Shown here one piece after another: positions 1 to 64,000 of a stretch of 64,000 nt of DNA; the stretch's first letter is position 1, and each line of letters starts with the position of its first letter. The notes under the pieces are model-generated. The model was not told where the DNA came from. It made no database searches and saw nothing but the letters and a program-made list of their open reading frames with translations. A program made the position numbers and the translations under genes. This DNA is from Archangium violaceum (lineage in GTDB: Bacteria > Myxococcota > Myxococcia > Myxococcales > Myxococcaceae), in the NCBI RefSeq assembly GCF_016887565.1, contig NZ_CP069396.1, positions 12,816,001-12,880,000 of the forward strand, read 5' to 3'.

Positions 1-868
1 CCTGCCAGCGCTGGCGCAGCGTCTCGGGCGCGTGCTCCGGGAAGAGCAGATCCCCGGGCATCGGCTCCTCGCCGATGAGCTCCTGATACATGTCCCGCAG
101 CGCCAGGTTGGCCGCGATGAGCCGCCCGTGGGCATCCAGCGAGCAGACGACGTCCTCGGTGTTCTCCAGCAGGCTCGTCAGCTTGCCTTCGCTCTCGCGC
201 AACGTGCGCAGCGCCCGCTCCAGCTCCGTGCTCATCTGGCCACGCGAGGCGAGCATCAACCAGCCCATCCCCCACGTGCCCACCATGAAGACGGCGGCGA
301 ACAAGCACCGCATCCACTCCCCGCCCCGCGCCCCGTGCCACAGCGGCAGCAGCAGGCCCACGCCCAGGCTGGCCATCCCCACGAAAGGCAGGCTGTCCCA
401 CGCCCCCAGCAGGTAGATGGCCAGCACGGGGATCAGCATGCACGCGGGGTGCAGGCCCACGCTGACATCCCTCGCGAAGAACCCGGAGGACACGATCGAC
501 GCCGTCAGCAGGGAGCACAGCACCACCGCCGGCCCCCGCGAGGAGGTGCTCCGGCGCAACAGCCACAGCGAGCTCGAGAAACCCGCCAGGCACCCCACGC
601 CGATGAGGCCGAACGCCCAGGGGGACACCGTCCAGGGCACGTAGAGCAGGAAGAGCAGATCCACCGCCAGCAGCAGCAGGCTGGCGCCCACCAGCATCCG
701 GCAGCGCACGCGCTCCTCCGCGGAGGAACGGCGCAGCGGCTCGGAGAGGAACACGTCCAGCCAGCCCATCAGCCAGGCCACCCTCCGCGCGCGCACGCGC
801 CTCCGCCTCGGTGGCTCCAACCCCCCGACGCCCTGCGCTCCCGCGACCTTGGTGGACAGACTCGGCAT
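1..868 (-). CDS. Membrane-anchored PAS sensor protein, probably a histidine kinase (partial, 3' part outside window)
   Basis: This is the input half of a membrane sensor; only the first 289 codons are in the window and the catalytic part lies off the left edge. Reading leftward from the ATG at 868 there is a strongly basic N-terminus (about residues 19-31). About six hydrophobic segments follow between residues 58 and 203. A charged linker (RGQMSTELERALRTLRESE) then leads to the start of a PAS domain (LLENTEDVVCSLD, near residue 235). A multi-pass membrane region followed by PAS is typical of myxobacterial sensor kinases, but no HisKA or HATPase motif is visible here, so the kinase call is inference. 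Codon use matches its neighbours. The 186-bp gap before it presumably holds its promoter. Confidence 0.75.
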   Translation of the reverse strand, partial: MPSLSTKVAGAQGVGGLEPPRRRRVRARRVAWLMGWLDVFLSEPLRRSSAEERVRCRMLVGASLLLLAVDLLFLLYVPWTVSPWAFGLIGVGCLAGFSSSLWLLRRSTSSRGPAVVLCSLLTASIVSSGFFARDVSVGLHPACMLIPVLAIYLLGAWDSLPFVGMASLGVGLLLPLWHGARGGEWMRCLFAAVFMVGTWGMGWLMLASRGQMSTELERALRTLRESEGKLTSLLENTEDVVCSLDAHGRLIAANLALRDMYQELIGEEPMPGDLLFPEHAPETLRQRWQ

Positions 869-1020
869 TGAGATGAAGGGCGCTCGCCCCCCCTACCATC
901 CGAGTATGCCTGAAACCCGGCGAGAGCCGCACAGCCCTCAAAACATCTTCAGCGGGGGTCCCCCCGCTCGCCGAGTCCCCGGGTCCCCATGTGGGTGGAC
1001 CTCACCCCACACACGGGAGA

Positions 1021-1042
1021 GCGGGAGGCCCCCTCCTCCCGC
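1021..1042 (-). terminator. GC-rich hairpin after the DUF2378 gene
   Basis: GCGGGAGG and CCTCCCGC form a perfect 8-bp stem around a 6-base loop. The hairpin lies 12-33 bases past the stop of the leftward DUF2378 gene. No clear U-tract follows, so it may be a weak terminator or an RNA-stabilising hairpin. Confidence 0.4.
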
Positions 1043-1054
1043 CCACTGCGTGAG

Positions 1055-1675
1055 TCACTCCTCCCACTCCACGTGAAAGCGGGCACCCCGGCCGTCCCGG
1101 GACAGCAACCGGGTGCGGATTTCACGCCCGCCCGCCAGGGTGAGGCAGGCCTCGAGCACCCCCTGGTAGTAGGAGGGCTGCTCCATCACCTCGTTGATCC
1201 ACACCTCGCAGGAGGTGGGGGACAGCTCGGTGAGGCGCGACTCCACGTAGTTGTCCGCGCTGCGCAGGGTGTTGTTGAGCCGCCGCAGCGAGCGCAGCGG
1301 CCCCAGGAGCCGGGACACGCCCACCATGGCCCGGCCCAGCACGGTGCGCATCATGCCGTCCACCACGTCCCGCCCCATCCGGCGCCAGGCCTCCTCGCGC
1401 GGCAGGAAGGGGTAGAGGTCGGCGACGGAAATCTCCAGCGCGCGCTTCCACGTCTCGTACGGGTAGGCGGGCGCCAGGGGTCGGGACAAGTCCAACCCCG
1501 CCTCTCGCAGCGACTGCCAGGCCAGCGCCGACAGGCGGTGGCGCAGCGAGATGCGGAAGAGCCCTTCGATCGTATGCTCGAACACCAACCGCCGCTGCTG
1601 CGCCGACGAACGCTCGGCCCCCAGCCCCCGGCTCTCCTCCAGGCCCTGCATGATCCACGCTCCCATGACAGTCAC
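1055..1675 (-). CDS. DUF2378 family protein (myxobacterial paralogous family)
   Basis: This 206-residue protein belongs to a paralogous family of about 200 residues that is largely confined to Myxococcales and has no assigned biochemical role. Family hallmarks visible here are the early VFEHTIEGLF, the AYPYETWKRALE block, the RRMGRDVVDGMM block, and the late NYVESRLTELSPTSCEVWINE stretch. A second member lies at 25529-26086, where the matching segments read AYPRETWGRCIE, KMGERMVDGYK and NNYTEVRLTDVSPTEMHVW. The annotated start is GTG; an in-frame ATG three codons later could serve instead. No signal peptide or membrane segment is visible, so it is probably cytoplasmic. It stands alone, followed by a hairpin at 1021-1042. 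Confidence 0.85.
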   Translation of the reverse strand: MTVMGAWIMQGLEESRGLGAERSSAQQRRLVFEHTIEGLFRISLRHRLSALAWQSLREAGLDLSRPLAPAYPYETWKRALEISVADLYPFLPREEAWRRMGRDVVDGMMRTVLGRAMVGVSRLLGPLRSLRRLNNTLRSADNYVESRLTELSPTSCEVWINEVMEQPSYYQGVLEACLTLAGGREIRTRLLSRDGRGARFHVEWEE

Positions 1676-1815
1676 ACCGAAAAATTAGGAACGTGCTCCC
1701 TGGACCCCCAGTCCCGGGGCGATCAGCCGGGCAATGCGGTGATGGATGGTGAACGCTCCGCGGCCGCCACCGGGAAGCGGGCTGTTCAGTGGCGGACGCG
1801 GCCCTGCCCCGCCGG

Positions 1816-3069
1816 TCAGAGGTGGGCGTCGATGGGCATCGAGGCCCTGGAGGTGGGGCGGTGTGTCTTGACGTCCTCGTGGTAGGCGCGGCCCTCCACG
1901 AAGGCGGCGATCCGCGTCCACAGCGCCTCGAAGGCGAGCGCGTCGAAGCCCGAGGACGAGTTGAGCAGGTCGTACCGCTTGAGGGAGCCGCGGGAGTCCT
2001 CGCGGGTGTCGGCCTGGAAGTGGCCGATGACGTCGGCGTGGTCGGCCTCGACGAGATAGGAGGAGGCGGCGTCGGGCCAGACCTGGGAGACGGTGTTGAC
2101 GAGCCCGTCGTTGTCGGCCGGGGTGAGCATGCGGGCGGAGCGGGGATCCATCAGCTTCTGCACGGCCTGCGCCTGCCCCAACCGCGCCACGGGCGAGTCG
2201 GCCGTGAGCGAGTACAGCTGGTTGAAGAGGTCCAACCGCCGTCCCGTCTTGGGCCGCGCCACGGTGACGATGGAGGCGTAGCGGATGCCGTGCTCGTCGA
2301 GGAAGCGCCGCTCGCTCTCGGGGTGGTCCTCGTGCGCCGGGCTGGGAGGCGCGTTCCCGAGCCGCGTGGGGTTGAGGTCGCTGAGGGCCGAGGAGTCGCT
2401 GGCCATGTGGAGCAGCCAGCGGAGCAGCTCGAAGTACGAGGCGCGCGCCAGGGCGCTGGGGTAGGCGCCCTCGCGGGAGTAGCTGGCCTGCAGCGTATCC
2501 AGGAAGGCGTCGATCCAATTGGCCGACTCCAGGCGCCTGCCCCGGAAGAGGACGCCGCGCAGCAGGTGGCCGCTCAACGCGGTGCCCCGCTCGCGCAACC
2601 CGCGCACGGTCTCGTAGCCGATGCGCAGGAGGGGGCGGATGAGCAGGGCGCGGATCAACGGATGGCTCATCTGGGCGGCGAGGTTCGTCCCGCGATGGGG
2701 CGTGGAGAGGAATTGCACCGAGCGGATGTGCCGGAGCACCTCCAGCGCCGCGCCATCCCCGCTACGGTCCGAGGACTGCTCCAGCTCGCGGTAGCGCAGC
2801 AGGAGCTGCCGCAGGTCGAGCCCGCCGGTGGAGTGCCCCACGAGGTGGATTTCATCCCCCGGACGCAGCTCGTTGCGGCGCCAGCGCTCGTGGAGAAAGG
2901 CGAGCAGCTGCTCGGCGCGGGTGCTCACGCTGGCCGTGGGGAGGTTGGGGAAGTAGTGCAGGACGAGTGGAGTCCGCACCAGCACGCCGGTGACACCTTC
3001 GTAGTAACGCAGGGTACCGAGGGCATCGAACCCGCCGAAGCCCGGGACGAGCACGAGATGACGGTTCAT
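1816..3069 (-). CDS. Alpha/beta-hydrolase, lipase- or esterase-like
   Basis: This 417-residue protein opens with HLVLVPGFGGFDALG, the first strand and oxyanion-loop region of an alpha/beta hydrolase. The nucleophile elbow G-H-S-T-G-G is at residues 78-83 (Ser80), preceded by GDEIHLV. Histidines near the C-terminus (VEADHADVIGHFQADTR) are good candidates for the catalytic His, and PADNDGLVN resembles the acid-residue loop of lipases. I chose the ATG at 3069 because the hydrolase fold starts immediately after it; a longer frame to 3111 adds only a poorly coding extension. There is no signal peptide, so it is probably cytoplasmic. The substrate cannot be inferred; a triacylglycerol or phospholipid ester is possible. 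It is divergent from the CLC gene that begins at 3225. Confidence 0.75.
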   Translation of the reverse strand: MNRHLVLVPGFGGFDALGTLRYYEGVTGVLVRTPLVLHYFPNLPTASVSTRAEQLLAFLHERWRRNELRPGDEIHLVGHSTGGLDLRQLLLRYRELEQSSDRSGDGAALEVLRHIRSVQFLSTPHRGTNLAAQMSHPLIRALLIRPLLRIGYETVRGLRERGTALSGHLLRGVLFRGRRLESANWIDAFLDTLQASYSREGAYPSALARASYFELLRWLLHMASDSSALSDLNPTRLGNAPPSPAHEDHPESERRFLDEHGIRYASIVTVARPKTGRRLDLFNQLYSLTADSPVARLGQAQAVQKLMDPRSARMLTPADNDGLVNTVSQVWPDAASSYLVEADHADVIGHFQADTREDSRGSLKRYDLLNSSSGFDALAFEALWTRIAAFVEGRAYHEDVKTHRPTSRASMPIDAHL

Positions 3070-3163
3070 CGGAACCACCTCATGGAGCCGCTCCCCGACG
3101 CGGGGAGGCAAGGCCAGCGCCCGGCAGTGAAGAGGAAGAGGGCCCGCGTCACAATGGCACCCG

Positions 3164-3195
3164 GGTCCGACCTGGAGTCTTGTCCCCCACGGACC
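3164..3195 (+). other. Hairpin in the 5' region of the CLC gene
   Basis: GGTCCG (3164-3169) can pair with CGGACC (3190-3195) in the likely leader of the CLC antiporter gene at 3225. Fluoride-type CLC genes are often preceded by a crcB-motif fluoride riboswitch, so I compared the region by eye. The hairpin is present, but the conserved riboswitch segments are not convincingly there. Treat it as a structured leader of unknown role. Confidence 0.2.
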
Positions 3196-3224
3196 GCCGA
3201 AGAGATGTAGACACCTGAACTCCC

Positions 3225-4511
3225 ATGCGCCCGCCCCCTAGCGCCCGACCGTTCCTTCAGTGGCTCTTCCTCGGGGGCCTCGTCGGAGTCGTCTCGGGCA
3301 TCGCCTCGGCCCTCTTCCTGTACCTGCTGGACCGGGCCACGCGCCTGCGCGAGCACCACACCCTCCTCGTCTACACGCTGCCGCTGGCGGGGCTGGTGCT
3401 CGGGCTCATCTACGACCGGTGGGGCAAACCCATCCGTGGCGGCAACAACCTGGTCATCGACAGCGTGCACGAGGGCGACACCCGGATTCCGCTGCGCATG
3501 GCGCCCATGGTGCTGGTGGGCACGGTGCTCACGCACCTCTTCGGAGGCAGCGTCGGCCGCGAGGGCACCGCCGTGCAGATGGGGAGCAGCCTCGCCGACG
3601 CCGTGGCGCACCGCTTCCGGGTGGACGCGGCCACCCGCCGCGAGCTGCTCTCCGCGGGCATCGCCGGAGGCTTCGGCTCCGTGTTCGGCACGCCCATCGC
3701 GGGCACGGTGTTCGGCCTGGAGGTGGTGGTCATCGGCCGCATGGGCTACGAGGCGCTGCTGCCCTCGCTGGTGGCGGCCGTGGTGGGAGACCTCGTGACC
3801 CGGGGGCTGGGCATCGCGCACACGGCGTACCCGGCGCCCGCGCCGCTGCCGCTGACGGTGCCGCTGCTCGGCAAGTGGCTCGTGTTCGCGGTGGCCGTGG
3901 CGCTGGTGGCCACCACCTTCGTGGAGCTGGTGCACTGGATGAAGAAGGGCTGGGAGCGCTACGTGCCCACCCTGCCGCTCCGCATGACCGCGGGCGGGCT
4001 GCTGCTCGTGGGGCTGTGGTGGCTGGTGGGCACGGACATGTACCTGGGCCTGGGCGTGCCGACCATCCTGCGCGCCTTCACCGACCCCGAGCTGCCCTCG
4101 GCCGCCTTCGCGCTCAAGCTGCTCTTCACCGTGCTGACGCTGAGCGCGGGCTTCCTCGGCGGCGAGGTGACACCGCTCTTCTTCATCGGCGCGGCCCTGG
4201 GCAACGTGCTGGCGAGGCTGCTCGGACTGCCCCTGGACATGGGCGCGGCGGTGGGACTGGCCGCCATGTTCGCCGCCGCCGCCAACACGCCGCTCGCGCT
4301 GTCCATCATGGCCGTGGAGCTGCTCGGAAGCGCCGTGCTGCCCCACGTGGCCATCGTGAGCACCCTGGCCTACCTGCTCACGGGACACCGGGGCATCTAT
4401 CCCTCGCAGCGCATCGCGCGCCTGAAACATGGCGGGCCGCTGTTGGGCAGGCTGGTACCGCTGCGCGAGCTCCCTCAGGAAACGAGAAACGAGGAGGACG
4501 CGCGCGAATGA
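3225..4511 (+). CDS. CLC-family antiporter, features of the fluoride-type (CLC-F) subfamily
   Basis: This 428-residue polytopic membrane protein is a CLC anion channel/transporter. The filter segment reads GREGT at residues 111-115 (candidate gating Glu113) instead of the usual GREGP. The GSGIP region is replaced by GGNNLVID (72-79). The stretch IPLRMAPMVLVGTVLTHLFGG and, later, GGEVTPLFFIGAALGN are typical of the family. GREGT together with a GNNL segment is, as far as I recall, a mark of CLC-F fluoride/proton antiporters, which would make this a fluoride-resistance protein; a chloride transporter remains possible. The length is normal for bacterial CLCs without CBS domains. It is divergent from the hydrolase at 3069 and followed by a TPR-like gene 49 bp downstream. 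No strong ribosome site precedes the ATG. Confidence 0.85.
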   Translation: MRPPPSARPFLQWLFLGGLVGVVSGIASALFLYLLDRATRLREHHTLLVYTLPLAGLVLGLIYDRWGKPIRGGNNLVIDSVHEGDTRIPLRMAPMVLVGTVLTHLFGGSVGREGTAVQMGSSLADAVAHRFRVDAATRRELLSAGIAGGFGSVFGTPIAGTVFGLEVVVIGRMGYEALLPSLVAAVVGDLVTRGLGIAHTAYPAPAPLPLTVPLLGKWLVFAVAVALVATTFVELVHWMKKGWERYVPTLPLRMTAGGLLLVGLWWLVGTDMYLGLGVPTILRAFTDPELPSAAFALKLLFTVLTLSAGFLGGEVTPLFFIGAALGNVLARLLGLPLDMGAAVGLAAMFAAAANTPLALSIMAVELLGSAVLPHVAIVSTLAYLLTGHRGIYPSQRIARLKHGGPLLGRLVPLRELPQETRNEEDARE

Positions 4512-4560
4512 GGGGGGTGGCTACCCGGATTCCCGGCACCTGTTCTAGAAACATGTCTCC

Positions 4561-4977
4561 ATGGATGACGCTCGTCGCGCGAGGATTGCCGAGCTGTGCT
4601 CCGTGGGAGACCTGTTGGCCGAGCAGAAGGATCTGCCGGCCGCGCTCCTGAAGTTCCGCGAGGCGCTCGCGCTCATTCCAAGGCCCGTGGAGTTGTACGA
4701 TGAGGCGACCCGGGTGCTCACGGCCATCGGGGACGCGTGCTTCCACCTGGGGCTGTTCAGCGAGAGCCGGCACGCGCTGCATGGAGCGATGCGCAGCGCC
4801 GGAGGCAGGGGCGTGCCCTTCCTGCACATGCGGCTGGGACAGTGCGAGCTGGAGCTGGGCAACCTGGAGCGGGCCGCGGACGAGTTCTCGCGGGCCTACG
4901 AGTCAGGTGGACGGAAGCTCGTCGAGGGGAGTGCGCCCAAGTACCTCGAGTTCGTGCGGACGCTGAACCTGCCGTAG
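4561..4977 (+). CDS. Small TPR-like helical-repeat protein
   Basis: This 138-residue soluble protein is made of helix pairs resembling tetratricopeptide repeats: GDLLAEQKDLPAALLKFREALAL (about residues 16-38, shown in part), IGDACFHLGLFSESRHALHGA (about 56-76) and LGQCELELGNLERAADEFSRAY. The A-G-L/A-F/Y spacing fits TPRs, which mediate protein contacts. No signal peptide or catalytic motif is present. The ATG at 4561 is the first in frame; the CLC gene ends at 4511, so the two could be co-transcribed, though no functional link is evident. The partner is unknown. Confidence 0.65.
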   Translation: MDDARRARIAELCSVGDLLAEQKDLPAALLKFREALALIPRPVELYDEATRVLTAIGDACFHLGLFSESRHALHGAMRSAGGRGVPFLHMRLGQCELELGNLERAADEFSRAYESGGRKLVEGSAPKYLEFVRTLNLP

Positions 4978-4993
4978 GGAGCGCGGGCGCGGG

Positions 4994-5383
4994 TCAGACG
5001 GTGATTTCGATGCGATTGCCATCCGGGTCGAGCACGACGCACTCGTAGTACCCATCCCCCGTCTGGCGCGGGCCATCCACCACCGGGTGGCCCTCGCGGC
5101 GGAAACGCTCGGCCATGGAGTCCACGGCCTCGCGGGAGCCCAGCGAGAGCGCCAGGTGCGCGTAGCCGGTGGGCGGTGCGTCGGCGTTGTCGCTGGATTG
5201 CACGAGCTGGGGCTTCACCATGATCTCCAGGCGAGCGCCCGAGGCGAAGCTCAGGAAGTACGACATGAACTGCTTGCGTTCGTTGACGTACCGAGGCCCC
5301 GCGCTGGCCTGGAAGTACGTCTCGTAGAAAGAGCGGAGCCGCTCGATGTCCTTCGTCCAGATGGCCACGTGCTCGATGCGCAT
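4994..5383 (-). CDS. VOC (glyoxalase/bleomycin-resistance) family protein
   Basis: This 129-residue protein has the paired beta-alpha-beta-beta-beta modules of the vicinal oxygen chelate fold. It opens with MRIEHVAIWTKDIERLRSFYETYF and closes with a Y-ECVVLDPDGNRIEI ending typical of glyoxalase-like enzymes. Candidate metal ligands are the N-terminal His (RIEHVA), the Glu of RLEIMVK, the His of YAHLALS and the terminal Glu (RIEITV). The start at 5383 matches the family; an in-frame start at 5407 adds eight residues. The reaction is not predictable: lactoylglutathione lyase, antibiotic binding and dioxygenase roles all occur in the family. It runs convergent to the TPR-like gene, and its 5' end abuts the scrap of a toxin gene at 5437, suggesting it sits at a rearrangement boundary. 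Confidence 0.85.
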   Translation of the reverse strand: MRIEHVAIWTKDIERLRSFYETYFQASAGPRYVNERKQFMSYFLSFASGARLEIMVKPQLVQSSDNADAPPTGYAHLALSLGSREAVDSMAERFRREGHPVVDGPRQTGDGYYECVVLDPDGNRIEITV

Positions 5384-5436
5384 GGGCACAGTTTCGTCCA
5401 CGTGCACGGGTGGACGGAAGGATTCTCGCGCTGCTC

Positions 5437-5472
5437 GGGCCCATCGTGCCGTACTACCGCGGGAGGAGATGA
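5437..5472 (+). pseudogene. 3' scrap of a SitA-type lipoprotein toxin gene
   Basis: These 36 bases encode GPIVPYYRGRR followed by TGA, the same last 11 residues and stop as the intact toxin gene that ends at 6896. Nothing upstream resembles the rest of the toxin; the next gene leftward is an unrelated VOC gene on the other strand. The scrap is followed after three bases by the ATG of an immunity gene, exactly the spacing seen between the intact toxin and its own immunity gene (6896/6900). The simplest reading is that a complete toxin-immunity pair once stood here and all but the end of the toxin was lost. Confidence 0.75.
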
Positions 5473-5475
5473 CGG

Positions 5476-6192
5476 ATGACGAAGTTCTACTGGCTCCAAT
5501 CGCCCACGGAGTCGCCCTACACCGGTGACCTCCAGGCCACTCACAAGTGGCGGCTCCCTGGAGTCAGTTGCCCGGAGTGCGGAGCCACCTGGGCTGGAAG
5601 CGCAACCGCGTTCCCGAACGCGGACCTGTCCTCGCTCTCAGATGAGCGAGAGTTCAAGGTACCTCGACCGGAGCCCTTCGACGAATTCGTGCGGTTGCGC
5701 GAGCTGGTGCGGCCTCTCGTCCCTCCCGGAGCTCAACTCCTTCCAGGAGCCAAATTCGGCCCTCTGGTGGGCACGGCTACCGGCACCTTCAGCCCGATCT
5801 TCTTCTACTTCGTCGAAATGCCCTTGATGCATCGCGAAGCGCTGGAGAAGCTTCAAGCCGAGGGCGTGCGCGGTCTGAAGGGGTTCCCCACGGAGTTGCG
5901 CTTCCGGCAGAAGAACCACCCGGAGTTGGTGGAGTTGGAAATCCTGCCGCATGGCAGGCTGCACATCGACTGCCTGCCGCCAGACCGTCCCCCCAAGTGC
6001 TTGAAGTGTGGCCGCAATGGCTTCAAACGTCCGGACGACCTCATCCTGGATGCAGCCTCGCTCCCCGAGGATATCGACCTGTTCCGGCTGACCGACTTCG
6101 AGACGACGTTCATCTGCACCGAGCGATTCGTGGACGCGGTGCGACGCCTGGAGCTGCACGAGGCCGTCTTTCGCGAGTTGCCCCTGCGCTGA
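5476..6192 (+). CDS. sitI6: Double-CXXCG motif immunity protein, SitI6-type (orphan copy)
   Basis: This 238-residue soluble protein has two zinc-ribbon-like knuckles, CPECG at residues 32-36 and CLKCG at 175-179, the signature of the myxobacterial double-CXXCG paralogous family. In Myxococcus, members of this family act as immunity partners of SitA lipoprotein toxins, which pass between siblings by TraA-mediated outer-membrane exchange; this function is inferred from family membership. It follows the 3' scrap of a toxin gene by 3 bp, so its original partner is gone. It lies 32 bp upstream of an intact toxin gene. Its C-terminal two thirds are nearly identical to the second copy at 6900-7622, and most differences are in the first 60 residues. 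No signal peptide is visible, so it should act in the cytoplasm. Confidence 0.85.
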   Translation: MTKFYWLQSPTESPYTGDLQATHKWRLPGVSCPECGATWAGSATAFPNADLSSLSDEREFKVPRPEPFDEFVRLRELVRPLVPPGAQLLPGAKFGPLVGTATGTFSPIFFYFVEMPLMHREALEKLQAEGVRGLKGFPTELRFRQKNHPELVELEILPHGRLHIDCLPPDRPPKCLKCGRNGFKRPDDLILDAASLPEDIDLFRLTDFETTFICTERFVDAVRRLELHEAVFRELPLR

Positions 6193-6224
6193 GCTTGCTC
6201 AACAGAGAAGAGGAGGAGCGGAAC

Positions 6225-6896
6225 ATGAGGGCGGTGTCGAAGCTCTGGCTGGCATTGCTGTGCACACTGCTGACCGCGTGCGCGACCGCGACTCCCTCCG
6301 TCCGTGATGCGGACGAGACACCCCAGCTGGTGTCCTCGTGGGAGGAAGGCTGCGAGGACGAGCGCACCGTCGTCCTGCTGTGCCGCGAGGACGAGGACGA
6401 GTGCGGCTTCTTCCTCTGCCGGGACGTCGCTCCCCGTGAGGTGTTGCTGGCCTACCGCGGAGGCGGCCCCATCTACATCCCGGGCGCCTCACCCTCTCCG
6501 CGACGCTGGTGGGGTCCCTCCGGGCCACGAGGCAGCCAGCCCGTCCTCACCTTCCGCTTCAACCGCCACTTCGACCCCAAGCCCCCCTCTCCCTCTCTTC
6601 CTCCGGGCCGCTGGGTCCGCCACCATCTCCTTCCTCAGGCCGAGGATCTCGCTCGATGGTTCCACCGGCAAGGCGTGAAGGACATCCACCAATTCACCAT
6701 GCTCATCCCCGAGCACGTCCACATCCGCATCCACAGCGGTGGCCCCAGCGGCGGACAATGGAACGCGGCCTGGCGGCGATTCCAGAATGAGAACCGTGAC
6801 GCGACGCCAGAGGAAATCTATCGGCACGCGGGCGAGCTCATCTTCCGCTTCGAGCTGACGGGTCCCATCGTGCCGTACTATCGCGGGCGGAGATGA
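6225..6896 (+). CDS. sitA6: SitA6-type polymorphic toxin lipoprotein
   Basis: This 223-residue protein begins with a lipoprotein signal peptide whose lipobox LTAC places the lipidated Cys at residue 19. A strong AGGAGGAG ribosome site precedes the ATG. After an acidic Cys-containing segment (EDERTVVLLCREDEDECGFFLCRD, in part) comes a C-terminal domain with HVHIRIHSGGPSGGQWNAAW and a following R-F. The His cluster and GGxWNxAW signature match the myxobacterial lipoprotein family named as SitA-type toxins. The domain looks like a small nuclease, but its activity is not established here. Delivery to neighbours would rely on TraA/TraB outer-membrane exchange, which is not encoded in this window. 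The stop at 6896 is 3 bp before the cognate immunity gene. The annotated start gives a full signal peptide, and longer in-frame extensions overlap the upstream gene. Confidence 0.85.
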   Translation: MRAVSKLWLALLCTLLTACATATPSVRDADETPQLVSSWEEGCEDERTVVLLCREDEDECGFFLCRDVAPREVLLAYRGGGPIYIPGASPSPRRWWGPSGPRGSQPVLTFRFNRHFDPKPPSPSLPPGRWVRHHLLPQAEDLARWFHRQGVKDIHQFTMLIPEHVHIRIHSGGPSGGQWNAAWRRFQNENRDATPEEIYRHAGELIFRFELTGPIVPYYRGRR

Positions 6897-6899
6897 CGG

Positions 6900-7622
6900 A
6901 TGACGAAGTTCTACTGGCTCCAAGAGCCCAAGGCGTGGCGCGGCACGGGCGACCTCAGCAGGGCCAGGCATAAATGGGGGGGACTCCCCGGACTCCAGTG
7001 TCCTGAATGCGGAGCCACCTGGGCCGGCAGCGCAACTGCCTATCCCAGCGTGGACCTGTCCTCCCTTCCCCAGCGAACGGCCTTCGAGGAAGCTCGACCA
7101 GAACCCTTCGATGAGTTCGTCCGGTTGCGTGAGCTGGTGCGGCCTCTCGTCCCTCCCGGAGCTCAACTCCTCCCGGGTGCGGAATTCGGCCCCCTGGTGG
7201 GCACGGCCACCGGCACCTTCAGCCCGATCTTCTTCTACTTCGTCCAGATGCCAGTGATGCATCGTGAGGCCCTGGAGAAGCTTCAAGCCGAGGGCGTGCG
7301 CGGTCTGAAGGGTTTCCCCACGGAGCTTCGCTTCCGGCAGAAGAACCACCCGGAGTTGGTGGAGTTGGAAATCCTGCCGCATGGCAGGCTGCACATCGAC
7401 TGCCTGCCGCCAGACCGTCCCCCCAGGTGCCTGAAGTGTGGCCGCAATGGTTTCAAACGGCCCGATGACCTCATCCTGGATGCCGCCTCGCTCCCCGAGA
7501 ACCTCGACCTGTTCCGGCTGACCGACTTCGAGGCGACGTTCATCTGCACCGAGCGTTTCGTGGATGCGGTGCGGCGTCTGGAACTGCACGAGGCCGTCTT
7601 CCGCGAGTTGCCCCTGCGCTGA
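6900..7622 (+). CDS. sitI6: Double-CXXCG motif immunity protein, SitI6-type (cognate copy)
   Basis: This 240-residue paralogue of the protein at 5476-6192 has CXXCG knuckles at residues 34-38 and 177-181. It follows the toxin stop by 3 bp, so the two genes are almost certainly co-transcribed and this copy should neutralise the adjacent toxin. The two immunity copies are close to identical from about residue 75 to the end but differ clearly in the N-terminal 60 residues (SPTESPYTGDL against EPKAWRGTGDL, for example). That pattern suggests specificity lies in the N-terminal part, or that gene conversion has homogenised the rest. A hairpin repeat at 7641-7676 follows and may end the transcript. 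Confidence 0.87.
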   Translation: MTKFYWLQEPKAWRGTGDLSRARHKWGGLPGLQCPECGATWAGSATAYPSVDLSSLPQRTAFEEARPEPFDEFVRLRELVRPLVPPGAQLLPGAEFGPLVGTATGTFSPIFFYFVQMPVMHREALEKLQAEGVRGLKGFPTELRFRQKNHPELVELEILPHGRLHIDCLPPDRPPRCLKCGRNGFKRPDDLILDAASLPENLDLFRLTDFEATFICTERFVDAVRRLELHEAVFRELPLR

Positions 7623-7640
7623 ACCCGAGTGCTCCCGATA

Positions 7641-7676
7641 CCCTCACCCCGACCCTCTCCCAGAGGGAGAGGGAGT
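7641..7676 (+). repeat. Dispersed hairpin repeat, copy 1
   Basis: The element has the layout CCCTCACCCC, two bases, CCCTCTCCC, AGA, GGGAGAGGG: a perfect 9-bp stem with a 3-base loop. Five more copies occur in this window. It follows the sit locus and could act as a terminator in either direction. Confidence 0.8.
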
Positions 7677-7798
7677 GGTTGGGTGGAGTGGGAGGGTGGA
7701 TGGGGAGGGGGCGTGTACACCGGGGAACGGCGCCGCGGGGCGATGCGCGAACCCTGCCTCGTGCACAAGGTGCCTCCTCTCTCTCGCGGAGGGTGGTG

Positions 7799-8185
7799 AT
7801 GATTCGACGCATTGTCGTTTCTTGTACGGGGGCCCTCGCCCTCTGGTTGTCGGGGTGTGCCAACTGCGAGCAATTGCAGGAGGCCGCCCAAACCCTCGTC
7901 TCCGACTACGCCCGCTGCCGCCCCGGCGACTCCTGTCAGACCGTCGATCTGCTCGCCCTCGCCGGCGGTCAGAGCTGTCTGGGCGCCTTCCAATGTTTCG
8001 GCGCGCTCAACTCGAAGGCGAATCTCACCGCGTTCCAACAGCGGGCCCAACTGCTCTCCCAGAGAGCCGCCGTCGTCTGTCTTCCCGGCGAGTGCGTCAC
8101 CGCCGCCTGTCTCGACCCCAGGGAGCTCGAGCCCGTCTGCGATACCGAGCTCGGCCAATGTGTACTGGTACCGCGTGAGCCGTAG
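7799..8185 (+). CDS. Small cysteine-rich lipoprotein
   Basis: This 128-residue protein starts with a lipoprotein signal peptide (basic MIRR, hydrophobic stretch, lipobox LSGC with Cys20). The mature part has at least ten cysteines in pairs (NCEQL, YARC, DSC, SCLGAFQC, VCLPGEC, AACLD, VCDTE, GQC), suggesting a compact disulfide-bonded domain on the envelope. I chose the ATG at 7799, which gives the complete signal peptide and has a GGAGGG ribosome site just before it. It matches no domain I recognise; many myxobacteria encode short Cys-rich lipoproteins of unknown role. It is downstream of the sit locus but separated by a hairpin repeat, so it is probably not part of it. Confidence 0.7.
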   Translation: MIRRIVVSCTGALALWLSGCANCEQLQEAAQTLVSDYARCRPGDSCQTVDLLALAGGQSCLGAFQCFGALNSKANLTAFQQRAQLLSQRAAVVCLPGECVTAACLDPRELEPVCDTELGQCVLVPREP

Positions 8186-8205
8186 TCGGCCGCATCCGCG
8201 AGTGA

Positions 8206-8444
8206 CCCGCCCACGGAGGGATTGGAGCTCAGGGCCGGCAGGTCGTCGTCGTCATCCCCAGCTTCCTGGACGACCTGCGCTACCTCGCCAATGAGCTCTA
8301 CGACTCCTGGCACGTCGCGGCGAGAAGGAGGACGGGGCCGTGCTCGTCATCGCGCTCCTCATGGCCACGTTCGGCGTCCTCGCGGTCCTCGGACGCCGCT
8401 GGGACGAGGCCAGAGCCCCCCTCAGGTCTGATAGAGTTGGATGA
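8206..8444 (+). pseudogene. Frameshifted fragment of a small membrane protein
   Basis: Two adjoining reading frames both look coding by base composition but need a single frameshift to join. The first gives QVVVVIPSFLDDLRYLANEL then YDSWHV. The second gives EDGAVLVIALLMATFGVLAV followed by LGRRWDEA, a membrane segment with a basic stop-transfer end. No start codon with a ribosome site is present, and the end overlaps the 3' end of the VOC gene on the other strand. I read it as a decayed gene end; the parent family is not recognisable. Confidence 0.35.
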
Positions 8445-8805
8445 GGTTGCCGCACGTATCGTCGAGGACGACGAGGGTGACCGCTCCCATCTTCATGGGC
8501 TCCGACTTGAACACCACGCCCAGATTCTTCAGCCGCTCGTACTCCTTGTGCACATCGTCGACGGCGAAGGCCGTCAACGGTATCCCCTGCTCATGAAGGG
8601 CTTTCTGGTACGTCTTCGAGGCCGGGTTCTCGTTCGGCTCGAGGACCAGCTCGATATCCTCTGGCCCCTCGGGCGAGACAACCGTCAGCCATTTGAACTT
8701 CCCCAAGGGGATGTCGTGCTTCTTCACGAAGCCGAGGACCTTTGTATAGAACTCGAGAGCCTTCTCCTGGTCATCGACCATGATGCTCGTCAGCTTGATC
8801 TTCAT
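8422..8805 (-). CDS. VOC (glyoxalase) family protein
   Basis: This 127-residue vicinal-oxygen-chelate protein starts MKIKLTSIMVDDQEKALEFY, followed by TKVLGF, with the later block IELVLEPNEN and an ending VVLDDTCGNLIQLYQT. This arrangement is that of the common single-domain glyoxalase-like proteins of about 120-130 residues. The metal-ligand pattern is incomplete: the usual first-strand His is replaced (TSIMV), which is common in non-enzymatic or divergent members. The start at 8805 is set by the family N-terminus. Its 5' end overlaps the out-of-frame tail of a GrpB remnant at 8771-9082, showing that two unrelated gene ends have been joined here. Confidence 0.85.
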   Translation of the reverse strand: MKIKLTSIMVDDQEKALEFYTKVLGFVKKHDIPLGKFKWLTVVSPEGPEDIELVLEPNENPASKTYQKALHEQGIPLTAFAVDDVHKEYERLKNLGVVFKSEPMKMGAVTLVVLDDTCGNLIQLYQT

Positions 8806-9082
8806 GACGGCCTCCGTGTTCGCTGTCGGGGCGCGAAGCTGACAGCCGCGCCTCGGACTGTCCAGCGGGAGTGCCAGGACCCTCCAGCACTCCACGGATG
8901 AAGTCATCCTTCGCCAGCGAGTAGTCGCCGGCGTTCGTGATGCCCCGCGAGACAATCTCCCGCTTGCGCGCCACGTAGGCGTCCCGAAGCGAGACGTCCG
9001 CGCTCAGCCGCTCCCGGAAGCGGCGCTGCGATGCCACCTCCGGCCCGTCCACCGGAATGACGTGCACATGCAGGGACCGATG
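8771..9082 (-). pseudogene. C-terminal remnant of a GrpB (UPF0157) family gene
   Basis: The frame encodes HRSLHVHVIPVDGPEV, then a FRERL, DAYVARKREI and DYSLAKDDFIRGVL series. This is the C-terminal half of a GrpB-type protein, a nucleotidyltransferase-fold family that normally begins some 90 residues earlier. The upstream half is absent: just before the His-rich segment the sequence changes frame to a short MFETVSR reading behind a strong GGAGGAGG site. The frame also runs on past the natural end into the VOC gene. It is therefore a broken gene. Confidence 0.55.
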
Positions 9083-9147
9083 ATGCGGCTGACGGTCTCG
9101 AACATCGCTCCCTCCTCCTTCCCAGCAATGCGAGCGGCCTCGTGGGC

Positions 9148-10137
9148 TCAGGCGGGCTTCATGAGCGCGCCCGTCTCCGGACGGGTGCTCTTCATCTCCC
9201 TCGCCAGCGCCTCGAACGTGCGGCGGATGCCTTCCTCGTAGGACGTCTTGCGCACCTCGCCCAGCAGCCCGCGCAGCGCTGAGTCGTCCATCAACACCGG
9301 CGTGGTCTGCAGGTACTCCATCTCGGCGAGCTCGCGCATGAAGCGGTTGAACAGACCGATGGCACGCACCATCCAGGGGCCCGCGACGCGGTACTTCGGA
9401 GGCCTCCCCATGTGCGCGAAGATGCGCTCGACCAGCTCGCGCTGCGTGGTGACCCCCGCCCCCGCCAGGTTCCAGGCCCGCCCGTACGCACGCGGCTCGT
9501 CCGCCAGTGCCGTGACGACCGGTCCCACGTCCGGCACGAAGACGTACTCGTGCGGCGTGTCGATGGGCCCGATGAGGTCGGCGCGCCTGCCCGCCAGCGC
9601 CGCCTCGAAGGCCGAGTGCAGGAAGCTGCGCTCGACATGCGGGCCGTAGAAGTCCGGCAGCCGCAGAATGGTCGTCTGGAGGCCGCGCTGGCCGTGCGCC
9701 CCGAGCACCAGGTCCTCCTGCGCCTTGCGCATCCGGCCCTTGAAGGTGTGCGGCTCGCGCGGATGGTTCTCGTCCACCCGCTCCGTCCTCGGCCGCCCGA
9801 AGGGATACACCGTGCCGATCTGCACCAGCTTCGACACCCCCGCCGCCATCGCCCCCTCGAGCGTCTGGCGCATCAGCACCGGGTGCTTCTGGAACTCCCA
9901 GTACGGCACTCCAATCAGGTAGACGAGCGTCTCCACGCCCTCGGCCGCCGCACGGACCGACGCCGGATCCTCCGGGTTCCAGGTGACGATCTCCGCCAGC
10001 GGATCCGCCCCGAACTGCGCCTCCAGCGGGCCCCTCGAACGCCCCACGACCCGGTAGGCACGGCCCTGCGCCCGCAGCGCGCTCGCCACACTGCCACCAA
10101 TGGCTCCCCCAGCTCCGAACAGCGCGATCTTCCCCAT
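9148..10137 (-). CDS. NAD(P)-dependent epimerase/dehydratase-like reductase (extended SDR)
   Basis: This 329-residue Rossmann-fold protein begins MGKIALFGAGGAIGGSVASA, with the dinucleotide-binding glycine pattern within residues 7-14. VTWNPEDPASV, VETLVYLIG and the VQIGTVYPFGR region follow the order of NAD-dependent epimerases and atypical SDRs. No canonical YxxxK is evident (TVYPFGRP sits near the usual Tyr), so it may be an atypical SDR. The start at 10137 matches the Rossmann N-terminus. It is transcribed away from the TetR regulator at 10244 across a shared 106-bp control region with tandem inverted repeats. It is therefore likely the main target of that repressor and inducible by an unknown small molecule. 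Confidence 0.8.
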   Translation of the reverse strand: MGKIALFGAGGAIGGSVASALRAQGRAYRVVGRSRGPLEAQFGADPLAEIVTWNPEDPASVRAAAEGVETLVYLIGVPYWEFQKHPVLMRQTLEGAMAAGVSKLVQIGTVYPFGRPRTERVDENHPREPHTFKGRMRKAQEDLVLGAHGQRGLQTTILRLPDFYGPHVERSFLHSAFEAALAGRRADLIGPIDTPHEYVFVPDVGPVVTALADEPRAYGRAWNLAGAGVTTQRELVERIFAHMGRPPKYRVAGPWMVRAIGLFNRFMRELAEMEYLQTTPVLMDDSALRGLLGEVRKTSYEEGIRRTFEALAREMKSTRPETGALMKPA

Positions 10138-10171
10138 GATTGCTCCCCTTTTTGAACAGCCGGACACTTTA

Positions 10172-10198
10172 TGAACACCGTTCACCGAACACCGTTCA
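10172..10198. promoter_or_regulatory. Tandem inverted-repeat operator between the reductase and TetR genes
   Basis: Two adjacent imperfect palindromes, TGAACACCGTTCA (10172-10184) and CGAACACCGTTCA (10186-10198), each have five-base arms around ACC and are spaced 14 bp centre to centre. They lie midway between the divergent starts at 10137 and 10244. Tandem short inverted repeats in such a place are what a TetR dimer pair would bind. Confidence 0.6.
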
Positions 10199-10243
10199 TT
10201 TAGCGATGGCCGTTCGCGCCGTCAAGCCTTAGAGTCGATATTC

Positions 10244-10891
10244 ATGGGCATCACGGAGCGAAAGCAGCGCCAGAAGGCGGAGCTGCGAGAGCACATCCTG
10301 ACGGCGGCGCGAGACATCGTGCTCCGGGAGGGCTTTGGCGGGCTGTCGATGAGGAAGCTCGCGGAGGCGGTGGAGTACGCACCGGCCACGCTGTACGTGC
10401 ACTTCCAGAACCGGGATGAGATTGCCCGGGAGCTGAGCAGGCGGGGGTTCCAGGAGCTGCTGGGCTTCTTCGAGCCCGTGGTGGGAATCGCCGATCCGCT
10501 GGAGCGGCTGCGCGCGGTGGCCGAGGCCTACGTGCGCTTCGGGATGGGCCACCCGGAGACGTACCGGCTCGTCTTCATGGAGGACCCGAAGCTCAGCAGC
10601 GCGGTGCTCCATGGTGGACCGGACGACCCCGGCGCGCGCTCCTTCCACGTGCTGGAGGCGGCCTTCGAGGAGCTCGCGGCGCAGGGTCGGCTCGCCGCGG
10701 ACGCGGATCCCCGCCGGCTCGCCGAGGTGTTCTGGACCGGAGTCCACGGCGTGGTGAGCCTCAAGCTCACCTGCACCAACTTCCTCCAGACTCCCGCCGA
10801 GGCGCTCACCGACACCTTCACGCGCACGTTCCTCGACGGACTGCCCAAGCCTTCATCGCGCTCGCCGACGCAGGGCAACGCGAGTACATGA
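10244..10891 (+). CDS. TetR/AcrR family transcriptional regulator
   Basis: This 215-residue protein has an N-terminal helix-turn-helix (REHILTAARDIVLREGFGGL, then SMRKLAEAVEYAPATLYVHF) in the standard TetR position, residues 14-60. A helical ligand domain follows, ending with VFWTGVHGVVSLKLT, a pattern of the WHG-type TetR C-terminal domain. It should repress the divergent reductase gene and itself through the repeats at 10172-10198. The true TetR sequence seems to end near TFTRTFLDGL. The last ~15 residues (PKPSSRSPTQGNAST) are read out of frame from an unrelated fragment fused downstream, so the native C-terminus has been replaced. Its stop overlaps an ATG at 10888. Confidence 0.85.
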   Translation: MGITERKQRQKAELREHILTAARDIVLREGFGGLSMRKLAEAVEYAPATLYVHFQNRDEIARELSRRGFQELLGFFEPVVGIADPLERLRAVAEAYVRFGMGHPETYRLVFMEDPKLSSAVLHGGPDDPGARSFHVLEAAFEELAAQGRLAADADPRRLAEVFWTGVHGVVSLKLTCTNFLQTPAEALTDTFTRTFLDGLPKPSSRSPTQGNAST

Positions 10892-11238
10892 AGCGGCTCC
10901 GCCTGCGCGTGCCCTTCTACAGCATCGAGGCTTGGCTCTATCAGAACACCCGTGAGGCCAGACGCCTCTGCGAGGAGACGGGCTGCAAGCAGTGCCATGA
11001 GAAGCTCGCGGGCTGGGAGCAGAACCGCGCGAGCCTCGACGAGGTCATCCGCCCCAAGGGTGAACTCTGCTTCCAGGACACGCACAACGCGCACCTGGCA
11101 TCCTCGGGCTTCCCGGTCAGGGAGGCCTTCGCAGCCGAAGCGTCCTTCACTCATGCCGTCGAAGGGCTCCTCGAATGCGACGAACTCACGACCGCCCTGG
11201 AGCGGACCTACGCCACTCCTGAGCCACGGTCCCACTGA
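10843..11238 (+). pseudogene. C-terminal fragment of an unidentified gene fused to the TetR 3' end
   Basis: Open frame AQAFIALADAGQREYMKRLR continues to VPFYSIEAWLYQNTREARRL and ends at 11238. The coding pattern begins before the first ATG (10888) and runs inside the 3' end of the TetR gene in another frame, so the fragment has lost its own start. It resembles the C-terminal half of small TOPRIM-like/DUF4276-like proteins with a SIEAWL motif, but I am not certain of the family. A 116-residue product from 10888 is formally possible, translationally coupled to TetR by an ATGA overlap. I favour a truncated relic because the motif-bearing region normally follows a longer N-terminal domain. Confidence 0.5.
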
Positions 11239-11260
11239 GTCCTCGGAGTGTGTCGAGGGC

Positions 11261-12205
11261 TCACGGGAACGTCACACCGTCGAGGAACTCGACCCTGGCC
11301 CCGCCTTCCTGGCTCCACAGTTTCAGGGTGAAGGCGCCGCGCGCCTCGTGCTCCGTCGCCTCCACCTCCACCACGACGCGCAACGTCCTCCCAGGAGGAA
11401 TCGTCTCCAGCGGCCAGATGCTGAGGGGCCTCAACTCCACGTGATTGGAGCCCGCCAGCACCGCACCGGCCGGCGTCCAGGCCCGCGTCCCCGTGTTCTC
11501 GACCTCCACCTTCACGGCCAGCCGCGCCACCTTCTGCCCTCTCTCCGTGCGCTCAGTGGGGGAGCGGTAGCTGCGCGCTGACAGGAATTGGAGCGTGTTG
11601 CCCGGACGTGCGGTGACGGCGTCACCGATGTCCTTGGAGGCAACGCCCCCTTCTCCCATGAGCTCGTGGGCGATGAGGCCCGTGAGCCCCATCTGCCCAG
11701 CGCATTCGGCCTGGACGCGTGCCTTCTCCTCCCGGCATTGCCGCGCTTCGGCCCGTGCCTGCTGCTCGCCCTGCCGATAGGACGCGAGCGTGCGCGGCTG
11801 GCGCAGCACCTCCACCAGTCGTTCGGCCTGGAAGGGGTGCACCACCAGCCAGAAGGTGGCGCTCGCGGGTGCCGCGCCGTCCTGGAAGTAGACCGTCACC
11901 GGCACGCGTTCCCCATCGGTCAATGCTTCCGAGGGGATGAGGGTCAGGGACGCCGTTCCTCCATCCACCACCCGGAAACGTTCCGGCCCGGCCAGTTGCA
12001 CGCGCGCCACCCGCGAGTCGAAGACAAAAGTGGTGGACACCTCCGGGTGGATGCACACCTCTCCCTGTTTGCCCGAGGCATCCGCCGTCAGCTCCAGGTG
12101 GCGCGTGCCCATCTCGCAGACAGGGAGTGGCGACTGCGCGGCGGCATTGGTGGGCACCGCGAGCAGAGCCCATCCCACGAGGGCGGCGGAAGACAGGGCG
12201 AACAC
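11261..12205 (-). CDS. DUF2381 family exported protein
   Basis: This 314-residue protein has a signal peptide (hydrophobic ALSSAALVGWALLAVP, with NAAAQS at the likely cleavage site). It matches the myxobacterial DUF2381 family, whose members are commonly encoded beside Pkn-type Ser/Thr kinases; here one starts at 14220 upstream. The beta-rich N-terminal half (EVCIHPEVSTTFVFDSRVAR, VTVYFQDG) is followed by a coiled segment (QQARAEARQCREEKARVQAE). A C-terminal beta domain (VKVEVENTGTRAWTPAGAVL, then a PGRTLRVVVEVEA stretch) completes it. The start is GTG with a GGAGG site 11 bases upstream. It is probably periplasmic; its role is unknown. It could be the periplasmic partner of the kinase's extracytoplasmic domain, which is inference from conserved proximity. 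Confidence 0.82.
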   Translation of the reverse strand: MFALSSAALVGWALLAVPTNAAAQSPLPVCEMGTRHLELTADASGKQGEVCIHPEVSTTFVFDSRVARVQLAGPERFRVVDGGTASLTLIPSEALTDGERVPVTVYFQDGAAPASATFWLVVHPFQAERLVEVLRQPRTLASYRQGEQQARAEARQCREEKARVQAECAGQMGLTGLIAHELMGEGGVASKDIGDAVTARPGNTLQFLSARSYRSPTERTERGQKVARLAVKVEVENTGTRAWTPAGAVLAGSNHVELRPLSIWPLETIPPGRTLRVVVEVEATEHEARGAFTLKLWSQEGGARVEFLDGVTFP

Positions 12206-12336
12206 GGAGCGAGGACCTCCAGCGCGAGCGGAAGAGACTGGAAAAGTCGGCCTCTAGCACATTTCCTCCCCGGTAGTGCATGGGATGCACTCATCGCCCG
12301 GGGCGCTCCGCACGTGGACCCGCCACCTGAAGAGGG

Positions 12337-12410
12337 GGACCTTCCGGTCGCGCATCGGACGAACTGGTCCGACAGTCAGACCAGTTGCACCCAAGCGAGC
12401 CCGGGACCTC
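12337..12410 (+). repeat. Dispersed ~75-bp element, copy A
   Basis: This stretch matches 58853-58928 in inverted orientation along its full length, by eye well over 75% identical. Its core is an inverted repeat AACTGGTC (12362-12369) / GACCAGTT (12379-12386) with a 9-base loop. It lies between the kinase gene and the DUF2381 gene. Confidence 0.7.
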
Positions 12411-12441
12411 CCCCTCTCCCGACAGGACCTCCCCGCCTGGC

Positions 12442-14220
12442 CTAGTCGAAGCGGTCCACCACCCGCACCCGTGCGACGGGGCTGACCAGCACATTTCCCG
12501 GCGGCTCGCTACCGGGCTTGAGCTCGAGACCAACGTTGTTGCTCGTATCCAGCAACTCCATGCACACCCGGTACGTCTCCCCGCTGGGCGTATGGGCCGT
12601 GGTGAAGCGACCGTACACGCGGTTCTCCCCGAAGTAGAGCCGCCCGGAGAGTCGGGTGTTGGTCGGCAGTGCTATCTGGCCCTGGGCGTTTACCCAGTGG
12701 CCACCAACACGAACCGACGAGTCTTCGCGCACGGGGACGGGCCTGCCCCGTACGGCGGACCAATCGACGGGGCTCTTTTCTCCGATGCGCAGGCCGAGTA
12801 TCTCCGTCATGATCTTCACGGCGCCCGCCGGGCACTCCTGGGGTAGAGGCTCCTGGAGCACCGGCGGCACCTGCTGCTGCGCACTCAAGCAGGCCTGCAG
12901 CGCGACTCCCGTCAAACCCAGACACACGTTGCGCGCGACGCTCCCCGCGCTCCTGGACTGTGTTTCCTTCTGGGAGCCGGTCGTCTTCTGCTGCTTCTTC
13001 ACGGGGGCTCTGTCCTTTCCGGACGCCGCGGGCGAGGCGGCGGCCGCGGGGGGTGGCTCCACCGGCGGCGGAGTCGCGGCCCGTGCAGATTCCGGCGCGG
13101 GCCCCGGGAGCGCCACTTCCTGGCCAGCACTGGCCTCCCGTGTTGGCTGCCTGGCGGGCGACGTGCTGGGTGAAGCGCTCGTGGCCGCCTCGCGCCCGGC
13201 CCTCCACTGCCCCACGAGCCACCCGCCGCCCAGCACCAGCCCCAGACCCACGCCCGTCCAGGCCGCCGCACGCCGCACTCGCGCCCATCGTTTGTCGGCC
13301 GTACGCGCCCCGCCTCGCAGTGGCACCTTCCAGGATGCGTCCGCCCGGGCCCTCAGTGTCTCCAATGCCGCACACAACGCCGCCGCGCCCGGGTAGCGGT
13401 CCTCGGGCTTCTTCTCCAGCAACCGCAGGCACACCTCTTCCACCGCCCCGGGCACTCTCGGGTTGACGAGGTGCGGCGGCAAGGGCGCCCGGTTCAGCAC
13501 GGCCTCCACGTCCACGTTGCCGTGCGCGCCCAGGAAAAAGGGGTCGCGCCCTGTCAGCAACCGGTAGAAGACGACGCCCACCGCGTACAGGTCGTCTCCC
13601 ACCCCGGCCCGGTAATGCGCGCCCCGCACATCCTTGTTCTCCCGGCCGAAGTGCCACGCCTCGGGGCTGCGGTACTGGGGCGTGTCCGGGGGAAACAGTC
13701 CCTGAGTGATGGTCCGCGCCCCAACGTAGTAACCCACCCCGAAATCCACCAGCACCGCCTGCCCGTCACTGCGGCGCACCAGGATGTTGGCTTCCTTCAC
13801 GTCCCGGTGCACCACCTGCGCCTCGTGCACCACCGCCAGGGCTCGTGCCACCTCCAGCACCCTGTCCACCACCTGGCTCGTGTCCACGTCGTGCTCGCGC
13901 GCCCAGACGTCCAGCGTCACGCCGTCCACCAACTCCTGCTTCAGGTAGACGAAGCGGGGGTCCTTGTCGGGCCAGCTGCCCGCGCCCAGCACCCGCGCCA
14001 GGTTGGGGTGGTGCTGGTGCAGGCGCGAGCCAATGAGGGCCTCGCGCCAGGCTCTATCCTCTCCTCTCTCCAGCGGCACCATCTTGAGGGCAGCGCGGCG
14101 TCCTTCGGGGCCACGCACCTGGTACACGGTGCCGAAGCCGCCCGCGCCCAACACCGCCTCCACCACGTCCGCGCCAATGCGCGTGCCGGGCGGCAGTGGA
14201 GGGGTGTCGAGCGCACTCAT
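12442..14220 (-). CDS. Transmembrane eukaryote-like Ser/Thr protein kinase (Pkn type)
   Basis: This 592-residue kinase has a complete Hanks-type catalytic domain at residues ~15-295: glycine loop GAGGFGTVY (25-33), catalytic Lys46, HRDVKEANIL with catalytic Asp140, DFG at 159-161, and activation-segment TPQYRSPEAWHF. A single membrane segment (GVGLGLVLGGGWLVG, near 325) is followed by a long Pro/Ala-rich linker and a C-terminal extracytoplasmic domain of ~190 residues. It contains three Cys (NVCLGL, QACLS, EECPAG-like ECPAG) and a beta-rich end (GRLYFGENRVYGRFTT). It should phosphorylate cytoplasmic proteins in response to an envelope signal. The downstream DUF2381 gene, 236 bp away, is the usual neighbour of such kinases, although repeat copy A sits between them. 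Confidence 0.92.
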   Translation of the reverse strand: MSALDTPPLPPGTRIGADVVEAVLGAGGFGTVYQVRGPEGRRAALKMVPLERGEDRAWREALIGSRLHQHHPNLARVLGAGSWPDKDPRFVYLKQELVDGVTLDVWAREHDVDTSQVVDRVLEVARALAVVHEAQVVHRDVKEANILVRRSDGQAVLVDFGVGYYVGARTITQGLFPPDTPQYRSPEAWHFGRENKDVRGAHYRAGVGDDLYAVGVVFYRLLTGRDPFFLGAHGNVDVEAVLNRAPLPPHLVNPRVPGAVEEVCLRLLEKKPEDRYPGAAALCAALETLRARADASWKVPLRGGARTADKRWARVRRAAAWTGVGLGLVLGGGWLVGQWRAGREAATSASPSTSPARQPTREASAGQEVALPGPAPESARAATPPPVEPPPAAAASPAASGKDRAPVKKQQKTTGSQKETQSRSAGSVARNVCLGLTGVALQACLSAQQQVPPVLQEPLPQECPAGAVKIMTEILGLRIGEKSPVDWSAVRGRPVPVREDSSVRVGGHWVNAQGQIALPTNTRLSGRLYFGENRVYGRFTTAHTPSGETYRVCMELLDTSNNVGLELKPGSEPPGNVLVSPVARVRVVDRFD

Positions 14221-14342
14221 GGCGCCCCCGCGCCGACGCTGTTTGCACCAGGGGAATGGCGATGTGAGGTCATGGGACTACCTCCCAGGACCTCAACTTA
14301 GCAGGTTCTGTGACGCGGCTCTCACCTCAAGTGCGTCAGGTA

Positions 14343-14375
14343 CCCTCACCCCAGCCCTCTCCCGGAGGGAGAGGG
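14343..14375 (+). repeat. Dispersed hairpin repeat, copy 2
   Basis: CCCTCACCCC is followed after two bases by CCCTCTCCC, GGA, GGGAGAGGG, a perfect 9-bp stem. It lies in the divergent gap between the Ser/Thr kinase and the PLP enzyme, so here it cannot be a simple shared 3' terminator. Confidence 0.8.
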
Positions 14376-14474
14376 GGCATACACACCTCCTGATGCGCGG
14401 AAGTAGCTTCAACGAGGGCCCTTCTCCCACCCGTGGAGGTACCCTCCCGTCCTCGTTTTAAACAGACACCCGAC

Positions 14475-15440
14475 ATGAGCACGGACCTCCTCCCCTCCCA
14501 CGTCTTCGCCGCCCGCCGCGGCATCGCTCCCTACATCCGCCACACTCCCCTCGAGCACAATTCCTCGCTCTCGAAGCTCGCGGACTCCCCCGTCTTCCTC
14601 AAGCTGGAGAACCTCCAGGTCACCGGCAGCTTCAAGCCCCGTGGCTCCCTCCACAAGGTCCTCTCCGTCCGCGCCTCCCAGCCCCACGCCGAGTTCATCG
14701 CCCCCACCGCCGGCGGCCATGGCATCGGCCTCGCCTACGCCGCCGCCACCCTCGGCGCCAGGGCCCATATCTACCTGCCCCGCTCCGCCGACCCCGACAA
14801 GCTCCGCCTCATCCAGGACTACGGCGCCCGCATCGAGTACTTCGACAGCGTCCCCCAGGCCCGCGAGGCCGCTCGCCGCGTCGCCTCCGAGCAGGGCTAT
14901 ACCTTCCTCTCCGCCTACAACGACCGTCACATGATGGAGGGCGGTGGCACCGTCGCCCTCGAAATCCTCGAGGACTGCCCCCACGTCGAGACCGTCCTCG
15001 TCGGCGTCGGCGGCGGCGGACTCCTCGCCGGCATGGGCGTCGTCCTCAAGGCAGCCAACCCCCGCATCCGCCTCATCGGCGTCCAGCCCGAATCCTCCGC
15101 CGTCCTCGCCCAATGGCATCGCGCCGGTCAGCCCGTCGACGTCCACGACCTCCGCCCCTCCATCGCCGAGGGCATCGGCGCCCAGGTCGAGCGCGACCTG
15201 CTCCCCTGGCCCTACCTCCAGCGCCTCGTCGATGAGTTCGTGCTCGTCTCCGATGACGAGCTGCGCGAGGCCATGCGCTGGTGCGTCGCCGACACCAAGT
15301 ACGTCATCGAGCCCTCCGCCGCCGCTGGACTCGCCGCCCTGCGCAAGCTGCTTCCCCGCTCCCTCGGCCCCACCGCCATCGTCCTCACCGGCCGCAATGT
15401 CTCGTGGCGCCGCTTCGAGGATCTGGTCCGGCCCTCCTGA
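14475..15440 (+). CDS. PLP-dependent fold-type II lyase (threonine/serine dehydratase-like)
   Basis: This 321-residue enzyme has the PLP-binding SFKPRGS with Lys54, a phosphate-side segment TAGGHGIG (residues 78-85) in place of the SSGNH-type loop, and a C-terminal glycine loop GVGGGGLLAGMG. It resembles threonine dehydratases and hydroxyaspartate dehydratases without an ACT regulatory domain. The altered TAGGHG segment argues against a standard IlvA. EPSAAAGLAAL and VLTGRNVS near the end also fit the family. The start at 14475 matches the family N-terminus; the frame is open 14 codons further up. Codon choice is striking: it prefers C-ending codons (CTC, GCC, CGC, GTC) where most neighbours use more CTG, GCG and GTG, which may indicate a different origin. 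A strong hairpin follows at 15447-15487. Confidence 0.82.
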   Translation: MSTDLLPSHVFAARRGIAPYIRHTPLEHNSSLSKLADSPVFLKLENLQVTGSFKPRGSLHKVLSVRASQPHAEFIAPTAGGHGIGLAYAAATLGARAHIYLPRSADPDKLRLIQDYGARIEYFDSVPQAREAARRVASEQGYTFLSAYNDRHMMEGGGTVALEILEDCPHVETVLVGVGGGGLLAGMGVVLKAANPRIRLIGVQPESSAVLAQWHRAGQPVDVHDLRPSIAEGIGAQVERDLLPWPYLQRLVDEFVLVSDDELREAMRWCVADTKYVIEPSAAAGLAALRKLLPRSLGPTAIVLTGRNVSWRRFEDLVRPS

Positions 15441-15446
15441 AAACAC

Positions 15447-15487
15447 ACGGGGTGGGGGCACCGGAACCTCCGGCACCCCCACCCCGT
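15447..15487 (+). terminator. Long perfect GC hairpin after the PLP enzyme gene
   Basis: Arms ACGGGGTGGGGG (15447-15458) and CCCCCACCCCGT (15476-15487) are perfectly complementary over 12 bp, with an inner CCGG/CCGG pairing. It begins seven bases after the stop at 15440, which suits a terminator, although no T-run follows. Confidence 0.65.
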
Positions 15488-15555
15488 CACTTCACCCGAG
15501 CTCTACTGGAGTGTTCACGAAGTCCTTGGACAGGGTCCGAGGGCCCGTGGATGTC

Positions 15556-15588
15556 CCCTCTCCCTCTGGGAGAGGGCTAGGGTGAGGG
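15556..15588 (-). repeat. Dispersed hairpin repeat, copy 3
   Basis: CCCTCTCCC, TCT, GGGAGAGGG, then CTAGGGTGAGGG. This is the reverse orientation of copies 1, 2 and 4. It lies in the gap between the converging PLP enzyme and OmpA-family genes. Confidence 0.8.
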
Positions 15589-15671
15589 TCTTCCCCCTGG
15601 AGCGCATGACCGGCGAGGGGGACAGTTGCGTGCCGTGATTCAAGCAGGGGCGAGGAACACGAGGGTGACGA

Positions 15672-15705
15672 CCCTCACCCCCCGCCCTCTCCCAGAGGGA
15701 GAGGG
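15672..15705 (+). repeat. Dispersed hairpin repeat, copy 4
   Basis: CCCTCACCCC, a short spacer, then CCCTCTCCC, AGA, GGGAGAGGG. Together with copy 3 it forms an inverted pair about 110 bp apart between two converging genes, so each strand meets a hairpin past its stop. Confidence 0.8.
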
Positions 15706-15728
15706 AGCATGCGCAACACGACTACCGC

Positions 15729-18700
15729 CTACTGCGCCTCTTCCTTCGTCTCGAGGATGGTGAACTCGACCCGGCGGTTGTTCTCTCGACCCGCCGCCGT
15801 CTTGTTCGTGTCCACCGGCTTCGTCTCACCGTAGCCCACTGCCTCGAGCCGCCCGGCGTCGATGCCACGCTCCACCAGGATGCGCATCACGCTGTTCGAC
15901 CGGCGCTGCGACAGGTCCAGGTTGAACGCGTCGTCTCCCATGCTGTCCGTGTGCCCCTCGATGCGCACCTTCGTCAGCTGCGGGTTCGCCCTCAGCACCG
16001 ACGCCACCTGCTGCAGCAGCGGGAACGAGCGCGGCAGCACCACGTCCTTGTTCGTCGCGAAGTACACCTTCTCCAGGATGAGGATCTTCCCCGCCTTCAC
16101 CTCCACCTTCGTCTTGCCCTGGTCCGGGCACCCGTCCTCGTCGTCCACTCCGTTGATGACCTCGGCCTCGTTCACGCACTTGTCCTGCGCATCCGCGATG
16201 CCGTCCCGATCGTTGTCCGGGTCCGGGCAGCCATCCTCGTCCTGGAAGCCGTCCTTGTCCTCGGGCTTCACCGGGCACTTGTCCTTCCCGTCGGAGATGG
16301 CGTCCTCGTCATTGTCCGGGTCCGGGCAGCCATCCTCGTCCTGGAAGCCATCCTTGTCCTCGGCCTCGTTCACGCACTTGTCCTGCGCGTCGAGGATGCC
16401 GTCCTGGTCGTTGTCCGGGTCCGCGCAGCCGTCCTCGTCCTGGAAGCCGTCCTTGTCCTCGGGCTCGTTCGGGCACTTGTCCTGGCCATCCACGAAGCCA
16501 TCCCCATCACTGTCGACCACCGTCTCGACCGGAGCCGGAGGCGCCTTCTTCGGCTCCTCCTCCTCCGTCCAGACGATGCCGCCGAGCACGCGGTACTCGG
16601 GCATGCCGTAGCCCCGGATGATGCCGCGACCCAGTCCCAGGGTCGCCAGCAGCTTGGGCGTGATGCGGTACTGCAGCGCGCCCTGAAGCTCCAGCGGCAC
16701 TTCCTCCCGCTGCGTGCCACCCGTGGCACCCAGGCCCGCCGCACCCGCGACCGACACCAGGCCCGTGAAGCGATGGTCCTTGATCTCGAACGGGATGGCC
16801 GTGCCCAGCCCGTAGCTCAGCTCGTTGCCCACCGAGAGGTTGAGCAGTTCCTGGCGCTCGCGGAAGTTGACTCCCACGTTGGCCAGCAGGCGCACGCCGC
16901 CCTCCTCGAAGGCATAGTCCGCCGTCACGCGCGGCTGGACGCCGACCCCGGACTGGCCCCGGAAGTCACCCGACCCGCCCGTGGGCAGGATGACGGGCAC
17001 GGCCAGCGCGAGCCGCAGACCCCCGGTCTTCAGCAGCTGCGCCTTGGGAATCAGCCGCAGGTCTCCGAAGCCCCCGCCCCAGGCGCTCTCCCGGGTGCCG
17101 GTGGGCGAGATGCCGAGCACGTTCTGCTGCAGGGCAATGGGCAGGGTGAAGCCCACCTCGAAGCGCTCGCCGAGGCCGATGGCGCCGATGAGGTCGAAGC
17201 CCAGCTGCTGGTCGACGAGCCGACGGATGCGGGCATCCGTGGCCGGGTTGATGACGAGGAGTGGATCATCGGCGTAGTTGATGAAGAGGCCGGCCCTCCA
17301 GCGCAGGTGGCCCGGCACGCCCGCGCCATGCAGGCCGAGCACGTCGGACTGGCCAGGGGCGGGCTTGAACTGCTGGGCGTCGATGGCGGTGGACAGCTGG
17401 GCCTGGGCCGGCAGGGCCGAGGCCATCACCGCCACGGCGCCGAGCGAGGCCAGTGCACCCGAGGCCTGGCGGGCGCGGGCACCCCGGCGGCGAGCGAACA
17501 CCAGCGCAGCCAGGGCCGCCCAGAAGCCGAGGGCGGGCACGTTGTCCGAACCGGTGGCGCTGCAGCCACTGCCCACCACGCGGAGCTCCTGATCATCCCA
17601 GACCGACTTGGGATCAGTTCCACGCCGGACCTCCTCGCCATCGTTCACCCCGCCACCATCGGTGTCCGGGTTGTTCGGATCCGTCCCACGCCCGCGCTCG
17701 TCGTCGTCGCTCAGACCATCGCCATCCGAATCGATGACCGTGTCATCGGCGGTGACGTTGGGGTCGCGCTCCCCGTCATCGACGCGGCCGTTGTGGTTGG
17801 TGTCCTCGTCGCCGTCCTTCACGGAGCCATCGTCGGTGTCCGGGTCGAGCGGGTTGGTGGTCGTCGACGGATCCGCGTCGGGGATGAAGACAGACGTGTT
17901 CGTGTCATCGCCCTGGGGCTCGGTGATGCCCTTCTCCGTGCCGTCCTGCAGACCATCGTCATCCGAGTCGGCATCGCGCGGGTCGGTCTCGTCCGGGTCG
18001 CGCACGCCGTCGTGGTCCGCGTCCTCGTTGCCGTCGATCAAGCCGTCGTCGTCGCTGTCATCATCGAGCGGATTCGTGCCGCCGATGTTCACCTCGGTGC
18101 CATCGGTGATGCCGTCGTCATCGCTGTCCGGATCGTTCGGGTCGGTGCCGCGGGCGATCTCGTCCGCGTCGGAGAGCCCGTCCTTGTCGGTGTCCTCGAC
18201 GCGGGTCACCGTCGTCGACTCCGAGTCCGTGTTGTTGCTGGCGACGGGGTCCGTATCCGAGGCCACGGTCACCGTGGTCTGGAGCGTGCCGCTCTCGTTC
18301 GCGGGCACCACCCGGATGGCGATGTCCGGAGCGCCGCCCGGGGGCAGGCTCGGCCGGGTGCAGGTGACGACGCCAGCGGCCTCGGCGCAGCTCCAATCCG
18401 TGCCCACCGCGCTGACGAAGGTGGAGCCCGCCGGAATGGGGAACGTCACCGTGACGGGGCCGGAGGTGCTCGGGCCCGCGTTGTCGACATGCACGGTATA
18501 GGTGAGCGGCGTGCCTCCCGTGACCGGATCCGCCGACTCGGTGAGGGTGACGGACAGGTCCGCCTGGGGGGCGGTCAGCGTGTCGGTATCCGTCGCCGTG
18601 TTGTTCTCCGGCGCGACATCACTCACATCCGCCGGCGTGCCGATGGAGCCCTTCATCTCCACGTTGCCCGTGGCGGTGGGAGCGCTCGTGGCGACGAGCG

Positions 18701-20573
18701 TATAGGTGAGCGAGCCACCGGACGGCAGGGTCACGTTCGTGGCGATGGCACCCGTCCCGCTGGCCGCCGGGCAGGTCGCTCCTCCAGAGGCGACGCACGT
18801 CCACTGCATGCCCGTCACTCCCGGGGGCAGCGGCAGGGAGACGGGCGCATCCGTCGCGGTGGCGGGGCCCGAGTTGGAGACGGTGAAGGTGTACGTGCTG
18901 GACGAGCCCGGCACCGAGGAGTCCTGTCCATTGGTGAGGGTCGCCTTCAGGTCGACCGGCGAGCACGCCGCCAGGGGCAGCGCGTTCAGGGTCACGCTGT
19001 CCGTCTCACCGCTGGCGCCGAAGGTGGCGCCGTTGGAGGGGAACTCCGTCATCGAGGGCGACCGGGTGATGCCACCCACTCCGCCCAGCACGGACGTCGT
19101 CGCGGTGCCACCCGACACGGCGATGAAGCCACCACCCCCGCCACCGCCAGGGCCCTCGGACTCGCCGTTGTCGATGAGCTGATCTCCCCCCTTGCCACCG
19201 TCCGCCTCCAGGGTGACGCCACTGAGGTTGTCGCTGACGACGACGAGGGTGCCGCCACCGCCTCCTCCGCCAGGCGCGTCGTTGTGGCTGCCGCTGGTGC
19301 TGATCGCCGCGGCGCCGTTGGCGCGAATGTGGCCCGCGCCGCCCACCGTGTTGGAGATGAGCAGGACGAGGCCGCCGCCGTTGGCGCCAGGCGCCGAGGC
19401 GTTGTTGTTGCCATCGCCCGCGCCACCACCACCGCCCAGGAAGAGGCGCTGCGACGGGTCCTGGTCGAGCGGGCGCCCGCCGTACCCACCCACCTGCCGG
19501 CGGCGGTTACCGCCCCACGAGGCCGCTCCCGGCGGGATGGTGAGCGCGTTCTCGTCCGCGCCGGAGAAGGTATAGCCACCCCGCCCGCCACCCGACGAGT
19601 CCGTCAGACCGTTGATGGCGATGTAGGACGGGTCCAGCGACCAGGCCGAGGCTCCGGTGACGGAGCCGTCCATCACGCCCTGGCCGCTCCACGCCTTGCC
19701 ATTGTGCCCGTTGGCGCCGCCACCACCACCGGCGTTGTGGCTGTTGCCACCGCCGCCACCATTGGCCGGCGCGCCCCGGCCGTAGCGCCCACCCAGCGTG
19801 GCGTAGACGGTCGCGCCACCGACGATGCTCTCGCCCTTCTCGCCTCCGAGCAGCGGGTCATCCGAGGTGAAGATGTCGATGAAGTTGGCGGAGTCACTCG
19901 ACTGGTGATCCAGGGCTCCACCACGGAAGCCCTGACCACTCACGTTGATGTCACCCTCGAGGGTGGTGGTGTCCTGCACGTGCAGCACCACCACGCCACC
20001 GCGCTGGCCGTCCCACGGCTGCGCGACGACGCTGGCCCCGGTCGCCACGGTGAGGCGCCTGAGCTGCGGCACGCGCACCACCTGCACGTGCCCCGCGGCG
20101 CTGTAGCCGTAGCGCAGGCCCGCGCACGCCAGGCGCAGCGTATTGCCAGACACGGAGCCCACGTAGGCGAACTCGTACCGGCCCGCCCCGTTCAGGCTCT
20201 TCACGGCGCCGTAGCTCTCCGTGTCCGTCGTATCCATCTCCGCGCCCTGCATCTGGACGATGAGGAGCAGATCACCCACGGCCAGCGGGCCGAACTCGGG
20301 GCTGTCCAGGTCCGGGGCGTTGGTCAGCTCGAGCGTCGTGGCGCCCGCGCTCACGTCCGCCGCCAGCACGGCGTACCGGTTGAGCACCGTGCCGGCCGCG
20401 CTGACCGTCAGCTCACCGTCTTCGCCGAAGACCGGCGCGCGCTGGGAGGTCGTGGAAGAGGAAGGGGAAGGGGAAGAAGGATCCAGGGACTGCCCACATC
20501 CCACCGACAGAAGGCCGGTGAGCAGGGCGAGTCCTGACATGGACTTTCTCGAGAAAAGCGAATGCATGGACAC
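15729..20573 (-). CDS. Giant surface lipoprotein fused to an OmpA-family porin, with an internal MYXO-CTERM-like signal
   Basis: This 1,614-residue frame reads without interruption. Residues 1-27 are a lipoprotein signal peptide (lipobox LSVGC). Residues ~170-530 are glycine-rich, with poly-Gly runs. Residues ~535-790 hold two DUF11-type beta domains, and ~790-990 acidic Ca-binding-like repeats (DSDGDGLSD type). At 1001-1030 a GSGC motif, a hydrophobic stretch and ARRR look like a MYXO-CTERM sorting tail. Residues ~1037-1059 then read like a fresh signal peptide ending AQAQ. The rest has an outer-membrane beta-barrel-like region, four thrombospondin-3-like repeats (~1350-1490) and an OmpA peptidoglycan-binding domain ([21 protein letters not shown]) to the end. 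The protein may be cut into a surface-anchored and an OmpA product. The first codon is GTG; an ATG two codons later is equally plausible. Confidence 0.85.
16130..16520 (-). repeat. Nucleotide tandem repeats encoding thrombospondin-3-like units
   Basis: About four units of roughly 100-115 bp encode a repeated pattern of [10 protein letters not shown]-DPDNDxDxIxD and DKCxNEAE. Shared stretches such as those encoding [18 protein letters not shown] are nearly identical between units. The repeats lie inside the OmpA-family gene and probably vary in number by recombination. Confidence 0.75.
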
Positions 20574-20652
20574 GTCTCGAACGGGAAGCTTCCTGGTGGA
20601 AGCGGGTTCGCGGCGTACTCTGCACCCATCATGCCAGGGAGTGTCCAGAGGG

Positions 20653-20716
20653 AGACGTGTCCCCCGACATCCCCGACAGGGGGAATTGACGTGTCGGACC
20701 CCCGTTCCGACGTGTC
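20653..20716. promoter_or_regulatory. Three GACGTGTC motifs upstream of the OmpA-family gene
   Basis: GACGTGTC occurs at 20653-20660, 20688-20695 and 20709-20716, all on the plus strand, with starts 35 and 21 bp apart. Its complement GACACGTC sits at 20569-20576 over the OmpA-family start. Such clustering in 150 bp suggests regulator-binding sites, but no known factor is assigned. Confidence 0.3.
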
Positions 20717-20731
20717 AGCGGCCGTCGAGCG

Positions 20732-21568
20732 CTACTGCTGCGACTGCGACGGCTGGGGCTGGGGCTCGGGCACCGGCGCCGCCACCGGCGGCTGGGCCCG
20801 GCGGTAGTCCTCGTATCCCTTCGAGTAGGTACCGCCGAAGAGCTTGTCCAGGTAGGCGAAGAAGCCGGCGTAGTTGCCGAAGAAACGCCGGTGGTGGAAG
20901 TCGTGGTACACGGGCCCCTTGTAGAAGGGCACCAGCAGCGCCGGGTTCCACGGCACGTCGTAACCCGAGTGCCCGTCAGCCGCCTCCAGCTGCCGGAAGA
21001 CGATCCACAGCCACATCGTCACCACGTGCGCCCCCAGCAGCGCGGGGCCCGTCATCACCAGCGTCGAGGTGAGCATGAACTCGACCACGTGCATGTAATT
21101 GCCCGTGAGCGCGAAGGGCGTGGTGATGCGGTGGTGCACCGAGTGCACGTGCTTGTAGAGCCACGGCGTGTGCAGCGTGCGGTGCATCCAGTAGTAGAGG
21201 AAGTCGTCCAGGACGATGAAGCAGGCGATCTGCGCGACGATGACGTACCAGGCCGGCAGCGGGCCGGTGTGGATGCCCGAGTGCCTCACCAGCGGCCACG
21301 ACAACACCACCCCCAGGAAGGACACCAGGTTGTTGAGGGCGAAGCGCTGCAGCGACGGCACCAACCAGCGCTTCACCGGAAAGTCCCGGCCCTGGATGCG
21401 GTACTTCTTCAACGACTCGGGGTTCTTGTAGGCCACCCACGTCCACGGCAGCGCGAACGCCAGGAACGAGACGATGCTCAACAGCGTGGAGCAGACGGCG
21501 ATGAAGAAGAACCTCTCGTCTTCGTATATCGCCAAGGTGCTCTTGAGAGTGTCGATGACGCTGTCCAT
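20732..21568 (-). CDS. Sterol desaturase / fatty-acid hydroxylase family membrane protein
   Basis: This 278-residue membrane protein of the fatty acid hydroxylase superfamily has the di-iron histidine boxes: HRTLH, then HVHSVHH, and near the C-terminus HDFHH. Four to five hydrophobic segments flank them (for example FIAVCSTLLSIVSFLAFALP and WYVIVAQIACFIVLDDFLYYW, in part). The enzyme should hydroxylate or desaturate a lipid at the inner membrane; sterol, carotenoid and fatty-acid substrates all occur in the superfamily, and myxobacteria include sterol makers. The start at 21568 is chosen because it directly precedes the hydrophobic core; the frame opens nine codons earlier. The tail is a low-complexity Pro/Gln stretch (PVPEPQPQPSQSQQ), unusual for the family. 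Confidence 0.87.
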   Translation of the reverse strand: MDSVIDTLKSTLAIYEDERFFFIAVCSTLLSIVSFLAFALPWTWVAYKNPESLKKYRIQGRDFPVKRWLVPSLQRFALNNLVSFLGVVLSWPLVRHSGIHTGPLPAWYVIVAQIACFIVLDDFLYYWMHRTLHTPWLYKHVHSVHHRITTPFALTGNYMHVVEFMLTSTLVMTGPALLGAHVVTMWLWIVFRQLEAADGHSGYDVPWNPALLVPFYKGPVYHDFHHRRFFGNYAGFFAYLDKLFGGTYSKGYEDYRRAQPPVAAPVPEPQPQPSQSQQ

Positions 21569-21728
21569 ACCGCCCTCCCGCGGTGACACACACACGGGAG
21601 CACGTCATCCGGCCTTGCCGTGAAGCCTCCCTGTCAATGAGCGCAGCTTAGCGGTTCGCTCAGCGGGCGGCGAGTTCGACCCCGAATTCCCCGCCACATT
21701 CGCCTCGGGAGGGTCGGCCCCCCAGCGT

Positions 21729-22655
21729 TCAACCCGACACCGCGCGAAGGAAGAAGCTCACGGGAATGACGAATTCCGCCGACTCCCGGAAGGGCTCCAG
21801 AGGCAGCGGCGCGAAGGGCGCGGCCGCCTCCACCATGCGCAGCGCCTCGACGTCCAGCACCCGGAAGCGCGAGGAGCCCTCCAGCCGCGGCGGCGCCGCC
21901 AGCGAGCCATCCCGATTGATGCGCACCCGCACCAGCGCGGTGCCCTCCATCCCGAGCCGCACCGCCTGTGACGGATAGCGCCGCTGCCGCGTCACCCTCC
22001 GGGAGAGCTGCTCCCGGTAGGCCCGCAACTCCGCGTCCGCTCCCGCCCCCACGCCAGGTCCTCCCGCCGCGCCGCCTCCCGACGACGTACCCGTGCCCAC
22101 CGGAGCCGCCTCCGCCGGGCCACTCCCCGTTCCTCCCTCCCCGGACCCACTCGGAGTCGCGGCGGCCACGGCCTCCGAGGGGTTTCCCGTCTCCGAGGAG
22201 CTTCCCGCCTCGGGTGCCGTGCTCGGAGCCGGGGACTCCGGCGGAGGTGGCGATGGCGACTCCTCCCGCGGGGGCTCTTCCTTCGGAAGCTCCTCCTTCC
22301 GTGTCACTGAAGACGGTGGCTCGTGACCCGCGCGTGACACGGGCTCGCGAACCCGCACCGCCGGGCGCGCGGGACTCGCGGGTCGCCGCACCGGCGCCGG
22401 GTCCTCGGCGGAGCTCCGTCCATCGCTCACCGGTCCGCCACTCCCGGCCGCCTCGCGCCAGACGAGCTCCACCTCGAGCGGCCTGGGCGACACGAAGCGC
22501 TCCGGCTCCGACACACCGCGCCACAAGGCCACCGCGCCCAGCACGTGCACCGCCACCGAGACACCCAGGGCTCCCGAGAAGCGCGCCAGTGGGTGCCGGG
22601 CCCCTCGCGAGGCCTCCCCCTCCCTGGCGCTGTCCACGGCTCCCGGCGTCATCAC
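21729..22655 (-). CDS. TonB-like energy-transducing protein
   Basis: This 308-residue protein has the TonB plan: a short cytoplasmic N-terminus, one membrane segment (ALGVSVAVHVLGAVALW, about residues 29-45), a long Pro/Glu/Ser/Gly-rich spacer, and a C-terminal TonB domain (YPSQAVRLGMEGTALVRVRI, then NRDGSLAAPPRLEGSS and VIPVSFFL). It would link the inner-membrane proton gradient, through ExbB/ExbD, to outer-membrane receptors; no exb genes or receptor lie nearby in this window. The spacer is long enough to span the periplasm. It could alternatively serve a gliding or secretion machine, as several myxobacterial TonB-like proteins may. It lies between two other leftward envelope genes. Confidence 0.85.
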   Translation of the reverse strand: MMTPGAVDSAREGEASRGARHPLARFSGALGVSVAVHVLGAVALWRGVSEPERFVSPRPLEVELVWREAAGSGGPVSDGRSSAEDPAPVRRPASPARPAVRVREPVSRAGHEPPSSVTRKEELPKEEPPREESPSPPPPESPAPSTAPEAGSSSETGNPSEAVAAATPSGSGEGGTGSGPAEAAPVGTGTSSGGGAAGGPGVGAGADAELRAYREQLSRRVTRQRRYPSQAVRLGMEGTALVRVRINRDGSLAAPPRLEGSSRFRVLDVEALRMVEAAAPFAPLPLEPFRESAEFVIPVSFFLRAVSG

Positions 22656-22725
22656 CGCTGCCTGTATGCCATGGCGCCCCGCCCATCAACCCACCCCGGA
22701 CAGCGGGCAGGCGGGCGGGGGCTCG

Positions 22726-23982
22726 CTACAGGTATCGGCCGAAGAGCACCGTCACCCGCTCCGACAGCCTCTTGATGAGGCCCCGCCGGCGCCACGAGTC
22801 CCAGCGGATCTCCACCGAGTGGGACATGTCCTCCTCGAAGTCCTTCGCGAGCCCCGCCGCCAGCGCCTCGTCGTCCACCACCAGCGAGCCCTCCTCGGCG
22901 CTGAGCGCCAGCGGGTCCAGGTTCGTCGAGCCCACCATCGACAGCCGGTCATCCACCAGCAGCGTCTTGGAGTGCATCATCGACACCTCGTACTCCCAGA
23001 TGCGCACCCCGTTCTCCAGCAGCCGCGCGTAGGTGGCCCGCTGGCCCTCGTGCACCGGGGGGATGTCGTGGTGCCGCCCCGGCGTGAGCACCCGCACGTC
23101 CACGCCCGCCTTCGCCTTCGCGATGAGCATGTCCTGGATGGCGCCCGTGGGGATGAAGTACGAGTTGGCGATCCACAGCCGCTTCTTCGCCGAGGCGATC
23201 GCCAGCAGCGTCATCCGCTCGGCGTTGGTGAGCACCGGCGCCCCGGTGTGCATGACGAAGCCAGCACGGGCCTCGCCCGGCGCGGGGATGGGCTCCGGGA
23301 AGGCCTCCGCCGGCAACATCCCTCCTCCCGCCTCCTGCCAGTTCTGCGCGAAGGCCAGCTGGATGCCTCGCACCGCCGGCCCCTGCACCCAGATGTTCGC
23401 GTCCCGCCACTCGTCCGGCTTGCGCCCGTTGCCCTCCCAGCTCTTCCAGATGCCCCACCCGCCCGTGAGCCCGGACACCCCGTCGCGCACGACCAGCTTG
23501 CGGTGCAGCCGCGCCTGGAAGCGCTTCAGGTTCAGCGTGGCGATGGTGCCCTGCAGCGGGCGGAAGACGCGCACCTCGCAGCCGGCCGCCACCAGCTGCG
23601 GCCCCACCATGTCCTCGAAGCGGATGCTGCCCAGCGGGTCCACCAGCACGCGGCACGCCACGCCCGGGCGGCGCTCGCGCAGCGCCTTCACCAGCCGCTC
23701 CGATGGGTCTCCCGGCCGCCAGATGTAGACGAGGATGTGGATGCTGGAGCGCGCGGCGCGAATCTCCTGCTCCAGCACGTCGAAGACGTGGCCGTTGTGC
23801 ACCAGCTCCACCTTGTTGCCCGGCTCGAGCTCCACGCCCACCGTCTGGTACCACGCGAGCGACAGGCCCTCGTGCGTCTCGGGCACATCGTCGCGGATGC
23901 GCAGCGCCAGCCGGTGATTCGGCAGGGGACAGCCCGCCAGCACCAGGGCGGCGAGCACCAGCAGCGGCCAACGGTTCTTCAC
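22726..23982 (-). CDS. Phospholipase D / cardiolipin-synthase-like lipoprotein
   Basis: This 418-residue protein has a lipoprotein signal peptide (LVLAALVLAGC, Cys18) and two PLD HKD motifs. The first is HRKLVVRDG at His160/Lys162; the second is HSKTLLVDD at His337/Lys339, followed by MVGSTNLDP, the usual second-motif continuation. The order VYIWRPGDPS...LVDPLGSIRF is that of bacterial cardiolipin synthases. Those are normally anchored by N-terminal transmembrane helices, so a lipid-anchored version could act on the envelope surface or in the periplasm. Activity could be transphosphatidylation or phospholipid hydrolysis. It is followed 70 bp later by the TonB-like gene, probably as a loose leftward group. 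Confidence 0.88.
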   Translation of the reverse strand: MKNRWPLLVLAALVLAGCPLPNHRLALRIRDDVPETHEGLSLAWYQTVGVELEPGNKVELVHNGHVFDVLEQEIRAARSSIHILVYIWRPGDPSERLVKALRERRPGVACRVLVDPLGSIRFEDMVGPQLVAAGCEVRVFRPLQGTIATLNLKRFQARLHRKLVVRDGVSGLTGGWGIWKSWEGNGRKPDEWRDANIWVQGPAVRGIQLAFAQNWQEAGGGMLPAEAFPEPIPAPGEARAGFVMHTGAPVLTNAERMTLLAIASAKKRLWIANSYFIPTGAIQDMLIAKAKAGVDVRVLTPGRHHDIPPVHEGQRATYARLLENGVRIWEYEVSMMHSKTLLVDDRLSMVGSTNLDPLALSAEEGSLVVDDEALAAGLAKDFEEDMSHSVEIRWDSWRRRGLIKRLSERVTVLFGRYL

Positions 23983-24213
23983 GCGCGGAAGCTAGTCACG
24001 CTCCGCCCGCCCGGCCCCCCGCTCCCACGCTCCGTCCACCCGCCGACACCCGAGGCCTCCCTCTGTCCGCTGCCGCGCGCCCGTCCCGGCCCCCGGGTGG
24101 ACAGCGCGCCCTCGCGTTCCCATCCCTCTCCGCGCCACGGGTCCGCCTCCAGCCTCCCCTGTCCGGAGTCCGGGCCGGGGACGGGGGGGCACCGCGGGCC
24201 CTCTCTGGAGACC

Positions 24214-24996
24214 ATGCGCCTGCCTGCCTTCCTTCCTTCCTGTCTCGCCTCCGTCGCGCTCCTGGCCGCCGTGCTCGTGGCACCACCGGCGCGGGCCCGG
24301 CCCCTGCTCGATGTGCACGAGGGAACGCTGGCGGCACGGGACCGGGGCATCCCCGTCGCGCTCCACCTGCTGCCCGCCGACATGGGCGTCGAGTCCCCTT
24401 CCCTCCCCGTCATCGACCCGGCCCTCGAGGCGGAGGCGCCCGAGATGGAGCCCCACGTGAGCACTCGGCCCAACCTGAAGGCCGACGCGCCCGTCACCAC
24501 CGGGGCCTGGGTGATGTACGGGACGTCCGCGCTGGTGCCGCTCGGCGGCATCTACGGCGCCAGCCGCCTGGGCGGCGAGCGGCTCTGGGTGACGGGCCTG
24601 GAGACGGTGGCCGGAAGCGTGGTGGGCTCCGTGCCGGGCTCGATGCTCTTCCTGCAGCCCGCCAACGCGGGCGGACGGTGGACCGAGCTGGACGTGGCCG
24701 CCTTCGGCGTGGGCCTGGTGCTGACACCTCCCGTGGCCGCGCTGGGCACCTGGGGCCTCGGCGAGCTGGCCTTCGACGGCAGCAGGGAGCGGGGACGCGC
24801 CTTCCTCGGCGCACTGGGCGGTGCCGCCGCGGGCACGCTGCTCGGCGTGGTGATGCACGGGGCGCTCGAGGAGGTCGTCGGCAACACCGACACCCTCATG
24901 GCCCTGCGCAAGTACATCGCGCTGGGCTTCATCGGCTCGGGCGCCACCCTGGGCTACCAGTGGGCGGGCGGCGGTCCTCGCCAGCGCTCGCGGTGA
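24214..24996 (+). CDS. Exported hypothetical protein with hydrophobic C-terminal half
   Basis: This 260-residue protein has a signal peptide (FLPSCLASVALLAAVLVAP, cleavage near ARARP). A mixed N-terminal stretch (residues 30-95) is followed by several glycine/alanine-rich hydrophobic segments (ALVPLGGIYGAS, VVGSVPGSMLF, FGVGLVLTPPVAALG, FLGALGGAAAGTLLGVVM, YIALGFIGSGATLGYQW). The pattern suggests a small membrane protein. I recognise no family; a similar layout occurs in uncharacterised myxobacterial envelope proteins. I chose the ATG at 24214 because it gives the complete signal peptide; the frame is open far upstream, but that part is antisense to the PLD gene. It precedes the FKBP gene by 43 bp and may share its transcript. 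Confidence 0.7.
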   Translation: MRLPAFLPSCLASVALLAAVLVAPPARARPLLDVHEGTLAARDRGIPVALHLLPADMGVESPSLPVIDPALEAEAPEMEPHVSTRPNLKADAPVTTGAWVMYGTSALVPLGGIYGASRLGGERLWVTGLETVAGSVVGSVPGSMLFLQPANAGGRWTELDVAAFGVGLVLTPPVAALGTWGLGELAFDGSRERGRAFLGALGGAAAGTLLGVVMHGALEEVVGNTDTLMALRKYIALGFIGSGATLGYQWAGGGPRQRSR

Positions 24997-25039
24997 GTTA
25001 CTCTCGCGGCCCCTGTTCGACTCCAGAGGACCTCCCCGA

Positions 25040-25507
25040 ATGATGCGCCGACTGCTCCCGTCCCTCTCCGCCTGCGTCCTGCTGCTCACCCTCTCCGCCT
25101 GCGGCTCGAGTGAGTCGGGAGACCCGACGAAGGTGAAGTACGCCCCTTCGCTGGGCGTGGACCTCGCGGCCATGAACCGCAGCCCCACGGGCCTCTACAC
25201 CCAGGACCTGGTGGTGGGCACCGGCGCCGTGGCCTCCGCGGGCCGCACCGCCGTCGTGCACTACTCCGGCTGGCTGCCCGATGGCACCCTGTTCGACACC
25301 TCCCGGGACACCGGCCAGACCTTCTCCTTCGTCGTCGGCGGGGGCAGGGTCATCGCCGGCTGGGACGAGGGCGTCGCCGAGATGCGCGTTGGCGGCCAGC
25401 GCCGGCTCGTCATCCCCTCCACACTCGGCTACGGCGAGTTCGGCAACGGTCCCATTCCCCCCAACTCGGTGCTCATCTTCGACGTGGAGCTCGTCGGCGT
25501 GCAGTGA
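25040..25507 (+). CDS. FKBP-type peptidyl-prolyl isomerase, lipoprotein
   Basis: This 155-residue protein has a lipoprotein signal peptide (lipobox LSAC, Cys21) followed by one FKBP domain. Motifs include YTQDLVVGTGAVASAG, VVHYSGWLPDGTLFDTS, FVVGGGRVIAGWDEGVAEM, and RRLVIPSTLGYGEFGNG followed by IPPNSVLIFDVEL. The Tyr, Asp, Val-Ile, Trp and Tyr residues that line the FKBP active site are all present, so it should catalyse cis-trans isomerisation of proline bonds in exported proteins. Anchoring by lipid places it in the periplasm or outer membrane. The length is standard for a single-domain FKBP with a signal peptide. A second ATG is the next codon. Confidence 0.93.
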   Translation: MMRRLLPSLSACVLLLTLSACGSSESGDPTKVKYAPSLGVDLAAMNRSPTGLYTQDLVVGTGAVASAGRTAVVHYSGWLPDGTLFDTSRDTGQTFSFVVGGGRVIAGWDEGVAEMRVGGQRRLVIPSTLGYGEFGNGPIPPNSVLIFDVELVGVQ

Positions 25508-25528
25508 CGCGCCGCGAGGACGCTCCCC

Positions 25529-26086
25529 TCAGTCGTTGACCTTCCAGACGGCGCGCAGGGTGAAGCCCTGCGCGTCCGTGCGCAGCGGCGCCACGTGGGG
25601 CTCCACCGCTCCACCGGCGCGCATGCCCGCCAGCACCAGGCCCATGGTGAACTGGCGCAGCACCTCGTCCGTCTCGTTGAACCAGACGTGCATCTCCGTG
25701 GGGGAGACGTCCGTGAGACGGACCTCGGTGTAGTTGTTGCCCGAGCGGAAGTTCTTCTGGCTGCGCTGCATCATCCGCCGCGGCCCGAGCAGCCGCAGCG
25801 TGGAGAACATGGCGCGGCCGATCATCGTCTCCTTGTAGCCGTCCACCATGCGCTCGCCCATCTTGAACCAGGCCACCTCGCGGCGCTCCTGGGGAAAGAC
25901 GAGCGGGGCGCACGCCTCGATGCAGCGCCCCCACGTCTCGCGCGGGTAGGCGGGCAGCAGTTGCTTGTCCAGCTCCACGCCCAGCGTGCGGAGCTTGGCC
26001 TTGGCCTCCGGAGGCACCCCCTTGGGGAAGGCGCGCGACAACAGCCCCTGGAGGCTGTGGCTGAAGATGAGCTGAGGTTCTGACAT
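25529..26086 (-). CDS. DUF2378 family protein (second copy)
   Basis: This 185-residue member of the myxobacterial DUF2378 family is related to the one at 1055-1675. Shared blocks are the PAYPRETWGRCIEACAPLVF stretch, KMGERMVDGYKETMIGRAM, and NNYTEVRLTDVSPTEMHVWF. It starts MSEPQLIFSHSLQGLLSRAF and has no signal peptide or membrane segment. Function is unknown; the genes occur as scattered single copies across myxobacterial genomes. It is convergent with the FKBP gene (22-bp gap) and lies just downstream of the spermidine-synthase-like gene on the same strand. Confidence 0.87.
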   Translation of the reverse strand: MSEPQLIFSHSLQGLLSRAFPKGVPPEAKAKLRTLGVELDKQLLPAYPRETWGRCIEACAPLVFPQERREVAWFKMGERMVDGYKETMIGRAMFSTLRLLGPRRMMQRSQKNFRSGNNYTEVRLTDVSPTEMHVWFNETDEVLRQFTMGLVLAGMRAGGAVEPHVAPLRTDAQGFTLRAVWKVND

Positions 26087-26136
26087 GGCACGTCAACCTA
26101 GCGCGACCTTCCCGGGAGGTGGGAAGGAGTTGCGAC

Positions 26137-29100
26137 TCAGGGAGCTCCCACCCCCGACACCGGAGGAGCCATCTCGTGCTCCGGACCCGGCGCCCCTCGC
26201 GGCGCGTCCGGCTCCTCCTCCCAGAGCGAGGGCGGTTCCGCGTCCAGGAAGGTCTCCAGGTCGGCCCGGGCCTGGGCCGCCAGCGCGTTCCCGGTGGCGT
26301 CGTAGCAGCGGGCGCGCACCTCCAGGAACTTCCGCGTCCAGGGCACGTGGGGCTCGAAGGGCGCCAGCGCCCGGGCACACAGGCCCTTGAAGTCGAGCCG
26401 CTCGGCGAGCATCAACCGGCGCTCCATGCGCAGCGTCTGCCAGACGGAGGTGGAGAAGGGCTGCTCCAGCGCCTCGAAGAGACGCCGCCCCAGGGCCGCG
26501 TCCTTGGAGGCCACGCGCAGGCACCCCAGCAGCGCGTCCTGCATGAGCAGCCTGTTGACCCAGGGCGCCTGACGCAGCAGGCCAAACGCCCCCTCGAAGG
26601 CCTCGGTCGTCTCGGGGAGTCGCCCCTGCCGCAGCCGCAACAACCCCAGGGTGAGCCCGGCATCCGTGGGCAGGATGGGGCGCAGCTGCTCGATGAAGGG
26701 CAGCGCGGCCTCGTCTCCCGCCTCCGCCAGCACGTGCGCCACCAGCGACAGCTCGAGCACCCCTCGCGGCTGCCACTCCGCCTCGCGCCACAAGCGCAGG
26801 GCTTGCGCTCCGTCCTCCCGTGCGTACGCGCCCAGGAAGGCACGGCGCTGCCGCGACGCGGGGCTCTCGCCACCCGGCGGCGGCGGGCTTCCCTGGTAGA
26901 TGCGGTTCTGCGCCACCCGCTCCCAGTCCACCGGGCCGCCCACCACGTCCGGGCGATCCCCCTTCATCCGGAAGCTGGCCTCCCAGAGCTGGGGGAAGGA
27001 GAAGCCCGTCTGCGCGCGCCCCACGCTGCGGGCGAAGGCGAACTCCAGGTACGACAGGTCATCCGTGTTGACGAGCGCCTCCTGGCCATCCGCCATCGCC
27101 GCCGTCAGCCGCGAGCCCCCCATGAAGTGCGACAGCACGCCCTCCAGCTCGTCCGTGTGCCACGTGAAGGCCAGCGCCCGCCGGTAGGGCTCCTGTCCCA
27201 GCCGCGCCCGCAGCCGCTCCACGTCGTGGCGCAGGGGCGCCTCGCTTCCCACGAGGATGAGGTCCCCCTGCTGCGTCTGCCAGGTCTCCACCGCGGGGAA
27301 CTCGGCGGCCAGCGTGGCGTAGACGCTGCGCACCGTGCGCGCGTCCACCTCGTAGGCCTGCAACCACTGCAGGAAGAGCCCCCCGGGCGCCAGCCGCCGC
27401 CGCACCGACTGGTAGAACTCGCGGGTGAAGAGGCTGGAGATGCCGGCGCGGTAGGGATTGGAGGGCTCGGAGAAGATGATGTCGTAGGAATCCCCGGTGG
27501 CCAGCAGCACCTCGCGCGCGTCGTCGATGTGGAGGCGCACCCTGGGGTTGTCCAATACCCGCTCGTTGACGTCCGAGCACCGGCGCGCCATCTCCAGGAT
27601 GGCGGGCTCTATCTCCACCACGTCCACCCGCTCCATCTCCGGCACGGCGCCGAGCCACCCCGCGGTGCTGCCCGTGCCCAGGCCGATGACGAGCGCGTGA
27701 CGGGGCCGCGGGTGCAGCAGCGCGCCGATGAGGCCCCCCATCACCTGCGTGCCCGCGTCGCCCACGGCGCTGCCGTCCGACTTGCCGTTGACGAGGAAGG
27801 ACAGGCCGCTGGAGCTGGAGATGCCCACGCTGCTCTCCACGCCGTCGGCCTCCCACACCAGCCAGCGCCGGATGAGGGAGCGCCACTCGCGCAGGCCGTT
27901 GACGGAGACGTCCTGGAGCTGGGCGCGCCCGGCGCCGATGGGGTTGTGGCGCCAGGTGGCCGTGGGCCCCGTGGCGGTGAGCAGTCCGGCCGTCAGCACG
28001 GCCGAGCCCAGCGCGGGCACCAGCCCCAGGGGCGCGAGGCGCTCCTGGCGCAGCGACAGCACCACCGCGGCCAGCCCCAGGCCCACGAGGATGACGCCCA
28101 CCAGCCGCCAGGTGCCCGGCGCGGAGAGCAGCGGCAGCAGGCCGAAGCCGCCCGCCAGCGAGCCGATGATGGAGCCCACCGTGTTCCACGCGTAGGCCTG
28201 GCCCACCTGGCGCCCCACGTCCTCGCCGCCCCGCCCCAGCAGCGCCAGCAGCAGGGGGAACTGCACCCCGGACACGAAGGCGGCGGGCAGCACCACCAGC
28301 GCCGCCACCACCGCCCAGCTGAGCACCAGTCCGCCGAAGCCGAAGCTGGACAGGGGCCGCAGCACCATGGCCAGCACCGCCAACCGGTCCCCCAGCGCCA
28401 GGGGCACGGCGATGAAGAGCGCCTCCAGCAGACACGTCAGCGCGAAGCCGCGCAGCGTGGCCGGCCGCTGCTGCCCCCACACCGCGTAGGCCGCGCCTCC
28501 CAGGCCGATGCCCACCAGCGCCACCACCAGGATGAGGCCGAAGGTGAAGGTGGAGCCCCCCAGCAGGGGCCCCAGCAGCCGGTACCACACCAGCTCCATG
28601 AGGAAGAACGCGAAGCCCACCAGCGCCGCGGCCCCCAGGACGAAGAGGCGCGGGGCGGCCGGCGTGGCACCGCCCTCGGAGGCGGCCGGAGCCGCGGAGG
28701 GCTCGTGCTCGGGCAGCCCGCGCGCCACGCCCCGGGCCACCACCGCCACCACCACGTTGAGCAGACACGCCAGCCACAGGGTGGTGCGGGTGCCGAACAC
28801 CTCGAAGAGGAAGAAGGTGGAGGCCGTCGCACCCGCCACCGCGCCCAGCGTGTTGACGCCGTAGAGGACGGCCAGCGCCCGGCGCCGCACGTCCTCCGCC
28901 GACTCCGCCGCGCGCGCCGCGGCCGGCAGCGTGCCTCCCATGAGCAGCGTGGGCACCGCCAGCACCAGCGCCGACAGCACCAGCCGCACCGCCGAGCCCG
29001 CCACCAGCCCCAGCGACATCGTCCCGCCCAGGGCCACGTACACCAGGCGCGCCATGCCGATGAGCAGCGGCGTCAGCGCCGCGCTCAGGGAGACGAGCAG

Positions 29101-29331
29101 CTCCAGGTTCGCGTACAGGCCCAGCGGCTGACGCGCCCGGTCCGCGCGCGCGCCCAGCAAGGCACCGCCCAGTCCCAGCCCTCCCATGAAGATGGCCAGC
29201 ACCGCGGCCGAGGCCGCCGTCGAGGCCCCGAAGATGAGCCGCAGTTCTCGCTGCCAGGCGGTCTGATAGACCAGTGCGCAGAACCCCGAGCCGAACAACA
29301 GCGGGGCAACCTTCCAGACGCGAGCGTTCAT
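26137..29331 (-). CDS. Membrane-embedded spermidine-synthase-like protein with C-terminal helical extension
   Basis: This 1,064-residue fusion protein has a membrane domain in its first ~490 residues, with about a dozen hydrophobic segments (for example AAVLAIFMGGLGLGGALLGA). A soluble spermine/spermidine-synthase-like methyltransferase-fold domain follows, roughly residues 490-780, with ALVIGLGTGSTAGWLG, VDVVEIEPAILEMARR, VRLHIDDAREVL and IIFSEPSNPYRAG. The final ~280 residues are helical and TPR-like (LGLLRLRQGRLPETTEAFEGA). The conserved catalytic Asp and nucleotide-type glycine loop are seen, but true polyamine synthesis is unproven for membrane-fused versions. The membrane part suggests a lipid-linked or exported substrate. 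The start at 29331 directly precedes the first membrane helix. It is divergent from the malic enzyme gene. Confidence 0.85.
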   Translation of the reverse strand: MNARVWKVAPLLFGSGFCALVYQTAWQRELRLIFGASTAASAAVLAIFMGGLGLGGALLGARADRARQPLGLYANLELLVSLSAALTPLLIGMARLVYVALGGTMSLGLVAGSAVRLVLSALVLAVPTLLMGGTLPAAARAAESAEDVRRRALAVLYGVNTLGAVAGATASTFFLFEVFGTRTTLWLACLLNVVVAVVARGVARGLPEHEPSAAPAASEGGATPAAPRLFVLGAAALVGFAFFLMELVWYRLLGPLLGGSTFTFGLILVVALVGIGLGGAAYAVWGQQRPATLRGFALTCLLEALFIAVPLALGDRLAVLAMVLRPLSSFGFGGLVLSWAVVAALVVLPAAFVSGVQFPLLLALLGRGGEDVGRQVGQAYAWNTVGSIIGSLAGGFGLLPLLSAPGTWRLVGVILVGLGLAAVVLSLRQERLAPLGLVPALGSAVLTAGLLTATGPTATWRHNPIGAGRAQLQDVSVNGLREWRSLIRRWLVWEADGVESSVGISSSSGLSFLVNGKSDGSAVGDAGTQVMGGLIGALLHPRPRHALVIGLGTGSTAGWLGAVPEMERVDVVEIEPAILEMARRCSDVNERVLDNPRVRLHIDDAREVLLATGDSYDIIFSEPSNPYRAGISSLFTREFYQSVRRRLAPGGLFLQWLQAYEVDARTVRSVYATLAAEFPAVETWQTQQGDLILVGSEAPLRHDVERLRARLGQEPYRRALAFTWHTDELEGVLSHFMGGSRLTAAMADGQEALVNTDDLSYLEFAFARSVGRAQTGFSFPQLWEASFRMKGDRPDVVGGPVDWERVAQNRIYQGSPPPPGGESPASRQRRAFLGAYAREDGAQALRLWREAEWQPRGVLELSLVAHVLAEAGDEAALPFIEQLRPILPTDAGLTLGLLRLRQGRLPETTEAFEGAFGLLRQAPWVNRLLMQDALLGCLRVASKDAALGRRLFEALEQPFSTSVWQTLRMERRLMLAERLDFKGLCARALAPFEPHVPWTRKFLEVRARCYDATGNALAAQARADLETFLDAEPPSLWEEEPDAPRGAPGPEHEMAPPVSGVGAP

Positions 29332-29620
29332 CATCTCCCAGGGGGTGGGGGTCGGACGACAACCGGGCGATTGGACCATCCATGCGCCGGGCGGACCAGT
29401 TCCAAGTCATCCCGCCCGTGCGTCCGGACCCACACCAGACGGCCGAGCCCTCCGGGGGAGGACCTCACGGCTAACGCGATGCGTTGGCGCGGTTCGTCGT
29501 ATCCGGGATGCATGGGAGACCCGAGCCACGGCTTATGCCCGCCTGGTGGGGGGCCTTGGCTCCAGGAGGGGCCAGCCATTAAGGGAGCGCCCCTTCCACA
29601 TCGAGACGAAGTTCCCCCCC

Positions 29621-31336
29621 ATGAAACAGTACGAGAAGAAGCTCGACGCCAACGGCCGCCCCTACCTGGAGACGAACCTCTCGGGGCTGGTGCTCACCCG
29701 CCTGCCGCTGCTCAACAAGGGCACCTCCTTCACCCTGGAGGAGCGGCGCGAGTTCGGTCTGATGGGCCTGTTGCCCACGCACGTCTCCCCGCTGGACGAG
29801 CAGATCGAGCGCTCCTACGCCAACTTCCGCTCCTTCCGCTCGGATCTGGAGAAGCACGTCTTCCTGCGCGCCCTGCAGGACCGCAGCGAGGTGCTCTTCT
29901 ACGCGCTGCTCAACCGGCACATCGAGGAGATGATGCCCATCATCTACACCCCCACGGTGGCGCAGGCGGTGGAGCAGTTCAGCCGCATCTACCGCTACCC
30001 GCGCGGGCTGGTGGTGAACCCGGAGAACATCGGCGAAATCGACTCGCTGCTGGCCAACACGCCGTTTCCGGACGTGCAGCTCATCGTCGCCACGGACAAC
30101 GAGGGGATTCTGGGGATTGGAGACCAGGGCTTCGGCGGCCTGGCCATCTGCATCGGCAAGCTGTCGCTGTACACGGCCGCGGCGGGCATCGACCCGGCGG
30201 TGACGCTGCCGGTGGAGCTGGACGTGGGCACCAACCGCAAGGAGCTGTTGGATGATCCGCTCTACCTGGGCGTGAAGCGCCCGCGCATGGAGGGCAAGGA
30301 GTACGACGACTTCATCCACGCCTTCGTGACGGGGCTCAAGAAGCGCTTCCCCAACGTGCTGGTGCAGTGGGAGGACTTCAGCAAGCAGAAGGCCTTCGAC
30401 GTGCTGGACCGGTACCGGGACGTGCTGCCCTCGCTCAACGACGACGTGCAGGGCACGGGCGCGGTGGTGCTGGCGGGCCTGCTGGCGGCCACGCGGCGCA
30501 GCCAGACGACGCTCGGGCAGCAGGTGTACGTGGTGCACGGCGCGGGCGCCGGTGGCGTGGGCGTGGCGCGCCAGATTGTCCGCGGCATGGAGCGCGAGGG
30601 GATGAGCACGCAGCAGGCGCGCGAGCGCATCTACCTCATCGACTCCAAGGGCCTCATCCTGAAGGACCGCAAGGGATTGGAGCCGTACAAGCTGGAGTTC
30701 GCGCACGAGCCGTCGCGCGTGGCGGGCTGGAGGATTCAAGGCGCCATTCCGAGCCTGCTGGAGACGGCGCGGGAGGCGAAGGTGACGGTGCTGCTGGGCC
30801 TGAGCGGCCAGCGCGGGGCGTTCGGCGAGGACGTGGTGAAGGCGGTGGCGGCGAACACGCCGTACCCGGTGGTGTTCGCGCTGAGCAACCCCACGGCGAA
30901 CAGCGAGGCGGTGCCGGCGGACATCTACCGGTGGACGCAGGGCAAGGCGCTGGTGGCCACGGGCAGCCCGTTCGAGGACGTGGAGTGGGACGGAGCGCCG
31001 CACCCGGTGGGACAGGGCAACAACGCCTTCATCTTCCCGGGGCTGGGGCTGGGCGTGCTGCTGACGAAGGCGAAGCGGGTGACGGACGGGATGCTGACGG
31101 CGGCGTCGCTGGCGCTGGCGGACTACACGGACGGGGCGAGGCTGGCGCAGGGCGCGCTCTACCCGCGAATGGACAGGCTGCGCGCGGCGAGCCGGCAGGT
31201 GGCCATGGCCGTCATCCGCCAGGCGGTGAAGGAAGAGGTGGCCACGCGCAAGCCGCCCGAGGACCTGGAAGGCCTGCTCGAGTCGGAGATGTGGCGGCCC
31301 GAGTTCCTGCCGCTGCGGCGCGCGCCGGGGCAGTGA
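29621..31336 (+). CDS. maeA: NAD-dependent malic enzyme
   Basis: This 571-residue enzyme should oxidatively decarboxylate malate to pyruvate in the cytoplasm. It shows the malic-enzyme order: PLLNKGTSFTLEERREFGL at the start, the active-site Tyr segment MPIIYTPTVAQAVEQFS, RYPRGLVVNPENIGEID, VATDNEGILGIGDQGFGGLAI, PVELDVGTNRKELLDDPLY and LNDDVQGTGAVVLAGLLA. The NAD-binding HGAGAGGVGVA and the late FALSNPTANSEAVP plus NNAFIFPGLGLG close the series. The length matches the large bacterial form (SfcA/MaeA type). I took the ATG at 29621, 14 bases after a GAGA-rich stretch; longer frames have no coding character. It is alone on its strand, divergent from the spermidine-synthase-like gene. NAD rather than NADP preference is inferred from the family. 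Confidence 0.95.
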   Translation: MKQYEKKLDANGRPYLETNLSGLVLTRLPLLNKGTSFTLEERREFGLMGLLPTHVSPLDEQIERSYANFRSFRSDLEKHVFLRALQDRSEVLFYALLNRHIEEMMPIIYTPTVAQAVEQFSRIYRYPRGLVVNPENIGEIDSLLANTPFPDVQLIVATDNEGILGIGDQGFGGLAICIGKLSLYTAAAGIDPAVTLPVELDVGTNRKELLDDPLYLGVKRPRMEGKEYDDFIHAFVTGLKKRFPNVLVQWEDFSKQKAFDVLDRYRDVLPSLNDDVQGTGAVVLAGLLAATRRSQTTLGQQVYVVHGAGAGGVGVARQIVRGMEREGMSTQQARERIYLIDSKGLILKDRKGLEPYKLEFAHEPSRVAGWRIQGAIPSLLETAREAKVTVLLGLSGQRGAFGEDVVKAVAANTPYPVVFALSNPTANSEAVPADIYRWTQGKALVATGSPFEDVEWDGAPHPVGQGNNAFIFPGLGLGVLLTKAKRVTDGMLTAASLALADYTDGARLAQGALYPRMDRLRAASRQVAMAVIRQAVKEEVATRKPPEDLEGLLESEMWRPEFLPLRRAPGQ

Positions 31337-31351
31337 GGCCGTAGGCCCGGG

Positions 31352-31483
31352 TCAATGCCGGGAGGTCTTCGCGGACTTCCGGCGTGGGGCCCCGGTGGAC
31401 TTGCGCTGCGCCGTCTTCGCGGAGGTCCGCCGGGGAGCCTCTGAGTGGTAAACCCCTGTCGAGAGCGATACCGACCTGAAAAG
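31352..31483 (-). pseudogene. Relic of a Lys/Arg/Ser-rich gene tail
   Basis: An open frame without any start codon ends EAPRRTSAKTAQRKSTGAP then RRKSAKTSRH and a TGA. The composition (Lys, Arg, Ser, Thr, Ala) is that of a basic nucleic-acid-binding tail, like the one at 45819-46208, and recalls histone tails. Upstream the frame closes with TGA after ~15 ordinary codons. It is most likely the 3' end of a lost gene. Chance coding in GC-rich DNA cannot be excluded. Confidence 0.25.
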
Positions 31484-31509
31484 TCACCTCCCCGCCATCT
31501 GGGCTCCGT

Positions 31510-34422
31510 TCACCCCGCGGGGGCCGGCTCGGCCCCTGGGGGGACCTGGATGATGAAGGAGGTGCCCGCCGCGTCCGTCTCCACCACCACCTTGCCTCCG
31601 TGCCCCTCCACCACCTGGCGCACGATGTACAGGCCCAACCCCAGGCTCCCCGACGGCCGGAACTTCGACATGCCCCGCCGGAACGGCTCGAAGAGCACCG
31701 GCAGCAGCTCCGCCGGCACCGGCTCTCCCTCGTTGGACACCACCAGCTCCACCCCGTTCCCAGGCTTCCGGCTCGCCTTCACCACCACCGGCGTCCCCGC
31801 CCGGGCGTGCCTCAGCGCGTTGGACAGCAGGTTGGAGAGCACCTGCCTCATGCGTGCCTCGTCCCACCACCCCTCGCACGACCCATCCCCTTCCAACCGG
31901 ATGTCGCTGCTCGGATGCGTCACCGAGAACTCGTCGATGACCTCCCGGCACAGCCGCACCAGGTCGTTCTCCGTGCGCGTCAGCGGGATGCCTCCCCCCA
32001 GCCGCCCGCGCGTGAAGTCGAGCAGGTCCGAGATCATCCGCCCCATCGTGTCCGCGCTGTTGGCGATGCGCCCCGTCGTGCGCATCAGCGCCTCCGGCGA
32101 TGGCCGCTCCATGAGTTGCAGCGTGCGTGCCCCCAGCGAAATGGCCTGCAGCGGGTTGCGCAGGTCATGACTCACCATGCCCAGGAACTGCTGCTCCAGC
32201 TCGGCCCGCCGCCGCGTCTCCTCGTAGAGCCGGGCGCGCTCCAGCGCCTGGGCTCCCAACCGGCACAGCGACTCCAGGTGCGCCTTCTCCCGCTCACTGA
32301 AGCGGCGCACCGTGGAGAAGCTCAGCCACAGCACCCCCATCACCCGCGCCCCACTCACCAGCGGGATGGCGCCCCAGGAGCGGCTCTGGCCCACCTGCGT
32401 CCAGTGGGCGTACTCGGGCCAGCCGCGCTCGAAGGCCTCGCGCGATTCGATCCACACCGCGCGTCTCGTCCGCGCCGCCTCCGAGAGGGGCGAGTGGGAG
32501 GTGAGCGGCATGCCACGGTTCGCGCGGACGACCTCCTCCGCGTATCCGACGGCGCCGAGCACGAGCAACTGCTCGCCGTCCACGCAGCAGACGGAGCCCG
32601 CGCAGGCATCCAGCGACTTCAGCCCGTGCTTCACCAGCGCATCGGCCACCTGCTGGGGGGTGAGCGCATGCGCGAAGGCGGCCGTGGTGGCCTGGAGCGC
32701 CACGGCATGCTGCTCGGCCAGCTTCTGCTCGGTGATGTCCCGCACGGTGCCCATCAGCCAGCGCCTGCCACCCGCGTCCACATGGACCTGGCCGCGCGAG
32801 GACACCCACCGCAGCACGCCACCCTCCCCGAACCCCACCACCCGGTACTCGCTCTCCAGCACCCCCCTGGACTCACCCGCCATCACCCCCTCCAACCGGG
32901 CCAGCACCCGCTCGCGATCCTCCGGATGCACGGCCTCCAACCACAGGCGCCGATCCACGGCCGCCTCGGAGGGCAACCCGAACAGTTCCCGGGAGCGTGT
33001 GTCCCACTCCAGCGCCTGGCTGACCGGGTCGTAGCGCCAGACTCCGAGCGCGGCGGAGTCCAACGCCAGCCGCAGCCGCTCCTCGCTGAGCCGCAACGAG
33101 TCCTGGGTGACCGCCTGCTCGGTGATGTCCTCCATCGTCAGCACGCTGGCGACGATGTGTCCCTCCGCGTCCCGGACGGGCGCGGCACACGTCCGGGTGA
33201 GCCGGCTCGAGCCGTCGTCCCGGCGGGCGACGACCACCTCCCGCACCTCCTCGCCCTGGCGCAGCGCACGCACCAGCGGCAACTCCTCCATCCGGTAGGG
33301 TGTGCCGTCCAGGTGCTCGGAGAACCGCAGGCGGAACTCCGCCACGTTCTCCTTCGCGCAGGCCCCGAGGATGGAGGCCAGACGCTCATTGGACAGCAGC
33401 ATCCGCCCCGAGGGCGCCTCGGCGATGAGCACCCCCGTGGGCATCTGCTGCAACACCGCCTGCAGCAGCCGCTCCTTGGACTCCAGCTCGGCCATCAGCT
33501 GCGTCAGCTTCCGCTCCGCCTCCCGCCGCGCGGTGATGTCCACCACCAGCGACACGCCCCGGCGCGACTCGCCCTCGAGCAGCGCGCTGCCCAGGATGAC
33601 GTCCACCCGGGAGCCGTCCTTGCGCACGTACTGCTTCTCCCTCAGCAGGCTCACACCGCGGCGCGTCACCACCTCGACGCTCTGGCGGTCCGGCTCCTCC
33701 CACTCCGGCGGCGTCATCTTCCGCCAGTCGAGCCGGCCCTGCGCCAGCTCCTCGCGCGTGTAGCCCACCATGGCGAGGAAGGTGTCGTTGGCGTCGAGGA
33801 TGGCGCCATCCAGGTCCCAATAGAGGGTGCCCACCACGCCGGACTCGGTGAGCCGCTTCGCCCGGGCCTGGGACTTCGCCAGCTCGTGCTGCAGCCGCTG
33901 CTGCTCGACCTGGGCCTGCTCGCGCTCGCGCTGCCGCGCCAGCTCCGCGCGCCGCATGCGCACCAGGGCCCACGTCTGCGCCACCAGGTGCTTGGGCTCG
34001 ATGGGCTGGGGGATGTAGCCGTCCGCTCCGTCCTCGAAGAGCCGCGACTCCAGCTCCTCGTCTCGCAGCAGTGCGGAGACGTAGAGCACGGGGATGGCCG
34101 CGGTGGCCGGGTCCTGCTTGAGCTGGTGGCACACGTCGAAGCCGCTCATGTCCGGCAGCCGCACGTCCAGCACCACCGCGTCCGGCCGCGACGCCATGGC
34201 CGCGAGCGCCTCCTGCCCCGTGGCCGCCTCCACGACCTCCATTCCCACCCGGCGCAGGGTCTTGGCGATGAAGTACCGCTTGGCCTCCGCGTCATCGACC
34301 ACCAGCACCCGCCCCTCCACCCGGGGAATGGAGGTGGGCTCATCACCTTCGTCCTGTCGCGAGAAGGAGACCGGTCTGACGGCGATGTTCGACAAGATGT
34401 GTGCTCTCTTTCCCGTGCTCAC
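31510..34422 (-). CDS. Hybrid REC-PAS-PAS-PAS-GAF sensor histidine kinase (second of a tandem pair)
   Basis: This 970-residue cytoplasmic kinase has an N-terminal receiver domain (GRVLVVDDAEAKRY, phospho-acceptor Asp in VVLDVRLPDMSG), a coiled linker (REREQAQVEQQRLQHELAKS) and three PAS/PAC modules. A GAF domain, HisKA (FLGMVSHDLRNPLQ, phospho-His in HDLRNP) and HATPase (NLLSNALRHA, SNEGEPVPAE, GSLGLGLYIV) follow. The receiver's usual KP dipeptide is QP (GYIPQPIEP), so the conserved Lys is missing and phosphotransfer may be altered. The GTG start (34422) overlaps the upstream kinase's TGA by four bases, so the two are translationally coupled. Several blocks are identical by eye to that paralogue, which implies recent duplication or gene conversion. 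A longer frame to 34857 only repeats the neighbour's coding region out of frame. Confidence 0.9.
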   Translation of the reverse strand: MSTGKRAHILSNIAVRPVSFSRQDEGDEPTSIPRVEGRVLVVDDAEAKRYFIAKTLRRVGMEVVEAATGQEALAAMASRPDAVVLDVRLPDMSGFDVCHQLKQDPATAAIPVLYVSALLRDEELESRLFEDGADGYIPQPIEPKHLVAQTWALVRMRRAELARQREREQAQVEQQRLQHELAKSQARAKRLTESGVVGTLYWDLDGAILDANDTFLAMVGYTREELAQGRLDWRKMTPPEWEEPDRQSVEVVTRRGVSLLREKQYVRKDGSRVDVILGSALLEGESRRGVSLVVDITARREAERKLTQLMAELESKERLLQAVLQQMPTGVLIAEAPSGRMLLSNERLASILGACAKENVAEFRLRFSEHLDGTPYRMEELPLVRALRQGEEVREVVVARRDDGSSRLTRTCAAPVRDAEGHIVASVLTMEDITEQAVTQDSLRLSEERLRLALDSAALGVWRYDPVSQALEWDTRSRELFGLPSEAAVDRRLWLEAVHPEDRERVLARLEGVMAGESRGVLESEYRVVGFGEGGVLRWVSSRGQVHVDAGGRRWLMGTVRDITEQKLAEQHAVALQATTAAFAHALTPQQVADALVKHGLKSLDACAGSVCCVDGEQLLVLGAVGYAEEVVRANRGMPLTSHSPLSEAARTRRAVWIESREAFERGWPEYAHWTQVGQSRSWGAIPLVSGARVMGVLWLSFSTVRRFSEREKAHLESLCRLGAQALERARLYEETRRRAELEQQFLGMVSHDLRNPLQAISLGARTLQLMERPSPEALMRTTGRIANSADTMGRMISDLLDFTRGRLGGGIPLTRTENDLVRLCREVIDEFSVTHPSSDIRLEGDGSCEGWWDEARMRQVLSNLLSNALRHARAGTPVVVKASRKPGNGVELVVSNEGEPVPAELLPVLFEPFRRGMSKFRPSGSLGLGLYIVRQVVEGHGGKVVVETDAAGTSFIIQVPPGAEPAPAG

Positions 34423-37304
34423 GTCACGGAGACCGGCTCTGTCCCACACGGCACCCGTACGAGGAAGGTCGTGCCCGCCGCGCCCGTCTCCACCTCTACC
34501 TTGCCTCCGTGCCCCTCCACCACCTGGCGCACGATGTACAGGCCCAGCCCCAGGCTCCCCGACGGCCGGAACTTGGACATGCCCCGCCGGAACGGCTCGA
34601 AGAGCACCGGCAGCAGCTCCGCCGGCACTGGCTCTCCCTCGTTGGACACCGCCAGCGAGGCCTCGCCTCCCTTGCCGCTCGCCCTCACCACCACCGGCGT
34701 CCCCGCCCGGGCGTGTCTCAGCGCATTGGACAGCAGGTTGGACAACACCTGCCTCATGCGGGTCCCATCCCACCAGCCCTCGCATGACCCGTCCCCCTCC
34801 AGGCGGATGTCGCTGCTCGGGTGCGTCACCGTGAACTCGTCGATGACCTCCCGGCACAGCCGCATCAGGTCGCTCTCCGTGCGCTCCAGCGGGATGCCTC
34901 CCCCCAGCCGCCCGCGCGTGAAGTCGAGCAGGTCCGAGATCATCCGCCCCATCGTGTCCGCGCTGTTGGCGATGCGTCCGGCCATGCGCAGCAGGGCCTC
35001 GGGGGTCGGCTTCTCCAGGCGCTGCAGCGTGCGCGCCCCCAGCGAGATGGCCTGCAGCGGGTTGCGCAGGTCATGACTCACCATGCCCAGGAACTGCTGC
35101 TCCAGCTCGGACCGGCGCCGAGTCTCCTCGAAGAGCCGGGCGCGCTCCAGCGCCTGGGCGCACAACCGGCACAGCGACTCCAGGTGCGCCTTCTCCCGCT
35201 CACTGAGGCGGCGGGGCGTGGAGAAGCTCAACCCCAGCACTCCCACCACCCGATCCCCGCTCACCAGCGGAATGGAGCCCCAGGCGCGGCTCCGGCTGTC
35301 GTGCAACCTCCGGGCGACGTCGGGCCAGCCGCGCTCGAAGGCCTCGTGCGATTCGACCCACACCATGCGCCCCGTGCGCGCCGCGTCCGTGGGAGGCGTC
35401 CGCAGCGAGAGCGGGATGCCCCGGTACGGCTGGACGATGCTCTCCGGATACCCGACGCTGCTGAGGACGAGCAGCTCCTGGCCCTCCACGATGCTGACGG
35501 CGCCCGCGTAGGCGTCCAAGGCCCTGAGCCCGTGCGCCATCACCGCATCCGCCACCTGCCTGGGGGTGAGCGCTTGCGCGAAGATGGCCGTGGTGGCCTG
35601 GAGATCCGCGGCGCGCTGCTCGGACAGCTTGCGCTCGGTGATGTCGCGCACGGTGCCCATCAGCCAGCGCCTGCCGTCCGCGTCCACATGGGCCCGGCCC
35701 CGCGAGGCCAACCACCGCATCACGCCCCTGTCCCGGGGTCCCGTGACCCGGTACTCGGTGTCATAGAGGCCGCCGTTCTCTCCGGAGAACGCGCGCCGTG
35801 ACAGCTCCCGCACCCGCTCGTGGTCCTCCGGGTGGACGATCTCCAGCCACCTGTCCAGACCGGTGCGGGCATTGGGGGAAAGTCCGAACAGCTCCTTCGT
35901 CCGCGCGTCCCACTCCATCGCGCCCGTGGTCGGGTCGTGTCTCCAGACGCCCAGCGCGGCGGAGTCCAGCGCCAGCCGCAGCCGCTCCTCGCTGAGCCGC
36001 AACGACTCCTGGGTGGCCTTCTGCTCGGTGATGTCCTCCAGCGTCAGCACGCTGGCGACGATGCGCCCCTCCGCGTCGCGCACGGGCGCGGCGTTCACCC
36101 GGGAGAGCACCTGGCGCCCATCGTCCCGGTGGACGACGAGCTCCTCGCCCAGCACCACCTCCCCCCCCAGCGCGCGCACCATCGGCAGCTCCGCCAGCTG
36201 ATAGCGCTGACCATGGGGGTAACGGGTGAGCTCCCAGCGGTACGACTCCACGCCTCCCATGGGCACCGCGGAGGCCCCGAGGATGGAGACCAGGCGCTCG
36301 TTGGACAGCAGCATCCGCCCCGAGGGCGCCTCGACGATGAGCACCCCCGTGGGCATCTGGTGCAACACCGCCTGCAGCAACCGCTCCTTGGACTCCAGCT
36401 CGGCCATCAGCTGCGTCAGCTTCCGCTCCGCCTCCCGCCGCGCGGTGATGTCCACCACCAGCGACACGCCCCGGCGCGACTCGCCCTCGAGCAGCGCGCT
36501 GCCCAGGAGGATGTCCACCCGGGAGCCGTCCTTGCGCACGTACTGCTTCTCCCACATCGGGCCCACGCCGTGACGCTTCACCACCTCGACGTTCTGGCGG
36601 TCCGGCTCCTCCCACTCCGGCGGCGTCATCTTCCGCCAGTCGAGCCGGCCCTGCGCCAGCTCCTCGCGCGTGTAGCCCACCATGGCGAGGAAGGTGTCGT
36701 TGGCGTCGAGGACGCTGCCATCCAGGTCCCAATAGAGGGTGCCCACCACGCCGGACTCGCTGAGCCGCTGCGCCCGGGCCTGGGACTTCGCCAGCTCGTG
36801 CTGCAGCCGCTGGTGCTCGACCTGGGCCTGTTCGCGCTCGCGCTGCCGCGCACGCTCCGCGCGCCGCATGCGCACCAGGGCCCACGTCTGCGCCACCAGG
36901 TGCTTGGGCTCGATGGGCTGGGGGATGTAGCCGTCGGCTCCATCCTCGAAGAGCCGCCTCTCCAGCTCCTCGTCTCGCAGCAGTGCGGAGATGTAGAGCA
37001 CGGGGATGGCCGCGGTGGCGGGGTCCTGCTTGAGCTGGCGGCACACGTCGAAGCCGCTCATGTCCGGCAGCCGCGCGTCCAGCACCACCACCTCCGGCAG
37101 CGCCACCATGGCCGCGAGCGCCTCCTGCCCCGTGGCCGCCTCCACGACCTCCATGCCGGCCAGCCGCAGGGTCTGGGCGATGAGGTAGCGCTTGGCCTCC
37201 GTGTCATCGACCACCAACACCCGCCCGTCCAACCGGGGGGCGGACGCAGACGTCTTCCGAGAAACCTCCCTCGGGGAGGGAAGCTGGTCATTGGTGCTCA
37301 ACAC
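34419..37304 (-). CDS. Hybrid REC-PAS-PAS-PAS-GAF sensor histidine kinase (first of a tandem pair)
   Basis: This 961-residue paralogue of the next gene has the same domain order. The receiver has acceptor Asp76 in VVVLDARLPDMSG and QP in place of the conserved KP (GYIPQPIEP). It is followed by PAS modules (GTLYWDLDGSVLDANDTFLA; SEERLRLALDSAALGVWRHD), GAF, HisKA (HDLRNP) and HATPase. No membrane segment is present, so it senses an internal cue or is driven by another kinase. I chose GTG at 37304 because GGGAG lies eight bases upstream and the receiver begins shortly after, as in its partner. The frame stays open to 37397, but that stretch reads poorly. The two proteins differ most around the third PAS and the GAF domain, where ligand specificity would reside. 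Confidence 0.88.
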   Translation of the reverse strand: MLSTNDQLPSPREVSRKTSASAPRLDGRVLVVDDTEAKRYLIAQTLRLAGMEVVEAATGQEALAAMVALPEVVVLDARLPDMSGFDVCRQLKQDPATAAIPVLYISALLRDEELERRLFEDGADGYIPQPIEPKHLVAQTWALVRMRRAERARQREREQAQVEHQRLQHELAKSQARAQRLSESGVVGTLYWDLDGSVLDANDTFLAMVGYTREELAQGRLDWRKMTPPEWEEPDRQNVEVVKRHGVGPMWEKQYVRKDGSRVDILLGSALLEGESRRGVSLVVDITARREAERKLTQLMAELESKERLLQAVLHQMPTGVLIVEAPSGRMLLSNERLVSILGASAVPMGGVESYRWELTRYPHGQRYQLAELPMVRALGGEVVLGEELVVHRDDGRQVLSRVNAAPVRDAEGRIVASVLTLEDITEQKATQESLRLSEERLRLALDSAALGVWRHDPTTGAMEWDARTKELFGLSPNARTGLDRWLEIVHPEDHERVRELSRRAFSGENGGLYDTEYRVTGPRDRGVMRWLASRGRAHVDADGRRWLMGTVRDITERKLSEQRAADLQATTAIFAQALTPRQVADAVMAHGLRALDAYAGAVSIVEGQELLVLSSVGYPESIVQPYRGIPLSLRTPPTDAARTGRMVWVESHEAFERGWPDVARRLHDSRSRAWGSIPLVSGDRVVGVLGLSFSTPRRLSEREKAHLESLCRLCAQALERARLFEETRRRSELEQQFLGMVSHDLRNPLQAISLGARTLQRLEKPTPEALLRMAGRIANSADTMGRMISDLLDFTRGRLGGGIPLERTESDLMRLCREVIDEFTVTHPSSDIRLEGDGSCEGWWDGTRMRQVLSNLLSNALRHARAGTPVVVRASGKGGEASLAVSNEGEPVPAELLPVLFEPFRRGMSKFRPSGSLGLGLYIVRQVVEGHGGKVEVETGAAGTTFLVRVPCGTEPVSVT

Positions 37305-37480
37305 GATGGAGGCTCCCGGTGAGTCCGCGAGGCGGACAGGCGTCAACAACAACGTTCTGCCATGGACCACTCCGAGCCGTCCTCGCGGCAGGGCCACCAG
37401 CTGTCGACCACCTTACGTGGCTCCGCCCAGCCACGGGATGGCATCGGTCCCGCGGCACACCTACATCCCCCGCGGTACCC

Positions 37481-37523
37481 GGGTCGGCTTCTCCAGGCGC
37501 TACAGCGTGCGCGCCCCCAGGGA
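37481..37523 (-). pseudogene. 43-bp scrap of a third copy of the kinase HisKA region
   Basis: Read leftward it encodes SLGARTL-stop-RLEKPT, matching the segment after the phospho-His in the kinase at 34419-37304 (DNA 35004-35046), with a CAG-to-TAG change. By eye about 40 of 43 bases match. It sits just upstream of the tandem pair, pointing to an earlier third copy or an aberrant duplication end. Confidence 0.55.
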
Positions 37524-37575
37524 GCCGCCCCGCCACTCCGCGAACACGCGAAACAGGTGACGCGCACCTCGCCGT

Positions 37576-38904
37576 TCAGTCCGAAGGGTGCCTCGCCCCG
37601 AGGGCTGACGAGGAAGGGGCTGCCCGCTCTCCAGGCTCCTCCTTCGTCTCCGGAGGCGGATGCCTCCAACCGGGCCGCCCCACGGGCCTTCTCGGAGGAG
37701 CCTCGGTGGGCAACAGCTCGCCGACATCCTTCCACCCGGCGTGGACGAGCTCCTCGAAGGACGGACCGGTGGCCACGGCCTCGAGCTGGCGCGCCTGCCG
37801 GTCCAGCTCGCGGATGGCGGCGAGCTTCTCGTCGTGGCCGAGCTTCGCGGCGTTCACGGCCGCGCGCAGCACGCGCAGGGTCTCATCGTAGATGTCGAGC
37901 TGCACGGGGTAGGGGTGCCGATCCTTCCCACCCTGGGCGAAGGAGAAGCGCGCGGGATCGGTGAAGCGCGAGGGCGTGCCATGGATGACCTCGGCCACGG
38001 TGGCCAGCGCGGCCACGGTGCGCGCGCCGACGCCGGGGGTGAGGAGCAGCTCGGCGAAGTCCCGAGGGCCCTGCTCGACCGCGGCGGCCAGCGTGCCGTG
38101 GAGCCGGCGCAGGATGACGTCGTCGCGCGTCACCTCCTCGTGCTCGGGCAGTTGCAGGTGCGGCAGGGGCAGCGTGAGGTTGACGGGGGCGGGCTCCTCC
38201 CGGGGACGCAGCTTGCGCAGCGCGCCCACCACCACGTCGGGGCCCTGGGAGACGAGCTCTACCTGAGCGGCTCGGGCCCGCGAGGCGCGCCGGTCGGTGA
38301 GGTTGAGGATGACGCCCTGGGGAGGCCCGGCAATGGCGGCATGGGGCGCGTCCACGAAGCTGCCGAGGCCCTCGGACAACCAGTGGTAGCGCCGGGCCTG
38401 ACGGCGCTCGGTGTTCATGCCCTGCTGCACCACGGCCCAGGCGTTGTCGTCCGAGAGGATGAGGCTGTGGGAGTAGAGCTCGAAGCCATCCTGCACGGCG
38501 GCGCTGTCCACCTTGGCGGTCAGCCGGCTGGCGCGCACGAGCGCATCGGCGTCGATGCCCACGCGGTCGCCGATGATGCGCAGCTCGTCGGGGGTGCGGC
38601 GCGCCTGGACGCCCTTGCCGCCCACCACGTAGAGGCCGAGCTGGCGCGCGCCCGGGGTGAGCCCGCGTTTGAGCGCGCCGAGCACGGTGGTGGTGACGCC
38701 CGAGGAGTGCCAGTCCATGCCCATGACGGCGCCGAAGGCCTGGAACCAGAAGGGGTGCGCGAAGCGGCGCAGCACCTCGTGTCGGCCGTAGTGGAGGACG
38801 AGCGCCTCGACCAGCACGCGGCTCATGCGTGCCATGCGCTCGGCGAGCCAGTCCGGCACCCGGCCGGAGTGAAGAGGGAGATCCGCACTGCCCGTTCTGT
38901 CCAT
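37576..38904 (-). CDS. DUF763 domain-containing protein
   Basis: This 442-residue soluble protein opens RTGSADLPLHSGRVPDWLAE, then ARMSRVLVEALVLHYGRHEV, a typical DUF763 start. The VMGMDWHSSGVTTTVLGALKRGL segment, GKGVQARRTPDEL and LLTPGVGARTVAALATVAEVI blocks also belong to the family. The last of these resembles a helix-hairpin-helix, so nucleic-acid contact is possible. The C-terminal ~45 residues are a basic Pro-rich tail. DUF763 proteins occur in bacteria and archaea with unknown function. The start at 38904 agrees with the family; the gene stands alone on the minus strand. Confidence 0.87.
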   Translation of the reverse strand: MDRTGSADLPLHSGRVPDWLAERMARMSRVLVEALVLHYGRHEVLRRFAHPFWFQAFGAVMGMDWHSSGVTTTVLGALKRGLTPGARQLGLYVVGGKGVQARRTPDELRIIGDRVGIDADALVRASRLTAKVDSAAVQDGFELYSHSLILSDDNAWAVVQQGMNTERRQARRYHWLSEGLGSFVDAPHAAIAGPPQGVILNLTDRRASRARAAQVELVSQGPDVVVGALRKLRPREEPAPVNLTLPLPHLQLPEHEEVTRDDVILRRLHGTLAAAVEQGPRDFAELLLTPGVGARTVAALATVAEVIHGTPSRFTDPARFSFAQGGKDRHPYPVQLDIYDETLRVLRAAVNAAKLGHDEKLAAIRELDRQARQLEAVATGPSFEELVHAGWKDVGELLPTEAPPRRPVGRPGWRHPPPETKEEPGERAAPSSSALGARHPSD

Positions 38905-39094
38905 GATGACTCCGGAGGTAACCTCCAGGAGTCAACCTCTGACCTCGGGTCCTTCTTCACCAGGGGGACCGCGGTAGCAGAAGGCCGCTCGCTCTGCGAA
39001 CGGGCACGCGGGCCGGGTCGAGCAGCCCCGGCTCAAGGGGAGCGCGCGCTCACGGGTATCGGGAAGCCTCCTGCAGGACTCCCCGCGGGCCCGT

Positions 39095-40435
39095 TCAGGA
39101 ACGGTGCCGCTCGGCCACGCGGTAGAGCTGTGTGAGGGAACGGTCCAGCAGGGACTGGCGTGAACGCATGTAGCGATGGGCCCGAACGAAGGGAAACCAG
39201 ACGCGAGGGCCAACGCGCACCTGCATCTCCCCGAGCTTCTTGCGCGGTATCCACTGCCCGCCGAGGTTGCGCACCAGGACTTCTCCCAGGTACGCGGCCA
39301 CGGCCGGTACCGCGTGCTCGTCGATGCGCTCGCGCTCGAAGACCCGCGGGAAGTCCTCGCGCCAGAAGTGGAAGTCGACGTCCGTGAGCGATTCGGGAGT
39401 CTCCTTGAAAACGGAAGGCACCTGGGAGTGCAGGAGCGCCACGAGTTGCTCGGACAGGTGGCCATAGTACCGGCGCACGCGCTCCGGGTCCTCCACGTCC
39501 GGAGGCAGGGCGGACTCCTCGGGGAGCCACTCGTCGGGTTCGGGCGGCTGCCAGGCGTTGAACTCGGCGATTCGACGCTGGCGCTCGCCGAGGGTGACGC
39601 GGTCCACCACGCGCGAGAGGAGTGGAGCCACGTCCGGGTGGAAGCGGGGCTCCACGGGGGCGAGTGTGGCACTGCGCTCGCGCAGGGTGCGCAGGACGGT
39701 GTCGAAGTCCAGCTCCGGACGCAGGTGAACGAAGGCCTGGGCCTGGGCCTGGCGCGCCTCGTCGCTGGCGAAGTCCGCGGCGATGGGCCACGTCACCAGG
39801 AGGACGGAGCCATTGGGCAATGCCTCCACGCGGTGGGCCGGTGTGGACAACATGCGCTCGCGGCCGACGGACTCCACCAACTTGGGGCCAAAGACATTGA
39901 GCCAGGACAACGCGTAGAGCTTGTCGAACCCGTCTCGAATCGACGTCTGCATCTCGCGTCCGAAGCGGGGCGCGTCCGCCAGCTGGTCTTCCGCCAGGCT
40001 GCTGGCGCAGACATGGGTGACCGGGTAGTGGAAGGCCCAGGCACGCACCATGTCCACGAACTCGCGGCAGCGCTCCGCCTCCGCGAAAACGGAGAGCGGT
40101 TGGACAGCGACCCAGATGTACAGCCTGGGACGCAGAGGCGGTAGCCAGAGCCTGAGCGTCATGTCCAACGCCGGGAAACTCGTACGATAGAGCCCGATGG
40201 AAGTGCTGTTTTCGTCTCGCGCCTCCTCCAGCGACTTCCAGAGGGCGGCGCGGGAGTATCTGCGCTGCCGCTTACCCTTGACGACGTCCGGCATCCAATC
40301 GCCCGCGTACTCCTCGAGTGCCTGGAGGAAGGGCTCCAGCTCACGCTCGAATGAGGCCGCCTGGTCGAAGGAGCCCTCGAAGGAGAGCCGAAAACGGTCC
40401 TCCACGTTCAAGTCGTGAAACTCCAGCACCTTCAT
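39095..40435 (-). CDS. Putative immunity protein of a lipoprotein toxin operon
   Basis: This 446-residue soluble protein has no signal peptide. Its ATG overlaps the toxin-like gene's TGA (ATGA, 40432-40435), so the two are translationally coupled. Recognisable blocks are MTLRLWLPPLRPRLYIWVAV, FVDMVRAWAFHYPVTHVCAS, WLNVFGPKLVESVGRERMLS, and a C-terminal half with VRNLGGQWIPRKKLGEMQVR and RYMRSRQSLLDRSLTQLYRV. The N-terminal half may belong to the immunity-52-type proteins seen in myxobacteria, but I cannot confirm this. Position after a large lipoprotein with a nuclease-like C-terminus, and cytoplasmic location, fit an immunity role. The start is fixed by the overlap; a longer frame upstream is antisense noise. 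Alternative: an unrelated accessory protein of the same operon. Confidence 0.6.
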   Translation of the reverse strand: MKVLEFHDLNVEDRFRLSFEGSFDQAASFERELEPFLQALEEYAGDWMPDVVKGKRQRRYSRAALWKSLEEARDENSTSIGLYRTSFPALDMTLRLWLPPLRPRLYIWVAVQPLSVFAEAERCREFVDMVRAWAFHYPVTHVCASSLAEDQLADAPRFGREMQTSIRDGFDKLYALSWLNVFGPKLVESVGRERMLSTPAHRVEALPNGSVLLVTWPIAADFASDEARQAQAQAFVHLRPELDFDTVLRTLRERSATLAPVEPRFHPDVAPLLSRVVDRVTLGERQRRIAEFNAWQPPEPDEWLPEESALPPDVEDPERVRRYYGHLSEQLVALLHSQVPSVFKETPESLTDVDFHFWREDFPRVFERERIDEHAVPAVAAYLGEVLVRNLGGQWIPRKKLGEMQVRVGPRVWFPFVRAHRYMRSRQSLLDRSLTQLYRVAERHRS

Positions 40436-42606
40436 TGGAACAGCACCTCCACTCCCTTGACCGCACCCTGGGTATTGAACATGACCGTATCCAACGTCCT
40501 GGCGTCCGTGGGCTTGAGTGTGCCCCCCTCGTAGATGAGACGGACCCTCTGGACCGGAACCTTGGGACCGAGGTGTTGGAGCGAGGGCCGACGGATGTCC
40601 AGCATCCCGCCGTAGTACCGCAGGGCATCGTTCGCGTCCGCCTTCACCCGCGCTGTCAAAGCTTCCTCCTTCAACAGCGAGAGGTCGCGGCTCTTGAAGC
40701 TGAAGGTCTCCACGCGAGGAGGCTGTCCGGCGGGCGGCTGCTCCTCGATGACGAGCACATCCGCGAAGCGCACCCCCTCGGCGCCCTGCTTCGCCACGCC
40801 CACGTTCGTCTCGATGCGCGGACTGTCGAAGTCCTGGAGGAAGCGGCGCATGGCCCGGGGCAGTGCCGCATCCGCGCGCAACAGGGACACCATGAGCCGC
40901 TCGAACGCCAGCCCCCGAGCGAACTGCCCCCGCATCGTCCCGTAGCCTTCCCACGCCAGGGGCGGCTTCTCCGCCCTGCCCTGCTTCAACTCCGCCAGGC
41001 GCTTCTCCCAGTACGCGACGTACTCGCCCCAGAGCGCGTGCCCCTGGGCTTCCAGCGGCGGGGCGGCCACCGACGGGCGCTGCTTCTCCAGCACCGCCAC
41101 ATCTCCGGACAGACGCGGTCCCGACGCGTCGAGCTCGGCCAGGGCGAGCTTGGCCTCCACGACCTCCCGGCCATGGCCCACCGCCTCGTCCACCAGCGAG
41201 GCCAGGCCACCCAGGCCCTTCCCAGCACCCGCCCTCGCCGAGGTGGGACCCGCACGCTGGGGCCTGGCTTCCGACAGCCACGCCTGAGCCTTCGCCACAT
41301 CGCCCCGGGCCTCGTACAGGGCCAGGGCGGCGGGCTCACCTCCCTCGTACACCAGCAGCGCCGCCTCACGCCGGGCCTGGATGTAGCGAGCCAGTTCGCG
41401 CAGCCCTTGCGCGCCCAACCGCCCCCACAACCGCTCCACCACCTGCGCCAGCCCCTGAAAGCCCAGCTCCGGCACCGGCAGCGGGCCCTGCCGTACCCAC
41501 CCAACCCCCGAGGTGCCTCGGGCCTCACCGAGGTACCGCACGCCCTTGCCCCCAGCGTACAGGCCCACCAGCAACGCCGCGGCCGACAGCTCGCGTGTGG
41601 CCTGCTCGTACTGGCCCTGAGACAGCGAGTACACCCCGTGACACGTGCCGGCCACCAGGTTGTAGAAGCCCACCGGAACGCCGAACGTCAGCGCGTCGAG
41701 GCTCCTGCGCGTCACGCTTCCCGGCGAGAGCGCTTCCAACATCTCCGCCCGCTCCACCGCGTCCAGGGTCTCCTGGTAGGACGGCGGTAACTGCTCCCGC
41801 TGCGCGGAGTACCTCAGAGCCACGGCGCCCTGGCGCAGCTCGCTGGTGGACAGGGCGTCGTTGGCGGCGCCGACCAGACCCCGGGCCACGTCCCCGAGGC
41901 GCTCGGGGCAGTCCGGGTAGTCCGAGAGGCGGAGTCCCCGCTGAAGCAACGCCTCGCGGACGGTGCCCATGCGCCCCAGTGTCTCCCCGAGGTGCTTGTC
42001 CCTGGCCAGCAGCCCGAGCACACCCTTCACGTCATCGTCGAAGGCGGAGTGGAGGAGGAAGAGGGCGAAAGGCTCGGCGCGGGCGGCGCCGTACTCCCGG
42101 GTGGCGGTGACGAGGAAGGCGGCGCGCTTGCGGTTGAGGACATCGGCTCCCGCGCGCAGAGGCCCCAGGGAGCCAAGCCGGACGGCGGACCAGTCGTCCA
42201 GCGACTCCAACAGCGGGGCCATGTCCACCCCGCGTTGCAGCTCGATGAACTGCGCGGGCGAAGCGCACGCCAGGAAGGGGGCGAGCACCTCCTGGCTGGA
42301 GGACAGGTGGGGCCAGCCCGGGGGCCGCTTCGCCTCCTCCAGGCAGCTTGCCTCCCGCACGGCATCCGCCGTCCGTCCGGGGAAGCCACCCGCGCTTCCC
42401 TCCGCTTGCCGAGGCCCAGCGTCATGTCGGAACGAGCGGGAGCGCGAGTGCGGGCCAAAGCCACTCAGCAGGCTCCCGCGCGGATGGCCCGTGGCGCACC
42501 CGCCCAGCAGCACCATGACCCCCAGGAGCAACAGGGCCGAGCCGAGGCACCGCTCTCGCCGGGAGCGCCGCCGTCCCACGAGCTGTACGCCAGCCCCCCG
42601 CCTCAC
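40432..42606 (-). CDS. Large lipoprotein, candidate Sit-like polymorphic toxin
   Basis: This 724-residue protein has a lipoprotein signal peptide (LLLLGVMVLLGGC, Cys37). A long helical N-terminal region (~60-300) precedes one hydrophobic stretch (FYNLVAGTCHGVYSL and AAALLVGLYAGGKG, about 305-345), a helical middle, and a compact C-terminal domain from ~570. That domain contains RFADVLVIEE (Asp616) and VETFSFKSRDLS (Glu633, Lys638), resembling the acid-and-Lys core of a PD-(D/E)XK nuclease though with unusual spacing. A lipid-anchored carrier with a variable C-terminal nuclease and an overlapping downstream cytoplasmic gene is the layout of TraA-dependent SitA toxins. That assignment is inference; the sequence is not close to the SitA6-type toxin at 6225. 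A small membrane protein gene lies 4 bp upstream. The start is GTG. Confidence 0.65.
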   Translation of the reverse strand: MRRGAGVQLVGRRRSRRERCLGSALLLLGVMVLLGGCATGHPRGSLLSGFGPHSRSRSFRHDAGPRQAEGSAGGFPGRTADAVREASCLEEAKRPPGWPHLSSSQEVLAPFLACASPAQFIELQRGVDMAPLLESLDDWSAVRLGSLGPLRAGADVLNRKRAAFLVTATREYGAARAEPFALFLLHSAFDDDVKGVLGLLARDKHLGETLGRMGTVREALLQRGLRLSDYPDCPERLGDVARGLVGAANDALSTSELRQGAVALRYSAQREQLPPSYQETLDAVERAEMLEALSPGSVTRRSLDALTFGVPVGFYNLVAGTCHGVYSLSQGQYEQATRELSAAALLVGLYAGGKGVRYLGEARGTSGVGWVRQGPLPVPELGFQGLAQVVERLWGRLGAQGLRELARYIQARREAALLVYEGGEPAALALYEARGDVAKAQAWLSEARPQRAGPTSARAGAGKGLGGLASLVDEAVGHGREVVEAKLALAELDASGPRLSGDVAVLEKQRPSVAAPPLEAQGHALWGEYVAYWEKRLAELKQGRAEKPPLAWEGYGTMRGQFARGLAFERLMVSLLRADAALPRAMRRFLQDFDSPRIETNVGVAKQGAEGVRFADVLVIEEQPPAGQPPRVETFSFKSRDLSLLKEEALTARVKADANDALRYYGGMLDIRRPSLQHLGPKVPVQRVRLIYEGGTLKPTDARTLDTVMFNTQGAVKGVEVLFQ

Positions 42607-42610
42607 ACGC

Positions 42611-42967
42611 TCAGCGCTGTCCGCTGGACAGCACCTTCTCGTCCCGAGGCACTTCGCCCGTGGGCGCCTCCGCGCGCTTCATCCACGACACCACCCGGGC
42701 GGCGATCAGATCCACGTCCTCGGGGGACAGGACGCTCGCGGCGCGCCCCGGCTGGCCCGCCACCCGCCTGCGCTCGGAGGCCTGGGAGTAGCCCTCCGTC
42801 CTACACGAGGACACCACCGCGTGGAGCGCGGACACCTCCTGGCGCAGCTGCTCCAGCTGCCAGGACTGCTCGGCCTGGGCCCGGCTCATGGACATATAAA
42901 GGAGCGCGGTGCTCGTGAACCCGAGGGCAAGACCCAGGAACCAGCCGCGAGGAGTGGAAGTAGGCAT
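42611..42967 (-). CDS. Small single-pass membrane protein, first gene of the toxin-like operon
   Basis: This 118-residue protein has an N-terminal membrane anchor (WFLGLALGFTSTALLYMSM, about residues 9-27), a heptad-like segment (SWQLEQLRQEVSALHAVV) and a basic, Pro/Gly-rich C-terminal part ending in SPEDVDLIAARVVSWMKRAE then APTGEV. It ends 4 bp before the GTG of the lipoprotein at 42606, so the three leftward genes 42967-39095 almost certainly form one operon. The start at 42967 precedes the membrane segment; the frame opens further up without coding character. I recognise no domain. It could help localise or export the lipoprotein. Confidence 0.65.
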   Translation of the reverse strand: MPTSTPRGWFLGLALGFTSTALLYMSMSRAQAEQSWQLEQLRQEVSALHAVVSSCRTEGYSQASERRRVAGQPGRAASVLSPEDVDLIAARVVSWMKRAEAPTGEVPRDEKVLSSGQR

Positions 42968-43133
42968 GGGCACACCACCGGTACCAGAGGTAGGACAGGC
43001 ACGCCAGATACCGGCTGTGCACTGACAAAAGGGTGCCAAGGGGTGGCGTTTAAACGCCAGGGCGTGGTGAGAGGGGCCGGGGAGGCGAGCGGGTGACGCT
43101 CGAAGCGGGGTGGGATAGAGACACCGGCGCCCC

Positions 43134-44135
43134 ATGCCGCTCGTCGTGCACCCCCACTTCCACCGGCGCCGCACCGGCGTCACCGCCCACACGGAGCTCA
43201 TCGTCCCCGAGCTGGCGCGTCTGATGGAGACGCGAGCGCTGGGCCGACACCTGGCGGCGGACGTGCCGCGCATCGCGTGGAGCGAGCTGTGGAGGCGCAT
43301 CCGCCGGGAGCCGGTGGTGTGGCACGCGCACCGCAACAACGAGCTGCTCGTCGGGCTGCTGCTGAGGCTGCTCGGGCGGGAGGTGCGGCTGGTGTACACG
43401 CGGCACGGCGGTAGCGTGCCGGGCTGGTTCACCCGCGTCATCACCCGCTACGCCGACCAGCTCGTCACCCTCAACGCGCAGAGCGCGGGGTTCATGCGCA
43501 GGCCCTCGCGGACCATCTCCCACGGGGTGGACCTGGGGCGCTTCGTGCCACCGGCGGACCGTGCGGAGGCCTGGCGGAAGCTGGGGCTGGGCGGGCGTTA
43601 CGGCGTGGGCGTGGTGGGCCGTGTGCGGCCAATGAAGGGACAGGGCGACTTCGTGGATGCGCTGCGCCCGCTGCTGGGCGACTTCCCCGAGTGGAAGCCG
43701 GTGCTGGTGGGGCTGGTGAAGGGCGGGGAGCGCGCGTGGGCCGAGAAGCTGCGCGAGTCGACGGGAGGGGCTCTGGTGCTGGCGGGCGAGCACCGGGACG
43801 TGGTGCCCTGGTACCAGGGGCTGAGCATCCTGGTGCACCCGTCGTACAGCGAGGCCTTCTCCATGGTGCTGGTGGAGGCGATGGCGTGCGGGTGCTGCCC
43901 GGTGGTGACGCGGCTGCCGCACGTGCCTGCGGTCATCGAGCACGGACGCACCGGCTTCATGTACGAGCCCGGGGACGTGGCCACGTTGCGCGAGTTGCTG
44001 ACGCAGCTGATGCGCGAGCCCGAGCGGGTCCGGCAGGTGGGGCTCAACGCCGCGGAGGAGGCCCGGGCGCGCTTCGGCGTGACGCACGAGGCCCGGGCGC
44101 TCGCCGGGGTGTACCAGGCGGCACTCGGGCGTTGA
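43134..44135 (+). CDS. Glycosyltransferase family 4 protein
   Basis: This 333-residue GT-B glycosyltransferase should transfer a sugar from a nucleotide-sugar donor, probably during surface polysaccharide or lipopolysaccharide synthesis. The N-terminal domain has a HPHFHRRRTGVTAHTELI segment. The C-terminal donor domain has GVVGRVRPMKGQGDFVDALR and the EX7E motif EAFSMVLVE (Glu240 and Glu248), followed by AMACGCCPVVTRLPHVP and GRTGFMYEPGDV, as in GT4 enzymes. The start at 43134 falls at the expected N-terminus. It stands alone between the divergent toxin-like operon and the convergent unknown gene at 44151. No other polysaccharide genes are nearby, and the acceptor is unknown. Confidence 0.88.
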   Translation: MPLVVHPHFHRRRTGVTAHTELIVPELARLMETRALGRHLAADVPRIAWSELWRRIRREPVVWHAHRNNELLVGLLLRLLGREVRLVYTRHGGSVPGWFTRVITRYADQLVTLNAQSAGFMRRPSRTISHGVDLGRFVPPADRAEAWRKLGLGGRYGVGVVGRVRPMKGQGDFVDALRPLLGDFPEWKPVLVGLVKGGERAWAEKLRESTGGALVLAGEHRDVVPWYQGLSILVHPSYSEAFSMVLVEAMACGCCPVVTRLPHVPAVIEHGRTGFMYEPGDVATLRELLTQLMREPERVRQVGLNAAEEARARFGVTHEARALAGVYQAALGR

Positions 44136-44150
44136 GCGGCACGAGCCGCG

Positions 44151-45695
44151 TCAGGACCTGGCCCAGGCGAGCGCTTCCAGCGGAGACTCCGCGAGCCGCG
44201 CCCGCTCGTTGTCCAGGAGGGCCTCGATGAGACTGGCCTCGCGCGGGATGCACTCCTCGCCGGCGAAGTCCATCCACCCGAGCTCCCGGGCGCGGCGCGC
44301 CACCACGTTCATCGAGCGCCGGTACTGACGGCTGGCCGAGGCGAACACCCCATCCCTATCCCCCACGAGCCCGCTCAACCACCCGGGCACGCGGCCGAGC
44401 CCCAGCGCCTCGAGGTCCCCGCACTCGTGCCACAGCGCCTGCTCGCGCCACGCGGGGGACAACGCGCGCAGCTCCGGGAACACGGCGTCCGCGTTGCGCA
44501 GTACCGCTCGCTCGGCATCACGGAACACCCGCAGCCACACCTCGCGAGTGCCCCCCAGCGCCGGCCCCGCCAGCTCGAGCGCCCGCAGCAGGTCCTCGTG
44601 GTGCGTCTCCAGGAAGGCCAGCGTCGCCCGCTGCTTGCGCAGCAGGTTGTCCGGTCCCACGGGTCCCAATCGCAACCACCGGAGCGCGGGCGTGGCGATG
44701 TGCCGCAGCGCCCAGACCTCGCGCCAGGCCGCCACGTCCAGCCGCTCGCGGATGGGCGCCAATGCCGGAGCGGTGTCCACCATGCGGCGCTCCTCGGGGG
44801 AGAGCAGGTCCGGGTACTCGGTGCGCACGGCCTCGACGATGCCCAGGACGGTGAACAGCTCCAGGTAGAGCCCCACGCGTACCAGCCAGCGCGGATCCTC
44901 CAGGTGCGTGGTGTCCAGCGAGAGGTCGCTCTCGATGGCCTCCTGGTACAGCCGCGCCTTGTCCATGCCGATGGCCAGCACGGGGTACCAGGGGTGATGG
45001 GCGACCGCGAGCCGCCGGACCCCGAGCCGCTCCTCCTGGGCCCGCGTATCCGGCCGCACGAGCCCCTCGAGCACCCGCTGGTAGAGCGAGCCGAATCGCC
45101 CCAGGTCATAGAGCTCCACCTGGGACTCGTCGCACGAGAGCACGATGTCCCCGGCGCACAGCTCCAGCATCACCCGGAAGCGGCGGTGGAACAGGTGGGC
45201 GAGCGAGAAGGCCTCGGCGCCCACCTTGCCGAGACGCGCGAGGCCCTCGCGCAGGACGGCATACGGGAGCGCGGCCACGTGACCGCCTTCGAGCACGGGC
45301 GAGGAGCAAGCCCCGGCGCGCGAGGGCTGGGACAGGGGCACCTCCCTGCGCACCAGGCCCGGGACCGGGAGTAGCCCGCCCTCCCCTGGCGAATCCGGGA
45401 GCAACCACACGGACATGCGCACGTGCGCGGGCCCGACCAGCTGGTGCCGTCCGAGCCCCCGATGGACCTCGAAGAGCAACCGCAGCTCTCCCAGGTCGGA
45501 GCCGGGGGCGCGCCGCGAGTCGAACACGCCGATGTACGGGCTGTCGCCCTGGCCGGGTGACAGCGCATGAATCACGCGCAGCTGGGGACGCGCGTCGGTG
45601 AGGGGAATGACCTGCCGGAAGGACTTCGGCTCCGAGCAGGAGACGGGCTCGGTCGGGGAATGGGACGTGGCGGAAACGGCAATGGGAAGCGACAA
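44151..45695 (-). CDS. Hypothetical protein, 514 residues
   Basis: This large soluble protein is of a type I do not recognise. It has no signal peptide or membrane segment. The first ~190 residues are mixed beta/alpha (RPQLRVIHALSPGQGD, LLFEVHRGLGRHQLVG) with a mid-region segment FRVMLELCAGDIVLSCDESQ. The remainder is strongly helical, rich in Arg, Leu and Glu (YLELFTVLGIVEAVRTEYPD, LRKQRATLAFLETHHEDLLR). No catalytic signature is obvious. The start is likely a TTG at 45695, eight bases after a GGGGG site; other in-frame starts lie well inside the conserved-looking region. Third-position GC and absence of stops over 1.5 kb support real coding. It is convergent with the glycosyltransferase gene (15-bp gap). 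Confidence 0.7.
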   Translation of the reverse strand: MSLPIAVSATSHSPTEPVSCSEPKSFRQVIPLTDARPQLRVIHALSPGQGDSPYIGVFDSRRAPGSDLGELRLLFEVHRGLGRHQLVGPAHVRMSVWLLPDSPGEGGLLPVPGLVRREVPLSQPSRAGACSSPVLEGGHVAALPYAVLREGLARLGKVGAEAFSLAHLFHRRFRVMLELCAGDIVLSCDESQVELYDLGRFGSLYQRVLEGLVRPDTRAQEERLGVRRLAVAHHPWYPVLAIGMDKARLYQEAIESDLSLDTTHLEDPRWLVRVGLYLELFTVLGIVEAVRTEYPDLLSPEERRMVDTAPALAPIRERLDVAAWREVWALRHIATPALRWLRLGPVGPDNLLRKQRATLAFLETHHEDLLRALELAGPALGGTREVWLRVFRDAERAVLRNADAVFPELRALSPAWREQALWHECGDLEALGLGRVPGWLSGLVGDRDGVFASASRQYRRSMNVVARRARELGWMDFAGEECIPREASLIEALLDNERARLAESPLEALAWARS

Positions 45696-45712
45696 GCATG
45701 GACCCCCTTCTT

Positions 45713-45737
45713 CGTCGCACCTCGGTGCAGAAGGGGG
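45713..45737 (-). terminator. Hairpin between the basic-protein gene and the unknown gene
   Basis: CCCCCTTC (45713-45720) and GAAGGGGG (45730-45737) form an 8-bp stem with a nine-base loop, downstream of the leftward gene ending at 45819. It also overlaps the ribosome-site region of the TTG start at 45695, so it may affect translation of that gene. Confidence 0.35.
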
Positions 45738-45818
45738 CCCAACACGATGTGACGCTCACGACGCGCCCCGGGACGGGTCACCGCCCGGGAGAGGGGCGCC
45801 GGCCCGCCCGGATGCCGG

Positions 45819-46208
45819 CTACTTCTTCGAGCGCGACGAGCCACTCGACTTGCGCGAGCGAGACGAGCTGCTCGACTTGCGCGTGCCGGTCGACTTGCGC
45901 CCCGGGGACTTGCGGCCCGTCTTGCCACTCGCCGAGGTGCGGGACCGGGACTTGCCACCCGCGGAGCCGCGCGTGCTACGGGCCGGCTTCGCCCGGCGCG
46001 ACGAGGTCTTCGACGCGCTCTTGGACGAGGTCTTCGACGCGCTCTTGGACGCGTTCTTCGTCTCCCCGGCTTCGCGGCGCTGTTTGTTCACCGTCCGGGC
46101 GGCGAGCTCCTCGGCCCGCTCCAGGCTGGCCCCGCGCTTGCGCGCCGACTGCTTGATCTTCTCGTACTGACGCTTGCGCTTCGGGTTCTTCACTCCACGC
46201 GGTGGCAT
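45819..46208 (-). CDS. Small basic protein with histone-like Ser/Lys/Arg tail
   Basis: This 129-residue cytoplasmic protein has two parts. Residues 1-52 (PPRGVKNPKRKRQYEKIKQS, RAEELAARTVNKQRREAG) match a short helical module found in many bacterial proteins often labelled plasmid-stabilisation or KGG-like. Residues 53-129 are almost entirely Ser, Lys, Arg, Thr, Ala and Gly (SKSASKTSSKSASKTSSRR, SSSSRSRKSSGSSRSKK), like a histone H1 tail. It should bind nucleic acids non-specifically and could compact DNA or protect spores. The start at 46208 is set by GGAGGAAC just upstream. The tail is encoded by near-perfect 24-bp direct repeats. It may be rich in modifiable lysines and serines. No partner gene adjoins it. 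Confidence 0.75.
   Translation of the reverse strand: MPPRGVKNPKRKRQYEKIKQSARKRGASLERAEELAARTVNKQRREAGETKNASKSASKTSSKSASKTSSRRAKPARSTRGSAGGKSRSRTSASGKTGRKSPGRKSTGTRKSSSSSRSRKSSGSSRSKK
46016..46066 (-). repeat. Direct 24-bp repeats inside the basic-protein tail
   Basis: Two 24-base units reading GACGAGGTCTTCGACGCGCT plus CTTG, one following the other, with a partial third, encode SASKTSSK repeats. Such short tandem units should change in number by slippage and so vary the tail length. Confidence 0.6.
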
Positions 46209-46389
46209 CCGTTCCTCCTCCGGCTGTCGGATGGATTGCTCCAACAGGATGGGGATGAATGTTTCCCGACGCTGGGGCCGTGGAGAATTTCACGGGGGCG
46301 AGCGTTGAACAGTTTGCGCTCGGAAAGCCCTTGCACCCAAAAGACGTCTGGAACCTGACACGTCCAAGCGGAGGACCCGACCCGGGACA

Positions 46390-48078
<1,689 letters not shown>

Positions 48079-48205
48079 CGATTGGCCTCGGGTGGACCCA
48101 CCATCGCCCGCATGATCTCACGACCGCCCGCGCGGCGCGAGTGGGGGGAGCCCCCCGCATCGGGTCCTGCCACGACGAGGGCGCGCCGGGTTATCCTGCG
48201 CCGCC

Positions 48206-48667
48206 ATGCGGTGTGACCTCTGCTACCAGTCCGAGCCGTCGACGTACGTCGAACTCCACCACAACGTGGGGATGATCATCCTGCGCCGGGTGTACACGAC
48301 GGAGGGAGAGCTGTGCCGGAGCTGCCTGGACAGGAGCTTCTGGCACCACACCCTGCGCAACCTCACGCTCGGGTGGTGGGGGACCATCTCGTTCATCATG
48401 ACGTGGTATTACCTGCTCTCCAATGTCGTCACGTACGTGCAGGCCCGCTCCGAGCTGAGGAAGGCCAGGCCCCGGCGCGAGGCGCCCCGGGAGGCCGTGT
48501 CGGGAGCGGAGGCCCGGCGCATCCTGGAGCCGTTCGAGCACAACGTGCGGATGAGGCTGCGTGACGGGGAGACGCCGGAGGCGATCGCCCAGGATCTGGC
48601 GCGCTTTCACGGTGTCGAGCTCGGGGCCGCCCAGCAATTCGTGGACGAGCAGCGTCAGGCCGCCTGA
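48206..48667 (+). CDS. Zinc-ribbon membrane protein, hypothetical
   Basis: This 153-residue protein starts MRCDLCYQSE with a CXXC pair and has a second pair CRSCLD near residue 38, forming a probable zinc ribbon. A hydrophobic stretch (LTLGWWGTISFIMTWYYLLS, about 53-72) is a likely membrane helix or pair. The C-terminal half is helical and charged, with EAIAQDLARFHGVELGAAQQ and a C-terminal FVDEQRQ. It may tether a zinc-binding domain to the membrane or act as a small accessory protein; I recognise no family. The start ATG at 48206 follows a CGCCGCC stretch with no strong ribosome site. It is divergent from the kinase at 46390. Confidence 0.65.
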   Translation: MRCDLCYQSEPSTYVELHHNVGMIILRRVYTTEGELCRSCLDRSFWHHTLRNLTLGWWGTISFIMTWYYLLSNVVTYVQARSELRKARPRREAPREAVSGAEARRILEPFEHNVRMRLRDGETPEAIAQDLARFHGVELGAAQQFVDEQRQAA

Positions 48668-48854
48668 AGTCCTGGAGGTCCGAAGGGCCCGAGATGTCCG
48701 GTGCCGACAGTCGCTGTGTTCACGACCTGGACATCCTCACGTCGAGCAGGAGTCAGAGACACGGGGAGCGAAAAGAACGAGCCAGAAGGGTGTTTGAATG
48801 AATGGCACTGAGGTGCGTCTGAAGCGCTGCCATCGCGTTTCCAGGAGGCATTCC

Positions 48855-49793
48855 GTGCCGGTTTCCAAGCAACTGCTGTGCGCCGCCCTGGTGGCTGGAT
48901 GCGTCTTCGGCGCCCCGGCGGCGGAGGCCCGCTTCGGCAAGAGCCGGGGAGACTCCTCCTCCAATTCCAGCTCCCGCTCCTCGTCGAGCGACTCCAGTTC
49001 CTCCAGCGACTCCTCCTCGTCGAGGACGTCTCGCACCCATGGGAGCGACGGCAACGGCTCGGGCCCGCGGGTCCACGATGCCACGGCGGTGGGCTGGGAA
49101 TCGAACGGCGGCTCCTCATCGGGCCATGGAGATGGGAACGGGCGCCCGCGCGCTCCGAGACGCGCCTACCTCCGCCCCACGAGGTACGCCTCCTACGGAT
49201 TCTTCGGCGCGCACTACCACCCGTACGGCCCGCGGCCGAGGTGGGAGCGGGAACGGCCCGAGGAGCGGAGCTCCGAGCTGATGGTGCGGCTGGGCGTGGA
49301 AGGGTACGCCGTGAAGGACGGCGGGGCGCTGGGGGGATACCTCGGCGTCGAGGGAAGGCACTGGGGCGTCTCCACGCGGCTGACGGGGCTGTCGCTGAAC
49401 GCGGAGGACGGCTCGGGGGACAAGGATCGCATCCAGCTGGGCGAGGCGCACCTGACATTCGCCCCGGTGGCGAGCAGGCACGGGCGGCTGCGGCTGGAGG
49501 CGGGCGTGGGCGTGGCGCGCGCGCCGGACATTACCTTCATCGGCCCGAGCGTGGCCCTGTCCTTCGAGCGGTGCCTGTTCGGGCCGTTGGACCTGGAGGG
49601 CCGGCTGCAATGGGTGCCGGTGCCGCACATGCAACTGGATGGACAGGCGGCGCTGGCGCTGCACCTGGGCGTGCTGACGCTGCGGGGTGGCTGGCGGGGG
49701 CTGCTGCTGAACGACCGGGGCTACGTCGAGGACGGCGTGGAGCACCAGGATGTGATGGGAGGCCCGTTCGTGGGCCTCGGCTTCAACTTCTGA
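48855..49793 (+). CDS. Exported Ser-rich beta-barrel-like hypothetical protein
   Basis: This 312-residue protein has a signal peptide (LLCAALVAGCVFGAPAAEA) whose GTG start at 48855 lies six bases after a perfect AGGAGG site. A run of serine-rich low-complexity sequence follows (SSSNSSSRSSSSDSSSSSDS, near residues 33-52), then a His/Gly-rich spacer. A C-terminal domain of ~180 residues has alternating amphipathic strands (VRLGVEGYAVKDGGALGGYL, GVEGRHWGVSTRLTGLSLNA, AALALHLGVLTLRGGWRGLL). Such alternation fits a small outer-membrane beta barrel. I recognise no family. A longer frame from 48798 is open but lacks a ribosome site. No neighbour indicates a role. Confidence 0.72.
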   Translation: MPVSKQLLCAALVAGCVFGAPAAEARFGKSRGDSSSNSSSRSSSSDSSSSSDSSSSRTSRTHGSDGNGSGPRVHDATAVGWESNGGSSSGHGDGNGRPRAPRRAYLRPTRYASYGFFGAHYHPYGPRPRWERERPEERSSELMVRLGVEGYAVKDGGALGGYLGVEGRHWGVSTRLTGLSLNAEDGSGDKDRIQLGEAHLTFAPVASRHGRLRLEAGVGVARAPDITFIGPSVALSFERCLFGPLDLEGRLQWVPVPHMQLDGQAALALHLGVLTLRGGWRGLLLNDRGYVEDGVEHQDVMGGPFVGLGFNF

Positions 49794-49896
49794 GACGGGG
49801 GCCCGTGACAGACCGCCTTCCCGGGGAGCTGCCGGGGAGACGGGCGGTGCATGCTCCCGGAGCGGGCGCTTTCGGGGTATGTGAGGGGCACCCACC

Positions 49897-50850
49897 ATGA
49901 CCGCCCGCCCCTGTCGACCCCTGCCCGCCGATGGCCGTTTCCTGCAGTCCATCGGCCCGACGCCCCTGGTTCCACTCCGCCTCGACGCGGAGGGCCCGAC
50001 CATCTGGTGCAAGCTGGAGTTCCTCAACCCGAGCGGCTCCACGAAGGACCGCATCGCGCGCTACATGTTGGAGAAGGCGTGGCGGCTGGGCGAGCTGTGC
50101 CCGGGGGGTGAGGTGGTGGAGGCCTCCAGCGGCTCGACGAGCATCGCGCTGGCGCTGGCCTCTGCGCAGATGGGCCTGAAGTTCACCGCGGTGATGCCCG
50201 AGGGAGTCACGGGCGAGCGCGTGCTGACCATCCGGGCCTACGGTGGCAACGTGGAGCTGGTGCCGCGCGACGCGGGCATCCGAGGCGCCATCGCCCGGGC
50301 GGAGGAGATCGCCCGCGAGCGCAAGGCCTTCGCGCCGCGCCAGTTCGAGAACCCGGACAACGCGGAGGCGCACCGGGTGTGGACGGGGCAGGAGATCCTC
50401 TCGCAGGTACCGGGAGGGCTGGTGCACGCGGTGGTGAGCGGGGTGGGCACGGGCGGGACGGTGGTGGGGCTGTACCAGGCTTTCGCGGAAGCGGGCTGCC
50501 CGGTGGCGCCCTTCGTGGCCCGGCCCATCTCGGGACTGGGCAGCGACATGGAGTGCTGCAGCTTCAGCTCGCGGGTGCCGGGCGTGGTGGATGGCCTGTC
50601 GAGGCTGTACCGCGAGGCGGACCTGCCGGGGCTGGTGGAGCTGAACATCTCGGACGAGCTGGCGATGAGCACCGCGCGGGCGCTCATCCGGCGAGGCTTC
50701 CCGGTGGGGCCCTCGTCGGGGCTCAACTACGCGGCGGCGGTGGAGGCGGCGAAGCGGCTGGGGCCGGGCGCGCAGGTGGTGACGCTCTTCCCGGACCGGA
50801 TGGAGCGCTACTTCTCCACCGAGCTCATCCAGCCCAGGGGCACGACCTGA
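49897..50850 (+). CDS. Cysteine synthase / cystathionine-beta-synthase family PLP enzyme
   Basis: This 317-residue fold-type II PLP enzyme begins FLQSIGPTPLVPLRLD, with the PLP lysine in NPSGSTKDRIARYML. The substrate loop EASSGSTSIALALAS and the PLP-phosphate glycine loop GVGTGGTVVG follow. The second-domain VAPFVARPISGLGSDMECCS replaces the usual effector region, and SSGLNYAAAVEAAKRLGPGA ends the core. These features fit O-acetylserine sulfhydrylase-like enzymes, but sequence near the substrate segment (FARPISGLGSD type) differs from CysK. A specialised enzyme, for example one making beta-substituted alanines, is possible. No cysE or CBS domain is nearby. It overlaps no other gene, and the next gene (cyclase) begins 17 bp later, so they may be co-transcribed. 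Confidence 0.85.
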   Translation: MTARPCRPLPADGRFLQSIGPTPLVPLRLDAEGPTIWCKLEFLNPSGSTKDRIARYMLEKAWRLGELCPGGEVVEASSGSTSIALALASAQMGLKFTAVMPEGVTGERVLTIRAYGGNVELVPRDAGIRGAIARAEEIARERKAFAPRQFENPDNAEAHRVWTGQEILSQVPGGLVHAVVSGVGTGGTVVGLYQAFAEAGCPVAPFVARPISGLGSDMECCSFSSRVPGVVDGLSRLYREADLPGLVELNISDELAMSTARALIRRGFPVGPSSGLNYAAAVEAAKRLGPGAQVVTLFPDRMERYFSTELIQPRGTT

Positions 50851-50866
50851 GCGGAACGGGGCGACC

Positions 50867-52495
50867 ATGACCAGCGCACGCGCCACGAGCGTGGCCACCA
50901 CGGGGACGGAGCTCGAGGAGCTCCGCATGCTGCACGCGCTCAACCGGGAGGTGGACTCGCTCATCGAGGAGTGCCTCCGGGAGCGGGCCTCGCTGGCCCG
51001 GACGTTCCAACGGGTGCTGCCGCTGGTGCTGCGGGAGACGGGGGCGCGGGGCATCGCCGTCACCACGCGCAACGAGGAGCTGGTGGAGCAGACGTTCCAC
51101 GAGGGTGACTTCGACGGCACGTTTCCGGGCGCGCTGCTGACGGGGCCTGGCGGCACGAGGCGCGAGGGCGGCGGCACGGTGGTGAGCCAGGCGCTGGACG
51201 TGGTGGGCCAGGAGGTGGGGCGCATCGGCCTGTACCTGATGGGGGACCACACACGGCCCGAGCAGGCGGGGCGCCTGGAGCGCATGCTGGACACGGTGGC
51301 CGAGCAGCTCGACACGGTGCTGCTGCAGGTGCACACCGCGAGCGAGAAGCAGGAGCTCATCCTCCAACTGAACCACCTGCTGGCCAACCCCGTCTTCGAG
51401 TCGGGCATGGACCAGGTGGTGCTGACGCTGGCGCAGCGGGTGCGGGTGCCGGGCTTCCTGCTGGTGTACCGGGACGCGATGAGACACTCGGTGCTGCATT
51501 ACCGCACGTACCGCGACGGGCACCTGGAGCACGAGTCGGGGGAGCGGCCCTCCCTGGTGCTGGAGGCCCTGCTGCACGCGCACGGCCCGGAGCTGCTGGT
51601 GCAGGGCAACGAGCGGCTGAAGCAGGCGTTCGGGGAGCACCGGGTGGTGGAGGTGGTGCTCATCGCGAGCCACCTGCACAGCGAGCCGTTGGGCCGCATC
51701 CTCCTGTGGTCGGGAGAGGAGGGCTTCTCCAGCTACACGCTGGACCTGGTGCGGGTGCTGGCCTCGACGCTGAGCCAGCGGCTGGTGGACTACAACCGTG
51801 AGCGCGCGCACCTCTCGCAGTTCTTCTCGGCGGACGTCATCGACGAGCTGTTGAAGGTACCGGACTACGGGAAGCGCTACCTGTCGAGCCGGGACGAGGA
51901 GGTGGGAATCCTCTTCGCGGACATCAACGGCTTCACGCGGGTGTGCGAGCAATTGGAGACACCTGCGCGCATCGGCCATTTCGTGGACCGGTGGAGCACG
52001 CGGATGGTGGAGCTGCTGTGGCGGCACGGGGGCGTGTTCGACAAGATGGTGGGTGACTGCGTCATCGGGCTGTTCGGCCCCCCGTTCTTCCGGAGTAGCC
52101 GGCGCGAGCGGGCGGAGGCGCTGATGAGGGCCGCGTGTGACATCCAGCGCTTCACCGCGTCGATGAGCGAGGACCCGGAGGTGCGGGGCATCTGCGAGCG
52201 GGCGGGGATGCCGGGGCTGGGCGTGGCGGTGGGGCTGAACCTGGCACCCACGCTGTGTGGCCTCTTCGGACCGAACCAATACTACACGGGCTTCTCCACG
52301 GGGATGAACCAGACGGCGCGGCTGCAATCGCTGGCGGGTTTTCGCGAGACGCTGGTGATGGAGCCGGTGAAGCAGGCGCTGAAGGGCAGCGAGGACGCAC
52401 TCATCCAATCCCTCACCTACGGACCACTGACGGAGACACCGGTGAAGAACGTGGCGAAACCACTGCGCCACCACCGACTGCTGCCGCCGGACTGA
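50867..52495 (+). CDS. GAF-containing class III adenylate/guanylate cyclase
   Basis: This 542-residue soluble protein has a helical start, one or two GAF-like sensory domains in residues ~30-310 and a class III nucleotide cyclase catalytic domain at ~345-520. In the catalytic domain the metal-binding Asp residues are Asp352 (VGILFADINGFTRV) and Asp397 (DKMVGDCVIGLFG), 45 residues apart as usual. The Asn/Arg transition-state pair is present in STGMNQTARLQS. The mid-domain GLNLAPTLCGLFGPNQYYTG departs from the common GxNTGxxxxGNIG. Activity should be cAMP (or cGMP) synthesis, probably responding to a small molecule in the GAF region. The start at 50867 follows the PLP enzyme by 16 bp, so the genes could be coupled in expression. 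Confidence 0.87.
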   Translation: MTSARATSVATTGTELEELRMLHALNREVDSLIEECLRERASLARTFQRVLPLVLRETGARGIAVTTRNEELVEQTFHEGDFDGTFPGALLTGPGGTRREGGGTVVSQALDVVGQEVGRIGLYLMGDHTRPEQAGRLERMLDTVAEQLDTVLLQVHTASEKQELILQLNHLLANPVFESGMDQVVLTLAQRVRVPGFLLVYRDAMRHSVLHYRTYRDGHLEHESGERPSLVLEALLHAHGPELLVQGNERLKQAFGEHRVVEVVLIASHLHSEPLGRILLWSGEEGFSSYTLDLVRVLASTLSQRLVDYNRERAHLSQFFSADVIDELLKVPDYGKRYLSSRDEEVGILFADINGFTRVCEQLETPARIGHFVDRWSTRMVELLWRHGGVFDKMVGDCVIGLFGPPFFRSSRRERAEALMRAACDIQRFTASMSEDPEVRGICERAGMPGLGVAVGLNLAPTLCGLFGPNQYYTGFSTGMNQTARLQSLAGFRETLVMEPVKQALKGSEDALIQSLTYGPLTETPVKNVAKPLRHHRLLPPD

Positions 52496-52558
52496 GGGAG
52501 ATCCAACCCGTGAGCGGGCCGTCAACACCTGGGACACATGGATTCCCAGGAGCCCCCC

Positions 52559-53896
52559 ATGCGCCGATTGAGTCCCCTGATCGCCCTGCTGCTCACCGCC
52601 TGCGGAGAGAAGGTCCCAGCGCCCGGAAGCGGGAGCCCCCCGGAGGGCTCCACCTCGCCCATCCAGGGCAGCCTGACGGTGCGCACACACTACGCCGACC
52701 GCCCGGATTGGCGAGAACGCTACCAGAGCGTGTACGTCCTGCTCGGCGACGGAAGCCGCTTCCGGCGGGCCGTGGATGACCAGGGCATGGCCCGGTTCGA
52801 GGACCCCACCCTCGTGGGAGCACAGGACGTCACGATCGTGGAGGTGCAGAAGGGCGGAGCCCAGGTGGTCCACACCCTGCTCGCGATGGACGTGCCGGAG
52901 CTGGAGCTGCCCTATGGCCCTGGCGCGGCGCCCGACCAGACGGTCGCGACGAAGCAGGCCACGCTCACCGGCAAGGTGACGGGCGCGACCGGGACGGGCA
53001 CCGTGAGCCCCCTGGTGGTGGGAGAGGGATTCTACGGTCTGTCCGCGAGCAACCCGCCCCCCGGTACCTTCAGCTTCGACATCTGGGGGTATGCGCCCGG
53101 CCGCATCTCCCTCTTCGCCTCCGAGTCCATGCCCAACGGCGGCAGGGTCCTGCGGGTCGGCATGAAGAAGGACATCGTGGTGGGAGGAGGACAACCCGTC
53201 ACCGACCAGGAGGTCGTGCTCGACCACGTCGTGGACCAGACGCTTGCGGTGACGGTGGAGGGAATGGAGCCCCATGGGACCCGGGCGAATGCCTCGCTCC
53301 TCTACTTCGAGGGCACGCAGGAGCTCTTCGGTACGGGGACCCAGGGGACGCCCCCCTTGTCGCTGCCCGCCATCGCGCGGACGGCGCCGTTCGACACCGC
53401 CCAGATGAACGTCAGCGTCGGTGTCGGCGATGAAGATGAGCTGCCCCGGGGAGGAGCGAGCACGAGCGTGCGCGTGGGAGCGACCTCGCCCGTGAACATC
53501 AAGCTGCTGGCGCCCGTGCTGCTCGCCTCACCGACCCTGGGCACGAGGACCTCTCCGGGGACCGCGCCACGAAACGGATTCGTCTTCCGCTGGAGCGCCG
53601 ATCCGACCGCGCGTTTCGTGAAGCTGGTGCTCATGCCCGTATCCGGGAGCACGAGCAGACCGCTCATCTGGGAAGTGCTGGCGCCGACGTCCGTCACCAC
53701 CTTCACGCCCTTCCCACTGCCGGCGGAGGCGGCACCGCAGAGCACGCTCGAAGCGGGCCTGTACGCCATGGAAGCCCAGTCACTCGACTACGGAGAGGGC
53801 CATGGAGTACCGGACTACATCCAGTACTCCATCAACCCGGACCTGACGCGGGAGCAGCGAAAGACCGAGGTACAGGGCTACGTGACGTTGCAATAA
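52559..53896 (+). CDS. Large hypothetical lipoprotein
   Basis: This 445-residue lipoprotein (lipobox LLTAC, Cys15) has an AGGAG site seven bases upstream, fixing the start at 52559. After an acidic/Pro-rich linker, the mature part is beta-rich with repeats of short strands and turns (GSLTVRTHYADRPDWRERYQ, LGDGSRFRRAVDDQGMARFE, TVEGMEPHGTRANASLLYFE). There are long low-complexity threonine/serine/glycine segments and no obvious catalytic residues. It looks like a surface-exposed adhesin-like or carbohydrate-binding protein. I recognise no named family. Two hairpin repeats and a PhoX-type gene lie downstream on the other strand. The stop at 53896 is followed by hairpin repeat copy 5. Confidence 0.7.
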   Translation: MRRLSPLIALLLTACGEKVPAPGSGSPPEGSTSPIQGSLTVRTHYADRPDWRERYQSVYVLLGDGSRFRRAVDDQGMARFEDPTLVGAQDVTIVEVQKGGAQVVHTLLAMDVPELELPYGPGAAPDQTVATKQATLTGKVTGATGTGTVSPLVVGEGFYGLSASNPPPGTFSFDIWGYAPGRISLFASESMPNGGRVLRVGMKKDIVVGGGQPVTDQEVVLDHVVDQTLAVTVEGMEPHGTRANASLLYFEGTQELFGTGTQGTPPLSLPAIARTAPFDTAQMNVSVGVGDEDELPRGGASTSVRVGATSPVNIKLLAPVLLASPTLGTRTSPGTAPRNGFVFRWSADPTARFVKLVLMPVSGSTSRPLIWEVLAPTSVTTFTPFPLPAEAAPQSTLEAGLYAMEAQSLDYGEGHGVPDYIQYSINPDLTREQRKTEVQGYVTLQ

Positions 53897-53913
53897 CCGG
53901 GTCCCCCCCCAAC

Positions 53914-53947
53914 CCCTCTCCCTCCGGGAGAGGGACAGGGTGAGGGT
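53914..53947 (-). repeat. Dispersed hairpin repeat, copy 5
   Basis: CCCTCTCCC, TCC, GGGAGAGGG, then ACAGGGTGAGGG. It lies between the converging ends of the large lipoprotein gene and the PhoX-type gene and could terminate both. Confidence 0.8.
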
Positions 53948-53985
53948 ATCCGGCCCCCGGGTTGAACCCGAGTCCCCGCCGAGAC

Positions 53986-55152
53986 CTACGTGCGGAAGGG
54001 CCCGGTCACCTCGAAGGTAATCCCCCCACTGCTGCTGCCACTGGTGCCGCGCTGGGAGCTGAAATACAGGCGCTTGCCATCGGGGCTGAAGGCGGGGCCG
54101 GTAATCTCGGAGCTGCCGTGGCCGACGAGCTGGATGAAGGGAGCCACGACGCGGTTGGGGGTGATGATGCAGATCTGCAGGTCGCCGCCGTCCTCGGCGA
54201 CGAAGATGTCGCCGGAGGAGGAGACGGTGACGTTGTCCACGCCGGTGAGGGGGGAGTTCGGGTAGAGGTTGTCGTCGTAGATGATCTCGAGACGCGAGGA
54301 AGCGACGGTATAGGCCCAGACGCGGTTGTCGCCCTTGGTGGTGAAGTAGACGACGCCGCGGTCGTACCAGCAGCCCTCGCCGCCGTTGAAGACGGTGGTC
54401 TGAGAGGCATTGGACTGCTGGGAGGCGGGCTTGGAGGCGGACACAGGCACCCAGGTGACGGAGGCGCCGGTCAGGGGATCACCGGAGACACGGGCGGCCT
54501 CGAGGGTACCGGCGTCGAGGGAAGGATAGGAGGAGGGGGTGAAGCGGTAGAAGCGGCCGCTGGTGCTGTCCTCGGTGAGGTAGAGGCGGTAGTCGACGGA
54601 GTCGACGGCGACGGCCTCGTGGGAGAAGGTGCCGAGGGCGGGGCGAACCACACCTTGAGAGGACTTGGTGGGGTCGCATTCCCAGACACGGCCGCCGGAG
54701 AACTCCTCGCAGGAGAGCCAGGTGCCCCAGGGGGTGGGACCCCCGGCGCAGTTGGAGGTGGTGTTGGAGAGGATGCGGTAGGCGCCGATGATGGAACCAC
54801 CGCCGTCGAACTTGAGGGCGGAGACGCCGCCGGTGCCCAGGGTCTTCTCGGAGTTGGAGACGTAGATCCACCCGCCGCCGGAGACGGGGAAGCAGGCGCC
54901 GCCGTCTGGGGCGCCGTGCCAGGTGTAGCCGGTGCTGGCGACCCTGGAGCCGGAGCGGGCGACGATGCGGGAGGAAAAACCGGCGGGGAGCCGGACGCCA
55001 TTGGCATCAGCGGAGCCGGAGATGGCGCCATAGGGGCTGGAGCCGGGCTGAGCGGGGGCGGAGTAGGCGTTGCGCCAGAAGCCGGGCCCGAGGACGAGCG
55101 CCCCACCGCTGAGGGCGGAGAGGCGCAGGATGTCGCGACGATTCAAACGCAT
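53986..55152 (-). CDS. PhoX-like TAT-exported protein (DUF839 family)
   Basis: This 388-residue protein carries a twin-arginine signal (MRLNRRDILRLSALSGGALV) and a beta-propeller-like body characteristic of PhoX/DUF839 proteins. Motifs include NSEKTLGTGGVSALKFDGGG, TPWGTWLSCEEFSGGRVWEC, FSHEAVAVDSVDYRLYLTED, FNGGEGCWYDRGVVYFTTKG and AEDGGDLQICIITP. The EDGG and related acidic loops suggest bound calcium or iron, as in PhoX alkaline phosphatases, but several canonical PhoX residues cannot be checked by eye; phosphatase activity is plausible rather than certain. Export by TAT implies folding with cofactor before crossing the membrane. The start at 55152 is at the TAT motif. The gene is bounded on both sides by hairpin repeats in the same orientation (copies 5 and 6). 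Confidence 0.87.
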   Translation of the reverse strand: MRLNRRDILRLSALSGGALVLGPGFWRNAYSAPAQPGSSPYGAISGSADANGVRLPAGFSSRIVARSGSRVASTGYTWHGAPDGGACFPVSGGGWIYVSNSEKTLGTGGVSALKFDGGGSIIGAYRILSNTTSNCAGGPTPWGTWLSCEEFSGGRVWECDPTKSSQGVVRPALGTFSHEAVAVDSVDYRLYLTEDSTSGRFYRFTPSSYPSLDAGTLEAARVSGDPLTGASVTWVPVSASKPASQQSNASQTTVFNGGEGCWYDRGVVYFTTKGDNRVWAYTVASSRLEIIYDDNLYPNSPLTGVDNVTVSSSGDIFVAEDGGDLQICIITPNRVVAPFIQLVGHGSSEITGPAFSPDGKRLYFSSQRGTSGSSSGGITFEVTGPFRT

Positions 55153-55270
55153 GGGTTCCTCCGATGGAGCGAGAGGAACCACGCTCACACGAGCGAACCG
55201 GAACGCCGGGTCAACTCGCCGTAAGGAATAGCTGACGGAAACGTCACACGGGCCACCACCCCCCCCCCAC

Positions 55271-55303
55271 CCCTCTCCCTCTGGGAGAGGGACGGGGTGA
55301 GGG
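55271..55303 (-). repeat. Dispersed hairpin repeat, copy 6
   Basis: CCCTCTCCC, TCT, GGGAGAGGG, then ACGGGGTGAGGG. It lies upstream of the PhoX-type gene and just downstream of the acyl-CoA ligase gene, the latter ending at 55320, so it is placed to stop ligase transcripts. Confidence 0.8.
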
Positions 55304-55319
55304 TATCCGGACCCGTGCT

Positions 55320-56963
<1,644 letters not shown>

Positions 56964-57077
56964 CGGTGTGTCCCCCTGGGAATGAGCGGGCACCGATGCT
57001 ACCGATTCGGAGCGCCGAAGCGCACGACGGGAAAGCGCCGTGCGCGGATGGCGCACCGAGTCAAACGAACGCGGGCC

Positions 57078-58052
57078 TCAGCCCTCGCGCACGCGCAGCA
57101 CCAGCTTGCCGGTGGACTTGCGCGCCTCCAGCTCGCGCAGCGCCTGCGCGGCCTGCTCGAGCGGGAACACCTGGCTCACCACCGGCTCCACGAAGCCCTT
57201 CTCGGCCAGGGCGGCCAGGTCCATGGCGATCTTCGCGGTGAGCTGGGGCTCATGCATCACGAAGGAGCCCCAGGCCACGCCCACCACGTCCACGTTCTTG
57301 AGCAGCAGGCGGTTCACCTTCACCTCGGGGATGCGCCCGCCCGCGAAGCCCACCACCAGCAGCCGGCCCTCGGGAGCCAGACACTTGAGGCTCAGGTCGA
57401 AGGCATCCCCGCCCACCGGGTCCATCACCACGTCCACGCCCCGCCCCTGCGTCGCGTCCTTCACGCGCGACACCCAATCGCCCGCGGCCAGGAAGCAATG
57501 GTCCGCGCCCGCGGTCCGAGCCACCTCCGCCTTCTCCTCGCTGCTCACCACCGCGAGCACCCGCGCGCCCGCGCCCCGGGCGATCTGAATCGTCGCCGTC
57601 CCCACCCCGCCCGCCGCGCCGTGCACCAGCACGGTCTCACCCTCCTTGAGCCGGCCCCGCCGGTGCAGCGCGAAGTGCGCCGTGTGGTAGTTCAGCACCG
57701 TGCCCGCCGCCGCCTCGAAGCTCCATCCCAGGGGCATGAGGAACGTCATCGACGGTGGCGCCGACGCCACCTCCGCCCAGCCCCCGAGCATCGTGAAGGC
57801 CATCACCCGGTCCCCTGGCTTCACCAGTGCCCCGGGCGGCGCGCTGCGCACCACGCCCGCCACCTCCACGCCCGGCACGAAGGGCAGCGGCGGCTTCAGC
57901 TGATACAGGCCCTTCGTCAGCAGCAGGTCCGGGAAGCTCACGCCCGCCGCCCTCACGTCGATGAGCACCTGGTCTCCCGCCTCGGGCTCCGGCACGTCCA
58001 CCTGCTTCAAGCCCTCGGGTCCCTCCAACCGCTCGAGCTGCAATGCGCGCAT
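57078..58052 (-). CDS. Zinc-free NADPH:quinone oxidoreductase-like (MDR family)
   Basis: This 324-residue medium-chain dehydrogenase/reductase has the GroES-like N-terminal half (VSFPDLLLTKGLYQLKPPLP, FVPGVEVAGVV) and the nucleotide-binding HGAAGGVGTATIQIARGAGA, followed by DHCFLAAGDWVSRVKDATQG and GVDVVMDPVGGDAFD. The structural and catalytic zinc ligands of alcohol dehydrogenases are absent, as in quinone oxidoreductases and enoyl reductases. It should reduce a small electrophile or enoyl substrate with NADPH. The start at 58052 coincides with the family N-terminus. It precedes the acyl-CoA ligase gene on the same strand, consistent with a small lipid-metabolism group. Confidence 0.9.
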   Translation of the reverse strand: MRALQLERLEGPEGLKQVDVPEPEAGDQVLIDVRAAGVSFPDLLLTKGLYQLKPPLPFVPGVEVAGVVRSAPPGALVKPGDRVMAFTMLGGWAEVASAPPSMTFLMPLGWSFEAAAGTVLNYHTAHFALHRRGRLKEGETVLVHGAAGGVGTATIQIARGAGARVLAVVSSEEKAEVARTAGADHCFLAAGDWVSRVKDATQGRGVDVVMDPVGGDAFDLSLKCLAPEGRLLVVGFAGGRIPEVKVNRLLLKNVDVVGVAWGSFVMHEPQLTAKIAMDLAALAEKGFVEPVVSQVFPLEQAAQALRELEARKSTGKLVLRVREG

Positions 58053-58176
58053 GGTGTCTCTCCTCGGCCCCCCTGGCCATGGGCCGCCTCGTGTGCAGCC
58101 GGGACGCTACACGACCCAAGCGGTCGGGCAGAACCCCGCAATTCAATTCATGCCCGCCACGCCGCCGGGTCATGAA

Positions 58177-58686
58177 TCAGTGGGACGAGGAACCTTCACT
58201 CTCACGGAAGAGGAAGGACACCTGACCATTCGGTTCGAGGAAGGCCGCGCGGACCGCCCGCAGATCGTCCCGGCCATGGGTGCGCAACCGGCTGAGCAGC
58301 TCCTTCTGGGAGATGTGGCTCTTGCGCAGGTTGTCGTGCACCAGCTCGCCCTCACGAACCAGTTCCAGCGGGCGGCCCTCCAGCACCCGTGCCGCGTGGC
58401 GGTCACGGAAGGACAACCACGAGAAGAAGCGGTCCCATGCCGCGAGCGTGGCCAGGGCGATGAAGCCGGTGGTGAGGCTGTCGTCATCGCCCACGAGGGT
58501 CCTGCGCAGACAGACGGTGAGGAGGAAGAGGAGCGCCAGATCGAAGGTGGAGTAGCGCCCCAGCTCCTTGCGCCCGACGAGCCGCAGGACGAGTTGAGCG
58601 AAGAGGAACACCAGCGAGACGCGGAGGATGACCTCCAGCGGGTGCATCTCCGGAACCCAGATGGCATGCCAGTCGATGGGTTTCAT
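58177..58686 (-). CDS. YetF-type DUF421 membrane protein
   Basis: This 169-residue protein has the DUF421 core: an early membrane region (VILRVSLVFLFAQLVLRLVG), the RKELGRYSTFDLALLFLLTV segment, and a second helix (GFIALATLAAWDRFFSWLSF). The soluble C-terminal domain has EGRPLELVREGELVHDNLRK and a late FLEPNGQVSFLF. The family is annotated only by domain; some members affect membrane or stress physiology. The start at 58686 excludes an N-terminal stretch that reads poorly; the frame could open as far as 58845. It follows the MDR gene by 124 bp on the same strand, but they need not be one operon. Confidence 0.75.
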   Translation of the reverse strand: MKPIDWHAIWVPEMHPLEVILRVSLVFLFAQLVLRLVGRKELGRYSTFDLALLFLLTVCLRRTLVGDDDSLTTGFIALATLAAWDRFFSWLSFRDRHAARVLEGRPLELVREGELVHDNLRKSHISQKELLSRLRTHGRDDLRAVRAAFLEPNGQVSFLFRESEGSSSH

Positions 58687-59049
58687 GCGGGGAATCTGCC
58701 CATGCGAACACCTCCGGCGCTCGCCCGGTCGGCCGTACGTCCCAAGCTCGCTCGCCTGCTCCTCCAAAGAGAGTGGCGAACAGAGGGACCGCGTTCCATC
58801 ACCCCTGTTGATCGACTTCAGGTCTACATTCTGCGGTAAATCCATTCAGGAGCGAGGTCCCGGTCGCGCTCGGGAGCAACTGGTCTGACAGTCAGACCAG
58901 TTCGTCCGGAACGCGCCCGGAAGGTGCCCCGTCCGTTCCTGCAAGAGCACCCCTGGAAGAACCGACTCCAGCTGGTGAGTGCTCCTGCCAGGGCCATGCG
59001 CGCGGGCCCCGCCTCGGCAGGCGGCGCAGCCATGCCGAAGTTCAGCAGG
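58687..59049. other. 363-bp gap holding a dispersed repeat
   Basis: No convincing gene is visible. Its right part contains repeat copy B at 58853-58928. The left part is ordinary GC-rich DNA and would include the promoter of the YetF-type gene. Short frames here are mutually incompatible and lack ribosome sites. Confidence 0.5.
58853..58928 (-). repeat. Dispersed ~75-bp element, copy B
   Basis: This is the inverted match to 12337-12410, with arms AACTGGTC (58878-58885) and GACCAGTT (58895-58902), again nine bases apart. The rest aligns with only scattered changes. It lies in a 363-bp gene-free stretch. Confidence 0.7.
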
Positions 59050-59532
59050 TCAGAGCGCCACGCGCTTCTTGCCGCGCACGAGCACGTCCCACCACTTGAA
59101 GGTCATGGCGAGGATGCAGTCCAGCTCGCGTGTCTCCGGGGAGGGCGCGAGCGTCTTCGCGCCGGGCAGGCACCAGGCCGCGATGGGAGAGGCGGAGAGG
59201 ATGTGGAGGATGCCCCGCGAGAAGCCATCTCCCGCGTAGGCGACACAGACGGGAATCTTCATGCTCTCCAGGTCCTGCAGGGCGAAGGGAATCTTCTCGT
59301 CCACCGTGCCCACGCTGCCCTGGTACTTGCACTCGATGGCGAGCGCGGTGCGCGTCTCGCGCTCGAGCACGAAGATGTCGACGCGCCGTCCCCTCCCCGT
59401 GAGTGTCTTGCCGACGTGCACCTCGCGGTACGCCTTCACCCCGCGCGAGGCGTAGTTCTTCACGATGTATCTGGCCACCAGGTCCGCGTATTCGTGTCCA
59501 GTCATCCGTGCCTCCGCGTCCGGCCCGTTCAA
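59050..59532 (-). CDS. PD-(D/E)XK nuclease-like protein, likely restriction partner of the adjacent methyltransferase
   Basis: This 160-residue protein has the PD-(D/E)XK nuclease core: VDIF with Asp52, then AIECKYQ with Glu67 and Lys69, followed by VDEKIPFALQDL. It is preceded by a helix with NYASRGVKAYREVHVGKT. The start is TTG at 59532, overlapping the methyltransferase stop by four bases (TTGA); a later ATG at 59505 is possible. Adjacency and overlap with the DNA methyltransferase suggest a type II restriction enzyme that cuts unmethylated sites. The protein is short for such enzymes, and alternatives include a repair or homing-type nuclease. It is cytoplasmic. Confidence in the fold is high; in the restriction role, moderate. 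Confidence 0.75.
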   Translation of the reverse strand: MNGPDAEARMTGHEYADLVARYIVKNYASRGVKAYREVHVGKTLTGRGRRVDIFVLERETRTALAIECKYQGSVGTVDEKIPFALQDLESMKIPVCVAYAGDGFSRGILHILSASPIAAWCLPGAKTLAPSPETRELDCILAMTFKWWDVLVRGKKRVAL

Positions 59533-60257
59533 CCGCTCCGGACCCTGCGCATCTCCCGCGACTCCTCCGGCGTCTCCTCGGGCACCGCCCCCTCGGCCAG
59601 CAGTCGCGTCCCGGAGACCGCCAGCGCCTCGTCACAGATGTCGGTGCCCCAGAAGTCCCGTCCGAGCCGCGCCGCCGCCACCCCCACCGACCCCGAGCCC
59701 ATGAATGGATCCACCACCACGCCACCGGGCTCGCTGCTCTGGCGGATGAGCACCTCGCTCACCTCGGGAGGCTTCTCGGCCGGGTAGCCCCGGTAGACGC
59801 GCGGCACCGGGAGCACGTCCGCCACGCCCAGGTCACTCAACCGCCGCCGGCCCTTCTCGAAGAAGAGGATGAGCTCGTAGCGCGAGCGGTAGTGATAGCC
59901 CATGCCGATGTGCAGCTTGTCCCAGACGATGGGCTTCCAGAACCGGAAGCCCGCGGCCTCGGCGAGCGGCTTGGCGACGAACATCGTCTCCGGGTCACAG
60001 AAGAGATAGAAGTGCGAGTCGCGCTTGAGCACCCGCCAGACCTCGGCGAACAGCTCGGGGAAGCGCTCGTTGGGGAAGATGCGGAACCACTGGTTGCTCG
60101 ACGCCTTGCTGCGCTTGAGGCGCGTGGTGGTGCCGATGGCGCGGTGCTTCTCGAGCGACTCGTAGGCGGGATCGGTGATGACGAGATCCACCGAGCCCTC
60201 CGGCAGGGTCCGGAGCCACTCGACGGCATCGGTGTGTGCAAGGCGGTAGCGAGGCAT
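59529..60257 (-). CDS. DNA (N4/N6) methyltransferase, beta class
   Basis: This 242-residue methyltransferase has motif IV near the start as DPAY (residues 29-32; the usual form is DPPY). Motif I is toward the C-terminus as VDPFMGSGSVGVAA (Asp183 and the glycines at 187 and 189), the order of the beta class. Between them lies a target-recognition-like region (HRAIGTTTRLKRSKASSNQW, WRVLKRDSHFYLFCDPETMF, KLHIGMGYHYRSRYELILFF). It should methylate adenine N6 or cytosine N4 at a short site. The DPAY form with GTTTRLKRSKASSNQW is one I associate with solitary or phage-borne enzymes, but here it overlaps a PD-(D/E)XK nuclease gene. Whether it forms a working restriction-modification system is untested. 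Confidence 0.85.
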   Translation of the reverse strand: MPRYRLAHTDAVEWLRTLPEGSVDLVITDPAYESLEKHRAIGTTTRLKRSKASSNQWFRIFPNERFPELFAEVWRVLKRDSHFYLFCDPETMFVAKPLAEAAGFRFWKPIVWDKLHIGMGYHYRSRYELILFFEKGRRRLSDLGVADVLPVPRVYRGYPAEKPPEVSEVLIRQSSEPGGVVVDPFMGSGSVGVAAARLGRDFWGTDICDEALAVSGTRLLAEGAVPEETPEESREMRRVRSG

Positions 60258-60396
60258 GAGGGAGTATCACCCGGCATTATGACATCCGCCGCGCCCGCCC
60301 ACCCCAGCGGGTCGGGAGAGATATCCAGGAGCGATCAGATGGGCTCATCAGCCCATGCCGTCGTGGTACTCCTCCCAGGGCTCGACACGGGTGGCG

Positions 60397-60633
60397 TCAT
60401 CGTGATTCTGGGCCGACATGAGCCATCTCCGGGGCCGAAGGAGCGGCCCCGCAGAATCGCCTCATGTCTCCGGACGCGAACAGCTTCCGTGCACACGCGG
60501 GAGCGCCCTGCGTCGACGTGGGCGCCGCGCGCTCCGGAGCACGGACCTTCGGAGAGAAGCGCAAGGCCAGATCCGCGGCCAGGCCCACGACCATGACGAT
60601 CAACATGGCCTCACCCGCATAAGAGAGCTTCAT
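60397..60633 (-). CDS. Small single-pass membrane protein, hypothetical
   Basis: This 78-residue frame starts MKLSYAGEAMLIVMVVGLAA then DLALRF, a likely membrane helix at residues 9-24, and ends in a Pro/Ala/Gly-rich tail with two Cys (APACARKLF, RFCGAAPS). A GAGGCG stretch three bases before the ATG is a weak ribosome site. Codon third positions are GC-rich but not strongly so. It could be a real small membrane protein; many such frames are chance, so confidence is low. It has the same orientation as the flanking leftward genes. Confidence 0.35.
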   Translation of the reverse strand: MKLSYAGEAMLIVMVVGLAADLALRFSPKVRAPERAAPTSTQGAPACARKLFASGDMRRFCGAAPSAPEMAHVGPESR

Positions 60634-60813
60634 CGCCTCGTCTCCGTGGCGTCCCCCCGGACGCAAGACAGCTGGTCCAGACATGGTGCCCTGAGTCCCC
60701 GCTTCGGGGCAAACGCACGCGGACGCGCAAGATTTGCGCGCGCGTCCGCGAGAGGGAGACGAAAACGAAACGCCAAACATGGAGGACCAACGATGTCTGG
60801 CATCCACCCGCCG

Positions 60814-62307
60814 CTACGGCGCCAGCCGCAGCAGGTAGCCGTCCGGCGACGGCGGGTAGGGAGAATCGGGCACGGGCTCCGGGGCCAGCCGGATTCCGCC
60901 GAAGTCGGTGGGCAGCTGGATGTTGCCCCCGGCGATGAGACCCCAGCCGGGACGCACGGAGAGCGTGCGCATGTACCGGTCCCCGATGTAGCTGCCCAGG
61001 GGCGACGGCTGGTTCGGGAAGGTGCGGCTCCACGCATGCTCGGCGGCCAGCGAATAGCGGACGATGAAGAGCTGCTCCAGCTGCGAGTCCATCATCGGGC
61101 CGCCGCCGAGGTCGGTATCCGCCGGGCCGTAGCCGCCCACGTAGATGCGGCCACGAGGGTCCACGGCCATGGCGCGCACATGGGCCTCGCGCAGCGAGCG
61201 GGCCGCGAGCTCCTGGCCGTCCACGTCCGCCACCACGAGGAACGAGGACCAGTATTCACGCGAGTCCCCGACGACGCCCTGCCCGCCCCAGGCGAGCGTT
61301 CCCAGGAAACGGCCCGCGGCGGCCACGTGCCCATCCGGGGTCGCGCCCGCCACATAGACCTGTCCCTCCAGGCCACCGAAGTCCTTGCCCCAGACCTGCT
61401 GTCCCTGGGCGTCCCACCGGATGAGGAACGGAGCCCCCGTCCAGGACCACGTGGTGGCGCCACCCGGGAAGAGAGTGCCCGTGTAGTTGCCGGCGGCGAA
61501 GACGTTGCCCGCCCCATCCACCGCGATCGCGTCCACGCTGGCCCGGGGGCCGTAGACCTGGCGCGGCTCGGGCGAGACGGCGCGCACCCAGTCCAGGTCC
61601 CCCGCCGGGGTGTACCGGGCCACGAAGGCCTTGTCCTCGCGCACCAGCGTCTGTCCGCCCAGGTCCACCGTGTTGGAGACCTCTCCACCGAGGATGATGG
61701 CGCCCCAGGCATCCACGGCGAGCGCCCTGGGCCAGAGTGAGGTGCCGCCGAAGGAGCGCGTCCAGATCGGCGTCCCGTCGGCGTCCAGCTTCGCCAGGTA
61801 GACATCCTGCACCAACGTCCCGCCGCCCAGGTCCGTGGTCCCCCGCTCGAAGCCCGCGAGGACGATGGACCCATCCGGCCCCACGCCCAGCAGGTTGCGC
61901 ACGTCGTAGTAGCCGAGGCCTCCATTGCGAGAGACGTGCCGCAACTCCCGGGTCCAGAGCCGCCAGCCCCAGGGCGTGTATTTGCTCAGCGTGAGTGTCG
62001 CGGAGCCATCGGTGTCCTCTCCGGTGGAGCGGCTGAGGACGATCAGCTCGCCGCGTCGCGTCCACGCCGTGCCCTGGACGAGGTCCAGCCCCGACCCCTT
62101 CACGAGCTGGGCCCAGGTCACGCTCCCCGGCCTGCCCCAGCTCCATCCTCCATCACGGGAGGGAGAATCGTCGTCTGGGGCACCTTGCTCCACGGGTGCC
62201 GACTCCACCTCCAGGGGGGCGGCGGGCTCCGACCTCTCCGCACCACCGCAAGCCATCAGGGACACTGCCGAGAAGAATGCAACCGTGCTGTCGCGTAGCC
62301 ACGCCAT
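60814..62307 (-). CDS. Beta-propeller-like hypothetical lipoprotein
   Basis: This 497-residue protein has a lipoprotein-like signal peptide (FFSAVSLMAC, Cys20) and a long body of repeated ~50-residue units ending in patterns such as LAVDAWGAIILGGEVSNTVD, IAVDGAGNVFAAGNYTGTLF and MAVDPRGRIYVGGYGPADTD. Each has the strand and turn layout of a beta-propeller or SBBP-type repeat. It would be surface-displayed in the outer leaflet or periplasm. There is no enzymatic signature. Such proteins often bind sugars or act as scaffolds, but no specific role is supported here. The start at 62307 precedes the signal peptide directly. No neighbour suggests a pathway. Confidence 0.78.
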   Translation of the reverse strand: MAWLRDSTVAFFSAVSLMACGGAERSEPAAPLEVESAPVEQGAPDDDSPSRDGGWSWGRPGSVTWAQLVKGSGLDLVQGTAWTRRGELIVLSRSTGEDTDGSATLTLSKYTPWGWRLWTRELRHVSRNGGLGYYDVRNLLGVGPDGSIVLAGFERGTTDLGGGTLVQDVYLAKLDADGTPIWTRSFGGTSLWPRALAVDAWGAIILGGEVSNTVDLGGQTLVREDKAFVARYTPAGDLDWVRAVSPEPRQVYGPRASVDAIAVDGAGNVFAAGNYTGTLFPGGATTWSWTGAPFLIRWDAQGQQVWGKDFGGLEGQVYVAGATPDGHVAAAGRFLGTLAWGGQGVVGDSREYWSSFLVVADVDGQELAARSLREAHVRAMAVDPRGRIYVGGYGPADTDLGGGPMMDSQLEQLFIVRYSLAAEHAWSRTFPNQPSPLGSYIGDRYMRTLSVRPGWGLIAGGNIQLPTDFGGIRLAPEPVPDSPYPPSPDGYLLRLAP

Positions 62308-62410
62308 GAGATCCTCCTTGTGGCGCGGCGACGGTTGTCACCCCTCCCCCTGGGTGCAATGTGTGTCAGGCGGATTTCATCGGCAGGCCCCGCGAGACGA
62401 CACACTGTCG

Positions 62411-62932
62411 TTAGAAGCGCAGGACGAAGGCCTCGAGGAACACGGAGGGCGTGTCCAGGTCGGCCGACGGCTCGCGGAGGAAGCCGCGGCGCTGGTACAT
62501 GCGCGCCACGCCCTGCGCGCCCCGGCGCACGTGCAGACAGATGGCCGGAACGCGCCAGTCCTCGCGAGCCACGCGCTCGGCCGCGTCCAGCAGGGGCGTC
62601 GACAGGCCCTGCCCGTGGAAGTCCACGGACGTGGCCAGGTGCCGCAGGTCCGCCGCGCCTGGCAACCACGCCTCCGAGCCCGGTGCGCCCGGCGGCCACA
62701 GCGCCACCGTGCCCACCACGCGGCCCTCCATCTCGGCCACCAGCACCTTCGCCACCGCGCGCTTGGCCGCCACGTCCCGCAGGCTGCGCTTGCGCTCGTC
62801 GGTGTAGACCACCTCCGGCAGCTTCTTGGCGTACTGGGTGATGAAGGCTTCCACCAGCAGCTCGCCCACGACCGCGTCGTCCTCGGGCCGAGCCTCGCGA
62901 ATGACCACCCGCTTCAGCAGATCCGTGCTCAT
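62411..62932 (-). CDS. GNAT family N-acetyltransferase
   Basis: This 173-residue protein has the GNAT fold: RVVIREARPEDDAVVGELLV at the start, VAEMEGRVVGTVALWP as the central strands, then LRHLATSVDFHGQGLSTPLL as the acetyl-CoA-binding motif A region and WRVPAICLHVRRGAQGVARM followed by YQRRGF as motif B. The acetyl-CoA loop reads DFHGQGLS instead of the usual QxxGxGS, so it retains the key glycines. Substrate is unknown; small-molecule or protein N-acetylation are both possible. The start ATG at 62932 is just upstream of the family N-terminus. It lies 13 bp downstream of the DUF4091 gene. Confidence 0.87.
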   Translation of the reverse strand: MSTDLLKRVVIREARPEDDAVVGELLVEAFITQYAKKLPEVVYTDERKRSLRDVAAKRAVAKVLVAEMEGRVVGTVALWPPGAPGSEAWLPGAADLRHLATSVDFHGQGLSTPLLDAAERVAREDWRVPAICLHVRRGAQGVARMYQRRGFLREPSADLDTPSVFLEAFVLRF

Positions 62933-62945
62933 GCGGCGGCGTGTA

Positions 62946-64000
62946 TCACGCCCCGGACCGTCCACGACGGCCCACCGCATGGGCAGCGGCCGGCCGCCTC
63001 CGCGCGACGAACGCCACGCCCACCAGGGCGAGCACACCGGCCAGAGCGCTCGTCCCGCTGGTCGCTCCGCAACCGACCGTCTCCGCTCCCTCCGCCTCGG
63101 GCGGCACCGCCATCTCGAGAACCGGAGAGTCCGGAACCTGCTTCTCGGTGTCCGAGGAACCGGAGTCCACCGAACGAGGATGACGGCCGGAGAGCTCCAG
63201 ATAGCGCTGGATGAGGCGCAGGCGGGCGCGCTCGAAGGCGTCGCCGTCGTCCGAGACCTGGGAGGCGGTGGGGATGAGCTCGCGGGCCACCTGCCGCGCG
63301 AAGGCCGGGTCTCCCGCGTCGCTCACCATCTTCAGCCACTCGTAATCCTGCACGCCCAGGCGGATGAGCTTGAGGCGCAGGGAGGCCACCGGCACGGGAG
63401 TGCCGCCGCCGATGCGCTGGACGGTGCCCGGGTAGAAGAGGGTGCCATCCCCGTTGCCGTTGAAGCGGAACTGGTCCTCCCACGCCGAGGCGAGCATCCC
63501 CACCGTCTGGTAATACAGCTCGCCGGTGGCGCCTTCGAGGAAGGTCAACCACTCCATGGCACGGGCCTTCGCCGCCGAGCGATCCAGCATGTACGAGGGC
63601 CAGCCCGCGCCCGGCATGTTCTCTGGCGCGTTGGTGCCATAGGCGCAGCCGTGGCTCATGCAGCTCTGGTACATCCACATCGAGTTGCCGGGCCGGGCGA
63701 GGTAGTCCGTGTAGCGCTCCCGCTGGTCTCCCAGGTAGGGCGGCTTGGTGCCGTCCATGTAGTTGACCAGCGGGACGAGCAGGTCCACCTCGTTCTCCAG
63801 GTGCTGCGCCTTCAGGTCCTGGATGGAGGTGGTGAGGAGCGTGCGCAGCGCGGGGGCCGACTGGTTCACCACCGCGAGGTTCTGGCGGATCTCATCCCAG
63901 GAATTGCCATAGGGGGGCTCATCACCCACGTAGGCGTAGGCGCGCGACAACCAGCCGCGCTCGCGGAAGTGGGAGACGAAGTCGGCCAGCGCCTGGGGGG
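62946..64000 (-). CDS. DUF4091 glycoside-hydrolase-like protein with MYXO-CTERM tail (partial, 5' part outside window)
   Basis: Reading from the right edge, the visible 350 residues hold a (beta/alpha)-barrel-like C-terminal part with the YAYVGDEPPYGNSWDEIRQN segment, a GDEP motif typical of DUF4091 and related hydrolases. VDLLVPLVNYMDGTKPPYLG and an acidic spacer follow. The protein ends VGCGATSGTSALAGVLALVG then VAFVARRR, a MYXO-CTERM signal: glycine-cysteine, hydrophobic segment, arginine cluster. The protein is thus likely exported, lipid-modified and surface anchored. The true start lies beyond position 64000. It may act on a polysaccharide, which is inference from the family. Confidence 0.82.
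   Translation of the reverse strand, partial: PQALADFVSHFRERGWLSRAYAYVGDEPPYGNSWDEIRQNLAVVNQSAPALRTLLTTSIQDLKAQHLENEVDLLVPLVNYMDGTKPPYLGDQRERYTDYLARPGNSMWMYQSCMSHGCAYGTNAPENMPGAGWPSYMLDRSAAKARAMEWLTFLEGATGELYYQTVGMLASAWEDQFRFNGNGDGTLFYPGTVQRIGGGTPVPVASLRLKLIRLGVQDYEWLKMVSDAGDPAFARQVARELIPTASQVSDDGDAFERARLRLIQRYLELSGRHPRSVDSGSSDTEKQVPDSPVLEMAVPPEAEGAETVGCGATSGTSALAGVLALVGVAFVARRRPAAAHAVGRRGRSGA

Follow-up and report, generated by a model that had tools for sequence, protein, structure and literature searches.

The window, the whole 64,000-nucleotide stretch of Archangium violaceum DNA that was analysed, contains on its minus strand a single gene that encodes an adhesin-like half and a barrel half in one uninterrupted open frame, as the preliminary description had claimed. 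The parts of the gene are as follows.

15729..20573, minus strand: whole fused gene; one open frame, 1614 aa, GTG start
20499..20573, minus strand: N-terminal lipoprotein-type signal peptide, residues 1-25, LSVG↓C26; from the sequence
19575..20426, minus strand: AgmC N-terminal-like region, residues 50-333; NF047640 191 bits, below the cut-off of 275
18219..18560, minus strand: DUF11 domain, the better of two stretches, residues 672-785; PF01345, E 1.4e-26
17619..18206, minus strand: TSP3 repeat stalk, about residues 790-985; PF18884, extent judged by eye from the sequence
17484..17573, minus strand: internal MYXO-CTERM-type tag, residues 1001-1030, GSGC + helix + ARRR; TIGR03382 and TIGR03901 scores
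17400..17483, minus strand: second (internal) signal peptide, residues 1031-1058, Arg-rich n-region + helix + AQA↓Q; pattern and conservation
16560..17399, minus strand: outer-membrane beta-barrel, about residues 1059-1338; AlphaFold2 model and FapF structural match
15774..16064, minus strand: OmpA peptidoglycan-binding domain, residues 1504-1600; PF00691, E 2.7e-21

The N-terminal site was assigned by pattern, following the lipobox rule, and the matching place in two related proteins, L082 and L083, reads AAGC. Both internal signals lie where they had been described, with GSGC at residues 1001-1004, the Arg cluster ending at 1030 and AQA↓Q at residues 1056-1059. Ranked by hydrophobicity, the top two 15-mers of the entire protein fall in these segments, starting at 1012 and 1040, and the N-terminal signal comes third. 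The "OmpA-type barrel" of the preliminary description requires division: a barrel does follow the second signal, but it is a separate domain, and OmpA proper is confined to residues 1504-1600, preceded by what reads as a TSP3-type linker.

The AlphaFold2 model of residues 1059-1614 has a mean pLDDT of 83.9 and a pTM of 0.54, and its barrel matches FapF with a Z of 22.4 over 229 residues. The FapF-like fold does not imply amyloid secretion, as other channels, porins and autotransporter barrels match at Z 17-22. The N-terminal half falls outside the AgmC family by its NF047640 score. Its model (residues 45-560) has a mean pLDDT of 63.2, and the 11 Foldseek rows that reached E ≤0.001 were phage tailspikes and capsule lyases; none exceeded a TM-score of 0.17, and no kinship was concluded from them.

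A MYXO-CTERM-type tag inside the frame

The window tag scores 24.0 bits against TIGR03382 (cut-off 15.85) and 16.9 bits against TIGR03901 (cut-off 20); the tag of TraA in the same genome lies just under both cut-offs, at 15.6 and 19.8 bits, respectively. MYXO-CTERM tags are expected at the C terminus, and with either model 26 of the top 30 matches in this genome end 0-15 aa before a stop, whereas 584 residues follow the window tag. We read each of the 35 TIGR03382 matches above the cut-off in the genome; four have more than 400 residues after the tag, and all four run on into a second signal and a barrel. The genome encodes the MYXO-CTERM protease MrtX (NF040593, 441.8 bits, cut-off 180), one of its six CPBP proteins, and MrtX is described in PMC11980579 as cleaving TraA. 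The cytoplasmic side of the window tag runs into another helix rather than an end, which counts against cleavage.

Junctions and loci of the barrel relatives

We compared 87 barrel copies. An upstream frame of at least 281 aa is present in 62, all of which carry the Cys, helix, Arg cluster and second helix, while the remaining 25 have at most 173 aa upstream and a signal-peptide-like start; the label "fused", originally defined via the Cys and first helix, is restated here by these frame lengths (281 versus 173 aa). A signal-peptidase-like site was assigned in 61 of the 62 fused copies. In every one of these 61, an 8-residue stretch of the loop has a net Arg/Lys count of 3 or more, and the Kyte-Doolittle value exceeds 1.6 for the first helix in 60 and for the second helix in 60. 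The sample is partly biased, one search query having included the junction and another the barrel only; the barrel-only query gave 57 named loci, counting duplicates of unnamed loci, of which 40 were fused and 17 were standalone.

The 22-residue stretch directly before the barrel contains A-x-A-Q in 57 of the 62 fused copies; the motif occurs in 25 of 5933 background stretches taken from these proteins and in none of the 62 first helices. The five copies lacking the strict motif have SRAQ (L066), VSAQ (L089), THAQ (L135), VLAQ (L142) and ASGQ (L080), the last being a fused copy of this same genome with a weaker second site. Across 29 junctions aligned from the fused set, the tag always keeps its G and Cys and the second signal its A↓Q, and the sequence between tag and A↓Q is variable. 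The second signal occupies the position of the N-terminal signal peptide in standalone relatives and has, by pattern, the positive n-region, hydrophobic core and A-x-A site of a Sec/signal peptidase I substrate. Over the 55-codon junction, dN/dS was 0.24 and 0.64 against two orthologs of the window gene and 0.07 and 1.13 in two Corallococcus pairs, and is thus not uniformly low.

A quick tree of the barrels (85 rows, two short rows skipped), in which long branches meet, needs 7 changes between the fused and standalone forms, 4 of them forced by starred branches; a careful tree of 76 rows, with nine distant rows dropped, needs 3, all forced. At one conserved locus behind a response-regulator gene, the barrel stands alone, follows a separate MYXO-CTERM adhesin gene, or is fused to one. 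In the standalone state (16 unique copies) the regulator lies 175-371 bases ahead of the barrel; in the fused L127, 7479 bases separate them, and in the split L115, 8036, with L214, L215 and L216 also split. The comparison proposed in the preliminary description, with relatives whose halves are separate genes, found such genes adjacent to each other and at a locus that also holds the other two states. In these split relatives, the adhesin gene stops soon after its tag and the barrel gene has its own start and signal peptide. Evolution therefore supplies the controls, since a single locus holds the one pair in all three arrangements. The genome also carries traA (NF033759, 1106 bits, cut-off 750) and traB (NF033763, 955.3 bits, cut-off 700), which overlap by four bases (ATGA) in the same order as the halves of the fused gene; their arrangement is covered in PMC3325183.

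Proposed processing of the fused product

We consider it likely that the window gene encodes a polyprotein precursor and that MrtX, cleaving near Cys1004, and signal peptidase I, cleaving after residue 1058, release from it a 1:1 pair of adhesin and barrel. The adhesin half would be exported via the lipoprotein-type signal until the MYXO-CTERM helix halts transfer, leaving the Arg cluster in the cytoplasm, and the second signal peptide, about nine residues on, would restart export of the barrel-OmpA half. The myxosortase MrtX may then cut near Cys1004 and leave the adhesin lipid-anchored for surface display, while the cut after residue 1058 would free the barrel for outer-membrane assembly and peptidoglycan binding. 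For L108, the predicted A-x-A cut would give a barrel product beginning at Gln: QVPTLSASQSIDVQQYK. Because some relatives encode the halves as neighbouring separate genes, one precursor chain is probably cut into an equal pair. The earlier proposal, in which a single gene gives rise to two envelope proteins sorted separately, is accordingly favoured by the split relatives, the shared locus and the TraA/TraB order, with processing inferred. Its processing site at about residues 1030-1060 survives as the second of the predicted cuts but not as a single site, the other cut being placed near Cys1004.

It is improbable, although more plausible than the other alternatives, that two translation units overlap in one frame, with the barrel half made additionally or mostly by internal initiation immediately ahead of the second signal, so that cleavage of the long precursor would matter little. 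Of 61 fused copies, 55 do have an in-frame ATG, GTG or TTG close to the loop (ATG in 29), and certain standalone relatives, such as L061 at MRSRR, appear to begin at the corresponding position. However, a Shine-Dalgarno-like motif precedes only 2 of 146 in-frame starts between the Cys and the second helix, versus 571 of 9470 elsewhere in the frames, a weak test given that the motif is found at the candidate start in only 9 of 25 standalone copies.

Signal peptidase I could instead be the sole cutter, with the MYXO-CTERM-like stretch a plain stop-transfer anchor and the adhesin kept in the inner membrane or shed. The sub-threshold TIGR03901 score agrees with this, but the TIGR03382 score, the invariant G and Cys and the presence of the MrtX gene make it still less probable. 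We regard as very unlikely an uncut chain that works as one protein, a membrane hairpin tying adhesin to barrel: in its favour, 62 unique copies keep an unbroken frame and cleavage data were not encountered, yet inner-membrane helices generally fit poorly with insertion of an outer-membrane barrel in one chain, the cut motifs are conserved while the intervening sequence varies, and split relatives exist as two genes. A sequencing or assembly artefact fusing two genes, for which no supporting evidence was found, was set aside as scarcely credible in view of the 62 unique fused copies from many assemblies, including orthologs in two genomes of the same genus.

Relation to known systems

The preliminary description called such polyproteins rarely described in bacteria; there is a precedent, MXAN_5598 of Myxococcus xanthus, and PMC11980579, which treats it, does term internal MYXO-CTERM motifs rare. 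Guo, Haft and Wall (2025) suggest there that MXAN_5598 is a gene fusion and that its N-terminal portion undergoes processing and becomes anchored at the surface. The architecture is thus already published for this one protein, with adhesin region, internal MYXO-CTERM, barrel and OmpA in one frame, a definition that includes the window protein; added here are the second signal, the abundance, the swapped modules and the three-state locus. L108, from M. xanthus AM003 and adjoining ftsZ, is the apparent MXAN_5598 ortholog and belongs to the fused set, whereas the window gene falls in another clade of the barrel trees. Unlike our reading of the window gene, the discussion paragraph on MXAN_5598 in PMC11980579 names neither a second signal peptide nor a second cut. 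MXAN_5598 also appears in a vesicle protein table of PMC4158809.

TraA and TraB likewise comprise a MYXO-CTERM surface protein and then a signal peptide, barrel, TSP3 and OmpA, and they are reported, in PMC12045341, to form complexes at a 1:1 ratio; fusion would fix the same ratio between a surface adhesin and its anchoring barrel. They differ in being two genes with a four-base overlap (PMC3325183), whereas the window protein reaches 301.3 bits for TraB (NF033763), below the cut-off of 700, and has no PA14 match (Pfam, E 0.001). The TraA models NF033759 and TIGR04201 are absent among the 25 matches listed, of 47 families, for the window protein. This pairing logic ties the window gene to the TraA/TraB kin-recognition system, and the predicted cuts define exact peptides to seek. 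More tentatively, and with the odds somewhat against it, a widespread myxobacterial polyprotein family, cleaved by MrtX and signal peptidase I as two membrane proteases unrelated to each other, may supply surface adhesins and peptidoglycan-anchored barrels in strict pairs, its interchangeable, fast-evolving N-halves forming TraAB-like contact or recognition systems beyond TraAB.

A literature search on polyproteins and internal signals gave nothing relevant among the papers listed beyond the myxobacterial ones, and to our knowledge bacteria offer few known examples of a polyprotein cleaved into envelope proteins that are sorted separately. A Haloferax ArtA substrate (Abdul Halim 2017) reportedly carries a tripartite tag that is not at the C terminus and is processed by a membrane protease; that case is archaeal and involves a different protease. 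The fbcH cytochrome b/c1 precursor of Bradyrhizobium, a bacterial polyprotein, is cleaved at a signal sequence inside the chain, and its products, unlike the window protein, are inner-membrane respiratory proteins without a sorting tag.

Layout of the fused gene and its internal tag

The preliminary description had read the gene as a single frame with a lipoprotein start, an internal MYXO-CTERM-like signal and, right behind it, a second export-like signal, and all of these are present in the following arrangement.

15729-20573, minus strand: single, unbroken open frame of 1614 aa
N-terminus of the 1614-aa protein: lipoprotein-type signal with Cys26 (sequence)
N-half: AgmC N-terminal-like region, then DUF11 domains, then TSP3 repeats (domain matches)
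Residues 1001-1030: GSGC-helix-ARRR tag (sequence and TIGR03382)
From about 9 residues past the tag to site 1058/1059: second helix, ending ALPAQA-Q (sequence pattern)
Residues 1059-1614: barrel, TSP3-type linker, OmpA domain (domain matches and AlphaFold2 model)

No other 15-residue stretches of the protein are as hydrophobic as the two junction helices. The downstream half had been taken for an OmpA-type barrel; barrel and OmpA are both there, but as separate domains with the linker between them. The AlphaFold2 model of this half has a mean pLDDT of 83.9 and a pTM of 0.54, and its nearest solved fold is FapF (Z 22.4, rmsd 3.0, 229 residues), with other outer-membrane barrels and OmpA C-terminal domains also close. 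The predicted barrel fold by itself assigns no function.

Against TIGR03382, an NCBIfam model for MYXO-CTERM, the tag scores 24.0 bits (cut-off 15.85) and ranks seventh among the matches of the genome; against the second model, TIGR03901, it scores 16.9 bits, below the cut-off of 20. TraA of this genome, whose family is proven to be cleaved in M. xanthus, lies slightly below both cut-offs (TIGR03901, 19.8 bits; TIGR03382, 15.6 bits). Every one of the 35 TIGR03382 matches above cut-off in this genome was inspected. The stop follows 0-22 residues past the match in 30 of them, while more than 400 residues follow in four (the window gene and loci L071, L072 and L080), all four with a second signal and a barrel downstream of the tag. 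The match at L241, with 128 aa from its end to the stop and no GC motif, is probably false. Among the best 30 TIGR03901 matches, 26 end 0-15 aa before the stop, one (L156) ends 41 aa before it and three are internal, all from the same set of four loci. An ordinary C-terminal tag also occurs at 62994-63074 on the minus strand (TIGR03901, 20.9 bits), in an 826-aa open frame with the stop 15 aa on.

Fused, split and standalone copies

Two queries supplied the barrel loci: one including the junction, run against 39 related genomes, and one limited to the barrel, run against named genomes (57 loci). Removal of duplicates left 86 copies, or 87 counting the window gene. At least 281 aa of frame precede the barrel in 62 of the 87, and all 62 carry the Cys, first helix and Arg cluster. 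A signal-peptidase-like site was assigned in 61 of these, the exception being L080, which ends ASGQ. In the other 25 copies, no more than 173 aa of frame lie before the barrel, and the start looks like a signal peptide on pattern and visual inspection. The two longest of the 87 copies are the fused frames of L051 and L090 (5080 and 4948 aa). One fused copy, L099, groups with Myxococcus copies in the tree, although its contig, BNCN01000001.1, bears the title Comamonas sp. KCTC 72670; the record may be mislabelled.

When 145 genomes of the phylum were searched with a profile built from 29 junctions, 87 matched at E 1e-8, where a match may be partial; a hand count among the matches listed gives at least 60 genomes in which one match runs across the junction within a single frame. 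With 40 of the 57 loci in the barrel-only set also fused, the arrangement is, on these counts, common within this family of myxobacteria.

The 29 aligned junctions all keep the tag's G and C and the second signal's A-Q, while the loop and second helix differ in sequence and length. The motif A-x-A-Q stands ahead of the barrel in 57 of the 62 fused copies, compared with 25 of 5933 background stretches and none of the 62 first helices. This is the pattern of two processing signals; it is not evident why a plain linker would retain a signal-peptidase site.

The response-regulator gene upstream of L127, a fused Corallococcus copy, also stands 175-371 bases upstream of 16 unique standalone barrels; at L127 the distance to the barrel is 7479 bases, with the adhesin half between, in frame. 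Relatives with separate halves, a comparison proposed in the preliminary description, were found behind the same gene at L115 (M. vastator; probably the same locus as one from genome G108; regulator 8036 bases upstream of the barrel), L214, L215 and L216. At each of these four loci, the adhesin gene closes with a MYXO-CTERM tag and then a stop; the barrel gene behind it has a signal peptide of its own, and its likely ATG lies about 120 bases past the adhesin stop. The two genes share one frame, with two stops between, at L115 and L214, and lie in different frames at L215 and L216. Given this shared neighbour, the same barrel gene exists in three forms: on its own, preceded by a separate adhesin gene, or in a fusion with one. 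A careful tree requires at least three changes between fused and standalone states. Standalone Corallococcus copies L126, L132 and L134 keep an Arg-rich leader similar, by eye, to the tag tail in the fused copies L125 and L127, and this leader may be a trace of a split fusion.

Proposed processing and precedent

The frame, the signals, their conservation and the split relatives, all observed in this gene family, support the earlier proposal of one gene encoding two separately sorted proteins, for which cleavage and surface display are predicted. We consider a two-cut polyprotein the most likely mechanism, and a rather probable one: the myxosortase MrtX would cut near Cys1004 and signal peptidase I after residue 1058, giving a surface-displayed adhesin and a barrel as a putative 1:1 pair. 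The model presupposes a type II secretion system, signal peptidase I and the BAM complex. One of the six CPBP proteases in this genome is MrtX (NF040593, 441.8 bits; cut-off 180), which, according to passages of PMC11980579, cuts TraA both in M. xanthus and in E. coli.

In the same passages MXAN_5598 is described as an atypical protein, perhaps the product of a gene fusion, that combines an internal MYXO-CTERM with a barrel and OmpA; processing and surface anchoring are proposed there for its N-terminal part, and internal MYXO-CTERM motifs are termed rare. L108, the M. xanthus AM003 copy, adjoins ftsZ, as in the MXAN_5598 neighbourhood given there. The window gene likewise has all three elements in one frame and is thus a further example of a kind already noted in that text; to that description the present analysis adds a second signal, how abundant the arrangement is, a locus with three states, and N-halves that differ. 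The arrangement is unusual and directly testable; one brief published account precedes it.

Seven of the 62 N-halves were scanned for domains, and these seven differ in their combinations of bacterial Ig, cadherin-like, DUF11 and Kelch domains. Between orthologs, the N-half (17562-20498) changes faster than the barrel half: dN/dS is 0.66 for residues 26-560, 0.80 for 560-790 and 0.21 for the barrel against L082, and 0.42, 0.53 and 0.33 against L083, with pN at or above pS in three N-half windows against L082 and in none against L083. These rates would suit an exposed, changing surface protein and do not demonstrate recognition.

Elsewhere in this genome, TraA (NF033759, 1106 bits) and TraB (NF033763, 955 bits) overlap at ATGA (L077), an overlap published for M. 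xanthus in a passage of PMC3325183; part of PMC12045341 gives a TraA:TraB ratio of 1:1. At L081, a MYXO-CTERM gene ends 214 bases upstream of a barrel frame. Large adhesins ending in MYXO-CTERM (L217-L221) had no barrel match within about 2.4 kb or less downstream. At L074 and L075 of this genome, adhesin-like genes lie downstream of barrel genes, and MYXO-CTERM tags at frame ends (L154, L160) fall in the same places, the reverse of the fusion order.
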